Shown here: one piece after another, positions 1 to 48,589 of the stretch | Layout of the letters: each line of letters begins with the position of its first letter | How positions within the stretch are numbered: position 1 is the first letter of the stretch | Origin: Oscillospiraceae bacterium | Lineage (GTDB): Bacteria; Bacillota; Clostridia; UBA1212; UBA1255 | Reading direction: 5' to 3' | DNA length: 48,589 nucleotides | Assembly: GCA_015069165.1 (NCBI GenBank) | Contig: SVJD01000013.1 | Location: 1 to 48,589, forward strand | Translations under genes and position numbers: made by a program | Notes under the pieces: generated by a model | What the model saw: the letters and a program-made list of their open reading frames with translations, nothing else | Told to the model about the DNA's origin: nothing | Databases searched by the model: none

Positions 1-5
1 AAAAA

Positions 6-122
<117 letters not shown>

Positions 123-128
123 TTTATG

Positions 129-163
129 AAAATCCCATGCGAGTAAGCGTGGGATTTTCACTT
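129..163 (+). terminator. Terminator of the rRNA operon
   Basis: GAAAATCCCA and TGGGATTTTC form a long stem with a short loop and a T-containing tail just after the 5S gene. This is a typical intrinsic terminator. Confidence 0.85.
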
Positions 164-202
164 TAAAAAATTAATTTATTTTATTTTTTATGTTTGTTTA
201 TC

Positions 203-231
203 TTGACAGATTGCTAACTAAATAGTATAAT
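203..231 (+). promoter_or_regulatory. Consensus promoter of tRNA-Gln
   Basis: TTGACA at 203-208 and TATAAT at 226-231 are separated by exactly 17 bases, the perfect housekeeping sigma consensus. The predicted start lies about 30 bases before the tRNA. The tRNA is therefore transcribed independently of the rRNA operon terminator upstream. Confidence 0.88.
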
Positions 232-270
232 TTCAAAGCTGAATTTATTTAGCAATAACAAGTTTTATAT

Positions 271-346
271 TGGGGTGTAGCCAAGCGGTAAGGCACCAGA
301 CTTTGACTCTGGCAGTGCGCTGGTTCGAATCCAGCCATCCCAGCCA
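271..346 (+). tRNA. tRNA-Gln (anticodon UUG)
   Basis: This is a complete cloverleaf. The acceptor arm TGGGGTG pairs with CATCCCA, the anticodon stem CCAGA/TCTGG encloses the loop CTTTGAC (anticodon TTG at 303-305), the T arm contains GGTTCGAATCC, and CCA is encoded at 344-346. It is a possible substrate of the GlnRS encoded at 15588-17264 in this same window. Confidence 0.96.
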
Positions 347-347
347 A

Positions 348-381
348 AAATCCTACGATACTTCGTAGGATTTTTTGTTTT
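348..381 (+). terminator. Terminator after tRNA-Gln
   Basis: ATCCTACGA and TCGTAGGAT form a 9-bp stem with a 4-base loop, followed by a T run. This intrinsic terminator closes the single-gene tRNA transcript. The stretch from here to 458 is AT-rich and shows nothing recognisable. Confidence 0.9.
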
Positions 382-457
382 TACGAGATAGAGTGTTTTA
401 CAATTATAAATATTTTTATTTCTAATTATTGTTATTAGCTATTGTTATTAATTGCTG

Positions 458-486
458 TTGATTTTTAGTTAAAAGTATGATATATG
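458..486 (+). promoter_or_regulatory. Probable promoter of the 532-2087 gene pair
   Basis: TTGATT at 458-463 and TATATG at 481-486 are 17 bases apart, with an extended -10 TG at 478-479. The fit is moderate, in very AT-rich DNA, and it sits about 45 bases before the first start codon. Confidence 0.45.
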
Positions 487-531
487 TGATGTGTGAATAC
501 AGAAATTGAATACATCATAGGAGTAAATTAT

Positions 532-939
532 ATGAAGCTTATTTTTTGTATATCTAAAGATAATGGAATGATGTTTTTTGGTAAAAGACAATCTAAAGAT
601 GCTGTTTTAAGACAGTGGATTTTAGAGTATATTGGCAGCTCAAAGTTGTGGATGAGTCAATATTCAGCAAAACAATTTGAAGAAATTGCAGAAATTTGTG
701 TAGATGATGATTATATTATCAAGGCCGGCAAAGATGATTATTGCTTCGTTGAAGATAAGAGTTATTCTGCTGAAGGAGTTAATGAAATTGTATTGTGTAA
801 ATGGAACCGTGCTTATCCCGGAGATAAATTTTTCGATATTGATTTAAAGGCAAATGGTTTCAAAAAGAGCAATAGTGTTGATATTGCCGGCAGTTCACAT
901 GAAAAAATTACTATTGAAATATATACAAAGCAGGTGTAA
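532..939 (+). CDS. Conserved small protein of unknown function (often labelled 'ribonuclease Z')
   Basis: A 135-residue soluble protein without signal peptide or membrane segment. I chose the ATG at 532 because AGGAG lies eight bases upstream; an in-frame GTG at 493 has no such site. The conserved features I recognise from clostridial relatives are MKLIFCI at the start, NGMMFFGKRQS, CVDDDY, a YCFVED segment, KWNRAYPGD and a closing SSHEKITIEIY. From memory, such proteins are commonly named 'ribonuclease Z' in databases, but the metallo-beta-lactamase HxHxDH motif is absent and the length is less than half that of RNase Z, so the name looks wrong. It lies three bases upstream of a secreted nuclease gene and is probably cotranscribed with it, which hints at a link to nucleic-acid scavenging or nuclease handling. 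The function is unknown. Confidence 0.85.
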   Translation: MKLIFCISKDNGMMFFGKRQSKDAVLRQWILEYIGSSKLWMSQYSAKQFEEIAEICVDDDYIIKAGKDDYCFVEDKSYSAEGVNEIVLCKWNRAYPGDKFFDIDLKANGFKKSNSVDIAGSSHEKITIEIYTKQV

Positions 940-941
940 AG

Positions 942-2087
942 ATGAAATCCGTAGTAAAAAAATATTTAACTGTAATCGTTTCTCTTTTGTTGATATTTGT
1001 TTTATGCTCTTGTAATTTAAATTATAATTATGATGAAAATGGTGCTTCATCTTCTACGATTTTGAGCGAAGCTACAGAAATTGTTAAGTCGTCTTTGCCG
1101 ACATTAACGGTCGATATTCAGCCAAGTGCGGAAAAGATAACTGAAGGTCCGACATCGCCAACACCAAATGTTTTCGGGGAAAAAGGAGAAGCGGAACCGG
1201 TTAATCCGAATGATTTGCCTGCATATTCGGGGAATTCATACACAATTGTCAACAATAATCAGCCGATTTTTAGTGAGGCAGAGCTTACAACAGTTGCTTA
1301 TGAAAGATATAGTAATCTTGATTCTTTGGGGAGATGCGGAATTGCAATTGCATCTTGCGGCAAGGAGATTATGCCCGGTCTTAATGAAGAAAGAGGAAGT
1401 ATCAGTTCAATCAAACCATCGGGCTGGAAGCAAGCTTCATATAAAGGTGTTTCCGGAGGATATCTTTGGAATAGATGTCATTTAATCGGATGGCAACTTT
1501 CGGCGGAAAACGCTAACAGGCAAAATTTAATAACAGGAACTCGGTATATGAATGTTGACGGAATGCTTATTTTTGAAAATATGGTTGCGGATTACATAAA
1601 AGAAACAAACAATCATGTTGCGTATCGAATTACACCAATTTTTATTGGAAATAACCTTGTGTGCAGTGGTGTACAAATGGAGGCATATTCCATAGAAGAT
1701 AGCGGCGAAGGTATATGTTTTAATGTTTATTGTTATAATGTTCAACCCGGCATCGCAATAAATTATTTAACAGGAGACAGCGGGGCGATAACGAATGAAG
1801 AAGCAGTTCCGTCAGCAACAGCAACGGCAACCGCAACACCGGCACTCACTATAAAGCCGACTGCGGAGCCTACCAAGACGCCTACAGTAAAACCTACAAT
1901 CACGCAGGCAACGCCGACACCGGGCAATACAGAAGATAGTGAAGTGGTTGTGACTGTTGTTTGGATTCCGAAAACCGGAAAGAAATTTCACAGTTATGCA
2001 GGCTGCAGCAATATGAAGAATCCTTCGCAGGTGACAAAACAAGAGGCTATAAACAGAGGTTACGGAGCTTGCTCTAAATGTTGGTAA
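942..2087 (+). CDS. Lipoprotein DNA/RNA non-specific endonuclease
   Basis: A surface-anchored nuclease of 381 residues. The N-terminus is a lipoprotein signal with lipobox LCSC (Cys24). After a low-complexity stretch, residues about 95-275 match the NucA/EndA-type beta-beta-alpha-metal nuclease domain. NRCHLIGWQL carries the probable catalytic His180, and NLITGTRYMN plus MLIFEN are further family motifs. Residues about 291-330 are a Thr/Pro/Ala-rich linker that probably spans the wall. Residues 337-381 form a small Cys-containing domain (VWIPKTGKKFH, ending CSKC) often found at the end of clostridial nucleases and other secreted proteins. The likely role is degradation of environmental DNA/RNA or uptake of nucleotides. 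The gene follows the 532-939 gene by two bases. Confidence 0.9.
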   Translation: MKSVVKKYLTVIVSLLLIFVLCSCNLNYNYDENGASSSTILSEATEIVKSSLPTLTVDIQPSAEKITEGPTSPTPNVFGEKGEAEPVNPNDLPAYSGNSYTIVNNNQPIFSEAELTTVAYERYSNLDSLGRCGIAIASCGKEIMPGLNEERGSISSIKPSGWKQASYKGVSGGYLWNRCHLIGWQLSAENANRQNLITGTRYMNVDGMLIFENMVADYIKETNNHVAYRITPIFIGNNLVCSGVQMEAYSIEDSGEGICFNVYCYNVQPGIAINYLTGDSGAITNEEAVPSATATATATPALTIKPTAEPTKTPTVKPTITQATPTPGNTEDSEVVVTVVWIPKTGKKFHSYAGCSNMKNPSQVTKQEAINRGYGACSKCW

Positions 2088-2104
2088 TTAAAAATGGGGT
2101 TATT

Positions 2105-3382
2105 ATGAAAAAAGTAAGAAATAGTACAATATTGATAATACTGGCGTTTGTTTTGCTTTTTTCATTTTGTTCTTGTGAAAAAGCGATGGAAAAAGAATAT
2201 AATACAACACCCACTGATGCAAAAGATAACATTATGTTAGATTTTATATTGGGAATGGATGTTTCTTGTGTTCCGGCGCTTGAAGCAAGCGGTGTAAAAT
2301 ATTATGACTATGATGGGCAGGAAAAGGATGTTTTCGAAATATTAAACAGCAATGGTATAAATTATATTCGGGTGCGTGTTTGGAATGATCCTTTTAATGC
2401 TCAAGGTTTTGGTTATGGCGGCGGAAATTGCGATATTGATAATGCTATAGAAATCGGAGTTCGAGCTGCAAAATACGGAATGAAATTGTTGGTTGATTTT
2501 CATTACAGTGATTTTTGGGCTGATCCGGGAAAACAAAAAGCTCCCAAAAAATGGGAAAATTTAGCAATAGATGAAAAAGCGAAGGTTTTACATGATTACA
2601 CTAAAGATTGTTTAAGCAAATTGCAAAAAGCGGGAGCCGATATCGGAATGGTACAAATCGGAAATGAAACTAATGGTGCATTTTGCGGTGAGAGTTCTGA
2701 AAAAAATGGCGGGTGGGAAAGAATTTCAAAACTTATGAATGCGGGTTCTGAAGCAGTTCGTGAGATTTGCCCGGAAGCTATGGTTGCTGTTCATTTTACA
2801 AATCCTGAAAAAATCGGCAATTATGAGTATTTTTGTAAGAATCTTGAGTATTACGCTGTGGATTACGATGTTTTTGCTTCGTCTTATTATCCTTATTGGC
2901 ATGGAACTCTTGATAATTTGTCAAAAGTTCTTTCTGATGTAGGAAAAAAATATCAGAAAAAAGTAATGGTTGCAGAGACTTCGTATGCTTATACTTTGAA
3001 AAATTCTGATTTTCATGCTAATACTATAGGAACCGGTGCAGAAATTGCAGAAAATTATTCATTTACTGAGCAAGGGCAAGCTGATTTTGTGCATGATGTT
3101 GTAGATACTATTAAAAATAAGACTACAAATGGCATAGGGGTTTTTTATTGGGAAGGCACATGGATTAGTGTTGGAAATGACAGTTATGAGAAAAATTTGG
3201 CTGTTTGGGAAAAATTTGGCTCGGGTTGGGCTACTTCATACGCTGCGGAATATGATGCGGAAGATGCAGGTAAGTGGTTTGGAGGATGCGCAGTAGAAAA
3301 TCAAGCTTTTTTTGATGAGAAAGGCAGAGTAACAGAGGCCTTGAAAGTATATAAATTATTGAATTCCGGAGGAGAAAAATGA
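2105..3382 (+). CDS. GH53 endo-beta-1,4-galactanase, lipoprotein
   Basis: A predicted arabinogalactan endo-1,4-beta-galactosidase acting at the cell surface on pectic galactan side chains. The ATG at 2105 is preferred over an upstream in-frame start at 2078, because it begins a clean lipoprotein signal (MKKVRNST, hydrophobic core, lipobox ending at Cys24). GH53 motifs in order are GMDVS (50-54), YIRVRVWNDP (87-96), GGNCD (106-110), LLVDFHYSDFWADPGKQ (128-144), VQIGNETNG with the acid/base Glu188, YYPYWHGT, and VMVAETSYA with the nucleophile Glu291. The loop after the acid/base reads NGAFCGE rather than the NGMLWP seen in the second GH53 at 7026, so the two belong to different branches. The next gene starts inside its stop codon (ATGA), which implies translational coupling. 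Confidence 0.93.
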   Translation: MKKVRNSTILIILAFVLLFSFCSCEKAMEKEYNTTPTDAKDNIMLDFILGMDVSCVPALEASGVKYYDYDGQEKDVFEILNSNGINYIRVRVWNDPFNAQGFGYGGGNCDIDNAIEIGVRAAKYGMKLLVDFHYSDFWADPGKQKAPKKWENLAIDEKAKVLHDYTKDCLSKLQKAGADIGMVQIGNETNGAFCGESSEKNGGWERISKLMNAGSEAVREICPEAMVAVHFTNPEKIGNYEYFCKNLEYYAVDYDVFASSYYPYWHGTLDNLSKVLSDVGKKYQKKVMVAETSYAYTLKNSDFHANTIGTGAEIAENYSFTEQGQADFVHDVVDTIKNKTTNGIGVFYWEGTWISVGNDSYEKNLAVWEKFGSGWATSYAAEYDAEDAGKWFGGCAVENQAFFDEKGRVTEALKVYKLLNSGGEK

Positions 3383-4974
3383 AAAGGAAAATTATTTTAT
3401 TGCTCGTAATGGTAGTTATTACAACTGTAATATTTGGATGTAAAAAGGCTACTCCAACAATTAAACCGCCGAAAGTTGACGATATTGCTGACAATTACAG
3501 AACTTTTTATCAGATTTTTGTCGGTTCTTTTTCTGATTCAAATAATGATGGCATCGGAGATCTTCGCGGAATTATCAACCGTTTTGATTATTTGAATGAT
3601 GGGGATGTAAATTCCGGGACAGATTTGGGAGTTCAGGGAATTTGGCTTTCTCCTATATTTGATTCTCCGTCATATCACAAATATGATGCGAATGATTATT
3701 TTAAAATTGACTGGAGATTTGGTACAGAAGAAGAGCTAAAAGAGCTTATCGCACTTTGCAAAGAGAGAAATGTTAAATTGATTCTTGATTTAGCTATAAA
3801 TCATACATCTGCTTCGCATGAATGGTTTTTGAAATTTAAAGAAGCACGCATGAATGGTGATGTTACTAACAAATACTATGATTATTATTCCTGTGTTAAA
3901 ACTGAAGAGAAAGTGGGCGGAGTAGCATATCAAAAAATTGCCGGCGTTGATTGTTGGTATGAATGTAACTTTTCCGGAAGTATGCCGGAGCTTAATTTTG
4001 ACAATTCTGAAGTAAGAGAGGAAATGCTTAATGTTGCTAAGTATTATATTGATCTCGGAATAGATGGCTTTAGATTTGATGCTGTTAAGTATATTTATTA
4101 CGGTAATGCTGACAAATCTGTTGAATTTTGGAAATGGTATATGGAAGAACTTTATAAAGTAAAACCGGATATTTATTGTGTAGGGGAGTGTTGGTCCGGC
4201 GATACGGAAATATTTAGTTTTTATGAGGCCATGAATTGCTTTAATTTTGCTATGTCACAGGCAGAGGGTGTTATTGCTAAAGCAGCAAAAGGCAGTACAA
4301 TTTCAAACTACACAGGTTATATTACATCGCTTCAAAGAAATACACGTGCAAAAAATCCGGATAGTATGTTAATGCCGTTTTTATCAAATCATGATATGGA
4401 CAGAATTGCAGGAGCTTTTGTGAATGAAAACTACATGCGTATGGCTGCTAATTTATACCTTTTATCTCCCGGTTCTCCGGTTATTTATTACGGAGAAGAA
4501 ATTGGTATGAGAGGTTCAAGAGGCAGTGAAAATACTGATGCAAACCGTAGGCTTGCAATGCTTTGGGGAGATGGAGATATGGTGAAAAATCCCACAGGTT
4601 CTACGTATCCTGATTCTAAGCAGATAAATACGACTGTTGCAGAGCAGTTAAAAGATGAAAATAGCTTATATATATATTATGGTAAGCTTATTTCAATCAG
4701 ACATAAATATCCTGCAATTGCAAGAGGTGATTACAGTGCTGCGAATTGTGAAAATAAATTAGGCGGTTTTGTTATAACATATCAAAATGAAAAATTATTA
4801 TTGCTTCACAATACTTCAACCGAGGAAATTTCTTATGATTTAAGTAATTGCGGAGCACTGGCCGCATATAAAGATTTTTCTTTGTGTGATTCGATAGGTG
4901 TGGGTACTGCAAAACTCGAAGGACAAAAACTTACTTTGGGAGCACAGACGAGTGTTATTATAAAAATCAAATAA
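3379..4974 (+). CDS. GH13 alpha-amylase-family glycosidase, lipoprotein
   Basis: A 531-residue lipoprotein (lipobox ending at Cys21) with a complete alpha-amylase-family barrel. The conserved regions are DLAINH (137-142), GFRFDAVKY with the nucleophile Asp234, VGECW with the acid/base Glu270, and FLSNHDMDR with the transition-state Asp339. Region V reads MPELN (202-206), close to the MPDLN of the group intermediate between oligo-1,6-glucosidases and neopullulanases, so it may act on alpha-1,4 or alpha-1,6 glucans; specificity cannot be read from sequence. The last 80 residues look like the usual C-terminal beta domain. It overlaps the GH53 stop by four bases. An alpha-glucanase in a galactanase cluster suggests the locus handles mixed plant glycans, or that the transporter downstream takes malto-oligosaccharides. 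Confidence 0.92.
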   Translation: MKRKIILLLVMVVITTVIFGCKKATPTIKPPKVDDIADNYRTFYQIFVGSFSDSNNDGIGDLRGIINRFDYLNDGDVNSGTDLGVQGIWLSPIFDSPSYHKYDANDYFKIDWRFGTEEELKELIALCKERNVKLILDLAINHTSASHEWFLKFKEARMNGDVTNKYYDYYSCVKTEEKVGGVAYQKIAGVDCWYECNFSGSMPELNFDNSEVREEMLNVAKYYIDLGIDGFRFDAVKYIYYGNADKSVEFWKWYMEELYKVKPDIYCVGECWSGDTEIFSFYEAMNCFNFAMSQAEGVIAKAAKGSTISNYTGYITSLQRNTRAKNPDSMLMPFLSNHDMDRIAGAFVNENYMRMAANLYLLSPGSPVIYYGEEIGMRGSRGSENTDANRRLAMLWGDGDMVKNPTGSTYPDSKQINTTVAEQLKDENSLYIYYGKLISIRHKYPAIARGDYSAANCENKLGGFVITYQNEKLLLLHNTSTEEISYDLSNCGALAAYKDFSLCDSIGVGTAKLEGQKLTLGAQTSVIIKIK

Positions 4975-4990
4975 AGAAAAGGTGTTTGAT

Positions 4991-6796
4991 ATGGATAAAA
5001 AATTTGTTGTTAATATTATTCATCGGCCCGAACTTTCGCCTGAGTATGCAGAAAAGGCTTTAGGAAAAGGAGAAGGGGTTCGTGACGAGTCTTTGGAAAT
5101 ATTTAAATTCCAACAAAATTGTGCACATAAATACGGACTTAAAACTACGATTCAAATAACTTACGCATCTTTATTTTCTGATGTTATTATAGAAATGGCA
5201 AAGGCAGACCATGAAAAGTACGCGGATGAAATAGGTCTTTCGCTTCTTGGATTACCTTGTCCTGAATTTAAAGAGAAATATAAAACAGAAGATTTTTGTA
5301 TATGGATGTTTGATGAAAAAAGAAAAGAAGAAATAGTTGATGATGTATTCGGCAAATTTTATGAAAAATTTGGTTTTTATCCGGAATCTACAAGCAGCTA
5401 TTTCTTGGATGCATACACAATTAATTACATCAAGAAGAAATATCCTACAGTAAAATGTGCTGTTGCCACTTGTTGGGAAGAAGGACCGAAAGCATATCAT
5501 ACTTGTAATAATTCGTGGTATACTTTTATGGACGGGGGTCCTTGGAATCCTTGGATTCCGTCGAAATTAAATTCTCATTGTCCGGCGTCAAGTGCAGAGG
5601 ATGATTCCGGGATTGTGGCAATTCCGCATCTTTCGCGAGATCTTATGGCTTGTTTTGACGGAAATGGCTCAAATTTTGGTACACATCCGCAAAATGTACT
5701 TCGTGGAATGATTTATTATAATGAAAAAGGCGAGTATGAGTATCCGTATCTTTATAATTTGATTGACCAGTATAATCATCTTGCGAAATATAACGATGGT
5801 TACAGCTATAACATGATGTTTGTTGGGCCGGGTTGGCTTAATAAGCGAGGCCGTTGGGAGGCTCCGTATGAACTTTTGGCTAAATCTTATGATGATGGAA
5901 TGAAGTATTACGGAAAATTGAAGGCGGAAGGCAAACTGGCTGACATGACAATGAGTGAGTTTGCTGATTATTATCGCGAAACACATCCTAACTATATGCG
6001 CGGTGAATGTGCGCTTTGGAAGGACATACTTTACGGAAGCAGAAAAGAATATTTTTGGTATGCTGACCCTGCTATGAGAACGTGCTTTGACTTTAATCAG
6101 GGAGGTGCAATGATTGATTTGCGCCCGTATATTGCTAGAATTCCGCAAAAAACAGGAATAGGAACAGAAAATATATATGATGCTTCGTATCCGTATCTTA
6201 TTCAAATAAATTATCGTGCAGGATTTTTTACACATTACGCAGGGGCGGGAACTTTGCGTTCTTGTAAAATAAGTTGCCGAGGAGAAAGTACGGATTTATG
6301 TCTTTGCAGAAGTATGGCGAAATTTGAACGGCTTGATTCTGCTGTACGGCTTACCGTTAATCCCGTTACAGTTACTCTTGGCGGATTGGACATTGAAATT
6401 CAGTCTGTTTTCACAATAGAAGACGGAAGCGGCATTATAATGACTGAACGTAAAATTTTAAATGATATCGGCAATGAAAAAGTTACTTTTTATGAATATA
6501 TGACAGGAGGTTTCGGCACGACGGAATATCAGGCGGATATGTCTGATGTTGTTCTTGGCGTAGATAGTGAAAAAATGCAATTTTCTTATTTGGGAAGAAA
6601 TATTACAAAAGAAAATGCAGAATTTGCCGAAATAGAGATTCCGAATATTCTTACAAAAGTACAAATGAGCGGAGACAATGATACGGCAACAGTGGAAGAA
6701 GGAATTGCATTTTCGCCTGTGTATCATTTGGGATTATCTAAAACAATAAGTAAAGGAGAGGTAAAAACATGGCTCAAGCTTCAAAAGGTGAATTAA
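4991..6796 (+). CDS. Large protein of unknown family in glycosidase cluster
   Basis: The protein has 601 residues from the ATG at 4991, preceded by GAAAAGGTG; an upstream in-frame GTG at 4982 lacks a site. No signal peptide or membrane segment is seen, so it is probably cytosolic. The first 400 residues look like an alpha/beta barrel. The start FVVNIIHRPELSPEYA, the segment KYGLKTTIQITYASLF and a long aromatic-rich central part (MDGGPWNPWIP; MMFVGPGWLNKRGRWEAP) resemble the layout of GH57- or polysaccharide-deacetylase-like barrels. The last 200 residues are predicted beta-rich, like a glycosidase accessory domain. I do not recognise the family with confidence. Sitting between GH13 and GH53 genes it is a good candidate carbohydrate-active enzyme. 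The next gene starts inside its 3' end. Confidence 0.75.
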   Translation: MDKKFVVNIIHRPELSPEYAEKALGKGEGVRDESLEIFKFQQNCAHKYGLKTTIQITYASLFSDVIIEMAKADHEKYADEIGLSLLGLPCPEFKEKYKTEDFCIWMFDEKRKEEIVDDVFGKFYEKFGFYPESTSSYFLDAYTINYIKKKYPTVKCAVATCWEEGPKAYHTCNNSWYTFMDGGPWNPWIPSKLNSHCPASSAEDDSGIVAIPHLSRDLMACFDGNGSNFGTHPQNVLRGMIYYNEKGEYEYPYLYNLIDQYNHLAKYNDGYSYNMMFVGPGWLNKRGRWEAPYELLAKSYDDGMKYYGKLKAEGKLADMTMSEFADYYRETHPNYMRGECALWKDILYGSRKEYFWYADPAMRTCFDFNQGGAMIDLRPYIARIPQKTGIGTENIYDASYPYLIQINYRAGFFTHYAGAGTLRSCKISCRGESTDLCLCRSMAKFERLDSAVRLTVNPVTVTLGGLDIEIQSVFTIEDGSGIIMTERKILNDIGNEKVTFYEYMTGGFGTTEYQADMSDVVLGVDSEKMQFSYLGRNITKENAEFAEIEIPNILTKVQMSGDNDTATVEEGIAFSPVYHLGLSKTISKGEVKTWLKLQKVN

Positions 6797-7026
6797 ACTT
6801 TCGTTGTCCTTCGTGTTTTATGAGGGATATTGATATAGATATGTTTTTTGATAAAGAAAACAAAGAGTATTATTGTTTGCGTTGTGGTTTTACAGGCACG
6901 CAGGAAGATGTTTTGCGGCTTAATGAAATGGCAAGGTTTCGTTATCGTGCAATGAAAAAAAGAGTGGTTGATTTCGGAGAAGATAATGAACCTGTGAGGT
7001 TTGAAGAATATAACGGGGGTATGTAA
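6769..7026 (+). CDS. Small zinc-ribbon protein nested between glycosidase genes
   Basis: An 85-residue protein with two Cys pairs, CPSC (13-16) and CLRC (36-39), spaced as in a zinc ribbon, followed by a basic helix (RFRYRAMKKR) and an acidic tail. The start at 6769 has an excellent AAAGGAGAGG site, so the 28-base overlap with the upstream gene in another frame appears real. Its stop codon shares one base with the ATG of the GH53 gene at 7026. The position suggests tight co-expression with cytosolic sugar metabolism. The fold would allow nucleic-acid or protein binding, but nothing in the sequence proves a regulatory role. Confidence 0.8.
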   Translation: MAQASKGELNFRCPSCFMRDIDIDMFFDKENKEYYCLRCGFTGTQEDVLRLNEMARFRYRAMKKRVVDFGEDNEPVRFEEYNGGM

Positions 7027-8126
7027 TGATTCTGGGGATAGATGCTTCTACTTACATTGAAGAGATTGAACAAGGAGCAGTTTTTTTTGACGGAGAAAAA
7101 CAGATAGACCCTTTGGAAGATTTTGTTAAAAATGGTGTAAATTGTATGCGCATAAGGGTATGGAACAATCCGTACAGCGAAGAAGGTGAGGCATACCTTG
7201 CGGGAAACTGTGATATTGATAATTATATTAAATTGGGAAAATTAGCCAAAAGTAAAGGTTTTTCTCTTTTGATGGATTTGCATTACAGTGATTTTTGGGC
7301 AGATCCGGGAAAACAAATGATTCCGAAAGCTTGGAGAGGTTTGTGTTTAGAAGAACTTGCGGAAGCTGTTTATGAGTTTACAAAAAATTGCCTTGAAAAA
7401 GCAAAAAAAGAAGGAGTAATTCCGGATTTAGTACAAGTAGGAAATGAAATTACAAACGGAATGCTTTGGCCATTGGGAAGACTGGAAGAAAATGGTAAAA
7501 GAGGAAATTACTATAATTTTTGTGAACTTGTAAAAGCAGGTTGCAGAGCGTGTCGGGAGATTTTGCCGGAAGCAAAAATTATACTTCATTTGGAAAGAAG
7601 TAACGATTGTGAGGTTTATCGGGAATTTTTCTGTCAAATGGAAAAATTTGATGTCGATTATGACATAATAGGCGCTTCGTATTATCCGTATTGGCATGGT
7701 ACACCGGAGGAGTTATTTGTTAATCTTACAAAATGCAAGCAATTTGAAAAGGGAATTATGGTTATGGAGCTCGGGTACGGTTTTACTGACAAGCCGTATC
7801 AGCTCAATGGTGAAAATTGCAGATTGGTAATAGATGCCGAGCGTGCGTATATTCCGAATTTTACAGAAAAATATCCTCTTTCACCGAAAGGGCAGGCTGC
7901 TTTTGTAAAAGATTTTCTTGAAAAGGCTCGCCGAAATGATATTGACGGTGTGTTTTACTGGGAACCTTTATGGTTGCCGGGAGAGGGTATTTGTTGGGCT
8001 TCGGAAGCGGGACAAAAATATATTAACGAAGAAGGAAAGTCGACTTCTAATGAATGGGCAAATCAATGTTTATTTAATTATGAAGGGAAAAAACTGCCGG
8101 CATTTAATGAATTTAAAAAGGTGTGA
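7026..8126 (+). CDS. GH53 endo-beta-1,4-galactanase without signal peptide
   Basis: A 366-residue GH53 enzyme that begins directly with the catalytic barrel (MILGIDASTY), with no signal peptide or lipobox, so it should stay in the cytosol. Motifs are CMRIRVWNNPY (40-50), AGNCD, LLMDLHYSDFWADPGKQ (81-97), VQVGNEITNGMLWP with the acid/base Glu141, SYYPYWHGT (218-226), and VMELGYG with the nucleophile Glu248. Unlike the lipoprotein paralogue at 2105 it keeps the classical NGMLWP loop. GH53 enzymes are usually secreted, so a cytosolic copy suggests trimming of imported galacto-oligosaccharides. The ATG overlaps the preceding stop by one base. It is the last gene before the transporter promoter. 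Confidence 0.92.
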   Translation: MILGIDASTYIEEIEQGAVFFDGEKQIDPLEDFVKNGVNCMRIRVWNNPYSEEGEAYLAGNCDIDNYIKLGKLAKSKGFSLLMDLHYSDFWADPGKQMIPKAWRGLCLEELAEAVYEFTKNCLEKAKKEGVIPDLVQVGNEITNGMLWPLGRLEENGKRGNYYNFCELVKAGCRACREILPEAKIILHLERSNDCEVYREFFCQMEKFDVDYDIIGASYYPYWHGTPEELFVNLTKCKQFEKGIMVMELGYGFTDKPYQLNGENCRLVIDAERAYIPNFTEKYPLSPKGQAAFVKDFLEKARRNDIDGVFYWEPLWLPGEGICWASEAGQKYINEEGKSTSNEWANQCLFNYEGKKLPAFNEFKKV

Positions 8127-8141
8127 AAACTGCTTTTAGAC

Positions 8142-8170
8142 TTGACAGAAAATGCAAATGATAATATCAT
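8142..8170 (+). promoter_or_regulatory. Promoter of the sugar ABC transporter operon
   Basis: TTGACA at 8142-8147 and TATCAT at 8165-8170 are 17 bases apart. The promoter begins only 15 bases after the GH53 stop, so the abundant binding protein can be expressed independently of the glycosidases. The first 11 bases (TTGACAGAAAA) and the -10 match the promoter at 18849. An ideal AGGAGG at about 8212-8217 precedes the ATG. Confidence 0.8.
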
Positions 8171-8226
8171 AGTAAATAGCTAAAAGGCTAAAAAGCAATA
8201 AAAATTTTCTTTAGGAGGTTTTTAAG

Positions 8227-9777
8227 ATGAAAAAAGTATTAACACTCATTTTGGCGCTTTCTATCGTTGTAACATGCTTTGCAGCATGTGGCGGCAATGG
8301 CAGCACCAATAATCCCGGAGCATCTGCTGAACCTGCAGTAGATCTTACAGGTACTTACGATATTACAATGTGGGTTTCAGAGAAAGAAGGCGTTAAGGAG
8401 CAATTCCAAGCACAAATCGACGCTTTTGAAGCTGCTAACCCCGGAGTTGTAATTAATGCAAGCATTGAAGGTGTTACAGAGGCTGACGCAGCTTCCAAAG
8501 TAGTTAACGACGTTGCTACAGCACCTGACATTTACTGCTTCGCTCAGGATCAGCTCGCTCGTCTTGTACAGGCTGCTGCTCTTTCAGCACCCGGTAAAGC
8601 TGCTGCTGAAACTATCAAAGCTAATAACGATGCAGGTTCTGTTGCTGCTGCTTCTGTTGCAGGTACACTTTATGCATATCCTATGACATCTGACAACGGA
8701 TACTATATGTACTATGACAAGAGCATCATTTCAGAAGAAGATGCAGAGAGCCTTGAAAAACTTATCGCTGCTTGTGAAAACAACAACAAAGTTTTCCGTT
8801 TTGCTCTTGAAAACGCTTGGTACACAGCTTCATTCTTCTTTGCAACAGGTTGTAAATCAAACTGGACAATGAATGAAAATGCAGAGTTTATTTCTGTTGA
8901 TGATAACTTCAGTTCAGATGCAGGTCTTGCAGCTATGAAAGGTATGCAAAAACTTGCTCAATCTTCCTGCTATGATAACAACGCTGACATCTTTACTGAT
9001 GCAGGTGTAGTTATTACAGGTATTTGGGCAGCAGGCGATGCAGCTGCACACTTTGGCGAAAACCTCGGTGCAACTGATCTTCCTTCTTTCGAAGTTGACG
9101 GCAAATCATATCACCTCGGTTCATACACAGGCAACAAGCTTATGGGTGTTAAACCTCAGGCTGATGCAAAAAAAGCAGCTGTTCTTTCTAAACTTGCTCA
9201 ATATTTGACAGGTAAAGAATGTCAGAGCCAAAGATTTGCAAGCTTTGAATGGGGTCCGTCAAACAAAGAAGCTCAAGCTTCTGAGGCAGTTCAGGCAAAT
9301 ATTTCTCTCGCAGCTCTTGCTAAACAAGGCGAATATGGTATTCCTCAAGGACAAATTCACGGCGCTTGGTGGGATATAGCTAAAGTTCTCGGTGCTGAGG
9401 CTAAAGCTGCAAAGAGTGACGCAGACCTTCAGACAGCTCTCAATGAGTACAAAGCTACAATCGACGGTTTGTTCTCAATGACAGAAGAACAGAAAAATGC
9501 TTGGGGCGTTATCGGTGGCATTTGCGGTACTAACTGGGATACAGACTTCTCTATGAAAGAAGATCCTAAGGGTACTTACACATCAGACGTTCTTACATTA
9601 AAAGCAGGCGAAGAATTTAAAGTTCGTCAAGGCGCAGCTTGGACAGTTAACTTTGGTGCAGATGGTTTCAACGGACAAAACAACTTTGTTGTTGAAAAAG
9701 ACGGCAAATACCAAATTAAACTTGTATGGGATGGCGCAGAAACAGGTACTGTTACGATGATTCCTGTTGAAGGATAA
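8227..9777 (+). CDS. Sugar ABC transporter substrate-binding lipoprotein, with C-terminal beta domain
   Basis: The substrate-capturing lipoprotein of a carbohydrate (CUT1/MalE-type) importer. Lipobox FAAC gives Cys21; a low-complexity linker follows, then YDITMWVSEKEGVKEQF opens the periplasmic-binding-protein fold (about 43-420). At 516 residues it is longer than typical MalE. The extra residues, about 435-516 (NWDTDFSMKEDPKGTYTSD, LKAGEEFKVRQG, KYQIKLVWDG), resemble the beta-sandwich repeats of SusE/SusF starch-binding proteins, seen in related clostridial maltose-binding proteins, and may bind glycan. Codon use is richer in GC and more uniform than in its neighbours, consistent with very high expression. 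The ligand is probably malto- or galacto-oligosaccharide. Confidence 0.9.
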   Translation: MKKVLTLILALSIVVTCFAACGGNGSTNNPGASAEPAVDLTGTYDITMWVSEKEGVKEQFQAQIDAFEAANPGVVINASIEGVTEADAASKVVNDVATAPDIYCFAQDQLARLVQAAALSAPGKAAAETIKANNDAGSVAAASVAGTLYAYPMTSDNGYYMYYDKSIISEEDAESLEKLIAACENNNKVFRFALENAWYTASFFFATGCKSNWTMNENAEFISVDDNFSSDAGLAAMKGMQKLAQSSCYDNNADIFTDAGVVITGIWAAGDAAAHFGENLGATDLPSFEVDGKSYHLGSYTGNKLMGVKPQADAKKAAVLSKLAQYLTGKECQSQRFASFEWGPSNKEAQASEAVQANISLAALAKQGEYGIPQGQIHGAWWDIAKVLGAEAKAAKSDADLQTALNEYKATIDGLFSMTEEQKNAWGVIGGICGTNWDTDFSMKEDPKGTYTSDVLTLKAGEEFKVRQGAAWTVNFGADGFNGQNNFVVEKDGKYQIKLVWDGAETGTVTMIPVEG

Positions 9778-9798
9778 TTATTTGTAAGTTTTAATTAA

Positions 9799-9832
9799 AT
9801 AGGTCGGGCAGGTTAAAGCTTGCTCGGCCTAT
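9799..9832 (+). other. Hairpin after the binding-protein gene
   Basis: ATAGGTCGGGCA pairs with TGCTCGGCCTAT (one G:T pair) around a 10-base loop. It has no T run, so it looks like a 3'-end stabiliser rather than a terminator. Confidence 0.65.
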
Positions 9833-9838
9833 GGTAAC

Positions 9839-9903
9839 AAAGCATTGTTAGCCGACATACAAGAAAGTGTAAATCTTGTGTATCAGCTAACAATGCTTTT
9901 TTT
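9839..9903 (+). terminator. Long hairpin with T run between binding-protein and permease genes
   Basis: AAAGCATTGTTAGC pairs with GCTAACAATGCTTT, and the stem continues inside with ATACAAGA/TCTTGTGTAT; seven Ts follow. It is an intrinsic terminator, probably leaky, that would let the binding protein be made in excess over the membrane subunits. No clear new promoter is seen before 9941, so the permeases probably depend on read-through. Confidence 0.8.
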
Positions 9904-9940
9904 GTTATAAGAAAATTCTATTTATAAAAAGGACAGCATT

Positions 9941-11512
9941 ATGAAAAAATTAAATGATTTAGATTATTTAAAACTTAATAAGTTCAAAGCCTTTTTATAT
10001 AAGCTTAAATTGTTCTTTTGTGCTATTCCTGCTTGGCTGAAAAATTTGGTTTTAGCTGTAGTAAGCTTTTTTAAGCGTGTTTTAACAGGAATAAAAAATG
10101 AATTTGTAGACATAGCAACTACGTTTTCAAAAGGTAATTGGGCGGTTAAGCTTTCTTTCTTTATTTTCGGCTTTGGAAATTTTTATTACGGACAGATTTT
10201 ACGCGGAATTTTATTTTTACTTTTTGAAGTAGTATTCGTTGGATATATGTTTGTTCCGAGCGGTGGTATATATTGGCTTTCAAAAGGAAATTGGTTTAAC
10301 AAAGGTGCAACGGTAGGTACTGTACAAGGTGGTTTCCAGTATAATGAGCTTTATGACACAGATGTTTGGGTTGCGGGAGATGACTCAGTAAAAGTTATGT
10401 TGTATGGCTTACTTACGATTATTTTTATTATTGCTTTTGTGTACACATGGAGATTGCAAGTTAAACAATGCCGTATTTGCATGAACATTACTGCAAAAGG
10501 AAAGAAAATTAAAAGCGGCAAGGATGATTTAAGATCATTGCTCGATGATCAATTCCACAAAACACTTTTGTCACTTCCTTTATTTGGTATTCTTGCATTT
10601 ACCGTACTTCCCATCATATATATGGTGCTCGTTGCGTTTACAAGTTATGATGCTGCGCACGATGGTTATGCAAACCTTTTCAGTTGGGTTGGATTGGAAA
10701 ACTTCAACGAGTTGCTTGATTTCGGCAAAGGTGGACTTGGTCTTGCTTTCGGCGAAATACTTGCGTGGACTCTTATGTGGGCCTTTTTTGCCACATTCAC
10801 AAACTATTTCCTCGGAATGTTTGTAGCAATTATGATTAACAAAAAAGGTATCAGAATTAAAAAATTCTGGAGAACGATATTGGTTATGACGATTGCAATT
10901 CCGCAATTCGTTTCACTCCTTTACGTTGCAAAACTTTTTGACGGTTCAGGTATTATCGGAAAACTTCTTCTTGATTGGAATTTGATTCCCGATTCTATGC
11001 TGGCGGCCAGTCAACAATCACTTTGGCAAAATCCTGTATCTGCCAAGATACTTTTAATAGTAATAAATATTTGGATAGGTATACCGTATATTATGCTTAT
11101 GGCAACCGGTATTCTTATGAATATTCCTCAAGATTTATACGAGTCTTCGCGTATAGATGGTGCAAAACCGTGGCAGCAATATACCAAAATTACGCTTCCC
11201 TACATGATGTTTGTAATGGGACCTTATCTGCTTACGAGTTTTGTAGGAAATCTTAATAACTTCAACGTTATATACTTGCTTACGCAAAACAATCAGCTTA
11301 TCAACACAGAAATCGGTACGGCGGGCGGTGTTTCCGTGTGTTATACTGACCTTCTTATAACGTGGCTGTATAAGATGACATTAAATAGTGCGGAGAGTAA
11401 ATATTATTTGGCATCAATCATTGGTATTTTGGTATTTGTCGTTGTAGCAATTTTATCGTTGATTGTCTACAATGTGATTCCGTCTACGAGAAATGAGGAG
11501 GATTACAAATAA
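9941..11512 (+). CDS. Sugar ABC transporter permease, MalF type
   Basis: A membrane permease of 523 residues. The EAA loop that contacts the ATPase reads YESSRIDGAKPWQQYTKITL (in the last third), and several hydrophobic spans surround it. The first ~200 residues are an N-terminal extension with additional predicted membrane helices (FFIFGFGNFYYGQILRGILF and a span near 145-170), as in MalF-like proteins of clostridial maltose and galactan importers. It should pair with the MalG-type protein encoded next, whose ATG overlaps this stop codon by one base. Substrate is inferred only from context. Confidence 0.92.
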   Translation: MKKLNDLDYLKLNKFKAFLYKLKLFFCAIPAWLKNLVLAVVSFFKRVLTGIKNEFVDIATTFSKGNWAVKLSFFIFGFGNFYYGQILRGILFLLFEVVFVGYMFVPSGGIYWLSKGNWFNKGATVGTVQGGFQYNELYDTDVWVAGDDSVKVMLYGLLTIIFIIAFVYTWRLQVKQCRICMNITAKGKKIKSGKDDLRSLLDDQFHKTLLSLPLFGILAFTVLPIIYMVLVAFTSYDAAHDGYANLFSWVGLENFNELLDFGKGGLGLAFGEILAWTLMWAFFATFTNYFLGMFVAIMINKKGIRIKKFWRTILVMTIAIPQFVSLLYVAKLFDGSGIIGKLLLDWNLIPDSMLAASQQSLWQNPVSAKILLIVINIWIGIPYIMLMATGILMNIPQDLYESSRIDGAKPWQQYTKITLPYMMFVMGPYLLTSFVGNLNNFNVIYLLTQNNQLINTEIGTAGGVSVCYTDLLITWLYKMTLNSAESKYYLASIIGILVFVVVAILSLIVYNVIPSTRNEEDYK

Positions 11513-12669
11513 TGAAAGTCGCATCTAAAATTTTTATATGGATAGGAATGATAGTAACCTTTATTTCTGATAATATTGTGATAAGCATGATGGCGAAAAT
11601 TTTGGAAATGGATGGTTGGAGTTTGTTATTTAGCCGAGCTACTTCTCTTATGCCGATAATCATAGGAGTTATTGCTTTGCTGAAACTTAATACTGCTTGC
11701 AGTAAAAAAGCTTTGCTTCCTACAGCAATCCTCACAATTATATTTTGCAGTCCTTTGGCAGGCATTTTTATGTTGTGTATTAATGAAACGGAATTGAAAT
11801 TAAACGTTTACAACAAAAGTATCCTTGGTGCTAAAGCCAGCAGAAGACTCAGCAATATTATTGTTTATGCAATTTTGGTATTGATGACTGTTGTTTGGAT
11901 GTTCCCGTTTTTTGGTATTGTTCTTGAGTCTTTCAGAACAGAAACTACAATGCAAGTAAGTTATTTGTGGCCAAAAGAATTCGGCTTTGATAACTACATA
12001 AGATTGTTTAAAGAAACGGATTTCTTAAGATGGTTTATAAATACCGGCATAATGGGTGTTGCAACGGCTGTTTTGCAAACAATTTTCGTACTTGCAATGA
12101 GTTATGTTTTGTCAAGATTGAGATTCAGAGGCAGAAAAGCTTTGATGAATTTTATGCTTATCCTCGGAATGTTCCCGGGATTCTTGACCATGCTCCTTAT
12201 TTATAAAGTGTTTACAGATTTGGGACTTACAATGAATATGGCGCCGTTAGGTCTTATTATTGTTTACTGCGCAAGCAGCGGTATGGGTTATTACGTGTCT
12301 AAAGGCTTTTTTGATACAATACCAAAGAGTTTGGATGAAGCAGCAAGGGTAGACGGTGCAACTCGTTTCCAAATTTTTTATAAGGTAATATTACCCCTTT
12401 CAAAACCTATAGTAATTTATACGGTACTTATGGGCTTTATGGCTCCTTGGGGAGAATTTATGTTATCGAGTTATCTCATTCATGAAAACAGTCAGGGAAT
12501 GAGTGTTGCAGTCGGAATGTTTGAGTGGCTTTCCAAAACAATGGTAAACAGTAATTATACAATGTTCTGTGCTGCGGGCGTTGTGGTGGCAATTCCTGTT
12601 ACGGCAGTCTTCTTGTTGTTACAAAAATACTATGTTGAAGGCGTAACGGGCGGAGCAGTAAAAGGATAA
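11512..12669 (+). CDS. Sugar ABC transporter permease, MalG type
   Basis: The second permease, 385 residues. The EAA loop is LDEAARVDGATRFQIFYKVI near residues 275-295. About 100 residues precede the usual MalG core, with hydrophobic segments at 10-25 and 45-60 and around the cysteine-rich CSKKALLPTAILTIIFCSPL, so it is longer than the ~280-residue canonical MalG. GAGGAGG at 11495-11501, inside the upstream gene, is its ribosome binding site. It forms the channel with the MalF-type subunit. Confidence 0.92.
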   Translation: MKVASKIFIWIGMIVTFISDNIVISMMAKILEMDGWSLLFSRATSLMPIIIGVIALLKLNTACSKKALLPTAILTIIFCSPLAGIFMLCINETELKLNVYNKSILGAKASRRLSNIIVYAILVLMTVVWMFPFFGIVLESFRTETTMQVSYLWPKEFGFDNYIRLFKETDFLRWFINTGIMGVATAVLQTIFVLAMSYVLSRLRFRGRKALMNFMLILGMFPGFLTMLLIYKVFTDLGLTMNMAPLGLIIVYCASSGMGYYVSKGFFDTIPKSLDEAARVDGATRFQIFYKVILPLSKPIVIYTVLMGFMAPWGEFMLSSYLIHENSQGMSVAVGMFEWLSKTMVNSNYTMFCAAGVVVAIPVTAVFLLLQKYYVEGVTGGAVKG

Positions 12670-12682
12670 AAGGAGAAATAAT

Positions 12683-13807
12683 ATGGCTACAGTAAAATTA
12701 ACAAACGTTAAAAAAATATATGGCAAAGATACAGTGGCAGTAAAAGATTTTAATCTTGATATTGCTGACAAAGAGTTTATAGTTTTCGTAGGTCCTTCAG
12801 GATGCGGTAAATCTACAACCCTTCGTATGATTGCCGGACTTGAAGAGATTTCAGAAGGAACGGTTGAAATAGATGGAGTTGTAGTAAATGATCTTCAACC
12901 TCGCGACCGTGACATAGCAATGGTTTTCCAAAACTATGCGCTTTATCCGCACCTTACGGTTTTTGAGAATATGGCATTTAGTTTAAGACTAAAAAAAGTA
13001 CCACAGGAAGAAGTTTTCGAAAAAGTTACTCAGGCAGCTGAAATTCTCGGTATTACCGAATATCTCACCAGAAAGCCGCGTGCACTTTCCGGCGGACAAA
13101 GACAGCGTGTTGCAATAGGCCGTGCAATGGTTCGTGACAGTAAAGTATTTCTTATGGATGAGCCTTTGTCTAACCTTGATGCAAAGCTCAGAAACCAGAT
13201 GAGAGCAGAAATTATTCTTCTTCGTCAGAAAATTGATACAACATTTATTTATGTTACTCATGATCAAACAGAGGCTATGACTTTGGGAGACAGAATTGTT
13301 ATCATGAAAGACGGAATTATTATGCAAGTTGGTACTCCTACGGAAGTTTTCGATATGCCTGATAATCTTTTTGTTGCTGAATTTATCGGAGCACCTAAGA
13401 TGAATACATTTAAGACAAATTTGATTTGCGAGGATGGAAAGTATTACGTAACACCTTACGGTGCGAAGATTGAAATTACAGGCAAGAAGGCAGAGAAGCT
13501 TAAAGGAAAAGGTGTTACAACGAGAGAAGTTCTTCTTGGTGTTCGTCCGGAGCATTTCAGACTTTCCGAAAAGGGAAATCCTGCGGCAATTCCCTGCAAG
13601 ATTACAGTTAACGAAATGATGGGAAGTGAGCTTCATCTCCATGTTGTTGAGGATAACGGAGATAAGCTTATCGTTCGTGTACCTACAGTTTCTCTTGAAG
13701 ACCATGAGCGCGAAGCGCTTGTTATAGGAGCAACAATCTATGTGACTTTTGACGGAAAAGTTATGCATTTCTTTGATTCTGAAACGGAGAAAAATATTCT
13801 TATTTAA
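12683..13807 (+). CDS. Sugar ABC transporter ATP-binding protein (MalK/MsmX/UgpC type)
   Basis: A 374-residue ATPase with all the ABC motifs: Walker [10 protein letters not shown] (38-46), Q-loop [12 protein letters not shown], signature LSGGQRQR, Walker [13 protein letters not shown] and switch His in [18 protein letters not shown]-type regulatory domain follows from about 240. It powers the importer encoded immediately upstream. ATPases of this type may serve several sugar importers in Bacillota (MsmX is the known case), so sharing is possible. The gene is closed by a strong terminator. Confidence 0.95.
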
Positions 13808-13824
13808 AAATCTTTTAACATTAA

Positions 13825-13861
13825 GAAAAGCCAAAGGCTCAAGCCTTTGGCTTTTTGTTTT
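13825..13861 (+). terminator. Terminator of the ABC transporter operon
   Basis: AAAGCCAAAGGC and GCCTTTGGCTTT form a perfect 12-bp stem with a TCAA loop, followed by TTGTTTT. Confidence 0.93.
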
Positions 13862-13872
13862 AAATAATAGGG

Positions 13873-13907
13873 TTTAATCAATATTTATGTAAATTTTCTT
13901 GATTAAA
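13873..13907. repeat. Inverted repeat in the leader region of the hydrolase gene
   Basis: TTTAATCAA (13873-13881) and TTGATTAAA (13899-13907) are perfect inverted copies 17 bases apart. They could be an operator or a weak hairpin. The surrounding intergenic DNA (13862-14018) is AT-rich; a TATAAT at 13983-13988 without a good -35 is the only other promoter-like element. Confidence 0.4.
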
Positions 13908-14018
13908 TTGTTGCATTAATATAAACTTAACATGTGTTTGCATTTAGACAAATTGGATAAAATCGTAAAGAATAGGCATTATTATAATTGTCAAAAGTGC
14001 TAAAAAGGAGAGATTTTT

Positions 14019-14966
14019 GTGAAAATATTTTTTGCTGTTATCGCAATTCTTGTTTTTGCTTTTTTATGTGTCATAACAGGTATTTTTATATATATTTTCG
14101 GAAGAAGAAGTAATGAGAAGCTTGATGATTTGGATTCGGTAGAGAACAAATTTCTCGGTAAGTATAAGGATTTACTGAGAGACGGCATGAAGTATATAAA
14201 CGAAACACCTCAAGAGTGGGTATTTATAAAAAGTTTTGACGGACTAAAGCTTGCAGCCAGATTTTTACCGTGTAAAGATTCTGAAAAAAATGCCAACAAA
14301 ACAATTATATTGTTTCACGGATACAGAGCGGCCGGTGGCAGAGATTATTGTTGTGCCGTTAAAATGTATCATGATTGTGGTTTGAATGTGTTACTTGTTG
14401 ACCAACGAAGTCACGGAAAAAGCGAGGGAAAACTTATCACTTTCGGAGTAAAAGAAAGCTGTGACGCTGTTTCCTGGGCTGAATATGTTTCACATAGATT
14501 TGGTGCGGACACTCCGATTTTTTTTAGCGGCCTTTCTATGGGTGCTACAACCGTTATGTTATCAACAGGCAGAAAATTACCCAAAAATGTTCGCGGAGTT
14601 GTTGCCGACTGCGGATTTACATCACCTGCGGAAATTATAAGTTTGGTAGCAAGAAAAAATTTTCATATAAAAAGTGTGCTCCTTATACGCATTCTCGACT
14701 TGATGTGCAGAATTACAGCAAACTTCAGTTTGTATGAAATGTCAACAGAAGAAATTTTGAAAAATTCAGATATTCCGATACTGTTTATCCATGGACTTGA
14801 AGATGGTTTTGTGCCTTGTGAAATGAGTATCAGAAGTCATAAAGCGGCAAAAGCGGAAAAATATATTTATCTTATTGAAAAAGCTACTCATGGATGCAGT
14901 TTTTTAATGGAACCGCAAAAAATTTCCGACGCATTAAAAAACTTTTTTGAAAAATACGGACAATAG
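14019..14966 (+). CDS. Membrane-anchored alpha/beta hydrolase
   Basis: A 315-residue protein with one N-terminal membrane helix (about 4-28) followed by an alpha/beta-hydrolase domain. It starts with GTG at 14019 behind AAAGGAGAG. The oxyanion region is LFHGYRAAG, the nucleophile elbow is GLSMGA with Ser173, and the remaining triad members are probably Asp262 (LEDGFVP) and His291 (ATHGCS). The family includes the extracytoplasmic hydrolases related to B. subtilis YqkD; natural substrates are unknown. The domain would face outward or the membrane surface. The HAD phosphatase gene follows 18 bases later and is probably cotranscribed. Confidence 0.9.
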   Translation: MKIFFAVIAILVFAFLCVITGIFIYIFGRRSNEKLDDLDSVENKFLGKYKDLLRDGMKYINETPQEWVFIKSFDGLKLAARFLPCKDSEKNANKTIILFHGYRAAGGRDYCCAVKMYHDCGLNVLLVDQRSHGKSEGKLITFGVKESCDAVSWAEYVSHRFGADTPIFFSGLSMGATTVMLSTGRKLPKNVRGVVADCGFTSPAEIISLVARKNFHIKSVLLIRILDLMCRITANFSLYEMSTEEILKNSDIPILFIHGLEDGFVPCEMSIRSHKAAKAEKYIYLIEKATHGCSFLMEPQKISDALKNFFEKYGQ

Positions 14967-14984
14967 ATGTATGGAGAATAATAT

Positions 14985-15626
14985 ATGAAGAATTTTATTT
15001 GGGATTTTGACGGAACATTGTTTGACACATACACACATACTGTTTCAATTTTACATCAAATAATGGAGAAAGCAGGCAAACCTTGTGATTATAACGTGCT
15101 TTTTGCAAAAAGCCGCCGCAGTTTGAATGAGGCAAGAGAATATTGCGGTGCTACAGATGAAGAATGGGCAGAGTTTTATAAAAGAGAGGGAGTTATAGAA
15201 ACAGAGCCGATTGCTTTTGCGTATGAGAATGCTGAGGAAATGTTAAAAACAGTTACAGATAACGGCTGTAAAAACTATATTTACACACACAGAGATGCTG
15301 TAACCTTTAAATATTTGGAAAAATATGATTTGATTAAATATTTTGAGGATTCTGTTACTGCTGAATATAATTTTCCCCACAAGCCGGCACCGGATGCTAT
15401 TTTTTATTTGATAAAGAAACATAATATGAATCCAAACGAAACAATAATGATTGGCGACCGGGAAATAGATGTTTTAAGCGGAAAAAATGCCGGTATTTTC
15501 GCGTGTTTGTTTACGCAAGGAAATACCGACATTCAATACATTGAACAAATTAAAAATACAAAAGTCGATTATGTTGCAGGTGATATGTTAACCCTTCGCA
15601 ACTTGTTTTTTCCAACTGTCTTTTAA
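14985..15626 (+). CDS. HAD-superfamily phosphatase (phosphoglycolate-phosphatase-like)
   Basis: A 213-residue cytosolic HAD hydrolase. Motif I is DFDGTLFD (nucleophile Asp7, acid/base Asp9), motif II is the Thr in YIYTHRD, motif III Lys is in HKPAPDAI and motif IV is [11 protein letters not shown] helical cap lies between motifs I and II. The likely role is hydrolysis of a small phosphorylated metabolite; specificity is not readable. The last 39 bases overlap the 3' end of glnS on the other strand, and no terminator separates the two convergent genes. Confidence 0.9.
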
Positions 15627-17264
15627 TGAAACAGTTCTGTTAAATACAGGCTTTTCTTTTGTATGATCATCATCACTGCTGAAGAAACCGTTACGCAAGA
15701 ACTGGAAGTGAGCATTTTTATCACAATCTGCCAAATACGGTTCAACAACGGCATTTTTACAAATTACAAGTGAGTTGGGATTGAGTTTTTCTGTGAAATC
15801 TCTGCCATCAGAATCGTCCATGGGATCCGGATCGTTGAAAAGTTGCTCGTAAAGGCGAATTTCAGCGGGAACAGCATCGTGAGCAGATACCCAGTGAATT
15901 GTTCCTTTAACTTTACGGTCTGCAAGCCAACCGCCCTTTGAAGCAGGGTCGTAAGTGCAGTGAACAACAGTTACATTGCCTTCGGCATCTGTTTCATAAG
16001 AAGTAACGCGTACATAATATGCGTATTTAAGACGAACTTCGTTGCCGGGGAACAATCTGAAGTATCCTTTTACAGGCTCTATCATAAAGTCAGAACGCTC
16101 AATGTAAAGCTCTTTTGAGAAAGCTACTTTACGAGTGCCCATTTCGGGGTTTTCAGGGTTGACTTCTGCCTCGAATTCTTCAATCAAACCATCTTCATAG
16201 TTGTCGATAACAAGTTTGATAGGATCGAGAACAGCCATTCCGCGAGGAGCTATTTTGTTGAGGTCTTCGCGAATGCAATATTCAAGCAAACCGTAATCAA
16301 CAACACTGTAGCTTGTGGAAACGCCTACAGTATCAATAAAATTGCGGATAGATGCAGGTGTATAACCTCTTCTTCTCAAGCCGCAAAGAGTAGGCATACG
16401 AGGGTCATCCCAACCGTTAACAATACCTGATTCAACCATTTTACGAAGGTAACGCTTACTCATCATTGTGTAAGTGATATTAAGGCGGGCAAATTCATTT
16501 TGACAAGGAGCAGGATCGAAAGGACCGCATTTTTCAACAACCCAATCGTACAAAGGTCTATGGTCTTTAAATCCAAGGTCACACAAAGAGTGAGTGATTC
16601 CTTCAAAAGCATCCTCCAAAGGATGAGCAAAGTCATACATCGGATAAATGCACCATTGGTCACCTGTGTGATGATGTGTCATGTGAACGATTCTGTAAAT
16701 TACAGGATCACGCATATTCATGTTAGGCGAAGCCATATCGATTTTTGCACGAAGAACTCTTTCGCCGTCAGCAAATTCGCCGGCTTTCATTCTGCGAAAT
16801 AAATCTAAGTTTTCCTCTACACTGCGGTCTCTGTAAGGACTGTTTTTGCCGGGTTCCGTTAAAGTTCCGCGGTATTCACGCGTTTCGTCTGCAGAAAGGT
16901 CGCAAACATAAGCAAGTCCTTCTTTTATGAGCTTTTCTGCACATTCATACATACGAGGGAAGTAGTCAGAAGCATATAAAACTTCTTTCCAATCGTAGCC
17001 GAGCCAATGAACGTCATTCATAATAGCTTCAACGTATTCCGTATCCTCTTTTGTAGGGTTTGTGTCGTCGAAACGCAAGTTGCAGAATCCGCCGTACTTT
17101 TCTGCTGTACCGAAGTCTACGCAAATAGCTTTAGCATGTCCGATGTGCAAATAGCCGTTGGGCTCAGGCGGAAAACGAGTGTAGACAGTTTTACCGTAAT
17201 ACTTGCCGCCTTCTTTTATGTGTTCTTCCACAAGGTCGTGTATAAAATTGTTATTTGTTTCCAT
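15588..17264 (-). CDS. glnS: Glutaminyl-tRNA synthetase
   Basis: Charges tRNA-Gln directly with glutamine. The 558 residues match E. coli-type GlnRS in length (554). The class I signature is [15 protein letters not shown] (HIGH at 40-43), the second signature reads TMMSKRYL, and the GlnRS-specific FDDTNP and [11 protein letters not shown] segments are present, followed by the two beta-barrel anticodon-binding domains. Most Bacillota lack GlnRS and make Gln-tRNA by amidation, so its presence suggests an old horizontal gain, as reported for some Clostridia. It lies 30 bases downstream of gltX on the minus strand, probably one transcript. The 3' end overlaps the HAD gene by 39 bases. Confidence 0.97.
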
Positions 17265-17294
17265 AAAAATTATCCTTCCGATTAAAATTATATT

Positions 17295-18773
17295 TTAATT
17301 TAATTCTTTTTCTAATTTTTCCAAACCTATTTCAAGTCTGCGAACTGTTTCTTGATAACCTAAAATTTCCGCAAGCTCTGTAGCACCGCCGGGGCTTACT
17401 TCCTTACCGCTGAGAGCAGTTCTTACAGGCCAAAGAATTTGGCTGTTTTTTACCTCGCAAGCAGCAGCTAACTCACAAAGAGCTGCATACAATTCAGAAG
17501 ATTGCCATTTGCCTAACAAGGAAGCTTCGTTATCTTTAAAGAAGGCAATGATTTTTTTGAGATTTGCACAAGAATTTTCTTTGTCGGTTTTCATTTTCTT
17601 GTGGCAGTAAATTGCGGTATCGTATTCAGGCAATTCTTTGAAGAAATCTATTTTCTCCGGAATGTCTGTTAATATTTCTGTTCGTTGCTGTATGAGAGCA
17701 GCGATTTTTCCGAAATCCAAAGCGGATTCTTCGCCTAAAGCTTTTTCCATATAAGGTTTTGCCATTTTTTGGAAATTCTCCGGAGAGGCTTTGCGAATAT
17801 ATTCTGCGTTCATCCATTTGAGTTTTTCTATATCAAATATGGAAGGAGATTTGCTTAAACCTTCTATTGTGAAATTTTCTTCAAGCTCTTTAAGAGTAAA
17901 GAATTCGCGTGTACCACCGGGGCTCCAACCTAAGAGGGCAATATAATTAAGGATTGCTTCGGCAAGATAACCTTTTTCTATAAGGTCCTGGAAAGAAGCA
18001 TCTCCGTTTCTCTTTGAAAGTTTGTGCTGAGCATCTTTCATAACGCTGGGAACATGAACGTATGTGGGGATGTCCCAACCGAATGCTTGATAGAGAATAT
18101 TATACTTAGGTGTTGATGACAAATATTCGTTACCGCGAACAACGTGAGTGATATGCATAAGGTGGTCATCAACAACATTTGCAAAGTTATATGTGGGAAG
18201 ACCGTCTGATTTTATGAGAATCTGGTCATCCAAAGTTTCGTTGTCTACGGTAATATCGCCGTACACTACATCATGGAAAGTCGTTTTACCTTCTCTGGGA
18301 ACAAGCTGTCTTATTACATAAGGTTTGCCTTCTGCAAGATTCTTTTCTATTTCTTCTTGAGAAAGTGTAAGACAATGTCTGTCGTAATTAAAAGAACTGC
18401 CCAATGCGCCGTCATCTGTTTTTAAAGATTCAAGACGTTCTTTTGTACAGAAACAGTAATAAGCTGCCTTTTTTTCTACAAGTTGCTTTGCATATTCAAG
18501 ATAAATACCGCGACGCTCGCTTTGTATATAAGGACCGTAATTGCCGCCTACACCGGGACCTTCGTCGTAAGAAATACCGGTCATTTCAAGAGTTTTATAA
18601 ATAACATCCATTGAGCCTTCAACAAAACGCTCCTGATCGGTATCTTCTATTCTTAATATGAATTGTCCGCCTTGTGAGCGTGCAATCAAGTATTCGTATA
18701 ACGCAGTTCTTAAGTTACCGATATGCATATATCCCGTGGGACTGGGTGCAAATCTTGTTCTTGTTACAGCCAT
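17295..18773 (-). CDS. gltX: Glutamyl-tRNA synthetase
   Basis: Loads tRNA with glutamate. The 492-residue class I enzyme starts [20 protein letters not shown] with the HIGN form of the first signature, continues with [15 protein letters not shown], and has KLSKRNGD as the KMSKS signature near 250. A zinc-site-like CFC...YDRHC lies around 108-133. The C-terminal helical anticodon-binding part is complete. It is the first gene of the gltX-glnS pair. The leader from the promoter at 18813-18841 is only about 30 bases, too short for a T-box. With a dedicated GlnRS beside it, this GluRS may be discriminating rather than charging both tRNAs. Confidence 0.97.
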
Positions 18774-18812
18774 AAATTTCTACCTCTCGTTTATATAAAC
18801 TTTAACTTAATA

Positions 18813-18841
18813 ATAATATAGCCAAAACGTCTTAAAGTCAA
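18813..18841 (-). promoter_or_regulatory. Promoter of gltX-glnS
   Basis: On the minus strand TTGACT (18836-18841) and TATTAT (18813-18818) are 17 bases apart. Its -35 is only seven bases from the -35 of the divergent promoter at 18849, so the two are arranged back to back. Confidence 0.8.
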
Positions 18842-18848
18842 TTATTTA

Positions 18849-18877
18849 TTGACAGAAAAGGACGTGTTTGTTATCAT
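18849..18877 (+). promoter_or_regulatory. Promoter of the glucosaminidase gene
   Basis: TTGACA (18849-18854) and TATCAT (18872-18877) are 17 bases apart. The same -35 plus the following GAAAA and the same -10 occur at 8142-8170. The leader to the ATG at 18959 is about 75 bases, with AAAGGAGAG before the start. Confidence 0.8.
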
Positions 18878-18958
18878 AAAAACAGTGTTTTTCAAAAAAT
18901 GTATAGGTCTTGACGAACGAAAAAACGAGATGAAATACATAGACAAAGGAGAGTAAAA

Positions 18959-21900
18959 ATGAAAAAAAGATTTGTTGCGTTTGCTGTTTTTATGGCGATG
19001 TTGGTGTCGCAGGTACTTCCTATGTTACCGCCACTTGAAGTCGAAGCGGCAACTTCGTATGAACAGCAGTTGATTAATGCGGGATTTCCCCAAAGTTATG
19101 CTACGAAATTAGCAGAGCTTCATGAAATACATCCCACATGGAATTTTGAACCTTTGCTTGTTACAAAGGCAAAACCTAAATATACATGGGATTATGTTAT
19201 CAGCCAAGAGCTTGCCGACGATGAGAGAAATCTCATTTATTATTCGTATTCGGCAAGTGATTATGCTTTGGATTCAACCCTTGTAGAATCGGGATTATGG
19301 CGTAAATGTACCAAAGCTACGGTAGAATACTTTATGGACCCCCGAAACTTCTTGGATGAAGTACGTATTTTCCAATTTGAAGCTTTGCAATTTACCGATA
19401 ATACATATACCGTTGCTGATGTAACAAATAGTATTAAAGGAACTTTCATGGAAGGAAAAACCCTTGAAAACGGTAAAACTTATGCACAGCATCTTTATGA
19501 TGTAGGTAAATCAGTTGGCGTAAATCCTTTCCATTTGGCTGCAAGAATCAAACAAGAGCAAGGTCTCGGACAGAGCCCGTTGATTTCAGGTACTTGCGGT
19601 ACAACACTTGCACAATGTTATGCAAATAAAACCAACGGTGCTCCTGCAACAGGTTATGACGGTTTTAACTTCGCACAATACAATGGTTTGTATAACTACT
19701 TTAATATGGGTGCTTTCGGATCCGGTTATTTTGAAATTTGGTTAAACGGTATGAAAGAAGCTCAAACAGGCGGCTGGAATACAAGATATAAGTCCATACA
19801 AGGTGGTGCGCAAAAAGTTTATGATACATACATAAGCCAGTACCAAAATACATTATATCTCCAAAAATTCAATGTTCATCCATCTTCTTCGAAGAACTTC
19901 TGGGGACAGTATATGCAGAATGTTTCTGCGGCATGGAGTGAGTCTCTTACAATTCACGATGCGTATGCAAACAACGGACTTTTAGATACTGCATTTACAT
20001 TTATTATTCCTGTTTTTGACGGAATGCCCGGTGCTTGTAACGACCCCGGAGGAGCTTTCGTTTCAACCGCTACTTATGTAAACAACATCGATTACCCTAT
20101 AAGCAAAGGCGGAGTATCAACATCTGTTGTTGATTCTTGTGTGGTTTCAAAGGATGCTTCTACGGATATGTTGGTAAGAGGTTGGAGTGTTCACTCTGAA
20201 GGCGTTTCAAAATATCAATATGCTTTTGATGATGGTGCGTGGGTAACTTTCCCTGATGAAGGTGGTTACCGAGCCGATGTTGCGCAAGCAATGCCGTCTT
20301 ATACGAACTGTACTACGAAAAACAGTTTTGTTAAAAGTATTGACATTTCCCAAATGACAGCGGGAATTCATAAACTTACTATACGCGGATTAACTAAAAA
20401 GAATGTAAACTATCTTATCGCAGTAATTGAAGTGAAGATAACAGCTCAACCCCAAGCTTTCTCCACAGTGGCATTAGCTTTTGCGGGTAAAACGGGTGCA
20501 AACACAAGCGGATATACGTATGATTTCGATACCCATACATCCGGTGCAAACCTCTTGTCTGCAGACAGTGGTTTCGCACAAGGCTTTACAGGTAATGCAG
20601 CAACAAGCACAAGTTCAATTTCCGCAACAAATGGTTTGGCAGCAAACATTACAGGTTTCTCACAAGCATATTCAGCTGCGAGATGGCAGTGTCAGAATGA
20701 AATTTCCGTTGACTTGAAAATGGTTACAGGAGGACACAATTTCTGTGGCTTTGTTATCAAATACGGAGAAGAAATACCCTCAGGAATAAGTCAGAATGCA
20801 GTGTTCTTTGAAAACGACGGTTGCAGAGGCGATGAGTCAAACAGTACAACAGGTGCTTCCGGTATAGCTTTTTCTTTCAGAACAATAGATAATGTTGCAG
20901 GTGTTGAAATTTTAGTTAAGTATTTAGACAGCACTGGAAAACTCTGCGTTGCAGGACAGTTCTTCCCGAATCCTGTTGAAAACATTAAGGAGTTTAACAA
21001 TTATAAGGTAACTGATGACAATAACGGCACGATTAACTTCTATGCAAATGACATACTTTTTGCTACTGTAGTTTGCTCGGATGCTAAAATACCTACCGTA
21101 AGCAACCAATACGGCGAGAAATATTACAGTAGTGCAGTAATAAAAGATGCACAGGGAACAACTCTTTCAACAGTAACAAATGCTCTCATTTCAGAACAAT
21201 CTGCTTTGGCTTTCGGTACGAGAAGTCAAACGATGGAAATAGATAATTTGAACATTTTGGATTGGGACGGTACAGCACCCGAACCGGAGCCGGAGATCAA
21301 ACCGGATGTTTTTGAAATTGACGGTCAAGCACTTTTGGTTACAAACGATATAACAGTTAGATATTTGTTAGATAAAGCTAAATGTGAACGCATGGGCTAT
21401 CAAAATCCCGTTCTTGTTGTTGAATTTGGCGGAGAAACAACAACTTTGCCGGCAAGCAGAGCTGTTTATGACGGGGCTGAATTCTATATGTTCTCTTTTG
21501 GAAATATAACTCCTCAGATGATGAATGACAAGATTTATGCAACACTGCAAGCTGATTTGAATGGTGAGATTTGCTCAGCTGGAAAAATAGAAAGCAGCGT
21601 TTGTCAATACATATATACTTTATTGGAAACCACGACAGATTCTAAACTTAAAACAATGTTGGTGGATTTGTTGAGATTTGGTTCAGCTTCGCAAGTAATT
21701 ACAGGATATAACAAATTGGAGCTTGTTGATGCGGCTCTTACAGATGAGCAGGCTGCTTACGGCACTTCACAACTTCGTGATTTGACAACGGTTGAAAAAA
21801 TTTCTTCGGAAGAAGAAGGACACATTGCAACGTGGACGAATTTCTCGCTTAAAGTGGATAATCGGGTGTCTGTAATGGGTGTTTTTTCCTCTGATATAAC

Positions 21901-22231
21901 AGAAGATTTGGATAGCTTATATATTCAGGTAAAAGATCAAGACGGAAATTTAATTAATAAATATAATATCGGTCAAAATACAGAATATAGCGAAGTTGGC
22001 GAAAAGAGCATAAGAACATTTGTTTTTGACAAATTAACTTTTTCGCAGATGAGTGATGTTTTGTGCCTGACTATTTGTGATGCTAATGGTAATGTGGTAA
22101 GTAACGAAGGAACCATCAGTATAGAATCATATGCAAAGAGAGGACAAAGCAGCGGTAATGAGGAATTGAAGAATTTCCTTGAAACTATGATGATGTTTGG
22201 TGATTCCTCCAAAGCTTATATTGCAAATTAA
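18959..22231 (+). CDS. Secreted multidomain glucosaminidase-type cell wall hydrolase
   Basis: A 1090-residue exported protein with a cleavable signal peptide (cut near VEA-AT, residue 30-31). Residues about 40-355 match the clostridial endo-beta-N-acetylglucosaminidase (GH73-like) family. YFMDPRNFLDE, IFQFE, GTFMEG, LAARIKQEQG (likely catalytic Glu200), YNYFNMGAFGSG, GWNTRYKSIQGGA and NTLYLQKFNV occur in family order. It probably cuts peptidoglycan glycan strands. Residues about 390-500 look like an Ig-like domain, 515-775 like a concanavalin-type beta-sandwich, and a short Pro/Glu linker (EPEPEIKP) leads to a C-terminal part in which two segments ending LLRFGSA and MMMFGDS appear to be repeats. 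No LPXTG, LysM or SLH anchor was seen. A class A PBP gene is the convergent neighbour. Confidence 0.85.
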   Translation: MKKRFVAFAVFMAMLVSQVLPMLPPLEVEAATSYEQQLINAGFPQSYATKLAELHEIHPTWNFEPLLVTKAKPKYTWDYVISQELADDERNLIYYSYSASDYALDSTLVESGLWRKCTKATVEYFMDPRNFLDEVRIFQFEALQFTDNTYTVADVTNSIKGTFMEGKTLENGKTYAQHLYDVGKSVGVNPFHLAARIKQEQGLGQSPLISGTCGTTLAQCYANKTNGAPATGYDGFNFAQYNGLYNYFNMGAFGSGYFEIWLNGMKEAQTGGWNTRYKSIQGGAQKVYDTYISQYQNTLYLQKFNVHPSSSKNFWGQYMQNVSAAWSESLTIHDAYANNGLLDTAFTFIIPVFDGMPGACNDPGGAFVSTATYVNNIDYPISKGGVSTSVVDSCVVSKDASTDMLVRGWSVHSEGVSKYQYAFDDGAWVTFPDEGGYRADVAQAMPSYTNCTTKNSFVKSIDISQMTAGIHKLTIRGLTKKNVNYLIAVIEVKITAQPQAFSTVALAFAGKTGANTSGYTYDFDTHTSGANLLSADSGFAQGFTGNAATSTSSISATNGLAANITGFSQAYSAARWQCQNEISVDLKMVTGGHNFCGFVIKYGEEIPSGISQNAVFFENDGCRGDESNSTTGASGIAFSFRTIDNVAGVEILVKYLDSTGKLCVAGQFFPNPVENIKEFNNYKVTDDNNGTINFYANDILFATVVCSDAKIPTVSNQYGEKYYSSAVIKDAQGTTLSTVTNALISEQSALAFGTRSQTMEIDNLNILDWDGTAPEPEPEIKPDVFEIDGQALLVTNDITVRYLLDKAKCERMGYQNPVLVVEFGGETTTLPASRAVYDGAEFYMFSFGNITPQMMNDKIYATLQADLNGEICSAGKIESSVCQYIYTLLETTTDSKLKTMLVDLLRFGSASQVITGYNKLELVDAALTDEQAAYGTSQLRDLTTVEKISSEEEGHIATWTNFSLKVDNRVSVMGVFSSDITEDLDSLYIQVKDQDGNLINKYNIGQNTEYSEVGEKSIRTFVFDKLTFSQMSDVLCLTICDANGNVVSNEGTISIESYAKRGQSSGNEELKNFLETMMMFGDSSKAYIAN

Positions 22232-22248
22232 ATTAATAATTAAAAATT

Positions 22249-22279
22249 AACGGCAGAGTTTTTCTCTGCCGTTTTTTTC
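22249..22279. terminator. Shared terminator between convergent genes
   Basis: CGGCAGAG and CTCTGCCG form an 8-bp stem with a 5-base loop. A run of Ts follows on the plus strand and an A-rich flank on the other side gives some Ts on the minus strand, so it may serve both the glucosaminidase gene and the PBP gene. Confidence 0.85.
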
Positions 22280-22298
22280 TGCTGTTTTTTTGCGCTAA

Positions 22299-24674
22299 TC
22301 ATTTACATACCGGGCAAGTTTTATCGGAATGAGATATTTCGTATTTCCAATCGGGAACATAATAACCTCTTAATATTGCACGATATGTTTCGGATGAAAC
22401 TTGTCTGTACGTGCCGGTAAATTGGTATGTTGTAGCTGTTGTGCAATAAGGACCTGCAATGTAATTCTTGCCCATTTCGTCTTTACCTGCGCTGCAAAGA
22501 GTAACTGTTCTGTGGTAATTGCAGTATTGCGTAGGCTCTGTACCGGCCGCAAAAGTGCCTGTTATAATGCAACTTCCGCGAGGGTCTTTGCTGCAAGCAT
22601 CTGTCGGAAGCATGTTTGAATGTTTGCATACAGAAACTGTAACAACATTATTCAATTCGTCGAAATCTTTTGCAGGAAGCTCGGCGTGGATTCTGTTCAT
22701 AACCTTTGACCACAATTTTGCAGCTGCTGCATTTTCGGCAGAAGTCATACTCTTTTGCATTTCGTAGCCGTACCAAACAGCACAAGTGTAATAAGGAGTG
22801 TATCCGCAGAACCAATAGTCATAGTTGCTTGTTGTGGTACCTGTTTTACCGGCTGTCGGCATAAATTCGCCCTTTGCATTGTAAACTTGAGCTCTTCCGC
22901 CCGTTCCGCCTGTAACTACCGATTGCAATAAATCGGTGATTATTGCGGAAGTACGATAGTCTTCGTGAACAACGGTCGGAGAACCTGTATTTGTCAATAT
23001 TACGTTACCGTTTATATCTCTGATTTCCGTAAAAGTTATGGGTTTATAATACGTACCGCCGTTTGCAAGGGGAACATAAGCGGCGCACATTTGCTCTGCT
23101 GTTACACCTGTTGTAAAACCGCCTAATGCAAGGGAAAGTTGGGTTTCATTTGTTCTGTCTATGCCTACACTCTTCATATATTGTAAATTTGCTGCAACAT
23201 TATCTTTATAAAGGGAAACAGCAGCAACGTTGGAGGATTGTTGCAAAGCATATCGTACGGTTATGCGACCGTTATAAGCTTTGTCGTAGTTTGTAGGCCA
23301 AGGCTCATCGGGATTTTGGTTGTCAAAGAAAACAGGAACATCATCTACTGAAGATGTTAAATTAATTACATGACGGTCAATAAGCGGAGTATAGACGAGA
23401 ATCGGCTTGATTGCCGAACCCGGTTGTCTTAAAGCGTTCGTTGCGAAGTTAAACGAAAGACTCTGCTTTTTCTCTCCGTATCCGCCGTAAATGGCTTTTA
23501 CGTATCCTGTTGCTTGATCCATAATAACAATGGAAGACTGAGCCATGTCTTCGGGATCACTGTACAAATGGTTTACAGGGAAATTTGCAAGATTACAATA
23601 TTCCTCGTCCACGATTTTTTGTATTTCGGGATCTTGCGTTGTGTAAATTTTAACGCCGCCTTGGTATATAAGGTCTTTTGCTTCTTGGTTTGTGTATCCT
23701 GCGGCGACTAAAGCTTCTCTTGCATCAACAAGAACAGCATCTACGAAATAGCTGTAAATGGAAGCTTCGACTACCTCTTTTTTGTAATCGTCATTTATTA
23801 CTAATTTTTCCTGGATAGCTGCAACATATTCTTCATCAGTAATAAATTCGCATTCCAACATTTTGTCGAGAATGTCTACTTGTCTTTTATAGCAATTTGT
23901 ACGGCCTTTCGATGTCAAAGGGTTATAACGTCCGGGGTTATTTGTAATGCCGGCAAGAAAAGCACATTCGGCCAAAGATAAGTCTGATACATCTTTGTTA
24001 AAATATGCCAAAGAAGCGGCTTTCACACCGTAAATATTTTGCCCCATATAAATAATATTCATATAGAGTTCCATGATTTCGTCTTTTTCAAGTTCTTTTT
24101 CAAGACTTAATGCACGCCACTGTTCGCGTATTTTTCTCGGAACGCTTCGTGCTGCATCGCCTGTTACGTTTTTGATTACTTGCTGTGTAATGGTACTTCC
24201 GCCGTGACTTCCTATGCTTGGAACGACATAACCCAAAAATGCCGCAACCGTTCTTTTGAAGTCTACACCGTTGTGAGTATAAAAACGCTCGTCTTCTATG
24301 GCAACGAATGCTTTTGCGAAATAATCCGGCACCTCTTCGATATCTACTAATTGTCTGTTTTCATTAGCGGTACCTTGTATACTTACAAGTTCATTACCTT
24401 CGCTGTCGTATATAAAAGAAGTAAGAGCAGTTGAATTTGTGATGTCAAGTTGCTCTTCTGTAAGCGGTTCTGTAGTAATTATGCAACCGGCAACGACGCC
24501 TATAAGCAAACCGCCTACCACACAACCTGCAATCAACAAAACCACAAAACAAGTTTTGATTATAGCTTTGAAAGAAACCCAAAAGCCTTTAAAAACTTTC
24601 TTGCTCGTGGATTTTTGTTTATTTGTTTGTTTGTTTTCGTCATAATAAGATATACTTTTTCTGTCGGTACGCAT
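22299..24674 (-). CDS. Class A penicillin-binding protein (PBP1a type)
   Basis: A bifunctional peptidoglycan polymerase and cross-linker of 791 residues. A cytosolic tail rich in Lys/Gln is followed by one membrane helix (about 40-68). The glycosyltransferase (GT51) domain has IEDERFYTHNGVD with the catalytic Glu127, GGSTITQQ (158-165), RKIREQ and a LYMNIIYMGQNIYGV segment. The transpeptidase domain has the nucleophile Ser420 in PGSAIKP, the SSN motif at 480-482 and KTG at 610-612. After 690 comes a Cys-rich tail (CKHSNMLPTDAC, CSKDPRG, CPVCK at the end), which could form disulfides or bind metal outside the cell. AAGGAGG precedes the start. It is transcribed toward the glucosaminidase gene, another cell wall enzyme. 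Confidence 0.95.
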   Translation of the reverse strand: MRTDRKSISYYDENKQTNKQKSTSKKVFKGFWVSFKAIIKTCFVVLLIAGCVVGGLLIGVVAGCIITTEPLTEEQLDITNSTALTSFIYDSEGNELVSIQGTANENRQLVDIEEVPDYFAKAFVAIEDERFYTHNGVDFKRTVAAFLGYVVPSIGSHGGSTITQQVIKNVTGDAARSVPRKIREQWRALSLEKELEKDEIMELYMNIIYMGQNIYGVKAASLAYFNKDVSDLSLAECAFLAGITNNPGRYNPLTSKGRTNCYKRQVDILDKMLECEFITDEEYVAAIQEKLVINDDYKKEVVEASIYSYFVDAVLVDAREALVAAGYTNQEAKDLIYQGGVKIYTTQDPEIQKIVDEEYCNLANFPVNHLYSDPEDMAQSSIVIMDQATGYVKAIYGGYGEKKQSLSFNFATNALRQPGSAIKPILVYTPLIDRHVINLTSSVDDVPVFFDNQNPDEPWPTNYDKAYNGRITVRYALQQSSNVAAVSLYKDNVAANLQYMKSVGIDRTNETQLSLALGGFTTGVTAEQMCAAYVPLANGGTYYKPITFTEIRDINGNVILTNTGSPTVVHEDYRTSAIITDLLQSVVTGGTGGRAQVYNAKGEFMPTAGKTGTTTSNYDYWFCGYTPYYTCAVWYGYEMQKSMTSAENAAAAKLWSKVMNRIHAELPAKDFDELNNVVTVSVCKHSNMLPTDACSKDPRGSCIITGTFAAGTEPTQYCNYHRTVTLCSAGKDEMGKNYIAGPYCTTATTYQFTGTYRQVSSETYRAILRGYYVPDWKYEISHSDKTCPVCK

Positions 24675-24704
24675 AAGAAACCTCCTTAGTATATATACAC
24701 AGCT

Positions 24705-24732
24705 ATTATAGCATGATTTTATTGAAATACAA
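24705..24732 (-). promoter_or_regulatory. Extended -10 promoter of the PBP gene
   Basis: On the minus strand TATAAT (24705-24710) is preceded by TGC, an extended -10. A weak -35 (TTGTAT, 24727-24732) lies 16 bases upstream. The predicted start is close to the AAGGAGG site. Confidence 0.6.
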
Positions 24733-24740
24733 AATATTTA

Positions 24741-24769
24741 TAGACAACTATAGCCTTGTGTGCTATAAT
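24741..24769 (+). promoter_or_regulatory. Promoter of tRNA-Thr
   Basis: TAGACA (24741-24746) and TATAAT (24764-24769) are 17 bases apart, and TGC before the -10 gives an extended -10 element. Confidence 0.8.
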
Positions 24770-24819
24770 CCACCTAATTCATAGCACTTGAATTTTGCGT
24801 GAAGAACAATAGCAGTTAT

Positions 24820-24894
24820 GCCAATGTGGCTCAGGGGTAGAGCAATTCACTCGTAATGAATAGGCCGTGGGTTCGATTCCCACCATTGGCTCCA
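24820..24894 (+). tRNA. tRNA-Thr (anticodon CGU)
   Basis: Acceptor GCCAATG pairs with CATTGGC, the anticodon stem ATTCA/TGAAT encloses CTCGTAA (anticodon CGT at 24852-24854), the T arm has GGGTTCGATTCCC, and CCA is encoded at 24892-24894. It reads ACG codons. It is a single-gene transcript with its own promoter and terminator. Confidence 0.95.
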
Positions 24895-24898
24895 AAGG

Positions 24899-24946
24899 AA
24901 GTCCATTAACTGTGAATAAGCACGGTTGTTGGACTTTTATTTTTAA
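24899..24946 (+). terminator. Terminator after tRNA-Thr
   Basis: AAGTCCA..AACTGTG pairs with CACGGTT..TGGACTT with small internal mismatches, followed by a T-rich tract ending near 24946. Confidence 0.85.
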
Positions 24947-24964
24947 ATAAAATCGGGAATTTAT

Positions 24965-26629
24965 ATGTGGTTGAGGATTAAAGATATTAAGCTTTTGGCT
25001 GAAAAATTATATATTGCAAAAGACAATACACCGGAAGAACACGAAAAAGCTTTATTAACAAATAAAATGGGTAAAGTGTTGCACATTCCGACGGAACGTG
25101 TGCGACAAGTTGAAATATACCGCAAGTCGCCGGATTTGCGAAAAAACACAGAACCATGTTTCATATATACCGTAGATGCTGAAATTTCGGGAAGGGTTAA
25201 GCAAAATAAAGAAATTTCGATAATTACAAAAAAACAAGATTTATATAATGAATACATTGAAAGCTTTTTACAAAATTTAAAGATAGCGCAAAAGCGCCCC
25301 GTTATAGTAGGTTTCGGACCTGCCGGAATATTCTGTGCTTTAGTAATAACAGAGCTTGGATTTAAGCCGATTGTAATAGAAAGAGGCGGAAAAGTCGAAG
25401 AACGCACTAAGTCAGTAGAGAATTTTTGGCAAAAAGGTCAGTTAAATACAGAGTCGAATATACAATTCGGAGAAGGCGGAGCGGGAACATTTTCTGACGG
25501 CAAACTTAATAGTTTGATTAGAGATAAAGATACTGTCGGCCGTTTTGTTTTGGAAACTTTTGTAAGATTCGGCGCGCCAAAGGAAATTTTATACAAAAAC
25601 AAACCGCACATCGGCACCGATATTTTAAGAGATGTAATAAAAAATATACGTCAATATATTATCAGTAAAGGTGCAGAGGTTTATTTTAATACAAAAATGA
25701 CGGAATTGATTACAAACCGTTCAAAATTATTGGGTGTAAAGGTTGTTTCGGCGGATAAAAATAAGACGCCGGAGAGCAAAATAATTGAAACGGATAGCGC
25801 ATTTTTGGCAATCGGCCACAGTGCAAGAGATACTTTTGAACAATTAAAAGCACAAAAAATAATAATGGAAAAGAAAGCCTTTTCCGTAGGAGTGAGAATC
25901 GAGCATCTTCAGGAGGACATTGACAAAGCCCAATATTCGAAGTCTGCCGAACTTATGAGAAAACTTAACGGTGCGGCAGATTACAAACTTTCCCACAGAG
26001 CTTCAAACGGCAGAGGTGTGTATACTTTTTGTATGTGCCCCGGTGGTTTTGTTGTGGGAGCGGCTTCGGAAAACGGACGGTTGGTTACAAACGGTATGAG
26101 TAATTTTGACAGAGCAGGTAAAAATGCCAACTCTGCATTGCTTGTAAGTGTAACTCCAAACGATTTCTCCGAAAGCGATGTACTTGCAGGTGTAGAATTT
26201 CAAAGGAGATTGGAAGAAAAAGCATTTCATTTAGGCGGCGAAACATGGAAAGCTCCGTGCCAGCTTGCAGGTGATTTTATAAAAGGAAAAATTTCTGTTC
26301 AAACGGGAAAAGTTGAGCCGACATTTTCGAATGGGTATAAGCTTGCTGATTTAAATGAAATTTTGCCGAAAGATGTTGCAGTTGCATTAAAAGAAGGCAT
26401 ACCGGCTTTCGGAAAGCTTATAAAAGGCTTTGATGATTACGATGCTGTTTTAACAGGTTGTGAAACGAGAAGTTCCTCTCCCGTGCGCATTTTAAGAGAC
26501 GAAACAGGAAATTCCGTAAGTCTTAAAGGGCTTTTCCCGGTGGGCGAGGGAGCAGGTTATGCCGGCGGAATACTTTCTGCCGCAGCAGACGGTGTAAAAG
26601 TTGTTGAAAAATGGCTTAATAACTTGTAA
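24965..26629 (+). CDS. FAD-dependent oxidoreductase (COG2509-like)
   Basis: A 554-residue soluble flavoprotein. The first ~105 residues form an N-terminal domain typical of this family. The FAD-binding Rossmann motif is VIVGFGPAGIFCALVI (113-128) followed by the acidic strand end VIERGGKVEERT. GEGGAGTFSDGKLNS and FCMCPGGFVVGAASE are family-specific segments, and PVGEGAGYAGGILSAAADG near the C-terminus is the second FAD contact. It belongs to the widespread group of uncharacterised dehydrogenases in Clostridia; the electron donor and substrate are unknown. The ribosome binding site is weak (GGGA). prfC starts 36 bases after the stop and may be cotranscribed. Confidence 0.88.
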   Translation: MWLRIKDIKLLAEKLYIAKDNTPEEHEKALLTNKMGKVLHIPTERVRQVEIYRKSPDLRKNTEPCFIYTVDAEISGRVKQNKEISIITKKQDLYNEYIESFLQNLKIAQKRPVIVGFGPAGIFCALVITELGFKPIVIERGGKVEERTKSVENFWQKGQLNTESNIQFGEGGAGTFSDGKLNSLIRDKDTVGRFVLETFVRFGAPKEILYKNKPHIGTDILRDVIKNIRQYIISKGAEVYFNTKMTELITNRSKLLGVKVVSADKNKTPESKIIETDSAFLAIGHSARDTFEQLKAQKIIMEKKAFSVGVRIEHLQEDIDKAQYSKSAELMRKLNGAADYKLSHRASNGRGVYTFCMCPGGFVVGAASENGRLVTNGMSNFDRAGKNANSALLVSVTPNDFSESDVLAGVEFQRRLEEKAFHLGGETWKAPCQLAGDFIKGKISVQTGKVEPTFSNGYKLADLNEILPKDVAVALKEGIPAFGKLIKGFDDYDAVLTGCETRSSSPVRILRDETGNSVSLKGLFPVGEGAGYAGGILSAAADGVKVVEKWLNNL

Positions 26630-26665
26630 AATATAAAGTTGTAAATTCTTGAAAGGCAGGATACC

Positions 26666-28249
26666 ATGAGTAATATAAATGCTGAAGTTAACAGAAGAAG
26701 AACATTTGCGATTATTTCGCACCCGGATGCCGGTAAAACCACAATGACTGAGAAATTGCTCCTTTACGGAGGTGCGATTCGATTGGCCGGTTCGGTAAAG
26801 GCGAGAAAAACCTCAAAGCACGCGGTTTCAGACTGGATGGAGATTGAAAAACAAAGAGGTATTTCAGTTACATCTTCTGTTTTGCAATTTGAATATAACA
26901 ATTATTGCATAAATATATTAGATACACCGGGACACCAGGATTTCTCGGAGGATACTTACAGAACGCTCATGGCGGCGGATAGTGCGGTAATGCTTATTGA
27001 CGGTGCGAAAGGTGTCGAGGCGCAGACAATAAAGCTTTTCCATGTTTGTAAAATGAGAGGAATACCGATATTTACTTTTGTAAACAAGATGGACAGAGCT
27101 GCGCGCAATCCTTTTGAGCTCATACAAGAAATTGAAGATGTATTGGGCATAACTTCATATCCTATGAACTGGCCTATAGGTACGGACGGAGATTTTAAGG
27201 GAATTTACAACCGCCGCAAAAAGTGCGTAGAGCTTTTTGAAGGAGGTAACCACGGACAAAGCCAAGTCGGAATTGTAGAGGGTGACGTTGATGACCCTGC
27301 TTTGGCAGAGCTTTTGGGAGATTATTATCATGACAGACTTGCAGAGGAAATCACTTTGCTCGATATGGCAGGTGAAGAACTTGATGAGGAAAAAGTTCGC
27401 AGAGGTCAGCTTACTCCTGTTTTCTTCGGTTCTGCCATGACAAACTTTGGCGTAGAAACTTTCTTGAATGCGTTTATAAATATGGCACCGTGTCCTCAAC
27501 CTCAAATGGCAGGAGAAGAAATTATTGAGCCTGAAAAAAATGCATTTACCGGTTTTGTATTTAAAATTCAGGCAAACATGAACCCGGCGCACAGAGACAG
27601 ACTTGCGTTTTTGAGAATTTGCTCCGGTGAATTTGAAAAAGGTATGGAGGCGTGGCACACAAGATTGGGAAGAAAAATCCGTTTGTCACAGCCTACTCAA
27701 TTTATGGCGCAGGAAAGAACCATTATAGATAATGCTTATGCAGGCGATATAATAGGACTTTTTGACCCCGGAATATTTAACATAGGTGATACACTCACAT
27801 TAAACAGACCGGATTTGAAATTTGACAAGATTCCTACTTTCCCGTCGGAACATTTCGCACGTATACAGTTTGCAGACTCTATGAAACGTAAACAGTTCCA
27901 AAAGGGTATGACGCAGCTTGCAGAAGAAGGCGCCATTCAGATATTTAAACAAATAGATATCGGTGTGGAAACTTTAATCGTAGGCGCGGTAGGTGTTTTA
28001 CAGTTTGAAGTTTTAGAGCACAGATTGAAAAATGAGTACGGAGTTTCTGTAGTAATGCAAACATTGCCGTATCATTATGCAAGATGGATAACCAGCAGCG
28101 GTGATCCGAGAAACCTTACTTTGACAAGCTCAACTTTGATTGCAGAAGATACAGATGGCGCGTATGTATTGCTGTTCGAAAACGAGTGGGCAATCGATTG
28201 GGCTTGCGATAAAAACAAAGGTCTTGAGCTTAAGCAATTTAAAAATTAA
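26666..28249 (+). CDS. prfC: Peptide chain release factor 3
   Basis: A translational GTPase of 527 residues that recycles RF1/RF2 after termination. GTPase motifs are HPDAGKTTMTEKLL (G1, near 19), RGISVTSS (G2), DTPGHQDF (G3) and NKMD (G4). The following domains match RF3 rather than EF-G: CSGEFEKGMEAWH, FPSEHFARI and VGAVGVLQFEVLEHRLKNEY. The start at 26666 has AAAGGCAGG upstream. RF3 is dispensable in many bacteria and absent from some Bacillota. Confidence 0.96.
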   Translation: MSNINAEVNRRRTFAIISHPDAGKTTMTEKLLLYGGAIRLAGSVKARKTSKHAVSDWMEIEKQRGISVTSSVLQFEYNNYCINILDTPGHQDFSEDTYRTLMAADSAVMLIDGAKGVEAQTIKLFHVCKMRGIPIFTFVNKMDRAARNPFELIQEIEDVLGITSYPMNWPIGTDGDFKGIYNRRKKCVELFEGGNHGQSQVGIVEGDVDDPALAELLGDYYHDRLAEEITLLDMAGEELDEEKVRRGQLTPVFFGSAMTNFGVETFLNAFINMAPCPQPQMAGEEIIEPEKNAFTGFVFKIQANMNPAHRDRLAFLRICSGEFEKGMEAWHTRLGRKIRLSQPTQFMAQERTIIDNAYAGDIIGLFDPGIFNIGDTLTLNRPDLKFDKIPTFPSEHFARIQFADSMKRKQFQKGMTQLAEEGAIQIFKQIDIGVETLIVGAVGVLQFEVLEHRLKNEYGVSVVMQTLPYHYARWITSSGDPRNLTLTSSTLIAEDTDGAYVLLFENEWAIDWACDKNKGLELKQFKN

Positions 28250-28275
28250 CGATTGCCGGGAAAGCTTTTTTATCC

Positions 28276-28304
28276 TTGCGGCATAGCGGCCTTTGTGATA
28301 TACT
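28276..28304 (+). promoter_or_regulatory. Promoter of the murA-walJ-rlmH-ispE operon
   Basis: TTGCGG (28276-28281) and TATACT (28299-28304) are 17 bases apart with TG at 28296-28297 giving an extended -10. About 50 bases of leader follow. Confidence 0.7.
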
Positions 28305-28362
28305 ACTTTAAGTTACAGGGATCGCAAAAAGCGAAACAAAACATTTCGGAGTGGTGTTTAAT

Positions 28363-29640
28363 TTGTGTAAATTTATGATAACCGGCGGACCTAAGTTAAA
28401 AGGGGAGTTAACAGTAAGCGGCAGCAAAAACGCCGTATTGCCCATTATTTGTGCAACAGTGTTAGCCGAAGGTCCGTGTGTAATAGAAAATATTCCCGAT
28501 ATTGCTGATGTTCAATCTATGTTGGATATCTTAAAAACATTAGGAGCTAAAGTAGAAAAAATAGATAAAACAACTTTTAAAATAGATACTGCAAACATCA
28601 ATACTCACGAGGCGACTTTTGATTTGGTAAGCAAATTAAGAGGCTCATATTATTTGATGGGAGCATTTTTGGGCAGATTCGGTAAAGCTGTTGTTTCTTT
28701 GCCCGGAGGCTGTAAACTCGGAACAAGACCTATCGACCAACACTTAAAAGGTTTCCAGGCTTTGGGTGTTGAAATAGAAGAAGGTTACGGTAAAGTTACA
28801 GCGAAAACTTATGATGAACAAGGCTTGATGTATGCCAATAACATTTATCTTGATGTTGTTTCCGTAGGTGCAACGATAAATTTGATGTTAGCCGCATGTA
28901 AAGCAGCAGGTCAGACGATAATAGAAAACTGTGCCAGAGAGCCTCACGTAGTAGATGTTGCAAACTTTTTGAACTCTATGGGAGCAAAAATCAGAGGAGC
29001 AGGTACAGATATCATAAAAATCACAGGTGTTCCGGTTTTACACGGAGTTGAAATGTATTCTGTAATACCGGATCAAATTGAAGCAGGTACATATATGATT
29101 GCGGCGGCGGCAACAGGCGGCGAAGTTACAGTGAAAAATATCATTCCGCGCCACCAAGAGTCGCTCACAGCTAAACTTCAGGAAATGAATGTAGGAGTGG
29201 AAGAAGGAGAGGATTGGATTCGTATATATGATAACGGACCTATACAGGCAGCAAATGTTAAGACTTTGCCTTATCCCGGATTCCCCACAGATATGCAACC
29301 TCAAATAACTGTACTTCTTTCTTTGGCAGAAGGTACAAGTAAAATTGTGGAAAGTGTAACGGATTTCCGTTTCCAATATACAGAGGAACTTAAAAGAATG
29401 GGCGCAGATATTACCGTAAACGGTAAGATGGCCATGGTTTCAGGGCCTAAAAAGCTTAAAGGAATGAATGTTCAAGCTCCTGACCTTCGAGGCGGTGCGG
29501 CACTTATAATAGGTGCTTTGGCTGCAGAGGGTGATACCATGATTCAAGATGTACAATTTATTGACAGAGGTTACGATGATATTGTGGGAAAACTTCGAAG
29601 TGTAGGCGCTCAAATTGAACGCATAGAGGATGAAGACTGA
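28363..29640 (+). CDS. murA: UDP-N-acetylglucosamine 1-carboxyvinyltransferase
   Basis: Catalyses the first committed step of peptidoglycan synthesis, moving enolpyruvate from PEP to UDP-GlcNAc. I choose TTG at 28363, which gives MCKFMITGG, the usual MurA start, behind CGGAG at 28347-28351. In-frame GTGs at 28351 and 28354 overlap that site, and an ATG at 28375 would shorten the first strand. Motifs are the substrate-binding SGSKNAVLPI (19-28) and the active-site loop PGGCKLGTRPIDQHL with Cys117, the residue alkylated by fosfomycin. Length (425) is normal. It leads an operon with walJ, rlmH and ispE, whose genes are two bases apart or overlap. Confidence 0.95.
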   Translation: MCKFMITGGPKLKGELTVSGSKNAVLPIICATVLAEGPCVIENIPDIADVQSMLDILKTLGAKVEKIDKTTFKIDTANINTHEATFDLVSKLRGSYYLMGAFLGRFGKAVVSLPGGCKLGTRPIDQHLKGFQALGVEIEEGYGKVTAKTYDEQGLMYANNIYLDVVSVGATINLMLAACKAAGQTIIENCAREPHVVDVANFLNSMGAKIRGAGTDIIKITGVPVLHGVEMYSVIPDQIEAGTYMIAAAATGGEVTVKNIIPRHQESLTAKLQEMNVGVEEGEDWIRIYDNGPIQAANVKTLPYPGFPTDMQPQITVLLSLAEGTSKIVESVTDFRFQYTEELKRMGADITVNGKMAMVSGPKKLKGMNVQAPDLRGGAALIIGALAAEGDTMIQDVQFIDRGYDDIVGKLRSVGAQIERIEDED

Positions 29641-29642
29641 AA

Positions 29643-30431
29643 ATGATAAAATTCTGTAGCCTTTACAGCGGCAGCAGCGGAAACAGTATATATTTTGGAA
29701 CAGAACAGACTCATATTTTGATTGATGCAGGCGTTAGCGGTGCTCGTATTACAAAGGCTTTACAAGCAATAGATGTAAAGCCGGAGGCTGTCGGCGCAAT
29801 TTTAATAACACACGAACATTCCGACCATACTATAGGGGCCGGAATTTTTTCGCGCAAATACGGAGTGCCTATTTATGCAAGGGAAAAAACATGGAAGGCT
29901 ATGCGCAGGGATTTGGGCAAATTAGCTGATGAAAATATAGTAATTATTGACAAAGAGAATTTTACGGTGGGTGACGTTAAAGTCTGCAATTATTCAATTC
30001 CCCACGATGCGGCAGACCCCGTAGCCTATACTTTTTATACAAACAACAAAAAAGTTGCCATAGCAACGGACATAGGGTGCATAACGGAAGATATTTGCAA
30101 AAATGTTTTGGGCAGCGATATTGCATTGATAGAATCAAATCATGATATAAGAATGCTTCAAAACAGCCGTTATCCGTGGCATTTAAAGCAAAGGATTTTA
30201 AGCGATCACGGTCATTTGTCGAACGCAGGTGCGGCAGCATTTATTACAGAATTGGCAAAAAGCGGTACAAGGCATATATATATGGGCCATTTGAGCCGGG
30301 AAAATAACTATCCGGAGCTTGTAATGAATACTGCCAAATGTGCTTTGTCACAGTGCGGTTTTGATGTTGAGAAAGATGTACATATTTGTGTGGCATCGAG
30401 AGAACATTACAGTGAGGTAACAGAAATATGA
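29643..30431 (+). CDS. walJ: MBL-fold metallohydrolase, WalJ/YycJ family
   Basis: A 262-residue metallo-beta-lactamase-fold enzyme. The metal motif is THEHSDH, with further ligands in IPHDAADP and HLSREN. The opening SLYSGSSGNSIYF, KYGVPIYAREKTWKAM and ESNHDIRMLQNSRYPW, LSDHGHLSN are close to B. subtilis YycJ/WalJ, a putative exonuclease linked to DNA repair coordination with division. In Bacillota yycJ often lies near rlmH, as here. The gene starts two bases after murA and its stop overlaps the rlmH start (ATGA). Confidence 0.9.
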   Translation: MIKFCSLYSGSSGNSIYFGTEQTHILIDAGVSGARITKALQAIDVKPEAVGAILITHEHSDHTIGAGIFSRKYGVPIYAREKTWKAMRRDLGKLADENIVIIDKENFTVGDVKVCNYSIPHDAADPVAYTFYTNNKKVAIATDIGCITEDICKNVLGSDIALIESNHDIRMLQNSRYPWHLKQRILSDHGHLSNAGAAAFITELAKSGTRHIYMGHLSRENNYPELVMNTAKCALSQCGFDVEKDVHICVASREHYSEVTEI

Positions 30432-30892
30432 TGCGTTTTTATATTATAGGTGTTGGAAAAATTAAAGAAACTTATATGCAACAGGCTATAGCAGATTATG
30501 TAAAGAGATTGTCAAAATATGTGAAAATTGACATTATTGAAGTTCCGGAGGATAACAGTCCGAAAGAGGGAAAACGCATTGAAAAAGAAGGACAAATGCT
30601 GTTGAAAAAAATTCCGGCGGGAAGTGTAGTTGTGGCTCTTGATTTGCACGGCAAGCAATTAAACTCGGAAAAGCTTGCAGAGTATATAAGCAGCAAAACC
30701 GTGACGGGAAAGTCTGATTTTGTTTTTGTAATAGGCGGTTCTGACGGAATTTCTTCGGAAATTACTTCTCGTGCTGATTTGAGATTATGTTTATCCCCTA
30801 TGACTTTTACCCACCAAATGACGAGGCTTATAATAGCAGAGCAATTATACAGAGCAATGAAAATTAACAACGGAGAACAGTACCATAAATGA
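30428..30892 (+). CDS. rlmH: 23S rRNA (pseudouridine-1915 N3) methyltransferase
   Basis: A small SPOUT-class enzyme of 154 residues that methylates helix 69 of 23S rRNA. Conserved features are GKIKETYMQQAIADYVKRLS near the start, the SAM-binding knot around VFVIGGSDG (residues about 99-107), and the C-terminal LSPMTFTHQMTRLIIAEQLYRA. The length is standard. The start could be 30428 or the next codon (also ATG, 30431); both lie behind GAGG. The stop overlaps the ispE start. Confidence 0.96.
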   Translation: MMRFYIIGVGKIKETYMQQAIADYVKRLSKYVKIDIIEVPEDNSPKEGKRIEKEGQMLLKKIPAGSVVVALDLHGKQLNSEKLAEYISSKTVTGKSDFVFVIGGSDGISSEITSRADLRLCLSPMTFTHQMTRLIIAEQLYRAMKINNGEQYHK

Positions 30893-31782
30893 AGAATGTA
30901 ACGATAAAAGCATATTGTAAAATAAATATATCACTTGATATAAAGGGCTTGCGTGAAGACGGAAAACACGGAGTGGATATGGTTATGCAGACTTTGCCTT
31001 TGCATGATGTAATAGAAATGAAAAAAATCCCGTCAGATAATAAAGAAATAGTATTAAAATCAAATGCTGAGTGGGTACCTACCAACAGTAAAAATACGGC
31101 ATATAAAGCTGCGGAGCTTTTAGTGAAAAATTTTGCGAAAATTGATAGCGGCACTGAAATTTTCATAGACAAAAAGGTGCCGGGATGCGGCGGATTGGGA
31201 GGTAGCAGTGCAGATGCGGCAGGTGTTCTTCTCGGAATGAATAAATTGTTTGATTTGGGACTTTCTGTGGAAGAATTACAAGAGTACGGGGCGCAAATCG
31301 GCGCGGATGTTCCGTTTTTAATCAGATACGGAGCTGCAATAGCTACGGGAACGGGAACTACACTTGAATATGTTGAGCCTTTAAAAGAGGGGATTTTACT
31401 TTTGGTAAATTCAGGAGCAGAGGTGTCTACCGCAGAGGCGTATAAAACATACGACGAATTGGAAAAGAACGGTAAAATTCCGTCGGAGGCACATCAATCG
31501 GCAAGAGAAACTGCAAATGCAATGAAAATCGGACTTGATGCACTTGTTGGAAAGACTAAAAATGTTTTGGAGTATCCGGCGTTTTGTTTGCAGCCTGAGA
31601 TAGAAAACATTAAAAAAGAAATTGAGGAAACGGGTGCGGCAGTTTCGATGATGTCGGGAAGCGGTGCGACAGTTTTCGGCATATTCAGGAAAAAAGATCA
31701 AGAGAAAGCATTGGCGGCTCAAAAAGTTTTTGAATCGCGCGGTTGGTTTACGTATATATGCGATTTTGAAAATTTTGAATAA
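30889..31782 (+). CDS. ispE: 4-diphosphocytidyl-2-C-methyl-D-erythritol kinase
   Basis: A GHMP kinase of the non-mevalonate (MEP) isoprenoid pathway. The 297 residues begin IKAYCKINISLDIKG (substrate-binding strand) and contain the ATP loop VPGCGGLGGSSADAAG and the C-terminal MMSGSGATVFGIF. One difference from the usual family pattern is GVDMVMQTLPLHD, which matches the known 'M..V.L.D' segment well. It overlaps rlmH by four bases (ATGA) and ends 42 bases before cls. Confidence 0.94.
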   Translation: MKNVTIKAYCKINISLDIKGLREDGKHGVDMVMQTLPLHDVIEMKKIPSDNKEIVLKSNAEWVPTNSKNTAYKAAELLVKNFAKIDSGTEIFIDKKVPGCGGLGGSSADAAGVLLGMNKLFDLGLSVEELQEYGAQIGADVPFLIRYGAAIATGTGTTLEYVEPLKEGILLLVNSGAEVSTAEAYKTYDELEKNGKIPSEAHQSARETANAMKIGLDALVGKTKNVLEYPAFCLQPEIENIKKEIEETGAAVSMMSGSGATVFGIFRKKDQEKALAAQKVFESRGWFTYICDFENFE

Positions 31783-31793
31783 AGGGGTATACT
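31765..31793 (+). promoter_or_regulatory. Possible promoter of cls
   Basis: TTTGAA (31765-31770) and TATACT (31788-31793) are 17 bases apart at the very end of ispE, before the strong AGGAGGG of cls. The -35 is weak, so read-through from the murA operon is equally possible. Confidence 0.45.
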
Positions 31794-31824
31794 ACGCACT
31801 AATCGATAAGAGGAGGGCAGTATC

Positions 31825-33459
31825 TTGGCAAAGAAAAGTAAACACGTCGATATTGACAGGACAGAAGATATCAAAAGAATAAAACAACAATTGCAAAAAA
31901 GACCGAAAAGAAGAAAAGCTGATATGAAAAGGCTTATTATAGCGGCGAGTATTTTTGCGTTGCAGCTTGTTTTTCTTATATGGGCTTTGTACAGAATGAA
32001 TGCTTTTGTGTTGACTTCGTATATTATTTGCCAGTTGGTTGGAGCTGTTGCGGTTGTGGGTATTGTTCTGAACCGCAAAAATCCTTCTTATAAAATTGCG
32101 TGGATTGCAGTTATATTGCTTGTTCCGGTTTTGGGACTTGTTTTTTATATAATGTGGGGGCGCGGCAGTTATCCGAATAAAATAAAAAAGGTTTTGCCGG
32201 AAATTGCTCAAATGACGGTGCCGCTTTACAGACACAGCAAAGAAACGGAGAAGCAGTTGGAAAGGTTGCATCCGAATCAAGAGCGAATAATGCGTTATTT
32301 GCATAATGCGGGATTCCCCGTTTACAAAGAAACTGCCGTAACATATTTTGAAATGGGGGATACGTTTTTTCCTGCGCTTATAGAGGATATAAAAAAAGCT
32401 AAAAAATTTATATTTTTAGAATTTTATATTTTGTCCGAGGGCGATTTGTGGCAAGAAATTTACAGTGTTCTCAAACAAAAAGTAGCAGAGGGTGTAGAAA
32501 TTCGCATTTTATATGACGATTTTGGTTGTATAACGTGTTTGCCTAAGCAATTCGACAAAGACCTTAACAGCATTGGAATTAAAACAGCGTCTTTTAACAG
32601 AATAAAACCTGTGGTGAATAATTTCTATATGAATTACAGAAATCATCAGAAAATTTGCGTTATTGACGGAAATATCGGTTATACGGGCGGAGCTAACATT
32701 GCCGATGAATATATAAATAAGGTTAATGCTTTCGGGCTTTGGAAAGATACCGGTGTCAGATTGGCAGGCAGAGGTGTGTGGAGTCTTACTGTGAATTTCT
32801 TGCAAATGTGGAAATATTCTTCATACAGCAAAAAAGTTGAGACGAAAGAAGAATATACTCGTTTTGCTCCCGGTGAAACCTTCTGTGCGAAACAAGCTGA
32901 TGCAAGAGGTTTTGTACAACCATTTGCGGATGGACCTTTAAGAACGCCGGGGGATAATGAAGCAGAGGGGCTTTATATTCAAATGATAAATTCCGCAAAA
33001 AAATACATATATATTACTACTCCGTATCTTGTACCTGATAACGAAATGCTTTTGGCTTTGAGAATGGCGGCGCAAAGCGGTGTAGATGTGCGTTTGATTA
33101 CGCCGGGAATCGGAGATAAGGGGTATGTGCACCTTGTAACACAGTCGTATTATGGTTTTTTGATGTCGGCAGGAGTTAAGATTTATGAATATATTCCGGG
33201 ATTCATTCATGCCAAAAGTGTTGTTTCGGACGATGAAATGGCTGTTGTAGGTACTGTAAATATGGATTTCAGGTCGTTTTACTTGCATTTTGAAAACGGT
33301 GTATGGATGTGCGGGAACAAAGCCGTTCACGACGTAAAAAATGATTTCATAAATACATTGGAATATTGTGAGAAAATTGATTATAATAAATGGTGTAAAA
33401 GACCTTGGTACAAAAAAGCGGCACAGGGTTTTTTAAGATTGTTTGCACCTTTGTTATAA
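31825..33459 (+). CDS. cls: Cardiolipin synthase (phospholipase D type)
   Basis: A membrane enzyme of 544 residues that joins two phosphatidylglycerols into cardiolipin. It starts with TTG at 31825, seven bases after AGGAGGG. A basic N-terminal segment rich in Lys/Arg precedes two or three membrane helices (about 34-115). Two HKD motifs define the active site: NHQKICVIDGNIGYTGGANI and HAKSVVSDDEMAVVGTVNMD. Downstream, the next gene starts 20 bases later, so cls and the sigma-like membrane protein are likely expressed together. Confidence 0.93.
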   Translation: MAKKSKHVDIDRTEDIKRIKQQLQKRPKRRKADMKRLIIAASIFALQLVFLIWALYRMNAFVLTSYIICQLVGAVAVVGIVLNRKNPSYKIAWIAVILLVPVLGLVFYIMWGRGSYPNKIKKVLPEIAQMTVPLYRHSKETEKQLERLHPNQERIMRYLHNAGFPVYKETAVTYFEMGDTFFPALIEDIKKAKKFIFLEFYILSEGDLWQEIYSVLKQKVAEGVEIRILYDDFGCITCLPKQFDKDLNSIGIKTASFNRIKPVVNNFYMNYRNHQKICVIDGNIGYTGGANIADEYINKVNAFGLWKDTGVRLAGRGVWSLTVNFLQMWKYSSYSKKVETKEEYTRFAPGETFCAKQADARGFVQPFADGPLRTPGDNEAEGLYIQMINSAKKYIYITTPYLVPDNEMLLALRMAAQSGVDVRLITPGIGDKGYVHLVTQSYYGFLMSAGVKIYEYIPGFIHAKSVVSDDEMAVVGTVNMDFRSFYLHFENGVWMCGNKAVHDVKNDFINTLEYCEKIDYNKWCKRPWYKKAAQGFLRLFAPLL

Positions 33460-33479
33460 GAAGGAGATATTAGGTTGTT

Positions 33480-35081
33480 ATGGAATTGGTTTACTTAATT
33501 GCTAAAGAGCACGCAAATGGAGAAGTTGAGCGAAAAGCTCTTAAAGAGTTATACGAAATGTACAAGGCTCCTTTTTATTTCGTGGCTTTCGGTATGTTAC
33601 AAAATGACAAGAAAGCAAAACTTGCGGCGGCAGAAGCTTTTAAAAGAATTCAAGAATCGGCATATCGTTTTGATGAATCCCTTAATGCGCAGTATTGGTT
33701 TTTTGATGTGCTTTATACTTTGTGTGCAAATGCTTCGGGGACAATTGATTCTTCTGCGGAATGTTATATTAAAATATGCACTGAACTTACGGCGAGCGAA
33801 ATTGCTTCAATTACGGGTAAAAAGAATTCAGAAGAAAAAAAGATACTTGCAAATGAAGAAAATATTAAACGTGCAGAGGAAAATTTATTACAAGGTGCAC
33901 CGGAGTATTGGGAGTACGTAGCAGGAAACGAAAGTACGGGTTTTGAGGAAATTTCAGAAAAAGAGCGCAATAAAACAGAAAAAGAAAAAACAATACAAAA
34001 GCGTATTTTTAATTTTAAGAGAACGATTGCTATTGTGTTGGTAGTTGTGGTTGCCTGCGCGGCAGTAACTATAGGAGCAATACTTATAACCAAAAAATTC
34101 GGCAGCGATGTTGATAAAAACGCGGTACACGAGGACATCGTTTTGCAGTTTAACAACAGTATTGCGGCGGCTGAGCTTAACGGGGATGTTTATTATTGCG
34201 GCGAGGATGCCATATATAAATATGATACGGCATCTAAAAAGAGCAGTAAAATTTCCGATGATTTTGCAAAGGAAATTTTAAGTGACGGCACATATATCTA
34301 TTACAGGAATAATGCTGACGGGCACATGTACAGGATTGATGCAGACGGCAGCAACAAAACTTCTCTTTGCGATAAGCCCGGTGTGGCAATGAGTATTTAT
34401 AAGGGCGAAGTTTATTTTTCAAGCGGCGAGGGTATATATAAAATTCCTGTCAGCGGTGCAGAGTTTTCTCAAGCTGAATTGCTCCTTGACATATCGAACG
34501 ACGATAACTTGTATTGCGTGGATATGGAAGTGCACAGTTCGGGTAAAGTGTTTTTTGCGGCAGGAATAGGCAAGGGCGTTCACTGTATTACAGATTTTAA
34601 GGGGACTCCTTCGTTAGAGGGGATTTTTGCGGATGAAGTTTATACTTTGAAATCAGACGGAGACAAGTTATATTTCGATTGCAAAGAAGCTTCGGGAAAG
34701 ATACTTCTTTATTGTTTTGATATTAAAGAATATAATAATAGCGAAAACACACAGAGGGTTTTACCCACAGTGATAACTGATGCTTCAGGTAAAAACATTG
34801 AGCTTGTGACAGGTTCTTTTGAAGTGAATAACGGTAAGATATATTTCGCAGGAGAGGAAAATGGCGTTTCGGCAATATATGTGTTGGGCGAGGATAAAAA
34901 TCCGATAAAAGTTACGGAAATTCCGAAAAACGAAGCAAATGCGCGAAAAAAACTTGTAATCAGTGATTTGCATATTTTTGAGGGTAGTATTTACTATTTC
35001 TGCTCCGACGGAAAGGCCGGCGGGGACAGAGCATTTTTCGAGTATAATATGAATAGTAATACAACAAACAGAATTTTTTGA
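33480..35081 (+). CDS. ECF-sigma-like N-terminus fused via one membrane helix to an extracellular beta-propeller
   Basis: A 533-residue protein with an unusual layout. Residues about 20-84 (KELYEMYKAPFYFVAFGM..AFKRIQESAYRFD) read like region 2 of an ECF sigma factor. Residues 101-137 (ELTASEIASITG..IKRAEENLL) keep the spacing of a sigma region 4 helix-turn-helix, though degenerate. Lys/Glu-rich residues 155-180 lead to one membrane helix (182-204). Residues about 225-533 are repeating units with the pattern DVYYCGEDAIYKYD, TYIYYRNNADGHMYRID, EVYFSSGEGIYKI, typical of DUF5050-like propellers on the outer face. It could be a membrane-tethered transcription regulator or a protein that has reused a sigma fold. 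GGAG lies 13 bases before ATG. cls lies upstream and a lipid kinase gene downstream. Confidence 0.8.
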   Translation: MELVYLIAKEHANGEVERKALKELYEMYKAPFYFVAFGMLQNDKKAKLAAAEAFKRIQESAYRFDESLNAQYWFFDVLYTLCANASGTIDSSAECYIKICTELTASEIASITGKKNSEEKKILANEENIKRAEENLLQGAPEYWEYVAGNESTGFEEISEKERNKTEKEKTIQKRIFNFKRTIAIVLVVVVACAAVTIGAILITKKFGSDVDKNAVHEDIVLQFNNSIAAAELNGDVYYCGEDAIYKYDTASKKSSKISDDFAKEILSDGTYIYYRNNADGHMYRIDADGSNKTSLCDKPGVAMSIYKGEVYFSSGEGIYKIPVSGAEFSQAELLLDISNDDNLYCVDMEVHSSGKVFFAAGIGKGVHCITDFKGTPSLEGIFADEVYTLKSDGDKLYFDCKEASGKILLYCFDIKEYNNSENTQRVLPTVITDASGKNIELVTGSFEVNNGKIYFAGEENGVSAIYVLGEDKNPIKVTEIPKNEANARKKLVISDLHIFEGSIYYFCSDGKAGGDRAFFEYNMNSNTTNRIF

Positions 35082-35098
35082 AGTTGAGGGATTGAACG

Positions 35099-36085
35099 AT
35101 GAAGGGACTATTTATTATTAATCCGTCTTCGGGGAAACAAGTGAATCAAGGAAAAGCGATTCAGGCGGCTGCAGAGTTACTTACAGACGGCGTAATAGAG
35201 GAAGCAACTTTTTTTTACACCAGAGCGAAAGATGATGCTAAAAACAGAACAATTCAAGCAAGCCGAGAAGATTATGATTTTGTTGTGGCAGTGGGAGGAG
35301 ACGGCACGGTAAACGAGGTCGTAGCAGGTCTTTATTTAAGCAAAAGCAAAATGCCGTTGGCAATTTTCCCTTCGGGAACGGTAAATGACTTTGCTACATC
35401 TGTGGGAATTACACCTACTGTTACAAATTTGTATTATCTTATAAAAGATTTTAATGTATTGCCTACTGATATAGGCTGTTTTAATGAGAAACAGTATTTT
35501 CTGAATGTTGCTGCCGGCGGTATTTTGTCGGATGTTGCGCATAGTGTCAGTGTCGAATCAAAAACTTTGTTGGGCAAAACTGCGTATATCACAAACGGAG
35601 TGAAAAAAATTGCAGAGAAAGGCTTTAAAACAACGAGATTACTTTTTGAAATTGACGGAAAAAGAGAAGAAATTGATGTGTATTTCTTTATATTTGCAAA
35701 TTCAAAGAGTGTCGGAGGTTTTTCAAAAATTTGCGCAGATGCTAAAATAAATGACGGATATATGGATTTGTGTATAGTTAAGTCATTGGATGTAATGAAT
35801 GCACTTCCGGTGTTTACAGCAGTTCTTGACGGTTCGCTCAAGAATAATAAACAAGTCGAATATCGTCAGGCAAGAGATGTAAAAATTTTTGCTACTGACG
35901 AAAGCGAAGAATTTCACCTTGATTGCGACGGTGAATATGCGGGAGAGTTACCGCTTCATGTTGAAGTTTTGCAAGCTGCCGTAAATTTGCTTTTACCTAC
36001 CGAAAGCCGTAAAACAAAACAAATCGTTGCATCGACTGATGAAGCTGAAAAATATTTAATCAGCGACTTTAATAAGTTTATTTGA
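35099..36085 (+). CDS. Diacylglycerol/lipid kinase, YegS/DagK family
   Basis: A 328-residue soluble kinase that probably phosphorylates diacylglycerol or a related lipid for phospholipid recycling. The start LFIINPSSGK and the nucleotide loop VAVGGDGTVNEVVAG (about 62-76) with IFPSGTVNDFA are family hallmarks. DCDGEYAGELPLHVEV closes the second domain. It follows the propeller protein by 17 bases in the cls direction, so three membrane-lipid-related genes lie in a row. The last 30 bases overlap the convergent metallophosphoesterase gene. Confidence 0.92.
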   Translation: MKGLFIINPSSGKQVNQGKAIQAAAELLTDGVIEEATFFYTRAKDDAKNRTIQASREDYDFVVAVGGDGTVNEVVAGLYLSKSKMPLAIFPSGTVNDFATSVGITPTVTNLYYLIKDFNVLPTDIGCFNEKQYFLNVAAGGILSDVAHSVSVESKTLLGKTAYITNGVKKIAEKGFKTTRLLFEIDGKREEIDVYFFIFANSKSVGGFSKICADAKINDGYMDLCIVKSLDVMNALPVFTAVLDGSLKNNKQVEYRQARDVKIFATDESEEFHLDCDGEYAGELPLHVEVLQAAVNLLLPTESRKTKQIVASTDEAEKYLISDFNKFI

Positions 36086-36814
36086 CGTATAATCGCAAGA
36101 TACAAGGCTGTAAAGTGTGCCGTTTTCTTTTAAAGCAACATTTGTTCGGTGTGCCTTAGCTCTGTCGGTTGCGGAAAAACCGTGTATATGCCCATAATAA
36201 CATGCCGCAGCATTTGAAGATTCTATATATTGGGTAAAGAGTGTGTCGATTTGCTGATTAAAAGGCGGATAGTGCATAAAAATATACAGATTGCCGCGCT
36301 CAGAAGGGGAAACACTCTCTAAAAGTTTCGCGGCTTTATTTATTGAAGAAGCAAGCCTTCCGGCTTCTCTGATATAAATCTTTTCGTCCTCGGAAACTTT
36401 ATATTCGTTATCGCCGGGGCAAAGCCAACCGCGAGTGCCGGCGATTGCGTGCATTTTGCCGCCGGATGGCAGTAAAATGCTGTCGTTATACATAAAACTG
36501 ATAGAATCCAAACCGTTTTCGTTTTTAAAAGCATCCATTTTTCTTGATGTTGACCACCAAAGGTCGTGGTTACCTTTTAACAAAATCTTTTTTCCGGGCA
36601 AATCGTGTATAAAGCGTAAATCTTCTGCCGCATCCTGTGTGCGAAGCGCCCATGAATGGTCACCGGGGAGAATTACAAAGTCTTCATCTTTGACAGTTTC
36701 CTGCCAGTTTTCTTTTATATATTCTGTATGGTTGTTCCAAGCACCGCCGAAGATGTTCATAGGTTTGTCGGTGGAAAAAGAGAGATGTAAATCTGAAATA
36801 GTGTATATTGCCAT
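36056..36814 (-). CDS. Calcineurin-like metallophosphoesterase
   Basis: A 252-residue soluble enzyme with the full dinuclear-metal motif set: SDLHLS (7-12), PGDHSWAL, LKGNHDLWW, FMHYPPF and YGHIHG. This branch (often named 'serine/threonine phosphatase' or 'phosphohydrolase') is common in Clostridia, with substrates unknown. The ATG overlaps the uvrC stop by one base, behind GAGGAGGA inside uvrC, so it is translationally coupled to uvrC. Its 3' end overlaps the lipid kinase gene by 30 bases. Confidence 0.92.
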   Translation of the reverse strand: MAIYTISDLHLSFSTDKPMNIFGGAWNNHTEYIKENWQETVKDEDFVILPGDHSWALRTQDAAEDLRFIHDLPGKKILLKGNHDLWWSTSRKMDAFKNENGLDSISFMYNDSILLPSGGKMHAIAGTRGWLCPGDNEYKVSEDEKIYIREAGRLASSINKAAKLLESVSPSERGNLYIFMHYPPFNQQIDTLFTQYIESSNAAACYYGHIHGFSATDRAKAHRTNVALKENGTLYSLVSCDYTSNKLIKVAD

Positions 36815-38706
36815 TATTTGTCCTCCTCGGGTTTACGGAAGTGAGCATAAATGTTTTCCGCATTTGTTTTACTTATACCCTTTACCGCAAGTAATTCTTC
36901 TACAGTAGCATTTCGGATTGCTGTAAGAGAGCCGAAATGTTTAAGAAGAATAAATTTCTTTTTTTCGCCGATTGACGGAATGTTGTCTAACGCTGAAAAT
37001 TTATATCTCTTTTTTGTTAAATTGCGGTTGTGTGTAATTGCGAATCTGTGCGCTTCGTCTTGAACAGAGCTGATAAAACGCCAAAGTTCAAGGTGGTTTT
37101 TAAGCACAAATTCTTTATAATTGCTTCTGTTGTCTATGACAGAGATGTTATCAGTAAAATAACCAACGAGAGAACGCGTTCTGTGTTTGTCATCTTTTAC
37201 CATACCGTATATAGGTATTCTGATTTTTTTCTCTGCTAAAATTTCTTCTGCTGCCGCTACTTGTCCTGCGCCGCCATCTACCAAAATCAAGTCGGGAAGC
37301 ACGGAAAAACCTTCTTTGTTTTCCTTGTATGCTGAAAATCTCCTGCGAAGAACTTCTTGCATTGAGCCGACATCGTTTCTTTGCTGTACTTCTTTCATGA
37401 TGTACTTCCTGTAGCCTTTTTTGTATGGAATGCCGTTTACAAATACTACAAGGGAAGCGTTTATTTCGCTGTCGCCGGTATTCGAAATATCATACGCTTC
37501 GATTCTTTCGGGAATTCTATCCAAGTTAAGCACTTGTTGTAAAATTTCAAGGGCTTTGCGTACTTGTCCGTCACCTGCAAAGGACGAAGTTTTGTTTGCA
37601 AGAGCAATACCGGCGTTCATTTTTGCCATATCTGCCAATTTTTTCTTGTTGCCGCGTTGAGCGGTAAGAATTTCGCATTTTGCTCCGCGAACTTCTGAAA
37701 GCCATTCTTGCAAAATTTTTCGCTCTTCGATTTCTTCCGATGTTTCAGGCAAACAATCCACATAGATTTTCGGCGGAACCAAGAAATTATCCGCATAAAA
37801 CTGCTTTATGAAAGAGGTTATAATAGTTTCGTCTTTATCAGTGCCGGCACCTTCAAACATAAAGAATTCTCTGCCCACGACATTTCCGCCGCGCACAAAA
37901 AATACGTGTAAGCACGCATCTACGTCGTTTTTATCTATTGCAACGGTGTCAAAATCGTCGTCTGAAACAGTAACGATTTTTTGTTTTTCAAATAATTGTT
38001 CAATGGCTTTTATTTTTTCTCTGTAAACGGCAGCTTGTTCGAAATTAAGAGCTTCTGCTTCAGAGAGCATTTTTTCATGTAATTTGTTTTTGAGTTCTTC
38101 GTATTGTCCGTTTAAAAAAGCAATTACTTCGTCTACCATAGAAGAATAATCTTCTGTAGAAATTTTACCGCAACAAGGTGCTTTGCAAAGACCTATATGG
38201 TAATTAAGGCAAGGTCTGTCATTGGAGTTTGCTTGAATGTTTTTTTTGCAGGGTCTTAAAGTTACTACACTTTTGATTGCTTCCAAAGTTGTATTTACTG
38301 CCCAAGTACTGTGATAAGGGCCGAAGTATTTACTGCCGTCTTTTTTTATGTTTCTTGCAAGCATAACTCGCGGAAATGTTTCATTTAAAGTTACTTTTAT
38401 ATACGGAAAGCCTTTGTCATCTTTTAAAAGAACATTGTATTTTGGTTTGTATTTTTTTATAAGATTGTTTTCAAGTAACAAAGCTTCGTATTCGCTGTCA
38501 CAAACGATGTATTCAAAATGGTCGATTTGTGAAATCATCACGGTAATTCTGTTACTGTGGGGAGTATTTTGGAAATATGAACGCACACGGTTTTTGAGAA
38601 CACGCGCTTTTCCGACGTAAAGTACAGTGTTTTCGGCATTTCGCATAATATAAACTCCCGGTTTTTCGGGAAGTCTTTTTAAATCCTCCTGAATGGTGTG
38701 ATTCAT
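36814..38706 (-). CDS. uvrC: UvrABC system protein C
   Basis: The nuclease subunit of nucleotide-excision repair, about 630 residues. I place the start at the ATG ending at 38706 (MNHTIQEDL), six bases after GGAG; the longer frame to 38754 would add an unusual hydrophobic leader. The GIY-YIG domain starts KPGVYIMRNAENTVLYVGKA. A UVR-type motif lies near 210-240, and the C-terminal RNase H-like nuclease region shows AYDISNTGDSE and LILVDGGAGQ. The end carries helix-hairpin-helix motifs (IPSIGEKKKFILLKHFGS and LLAVKGISKTNAENI). It forms a two-gene operon with the metallophosphoesterase. Confidence 0.96.
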   Translation of the reverse strand: MNHTIQEDLKRLPEKPGVYIMRNAENTVLYVGKARVLKNRVRSYFQNTPHSNRITVMISQIDHFEYIVCDSEYEALLLENNLIKKYKPKYNVLLKDDKGFPYIKVTLNETFPRVMLARNIKKDGSKYFGPYHSTWAVNTTLEAIKSVVTLRPCKKNIQANSNDRPCLNYHIGLCKAPCCGKISTEDYSSMVDEVIAFLNGQYEELKNKLHEKMLSEAEALNFEQAAVYREKIKAIEQLFEKQKIVTVSDDDFDTVAIDKNDVDACLHVFFVRGGNVVGREFFMFEGAGTDKDETIITSFIKQFYADNFLVPPKIYVDCLPETSEEIEERKILQEWLSEVRGAKCEILTAQRGNKKKLADMAKMNAGIALANKTSSFAGDGQVRKALEILQQVLNLDRIPERIEAYDISNTGDSEINASLVVFVNGIPYKKGYRKYIMKEVQQRNDVGSMQEVLRRRFSAYKENKEGFSVLPDLILVDGGAGQVAAAEEILAEKKIRIPIYGMVKDDKHRTRSLVGYFTDNISVIDNRSNYKEFVLKNHLELWRFISSVQDEAHRFAITHNRNLTKKRYKFSALDNIPSIGEKKKFILLKHFGSLTAIRNATVEELLAVKGISKTNAENIYAHFRKPEEDK

Positions 38707-38742
38707 ACATTGCTCCAAAGAAAATATAAAATTTATGTGAAC

Positions 38743-38771
38743 AGTATAGCACATATTGACTTTATAGGCAA
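38743..38771 (-). promoter_or_regulatory. Promoter of uvrC
   Basis: On the minus strand TTGCCT (38766-38771) and TATACT (38743-38748) are 17 bases apart. It physically overlaps the divergent promoter at 38756-38784. Confidence 0.7.
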
Positions 38772-38784
38772 AATCGTGAATAAT
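38756..38784 (+). promoter_or_regulatory. Promoter of the lipoprotein gene at 38817
   Basis: TTGACT (38756-38761) and AATAAT (38779-38784) are 17 bases apart. The -35 lies inside the spacer of the opposing uvrC promoter, so polymerase should not occupy both at once. Confidence 0.6.
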
Positions 38785-38816
38785 AAAGGTATTAATTTTT
38801 GAAAGGCAGTGAATAA

Positions 38817-40064
38817 ATGAAGAAGGTAAGACTTATAGCTCTTGTATTGGTTTTGGTTATGTCGCTTTCTATTGCGATTTCATGTGATAATGAAAACTCC
38901 AAGGAAGAAGCGGCTCTTTATAAAGAGCAAGCTCAAAAAATCGAAAAGGAATACATGGACTACATAAATAAAAAATATGCGGATTACGAAGAGGTTCCGT
39001 ATGGTTTGGATATAACAAAAAAGACAAACCTCATTTCAATTTGTTATACGACTTGGTTTAACTTTGCTTTGGGTGATAAAAAAAATCCTCCTAATGTTTC
39101 TGAAATTTTGGCAGAAGGTAAAGAAACAGGAAAATATAATTGGGGCAAAGAAGGTGAGTTCCATTATTGGGCAGAGCCTGCACTCGGTTATTACAGAAGT
39201 GATGACAAAGAAGTTATTCGTACACATATGACTCAACTTGCCGAAGCAGGTGTTGATTTTATTATATTGGATCACACTTTTATGAACAGAACGAGAACTG
39301 TCGTTAGTTCGGAATGGGATGTATATGTAAAAGAACCGTGTACAGTGCTTCTCGATACAATTGTTGAAATGAGAGCTGAGGGCAAAAAGACTCCGTATGT
39401 TGTATTTTGGAGTGGTGCCGGCAGTGAAACAGATTGGGCTGTTGTACAAAAAACAAATAAAGAGTTCTATAAGCAAGAAAAGTGGAAGGATTGTTTTGTT
39501 TATTGGGAAGGAAAAATATTACAGCTTGTTACAAGAATACCTGAAATAGAATTGAGAAATGCTGATCTTACAGTACGCAGAATGTGGGGTCTTGAGCAAA
39601 ACTTGTTGCCCGAAGAGTGGAGTTACTTGCAACATGACAGCGAGCCTAACCAAAACTTGGTAGGTCTTACAGAGCAAATGTGTGTTTGTACAGCAGCTCA
39701 AAGATCATATATGTCAAAGCCTTCGGCACAAGGCAGAGAGCACGGAATATTTATGTATACTCAGTGGTATCACGCTTTCCAGCACAGACCGAAAGTTATT
39801 ACTCTTACTTGGTGGAATGAGTGGGCAGCGCAAAGGCTTCCTGACGGTAAAGGTGATTATGTATTCACAGATAATTACAACCAAGAATACAGCCGAGATT
39901 TAGAACCTATGAAGGGTGGTCATGGTGACCAGTATTACCAATGGATGAAAGAGTACATTCGTGCTTACCGTGCGTATGAACTTTGTCCTGTTCTTGTTGA
40001 AGATGGTTATGAAGATCAAGCTAAACAAACAGCTATTTTGAAATACGGAGACAAAACAGAGTAA
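38817..40064 (+). CDS. Lipoprotein with glycosidase-like (GH99/GH71-like) features
   Basis: A 415-residue lipoprotein (lipobox ending at Cys23) followed by a charged helical linker (25-58). The body starts ISICYTTWFNFALG and contains LGYYRSDDKEVIRTHMTQL, AGVDFIILDH and, near the end, KVITLTWWNEWAAQRL. A 'WNEW' motif on a late strand, an aromatic-rich first strand and the AGVDFIILD strand are what one sees in GH71/GH99-like (beta/alpha)8 barrels. I cannot identify the catalytic residues with certainty. If correct, it is a surface alpha-mannan or alpha-glucan hydrolase, or a related unassigned family. It stands alone with its own promoter and terminator. Confidence 0.7.
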   Translation: MKKVRLIALVLVLVMSLSIAISCDNENSKEEAALYKEQAQKIEKEYMDYINKKYADYEEVPYGLDITKKTNLISICYTTWFNFALGDKKNPPNVSEILAEGKETGKYNWGKEGEFHYWAEPALGYYRSDDKEVIRTHMTQLAEAGVDFIILDHTFMNRTRTVVSSEWDVYVKEPCTVLLDTIVEMRAEGKKTPYVVFWSGAGSETDWAVVQKTNKEFYKQEKWKDCFVYWEGKILQLVTRIPEIELRNADLTVRRMWGLEQNLLPEEWSYLQHDSEPNQNLVGLTEQMCVCTAAQRSYMSKPSAQGREHGIFMYTQWYHAFQHRPKVITLTWWNEWAAQRLPDGKGDYVFTDNYNQEYSRDLEPMKGGHGDQYYQWMKEYIRAYRAYELCPVLVEDGYEDQAKQTAILKYGDKTE

Positions 40065-40088
40065 AATTTAATTAAATAATTTAATTAG

Positions 40089-40129
40089 AAAATCGTCTGA
40101 TTTATGTTTTTGAATTGGACGATTTTTTA
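40089..40129 (+). terminator. Terminator of the 38817 lipoprotein gene
   Basis: AAAATCGTC and GACGATTTT form a stem around a 20-base loop, followed by a short T run. Confidence 0.75.
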
Positions 40130-40153
40130 TAAATTATACGGAGGGGGATTTTT

Positions 40154-40864
40154 ATGTATTGTCAAAATTGCGGAAAACAAGTATCTGAAACAGATTCTTT
40201 TTGTGAGTTTTGCGGAAATCAAATTCGTAGCTTTGTGCAAAACTCTAATTTGCAGCGAAATGATATCAGAAACAATGAAGTTGAAGAATTAAAAAGCTTG
40301 ATTGCTTATTTCTCTTTAAAAACAGAAACATACAGAGAATATGATGCTGTTTGCCAAAAAGTGGAACAATTAAATAAAGGAAAATGTGTGAGTTTACTTG
40401 TGTGGGGAATTATATTGACCGGAATAAGTTCTTTACTTACTTTGGTTTGCATTTCTGATAATGTTGTTACTGAACTTTATGTTATATTAATGCTGTTCCT
40501 TTTTTTGCCGGGAATAATGATGATACTTTTCTTTATAAGACATGCGAAAAATCATGACAGAGAAAAAGCGATTTATTATAAGAAGTATTACGATTTGGCG
40601 AACGACTTATCTAATCACTATTTGAAATATAAAAATTGTCCAATAGGTATAGAATATAGCAATCCTGAATTTCTTCAGTTTTTATTGGAAAAAATATATT
40701 CAGGAAGAGCTGATACAATTAAAGAGGCTTTGAATATTGTTGTCGATGAATCTAAATACAGAATTTTGTCAGAAAAGTTATCAGAAATTCAACGCAATAC
40801 ATCTGCAACAGCAACCAATGCAAGTATGGCAGCAATTTTCAGTGCAGCAAATCTAATGAGGTAA
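40154..40864 (+). CDS. Zinc-ribbon protein with two membrane helices
   Basis: A 236-residue protein. The N-terminus is a zinc ribbon (CQNC at 3-6, CEFC at 17-20). It has a helical segment at 40-75, a pair of membrane helices (about 77-97 and 104-128), and a charged cytosolic tail to 236 that ends in an Ala/Ser/Thr-rich segment. GGAGGGGG precedes the start. Such small zinc-ribbon membrane proteins are common in Clostridia and of unknown function; another one lies at 41425-41880 on the other strand. The toxin reading frame on the minus strand ends inside its last codons. Confidence 0.82.
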   Translation: MYCQNCGKQVSETDSFCEFCGNQIRSFVQNSNLQRNDIRNNEVEELKSLIAYFSLKTETYREYDAVCQKVEQLNKGKCVSLLVWGIILTGISSLLTLVCISDNVVTELYVILMLFLFLPGIMMILFFIRHAKNHDREKAIYYKKYYDLANDLSNHYLKYKNCPIGIEYSNPEFLQFLLEKIYSGRADTIKEALNIVVDESKYRILSEKLSEIQRNTSATATNASMAAIFSAANLMR

Positions 40865-41068
40865 AAACCATTGACAAAACAGGGTAATGGCTGTAATGTA
40901 ATAATACAAAGGGCAAACCGATAGACGGTTACGCTCCAAAGAATCGATTAAAAGTAATCGCTTATTTTGAAGGGTTGGCGATTGCTTTTTTTTGTCTTTA
41001 TTTATCAAAATCAATGCAATAGTATTTATGAACATAAGTACGATTGATATAATTTCGTAATCTGACAT
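40853..41068 (-). CDS. Putative holin-like type I toxin
   Basis: A 71-residue reading frame whose first part MSDYEIISIVLMFINTIALI is the hallmark of the small 'putative holin-like toxin' family (TxpA/Hol_Tox type): a short polar start MS-YE, one membrane helix (about 7-22), then a basic segment NKDKKKQ. A strong ribosome binding site (AAGGGGGTGG, 41073-41082) precedes the ATG. Known relatives are usually 30-40 residues long, so the tail after about 36 is unusual. In known systems such peptides damage the membrane when overproduced and are silenced by antisense RNA. Here a plus-strand RNA gene overlaps the second half of the frame. The frame's stop lies beyond a weak hairpin that may terminate the mRNA. 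Confidence 0.7.
   Translation of the reverse strand: MSDYEIISIVLMFINTIALILINKDKKKQSPTLQNKRLLLIDSLERNRLSVCPLYYYITAITLFCQWFLPH
40862..40893 (-). terminator. Possible terminator of the toxin mRNA
   Basis: On the minus strand GCCATT..AATGG followed by TTTTT gives a 5-bp hairpin with a T run. It overlaps the antisense promoter and lies seven bases before the toxin stop codon. The stem is weak. Confidence 0.4.
40871..40899 (+). promoter_or_regulatory. Promoter of the antisense RNA
   Basis: TTGACA (40871-40876) and TAATGT (40894-40899) are 17 bases apart, pointing into the RNA segment that is antisense to the toxin frame. Confidence 0.65.
40906..40993 (+). ncRNA. Probable antisense antitoxin RNA
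   Basis: A promoter at 40871-40899 and an intrinsic terminator at 40950-40993 bound a transcript of about 88 bases on the plus strand, wholly antisense to the 3' half of the toxin reading frame. The terminator has GTAATCGC (40954-40961) pairing with GCGATTGC (40978-40985), then nine Ts. The 5' part folds as AACCG-ATAGA-CGGTT. The toxin transcript carries the complementary hairpin with loop TCTAT, so loop-loop contact could start pairing. The ends are inferred, not observed. Confidence 0.65.
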
Positions 41069-41160
41069 AAAACCACCCCCTTATCCTTTAGTTCGAGTCT
41101 ATATTTCAGACTCGGCTATAGGGAACAGGGAGCGTAACCGCCTACCGTTATGGTTTGCCC
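40911..41160. repeat. Long-range imperfect inverted repeat around the toxin
   Basis: The left arm (40911-40937, GGGCAAACCGATAGACGGTT then ACGCTCC) and the right arm (41129-41160, GGAGCGTAACCG then a 5-base insertion before TGGTTTGCCC) are inverted copies about 190 bases apart. In the toxin mRNA the right arm lies in the 5' leader and the left arm in the 3' part of the frame, so mRNA ends can pair with each other. Confidence 0.8.
41094..41114. repeat. Hairpin in the toxin leader
   Basis: CGAGTCT and AGACTCG form a 7-bp stem around a 7-base AT-rich loop, starting 12 bases upstream of the toxin ribosome binding site in the minus-strand transcript. Confidence 0.7.
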
Positions 41161-41169
41161 ATACACCAT

Positions 41170-41197
41170 GTTCTATCAAAGAAACTTGCGTTGTCAA
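41170..41197 (-). promoter_or_regulatory. Probable promoter of the toxin mRNA
   Basis: On the minus strand TTGACA (41192-41197) and TAGAAC (41170-41175) are 16 bases apart, and TG one base before the -10 gives an extended -10. A leader of about 95 bases follows, carrying one arm of the long inverted repeat. Confidence 0.55.
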
Positions 41198-41215
41198 GAC
41201 GAACAATAGAGAAAA

Positions 41216-41252
41216 AACAAAAACCGCAATCTGTTTAAGATTGCGGTTTTTA
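41216..41252 (-). terminator. Terminator after tRNA-Ser
   Basis: AAAACCGCAATCT and AGATTGCGGTTTT form a 13-bp stem around TGTTTA-type loop bases with T runs on both strands. It separates the tRNA-Ser transcript from the toxin locus. Confidence 0.88.
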
Positions 41253-41254
41253 TG

Positions 41255-41345
41255 TGGCGGAAAGAGTGGGATTCGAACCCACGGTAGGCTCACACCTACG
41301 CCGGTTTTCAAGACCGGTGCCTTAAACCAACTCGACCATCTTTCC
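41255..41345 (-). tRNA. tRNA-Ser (anticodon UGA)
   Basis: A class II tRNA with long variable arm on the minus strand. Acceptor GGAAAGA pairs with TCTTTCC, the anticodon stem CCGGT/ACCGG encloses CTTGAAA (anticodon TGA, 41308-41310), and the long arm GTAGGTGTGAGCCTAC and T arm GGGTTCGAATCCC follow. CCA is encoded at 41255-41257. Confidence 0.95.
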
Positions 41346-41354
41346 AAAAAGATT

Positions 41355-41377
41355 AAGGGCTTTTGTTGAAAGCCCTT
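41355..41377. other. Hairpin in the tRNA-Ser leader
   Basis: AAGGGCTTT and AAAGCCCTT form a 9-bp stem with a 5-base loop between the tRNA-Ser promoter and the tRNA. On the minus strand it could also end transcripts from the zinc-ribbon gene at 41425-41880. Confidence 0.6.
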
Positions 41378-41379
41378 GA

Positions 41380-41408
41380 ATTATATATCAAAAAATGATA
41401 TATGTCAA
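41380..41408 (-). promoter_or_regulatory. Consensus promoter of tRNA-Ser, with palindromic spacer
   Basis: On the minus strand TTGACA (41403-41408) and TATAAT (41380-41385) are 17 bases apart, a perfect consensus. The spacer itself contains an inverted repeat, ATATATCA-AAAAA-TGATATAT, which may be chance in AT-rich DNA. Confidence 0.85.
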
Positions 41409-41424
41409 ACATTTTTTATTGCAA

Positions 41425-41880
41425 TTAAAAACGCATTGTTGATGAGGCACCAATGCCTAAAATTAACGCAAACACTAAGAATATAATGAGAATTGCGGCG
41501 ATAATTAGAAGTCCACACCAATATGAACGAGCAAAATTACGACGGTTTCTGTTTGAATCATTAAAACTGAATATTATCAAGAAGATAAAACCTACAATCG
41601 GAACAGTAAAAAGAATTCGCAAACCGAAATAAGCCCAAGGACTCATGGGACTGAATTTCTCAGGCAGATTTTCTTCTTTGCAGTTGGAACAATTAGGTGT
41701 TTCTGCTGTATGTATAACTTGATGTTGGATAGGGGCTTGAACCGGTGCGGAAGCAGGTTCGACAGGAATACTTTCAACAGGAGTACTTGTAACGTTATTT
41801 TCGTTGTTTATTAATGTACCGCAATTGGTGCAAAACTTGGCGTCATCCGATAAGGGGTTGCCACATGTGCTACAAAACAT
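41425..41880 (-). CDS. Zinc-ribbon protein with two membrane helices (short form)
   Basis: A 151-residue protein on the minus strand. A zinc ribbon (CSTC at 3-6, CTNC at 17-20) is followed by a Pro/Val/Ala-rich linker (31-60), a further Cys pair in NCSNCKEEN, and two membrane helices (about 84-107 and 121-143). CGGAGAGA precedes the start. The overall plan (zinc ribbon, linker, two helices) resembles DUF4190-like or 'zinc-ribbon domain-containing' membrane proteins of unknown function. It is similar in type to the plus-strand protein at 40154 but not a close copy. Confidence 0.82.
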   Translation of the reverse strand: MFCSTCGNPLSDDAKFCTNCGTLINNENNVTSTPVESIPVEPASAPVQAPIQHQVIHTAETPNCSNCKEENLPEKFSPMSPWAYFGLRILFTVPIVGFIFLIIFSFNDSNRNRRNFARSYWCGLLIIAAILIIFLVFALILGIGASSTMRF

Positions 41881-42001
41881 AAAAATCTCTCCGTTTCATA
41901 AGAATTTATACCATATCTTTATCATAAAAACCAATAACTGTCAATGGACAACATTTGTTAATTGATAGTGTAAAATAAATCTTGGGATTTTTCAAAATAA
42001 G

Positions 42002-42019
42002 GACGGGAGCCCTCCCGTC
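42002..42019. repeat. GC-rich palindrome upstream of the tandem array
   Basis: GACGGGA-GCCC-TCCCGTC is a 7-bp stem with a 4-base loop, standing out from AT-rich flanks about 50 bases before the repeat array. No T run follows. The rest of 41881-42067 shows nothing else recognisable. Confidence 0.65.
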
Positions 42020-42067
42020 TCTCTCCGAAGTGATAAAGTAATAATTGTAAAAAGCAGTAGATGGAGC

Positions 42068-42332
42068 GGGGTTTTGTCTCGGAACGAAAAACGAGACAAA
42101 AAGCGCCGCGCCGCTGATTGGGGGTTTTGTCTCAAAATGAAAAACGAGACAAAAAGCGCCGCACCGCTGATTGGGGATTTTGTCTCAAAATGAAAAACGA
42201 GACAAAAAGCGCCGCGCCGCTGATTGGGGGTTTTGTCTCAGAACGAAAAACGAGACAAAAAGCGCCGCGCCGCTGATTGGGGATTTTGTCTCAAAATGAA
42301 AAACGAGACAAAAAGCACCGCACCGCTGATTG
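42068..42332. repeat. Tandem array: five 53-bp units, each with a perfect 9-bp hairpin
   Basis: TTTTGTCTC recurs at 42072, 42125, 42178, 42231 and 42284, exactly every 53 bases. Each unit is TTTTGTCTC, 12 loop bases, GAGACAAAA, then 23 bases of AGCGCCGCRCCGCTGATTGG-type GC-rich spacer; the fifth stops at 42332 just before a T run. All differences between units are transitions in the loop or spacer (for example GGAAC/AAAAT/AGAAC, GCGCC/GCACC), and both arms are invariant. The array fills the gap between the zinc-ribbon gene and the pgm promoter. There are no unique spacers, so it is not CRISPR. The last hairpin plus T run could terminate transcription. Confidence 0.95.
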
Positions 42333-42410
42333 TTTTTTCTAAAAACAAGGTGTGTGGTAGATTTTCGAAACCCCAAGAATAACTTGACACTGTCTAGTTA
42401 ATTACAAACT

Positions 42411-42440
42411 TTGACATATATATGGTGTCAGTGATATAAT
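42411..42440 (+). promoter_or_regulatory. Promoter of the phosphohexomutase gene
   Basis: TTGACA (42411-42416) and TATAAT (42435-42440) are 18 bases apart, with TG at 42432-42433 giving an extended -10. A second TTGACA at 42383-42388 has no good -10. Confidence 0.85.
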
Positions 42441-42510
42441 TTAGATGAATTGGCTGAGAAAACAGTTTCAAAAAAGTGAAAAGCTATCATAAATAGGAGT
42501 GTGTAAAATT

Positions 42511-44019
42511 ATGTTAACAGAAACATGGAAAAAGTTGCAAAACGGCAGCGATATAAGAGGCGTTGCTCTTGAAGGTATTGAAGGTCAGCATGTAAATCTT
42601 ACACCGGCAATTGCAGGACAGATTGCGTGTGCATTCGGTGAATGGCTCAAAGCAAAAACAGGAAAAGAGTATTCCGAGCTTACAGTAGCAATAGGAAATG
42701 ATTCGCGCCTGTCCGGATTAGACTTGAACACTGCAGTTGCAAACGGACTTTCAATGCTCGGCATTACAGTAATAAATTGCCAACTTGCATCTACACCTGC
42801 CATGTTTATGACAACTGTAATAGAAGGTTACGAATACGATGGCTCTATAATGCTCACAGCAAGCCATCTTCCTTTTAATCGTAACGGTTTGAAATTCTTC
42901 ACAAAAGACGGAGGTCTTGAGAAAGCTGACATTACAGCAATTCTCCAACTTGCACAGGACAATACTTACTGCGCAGCAGAGAAAAAAGGCGAGATTAAAA
43001 TCCTTGATTTCATAAGCGTTTATGCAGCTGACATTGTTCGCAAAATTCGTGAAAAAACAGGCGAAGAGAAACCTTTGGACGGATTCCGCATTGTTGTTGA
43101 TGCCGGAAACGGTGCAGGCGGTTTCTACGCAGAGAAAGTTTTGAAACCCTTGGGTGCGTGCACAGACGGCAGCCAGTTCCTTGAGCCCGACGGCAGCTTC
43201 CCGAATCACATTCCGAATCCCGAGGATAAAGATGCTATGGCTGCTATTCAAAAAGCAGTTGTAGACAACAAAGCTGATTTCGGTATTATTTTTGATACAG
43301 ACGTTGACAGAGCAGGTGCGGTTGACAGAACAGGTAAAGAAATTAACCGTAACAGAATTATTGCGTTGATTGCAGCTATCGCTATTGAAGAACACGCAGG
43401 CGCTACAATCGTTACAGACTCTATTACATCAAGCGGTTTGAAGAAATTTATCGAAAACGATCTCGGCGGTGTTCATCACAGATTTAAAAGAGGATATAAA
43501 AACGTTATTAACGAAGCTATTCGCCTTAATAACGAGGGTATTTACACTCCCGTTGCTATCGAAACATCAGGTCACGGTGCTTTGAAAGAGAATTATTTCC
43601 TTGACGATGGTGCTTATCTTATTGCAAAAATTCTTATTAAAATGGCACAGCTCAAAAAAGAGGGCAAAACAATCGACGGTTTGATTGCAGCATTGGAAGA
43701 GCCTGCAGAGGCAAAAGAATTCCGTATGAATATTTCTTGCGATGACTTCAAGACATACGGCACAGAAGTTATTGAAAAACTCGGCGAGTATGCAAAAACT
43801 CAGAGCGGTTGGACAGTAGAGCCTAAAAATTACGAGGGAATCCGTGTAATGTGCGATGAAAACACAGGTGACGGTTGGTTCTTGCTCAGACTTTCGTTGC
43901 ATGATCCTTTGATGCCTCTTAATATTGAATCTAACTCTATCGGAGGCGTTGCTAAAATTGCTGCAGCATTAAAGGAATTCCTTAAAGATTTTGCACAACT
44001 TGATTCGTCTTCTCTTTGA
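42511..44019 (+). CDS. Phosphoglucomutase/phosphomannomutase family protein
   Basis: A 502-residue alpha-D-phosphohexomutase that interconverts hexose 6- and 1-phosphates. I use ATG at 42511 behind AGGAG; an in-frame GTG at 42499 overlaps that site. The active-site phosphoserine loop is LTASHLPFNRNGLKFF (Ser near 117), the metal loop is DTDVDRAG, and the sugar-binding loop reads ETSGHGA. The C-terminal phosphate-binding part is present. Codon use suggests high expression. With the UAP1-like pyrophosphorylase at 46317, it could supply sugar 1-phosphates for nucleotide sugars. Exact sugar specificity is not readable. Confidence 0.9.
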   Translation: MLTETWKKLQNGSDIRGVALEGIEGQHVNLTPAIAGQIACAFGEWLKAKTGKEYSELTVAIGNDSRLSGLDLNTAVANGLSMLGITVINCQLASTPAMFMTTVIEGYEYDGSIMLTASHLPFNRNGLKFFTKDGGLEKADITAILQLAQDNTYCAAEKKGEIKILDFISVYAADIVRKIREKTGEEKPLDGFRIVVDAGNGAGGFYAEKVLKPLGACTDGSQFLEPDGSFPNHIPNPEDKDAMAAIQKAVVDNKADFGIIFDTDVDRAGAVDRTGKEINRNRIIALIAAIAIEEHAGATIVTDSITSSGLKKFIENDLGGVHHRFKRGYKNVINEAIRLNNEGIYTPVAIETSGHGALKENYFLDDGAYLIAKILIKMAQLKKEGKTIDGLIAALEEPAEAKEFRMNISCDDFKTYGTEVIEKLGEYAKTQSGWTVEPKNYEGIRVMCDENTGDGWFLLRLSLHDPLMPLNIESNSIGGVAKIAAALKEFLKDFAQLDSSSL

Positions 44020-44027
44020 TTTGAGGG

Positions 44028-44056
44028 TTTACGAAACGCGTTTGATGTGATAAACT
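44028..44056 (+). promoter_or_regulatory. Possible promoter of prs
   Basis: TTTACG (44028-44033) and TAAACT (44051-44056) are 17 bases apart, with TG two bases before the -10. A TTGGAGG site precedes the prs ATG. Confidence 0.5.
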
Positions 44057-44100
44057 ATTGGCGAATGTAATTATTTCGTTTCGTTGGAGGTAACATATAT

Positions 44101-45261
44101 ATGAGTCCGGAAAGAGCACCGTTTTCCACACTTTCGTTCCCGGTGGGTCCGCTTGGTATTATTGCAATGGACAGTTGTAAAGAATTGGGCGCGCACGTTG
44201 ACAAATGGCTTGTTTCAGAGCGTCAAAAAACAATGTCGGGATCAGAATCGGAAACTTATTTAGTAAAATCAAGATGCCCCCGCTTCAGTAACGGTGAAGC
44301 CAAGGCGATAATAGATGAATCCGTAAGAGGTAAAGATATTTATATTTTGGTAGATATCGGTAATTACAGTTGTAAATACAACTTTATGGGAATGGAAAAC
44401 CACATGTCTCCGGACGAGCACTACGCAGATTTAAAGAGAGTAATCTCTGCTATCGGCGGTAAAGCAAAGAGAATAAATGTTATTATGCCTTTCCTTTACG
44501 GAGGCAGACAACATAAACGTTCTATCAGAGAATCTTTGGACTGCGCTTGTGCACTTCAAGAGTTGGCGTCTTTGGGAGTTGCTAATATTATTACTTTTGA
44601 TGCACACGATGCGAGAGTGTCTAATGCAATTCCTGAGGTTGGTTTTGAAGATGTACATGCTTATTATCAGTTTATTAAGGCGTTGATTCACGAGATTCCC
44701 GACCTTAAGATTGATAAGGATAACATGATGATGGTAAGCCCTGACGAGGGTGGTATTCACAGAAACCTTTACTATTCTACTTTGTTTGGTATCAATCTCG
44801 GTATCTTCATTAAAAGAAGAGATTACACAACAATTGTAAACGGCAGAAACCCCATCGTTGCTCACGAATTTATCGGTGATGATGTTGAAGGAAAAGATAT
44901 TCTCGTTCTCGATGATATGATTTCTTCCGGTGATTCTATGCTTGATATAGCAATGGAGCTTAAACGTCGTAAAGCACGCAGGATTTTCGCGGCTACTACA
45001 TACGCTCTCTTTACAGATGGTATACAAGAATTCCAAAAATGCTATGAGCAGGGAATAATTGACAAAATATTTGCTACAAATCTCACATACAGACGTCCTG
45101 AGCTTAAAGATGCTCCTTGGTTTGTGGAAGTTGATATGTCAAAGTACATTGCAAAACTTATAGATGCACTCAACTACGACGAATCTTTGGGCGGAATAGT
45201 AAATCCGGCACAGAGAATTTTGAATCTCATGCAAAGAAGAAATTGCGGCGAGAAGATCTAA
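44101..45261 (+). CDS. prs: Ribose-phosphate pyrophosphokinase (long form)
   Basis: Makes PRPP from ribose 5-phosphate and ATP for nucleotide, His and Trp synthesis. The 386 residues exceed the usual ~315. The first ~60 residues and parts of the first half differ from the classical enzyme. Recognisable parts are PFLYGGRQHKR (ATP-binding region), TFDAHDARVSNA (equivalent of the DLHA metal segment), FIKRRDYT and the PRPP loop ILVLDDMISSGDSM. This long variant occurs in Clostridia as a phosphoribosylpyrophosphate synthetase homologue. The start at 44101 follows TTGGAGG by about ten bases. A strong terminator follows. Confidence 0.9.
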   Translation: MSPERAPFSTLSFPVGPLGIIAMDSCKELGAHVDKWLVSERQKTMSGSESETYLVKSRCPRFSNGEAKAIIDESVRGKDIYILVDIGNYSCKYNFMGMENHMSPDEHYADLKRVISAIGGKAKRINVIMPFLYGGRQHKRSIRESLDCACALQELASLGVANIITFDAHDARVSNAIPEVGFEDVHAYYQFIKALIHEIPDLKIDKDNMMMVSPDEGGIHRNLYYSTLFGINLGIFIKRRDYTTIVNGRNPIVAHEFIGDDVEGKDILVLDDMISSGDSMLDIAMELKRRKARRIFAATTYALFTDGIQEFQKCYEQGIIDKIFATNLTYRRPELKDAPWFVEVDMSKYIAKLIDALNYDESLGGIVNPAQRILNLMQRRNCGEKI

Positions 45262-45279
45262 AAACAAAAGCTTATAAAG

Positions 45280-45320
45280 AAAGGGTGTGTACTTTGCGGT
45301 ACACACCCTGTTTTTTTTGT
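45280..45320 (+). terminator. Terminator of prs
   Basis: AGGGTGTGTAC and GTACACACCCT form a perfect 11-bp stem with a 6-base loop, followed by eight Ts. Confidence 0.95.
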
Positions 45321-45333
45321 TTTATTATTATGA

Positions 45334-46110
45334 TTAATATATCTCTACATTGCGAAGTGAAATGCAGTACATACAGAAACCGCCGCAAAACGCAAGCAAG
45401 GGCATAAACCATTTGTACATTGAAACAGACAACAAACCATTGCCGGTTATGAATAATATTATGCTTCCTGCGAGGAAAACAGCAATAAATGCAAGAAGAA
45501 TGATTCTTGTGACTTTGTGCGAGTAAATAAATTTGCAAAGTTTGCAGATGAGGTAACCTAATCGCAAGAAAATGAAAATCACAAGACCTCCGCAAATAAA
45601 AGAGAAAATGTATGAAACGAGAACATTTATTTCTGTAAAAGTAAATGTGGAAAAAGAAATTGAATCGATATGGAACATATACAGTATTGACTGTGTAAAG
45701 CCAAGACCTGATTTTATTGCAAAAATTGTAGTGCCGATAAGATTCGCAATAAAAAGTATGTAAATGAGGAGTCCGCCCAAAACGCCTCTTTCTGAAAGAG
45801 TGGTGGATAGCTTCTGGAAAAAGGTAGGCTCAAGCATAGCAAGTGCCTCTTGCATTCCGAGGGGGGTATAATTCTCCGATTCTTCTCTGACAACTTTTTC
45901 TGCGGGAATCTCGGCAGGCTTTTCCGGAGTTTCTTCGGCAGGCTCCTGAACGGGAGCTTCTGTTTCTGCTGAAACATCTTGTACGGAAACTTCTTCTGCG
46001 ACAGGTATTTCTGCTACAGATTCCACAGGTATTTCCTTTACCGTGATACCCGGTTCATTTGTTGCAGTTTCTTCATTTATGATGTTTTCATTCAAATTAT
46101 CGTTATCCAT
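45334..46110 (-). CDS. Membrane protein with acidic, repetitive N-terminus
   Basis: A 258-residue protein on the minus strand. Residues 1-82 are acidic and low in complexity, rich in Glu, Pro, Val and Ala (EIPVESVAEIPVAEEVSVQD, EAPVQEPAEETPEKPAEIPA), and should be disordered. Four membrane helices follow (about 111-130, 155-180, 198-218, 228-250). AGAGGT precedes the start. No enzyme motif is visible and I do not recognise the family. It faces prs with a shared intergenic terminator and has its own promoter. Confidence 0.8.
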   Translation of the reverse strand: MDNDNLNENIINEETATNEPGITVKEIPVESVAEIPVAEEVSVQDVSAETEAPVQEPAEETPEKPAEIPAEKVVREESENYTPLGMQEALAMLEPTFFQKLSTTLSERGVLGGLLIYILFIANLIGTTIFAIKSGLGFTQSILYMFHIDSISFSTFTFTEINVLVSYIFSFICGGLVIFIFLRLGYLICKLCKFIYSHKVTRIILLAFIAVFLAGSIILFITGNGLLSVSMYKWFMPLLAFCGGFCMYCISLRNVEIY

Positions 46111-46181
46111 TTTTACCTCTCAAGGTTATAAGTATTTTAGGTATTTTACCGATTAGATTATTTACTTTTGGGTTACTTTTG

Positions 46182-46210
46182 ATTATACTATATCGGAAAG
46201 GAAACACCAA
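46182..46210 (-). promoter_or_regulatory. Promoter of the acidic membrane protein gene
   Basis: On the minus strand TTGGTG (46205-46210) and TATAAT (46182-46187) are 17 bases apart. Confidence 0.6.
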
Positions 46211-46316
46211 GATGAGTATAGCACTTTTTCTTGGCGAAAGGAATGTTTTTTTTTGAAAAAGACCGTAAAATATTTCGGAAATACTACTTGCGCTGAAAGC
46301 AAAGGAGGTGTTTCTT

Positions 46317-47558
46317 TTGACATTATTGAATAAAGCAAAAGAGTTTAAACAAGAGCATCTTTTGGCTTTTTATGACGAATTGTCAGAAGAACAAAGGAAA
46401 AATATTCTGTCAGATATAGAAAATATAGATTTTTCTCTTATGAAAGATTTGTATGAAAATGTAGCTTGTGCAAAAGCGCAGAAAGGTGCGGAATGTATTT
46501 CGCCCATCTCGTGTACGGATGCTACAGTTATGGCAGAAGACGAGAAAAAAAGATTGTACAACAAAGGGCTCGAATCTCTAAAAAAAGGTAAAATGATGGC
46601 TCTTACGATGGCGGGCGGTCAGGGAACTCGACTTGGGCATACAGGACCGAAAGGCACGTATGATATAGGGTTGCCTTCCCATAAATCGCTTTTTGAGATA
46701 CAATGTTGCGGGCTTAAAAAGGTTTCCGAGGAAGCAGGTTGCAAGGTTTTATGGTACATAATGACGAGCCATATAAATCATGCGGAAACAGTCGCCTTCT
46801 TTGAGGAACATAATTATTTCGATTACGGCAAAGAAAATATAGTGTTCTTCCCGCAAGCAATGATTCCGGCAATGGATAAAGACGGACGTATTTTGTTAGA
46901 AAGCAAATATTCCGTTAATAAAAGTCCAAACGGAAACGGCGGCCTTTTTTCTTCACTGAAACAAATCGGTGGTTTTGAGGAACTTCGCAAAAAAGGAATT
47001 ACTCGAATTTTTATTTGCGGTATTGATAACTGTCTTGTTAAAATGGCAGATCCGCTGTTTTTGGGATATTTCGAAGAAGCGGGGTATAAAGTTGCAGCTA
47101 AATCTTTTATAAAAAGAACGGCTGACGAAAAAGCCGGAGTTTTCTGCAAAAAAGACGGAAAACCGGCAGTGATAGAGTACACCGAGATTCCGTCCGAATT
47201 GGCCGCACTCCAAGATGAAAACGGAGTTTGGGTTTACGGCGACACAAACGTACTAAATTATATTTTCGACATTGATACGGCAGAATTTTTGGCAACAGCC
47301 GGAATGCCGTACCACACAGCGGTTAAAAAATTAACTCACATTGATATTGCAACAGGTGAAGAAGCAATAATTCCCGATGCATATAAATTTGAATTATTCT
47401 TGTTTGATGCTTTTACAAGCATTGATGATTTGGGAGTATTCAGAATTGAAAGAACAGAGGAATTTGCTCCGGTGAAAAACGCCACGGGAGTTGACAGCGC
47501 AGAAAGCGCAAGAGAAATGTATATGGAAATACATAAGGAGGAAAAGGAAAATGAGTGA
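46317..47558 (+). CDS. UAP1-like UDP-sugar pyrophosphorylase
   Basis: A 413-residue nucleotidyltransferase of the eukaryote-like UDPGP type. I place the start at TTG 46317, eight bases after AAAGGAGG; the GTG at 46308 lies inside that site. The nucleotide loop is [10 protein letters not shown] followed by [20 protein letters not shown], very close to the UDP-N-acetylhexosamine pyrophosphorylases. [31 protein letters not shown] and [18 protein letters not shown] match later parts of the same family. It probably makes UDP-GlcNAc or UDP-glucose from UTP and the sugar 1-phosphate; bacteria normally use unrelated GlmU or GalU. It overlaps the icd start by eight bases. Confidence 0.88.
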
Positions 47559-48589
47559 TAAAATTAAAATGACTACGCCCCTCGTTGAGATGGACGGCGA
47601 TGAAATGACACGTATCGTGTGGCAGAAAATCAAAGATATTCTTATAACACCTTTCGTGGATTTAAAAACAGAATATTATGATTTGGGCATTGAAAACAGA
47701 GATGCTACAGATGACCAAGTTACTGTTGATTCTGCAAATGCTACAAAAAAATACGGCGTAGCTGTAAAATGTGCAACAATCACACCGAATGCGGCTCGCG
47801 TTGAGGAATTCGGACTTAAAAAAATGTGGAAAAGCCCCAACGGCACAATTCGTTCTATTCTTGACGGAACGGTTTTCCGCGCTCCCATTTTAGTTGACGG
47901 AATTTCTCCGCTGGTTCCTTCTTGGACTGCACCTATTGTTATTGCTCGTCATGCATACGGAGATATTTATTCAGCAGTAGATACTGTTATACCGCAAGGC
48001 AGCAAAGCAGAGCTTGTAATTACACTTCCCGACGGAACACAAAACACAATGCTTATTAAAGATTTTTCTGCTTCCGCAGGAATTGCAATGGGAATGCATA
48101 ACCTCGATTCTTCTATCGAAAGCTTTGCACGTACTTGTTTTGAATATGCACTTTCAGAGAAACTTGATTTGTGGTTCTCATCAAAAGACACTATTTCCAA
48201 AAAGTATGATCACAGATTTAAAGATGTTTTTGCTGAATTGTACGAGAATGAATATAAGGCAAAATTTGAAGCTGCCGGAATTACATATTTCTACACTTTG
48301 GTTGATGATGCCATTGCTCGCGTAATGAAATCAAAAGGCGGTTTCATTTGGGCTTGTAAGAATTACGACGGTGATGTTTTCTCAGATATGTTGGCAACGG
48401 CTTTCGGAAGCCTTGCAATGATGACTTCCGTGCTTGTTTCACCTCACGGATATTACGAATATGAAGCAGCACACGGAACAATTCCGCGCCACTATCACAA
48501 ATACCTTAAAGGTGAGAAGACTTCCACAAACCCGATTGCTACTATTTTTGCTTGGACAGGTGCTTTGGCAAAAAGAGGAGAAATGGATA
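47551..48589 (+). CDS. icd: NADP-dependent isocitrate dehydrogenase (5' part, cut by window end)
   Basis: Converts isocitrate to 2-oxoglutarate. The open frame starts at ATG 47551, behind AAGGAGGAAAAGG, and runs off the window without a stop (346 codons). It is the eukaryote-like homodimeric type: [36 protein letters not shown] (substrate loop), [35 protein letters not shown] and [27 protein letters not shown]. It gives 2-oxoglutarate for glutamate synthesis in an incomplete TCA cycle. It overlaps the UAP1-like gene by eight bases and is probably translationally coupled. Confidence 0.95.

Follow-up and report, generated by a model that had tools for sequence, protein, structure and literature searches.

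A single membrane protein of Clostridia appears to join in one chain two parts that are separate proteins in other bacteria, namely a sigma factor and a membrane sensor that presumably restrains it, and a part of a gene switch seems to have become a part of a receptor. Taken as a whole, we consider it probable that the protein arose by fusion of an operon pair and serves as a one-chain membrane receptor with a sigma-derived head. The ancestor would have been an operon pair of an ECF sigma factor and a membrane anti-sigma/sensor, and a single event in an ancestor inside this order would have merged the two reading frames. In the resulting one-chain receptor, 1) a DUF5050 propeller outside the cell would read an envelope or extracellular cue; 2) a single helix would span the membrane; 3) an anti-sigma-derived segment would sit between this helix and the cytosolic sigma-derived head; and 4) the head would work mainly via another protein rather than by reading promoters, most of all in the genus of the window with its eroded region 4. 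If this is true, it illustrates a path by which a sigma factor and its anti-sigma become one protein and later leave transcription behind; three stages are available to compare, namely separate genes, a fusion whose region 4 still looks complete, and a fusion in which it is eroded. It would also suggest a role as signal sensors for DUF5050 propellers, on which we found few papers, none of them on signalling by title.

Layout of the protein

The gene lies in a 48,589-nucleotide stretch of DNA, hereafter the window, as a single open frame (33480-35081, ATG start, AAGGAG upstream) encoding 533 amino acids. Roles of genes were assigned throughout from sequence alone, and the metagenome assemblies possibly contain errors. 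The following features were identified:

33480..35081, + strand: whole gene, with a sigma-derived head, an anti-sigma-like segment, a membrane helix and a DUF5050 propeller (one open frame; architecture in 30/31 genomes of the order)
33537..33737, + strand: predicted ECF sigma region 2, residues 20-86, with the core-binding Gln lost and E52, W73 and N84 kept (profile and NCBIfam matches, residue comparison)
33759..33845, + strand: putative eroded region 4, residues 94-122 (alignment with the complete-looking region 4 of other genera)
33849..33953, + strand: residues 124-158, sharing homology with N-terminal cytosolic stretches of anti-sigma-like membrane proteins (hhalign)
34023..34091, + strand: predicted single membrane helix, about residues 182-204 (hydropathy and a helix in the AlphaFold model)
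34158..35078, + strand: predicted DUF5050 beta-propeller, residues 227-533 (Pfam DUF5050; model matches propellers)

Residues 227-401 match Pfam DUF5050 (E 1.3e-13, 51.2 bits against a gathering cut-off of 27), which is the sole model above cut-off in the Pfam scan of the protein. The AlphaFold model of the full-length protein (mean pLDDT 79.9) comprises a helical head and a propeller at residues 224-533, and a fold search with the whole model gave a list filled by propellers, the best of them at Z 22-24. The propeller of DUF5050-like repeats proposed in an initial annotation of this DNA is thus borne out, as is its single helix at residues 182-204, where hydropathy has its one peak (residues 183-203). 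With its N-terminus presumably inside the cell, the protein would expose the propeller as an extracellular sensor. Within the helix, residues 193-195 (window 34056-34064) read Cys-Ala-Ala and resemble the XAA motif, which in the membrane helices of RsgI serves for ClpXP recognition (PMC12203970). At the level of DNA, repeats within the gene showed nothing to suggest a regulatory element, a promoter scan returned 29 sites where 21.7 (sd 3.4) were expected, and terminator counts were at chance level.

Sigma descent and origin by fusion

Profile comparison indicates that the head is derived from an ECF sigma factor. Alone, it has faint yet consistent matches to ECF sigma factors (NCBIfam SigW over residues 17-83, E 6e-7), and a profile (A2) of 29 homologous heads, searched against the PDB, finds two ECF sigma factors of solved structure, SigK (E 1e-12) and SigW (E 7e-12), in agreement with the early reading of residues 20-84 as ECF region 2. 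The window's head by itself matches no Pfam sigma model, as might be said in favour of a chance resemblance, and Sigma70_r2 is matched by 21/29 heads at E<=1. The probability of such a coincidence is nonetheless negligible, being refuted by the profile matches to solved ECF structures and by the two-gene relatives with canonical ECFs described below. Across the order, conservation in this protein is highest in region 2, so that the N-terminus is neither unrelated to sigma factors nor lacking in conservation; outside the window's genus, its mean pairwise identity is 48%, versus 30% for the propeller. Residues 94-122 align with the complete-looking region-4 helix-turn-helix of other genera. A degenerate region 4, first placed at residues 101-137, therefore exists in eroded form, but that range overruns into the anti-sigma-like segment at 124-158.

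Another family of Clostridia (f57) has the same parts in the same order as the window protein, and differs in that they are encoded by two separate genes, the ECF being canonical and complete. In its four intact loci (L137-L140), the ECF is directly followed by a frame of 374-401 aa with a short cytosolic anti-sigma-like segment, a membrane helix, and DUF5050; of the proteins scanned, both ECFs pass the Sigma70_r2 and r4 models of Pfam and all three partners match DUF5050. In a fifth locus (G205; L135:802-1891), the pair that is intact in these four relatives is broken by frame shifts. The profile of the fused family spans both products, aligning to an ECF product at positions 4-165 and to one partner, that in L140, from 166 (two other partners align only from 236 or 269 on), which argues for a fusion between a sigma factor and its presumed anti-sigma/sensor. 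The fused segment that follows region 4 also matches the N-termini of the partners (hhalign 95%, score 40.3; best of 60 shuffles 10.9).

Outside the order, most of the closest canonical ECFs precede a membrane protein whose cytosolic N-terminus resembles 'I..A.E..PD.LD.I'. One such partner, belonging to a genus relative, was scanned and has the anti-sigma central domain of Pfam, RsgI_M. These RsgI-type proteins, encoded after related ECFs, have, ahead of their membrane helix, a cytosolic N-terminal stretch that is similar; they differ from the window protein in being a separate gene and in having an RsgI_M domain, for which the window protein gave no Pfam match, in place of the DUF5050 propeller. 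The gene position and the RsgI_M of this related partner suggest that the partner segment acts as an anti-sigma. Homology to the two-gene pairs points to a sigma/anti-sigma fusion, and comparison at this level shows, as far as sequences allow, where the protein came from and how it is built. The initial annotation had proposed a membrane-tethered sigma-derived regulator, which agrees with the sigma descent, the helix and the propeller; it had missed the fusion with an anti-sigma/sensor. Two genus relatives (L133, L134) encode a canonical ECF with a membrane partner.

The fused architecture is present in 30 of the 31 genomes of the order examined and in 15/15 of those with a completeness of 90% or more and a contamination of no more than 5%; the named relatives are metagenome-assembled Clostridia, many of them ruminant-derived. 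Among 391 genomes of the class, fused-length frames were confined to this order, the other matches being frames of 150-224 aa, and when 398 genomes sampled from the phylum were searched at E 1e-22, the window's genome was the only one with a fused copy. When the heads were placed in a tree together with canonical ECFs, a branch with support 98/98, found in 99% of bootstrap trees, set all fused heads apart, a support at which a single origin of the fused architecture is strongly suggested. The sole genome of the order lacking the gene (G016) encodes a secreted DUF5050 protein, which is a different, non-orthologous protein (L100:7765-9381) with repeated dockerin-like motifs recognised by eye.

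Our literature search, confined largely to openly available papers, found no description of the combination of sigma head, helix, and DUF5050. Among known systems, ECF52 proteins (SCO4117 of Streptomyces coelicolor) also combine an ECF sigma, a regulatory segment, a membrane region, and an extracytoplasmic binding domain in one chain (PMC5826349), and the membrane helix after the sigma domain that characterises them is found in the window protein. ECF52 has been reported from Actinobacteria only; its sigma domain was shown to affect transcription, and it has a zinc-finger segment and a proline-rich region with a carbohydrate-binding module (PMC5826349). In contrast, the window protein has a DUF5050 propeller and a degenerate sigma part, and occurs in Clostridia. 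It gave no model match to the zinc finger, has no cysteine between residues 101 and 192, and gave no Pfam match to the carbohydrate-binding module. ECF57, likened here by description only, joins an ECF sigma to C-terminal WD40-like repeats (PMC8999054).

Contact residues and the role of the head

The initial annotation had named conserved contacts with the -35 and -10 elements as a sign of support; these residues are largely absent, as are those for core contact. We compared 29 fused heads with 17 canonical rows, drawn from the two-gene and RsgI-type ECFs. The core-binding Gln of region 2.2 occurs in 0/29 fused heads versus 15/17 canonical rows (the other two have His), and the D-x-x-Q-E/D motif of this region is not found, the acidic residue right after the Gln position being kept in the fused heads and the one three before it being kept outside the window's genus and lost within. 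The basic run that follows region 2.4 is gone from most fused heads, the net charge over the 12 residues that start at position 84 shifting, on average, from +2.4/+2.8 to -0.4 (+0.8 in the genus). The recognition helix of region 4 carries a Glu in 24/24 heads outside the genus and in 4/5 within, at a place where relatives have Lys/Arg or Tyr. Region 4 looks complete in the other genera of the order; it is shortened in all five members of the window's genus, where an intact helix-turn-helix is not found. This suggests that the head is sigma-derived but probably no working sigma factor, at least in the window's genus, and a sigma-derived signalling domain is the more likely role. The loss of these residues further points to a head that would act through protein contact instead of reading promoters as a sigma. 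The conservation of region 2 despite the lost contacts suggests, short of proof, a kept function with altered contacts. One kept acidic residue of region 2 aligns with what we take to be E407 of sigma70, and together with the good conservation of this region it leaves room for some contact with RNA polymerase.

These residues weigh on a reading in which the protein is a latent sigma held at the membrane, whose head, upon a signal, would be freed by a first cut and then by RseP, and would bind RNA polymerase. The layout is that of ECF52 and of IutY (ECF243) from Pseudomonas putida, which is likewise a sigma fused to a membrane-bound anti-sigma, and the helix-turn-helix of region 4 is kept outside the window's genus. 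Such proteolytic release, by Prc and RseP, has been shown for IutY, which differs in being an active iron-starvation sigma (PMC8999054), and proposed for ECF52 proteins (PMC5826349). The RseP family, intramembrane proteases that act in anti-sigma signalling, was found in 13/14 genomes searched, including the window's own, so that a release by proteolysis could take place here too, but RseP is widespread and has other substrates. Since all fused heads are without the Gln of region 2.2, the basic patch is lost, the recognition helix has its Glu, and region 4 is eroded in the window's genus, we regard this latent sigma as unlikely. In Clostridium thermocellum, RsgI undergoes cleavage by RseP, after which ClpXP degrades it (PMC12203970), a sequence of events that would apply here by analogy only.

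Alternatively, the head could stay at the membrane as a sigma mimic which, on signal, would bind a free anti-sigma and thereby free another sigma factor. The sigma-like domain of PhyR offers a parallel, since it is ECF-derived and keeps the ECF structure with degenerate promoter and polymerase contacts (PMC8103513), and contacts are lost here as well; PhyR differs in having a receiver domain, for which the window protein gave no Pfam match, and in binding NepR, whereas the window protein has a membrane helix and a propeller. Other ECF-length sigma genes are present in the window's own genome. However, 12/18 genomes searched, the window's own among them, yielded no RsgI_M protein, which is the type of partner that goes with the closest RsgI-type ECFs, and no recognised anti-sigma gene adjoins the window locus, which makes the mimic improbable. 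We also rejected the idea that the protein generally serves to titrate RsgI-type anti-sigma proteins, since these 12/18 genomes had no RsgI_M match.

The head evidently evolved fast in the window's genus, which has a branch length of 2.03 in the head tree. This long branch and the eroded region 4 would suit a head that is a decaying relic in this genus, with only the propeller mattering. Yet region 2 is as conserved as the propeller within the genus (mean identity 0.54 for both), and E52, W73, and the open frame are kept; we judge a relic very unlikely.

The conserved lipid kinase

The gene sits between two genes of lipid metabolism on the same strand, as the initial annotation had it:

31825..33459, + strand: predicted cardiolipin synthase (upstream neighbour in the window, 20-nt gap; 17/30 loci)
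35099..36085, + strand: predicted YegS/DgkB-type lipid kinase (downstream neighbour in the window, 17-nt gap; next recognised gene in 29/30 loci)

The 30 loci compared are the window, four of its genus, sixteen relatives, and nine more. The exception to the position of the kinase is L038, and in two other loci (L160, L162) the gap before it exceeds 400 nt. Upstream, nine of the 30 loci have a metallophosphatase with uvrC. Neither a fused nor an ECF-like frame was present in the flanks examined around homologues of the lipid kinase from outside the order, or around the one in G016. The conserved adjacency of the kinase suggests a role near lipid or envelope metabolism and lends weight to the envelope sensing proposed at the outset, although adjacency alone is no proof of a shared pathway. 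A wider claim, that throughout the order the fusion made the sigma factor into the cytosolic signalling domain of a receptor, off promoters and perhaps acting on the adjacent lipid kinase, is tentative and on balance doubtful. Because the gene is near universal in the order and adjoins the lipid kinase, its function is testable. Further downstream, the window encodes a GH99-like protein (38817-40064; Pfam GH99 E 2.7e-5, below cut-off), which is also found nearby in three of the four genus relatives examined.
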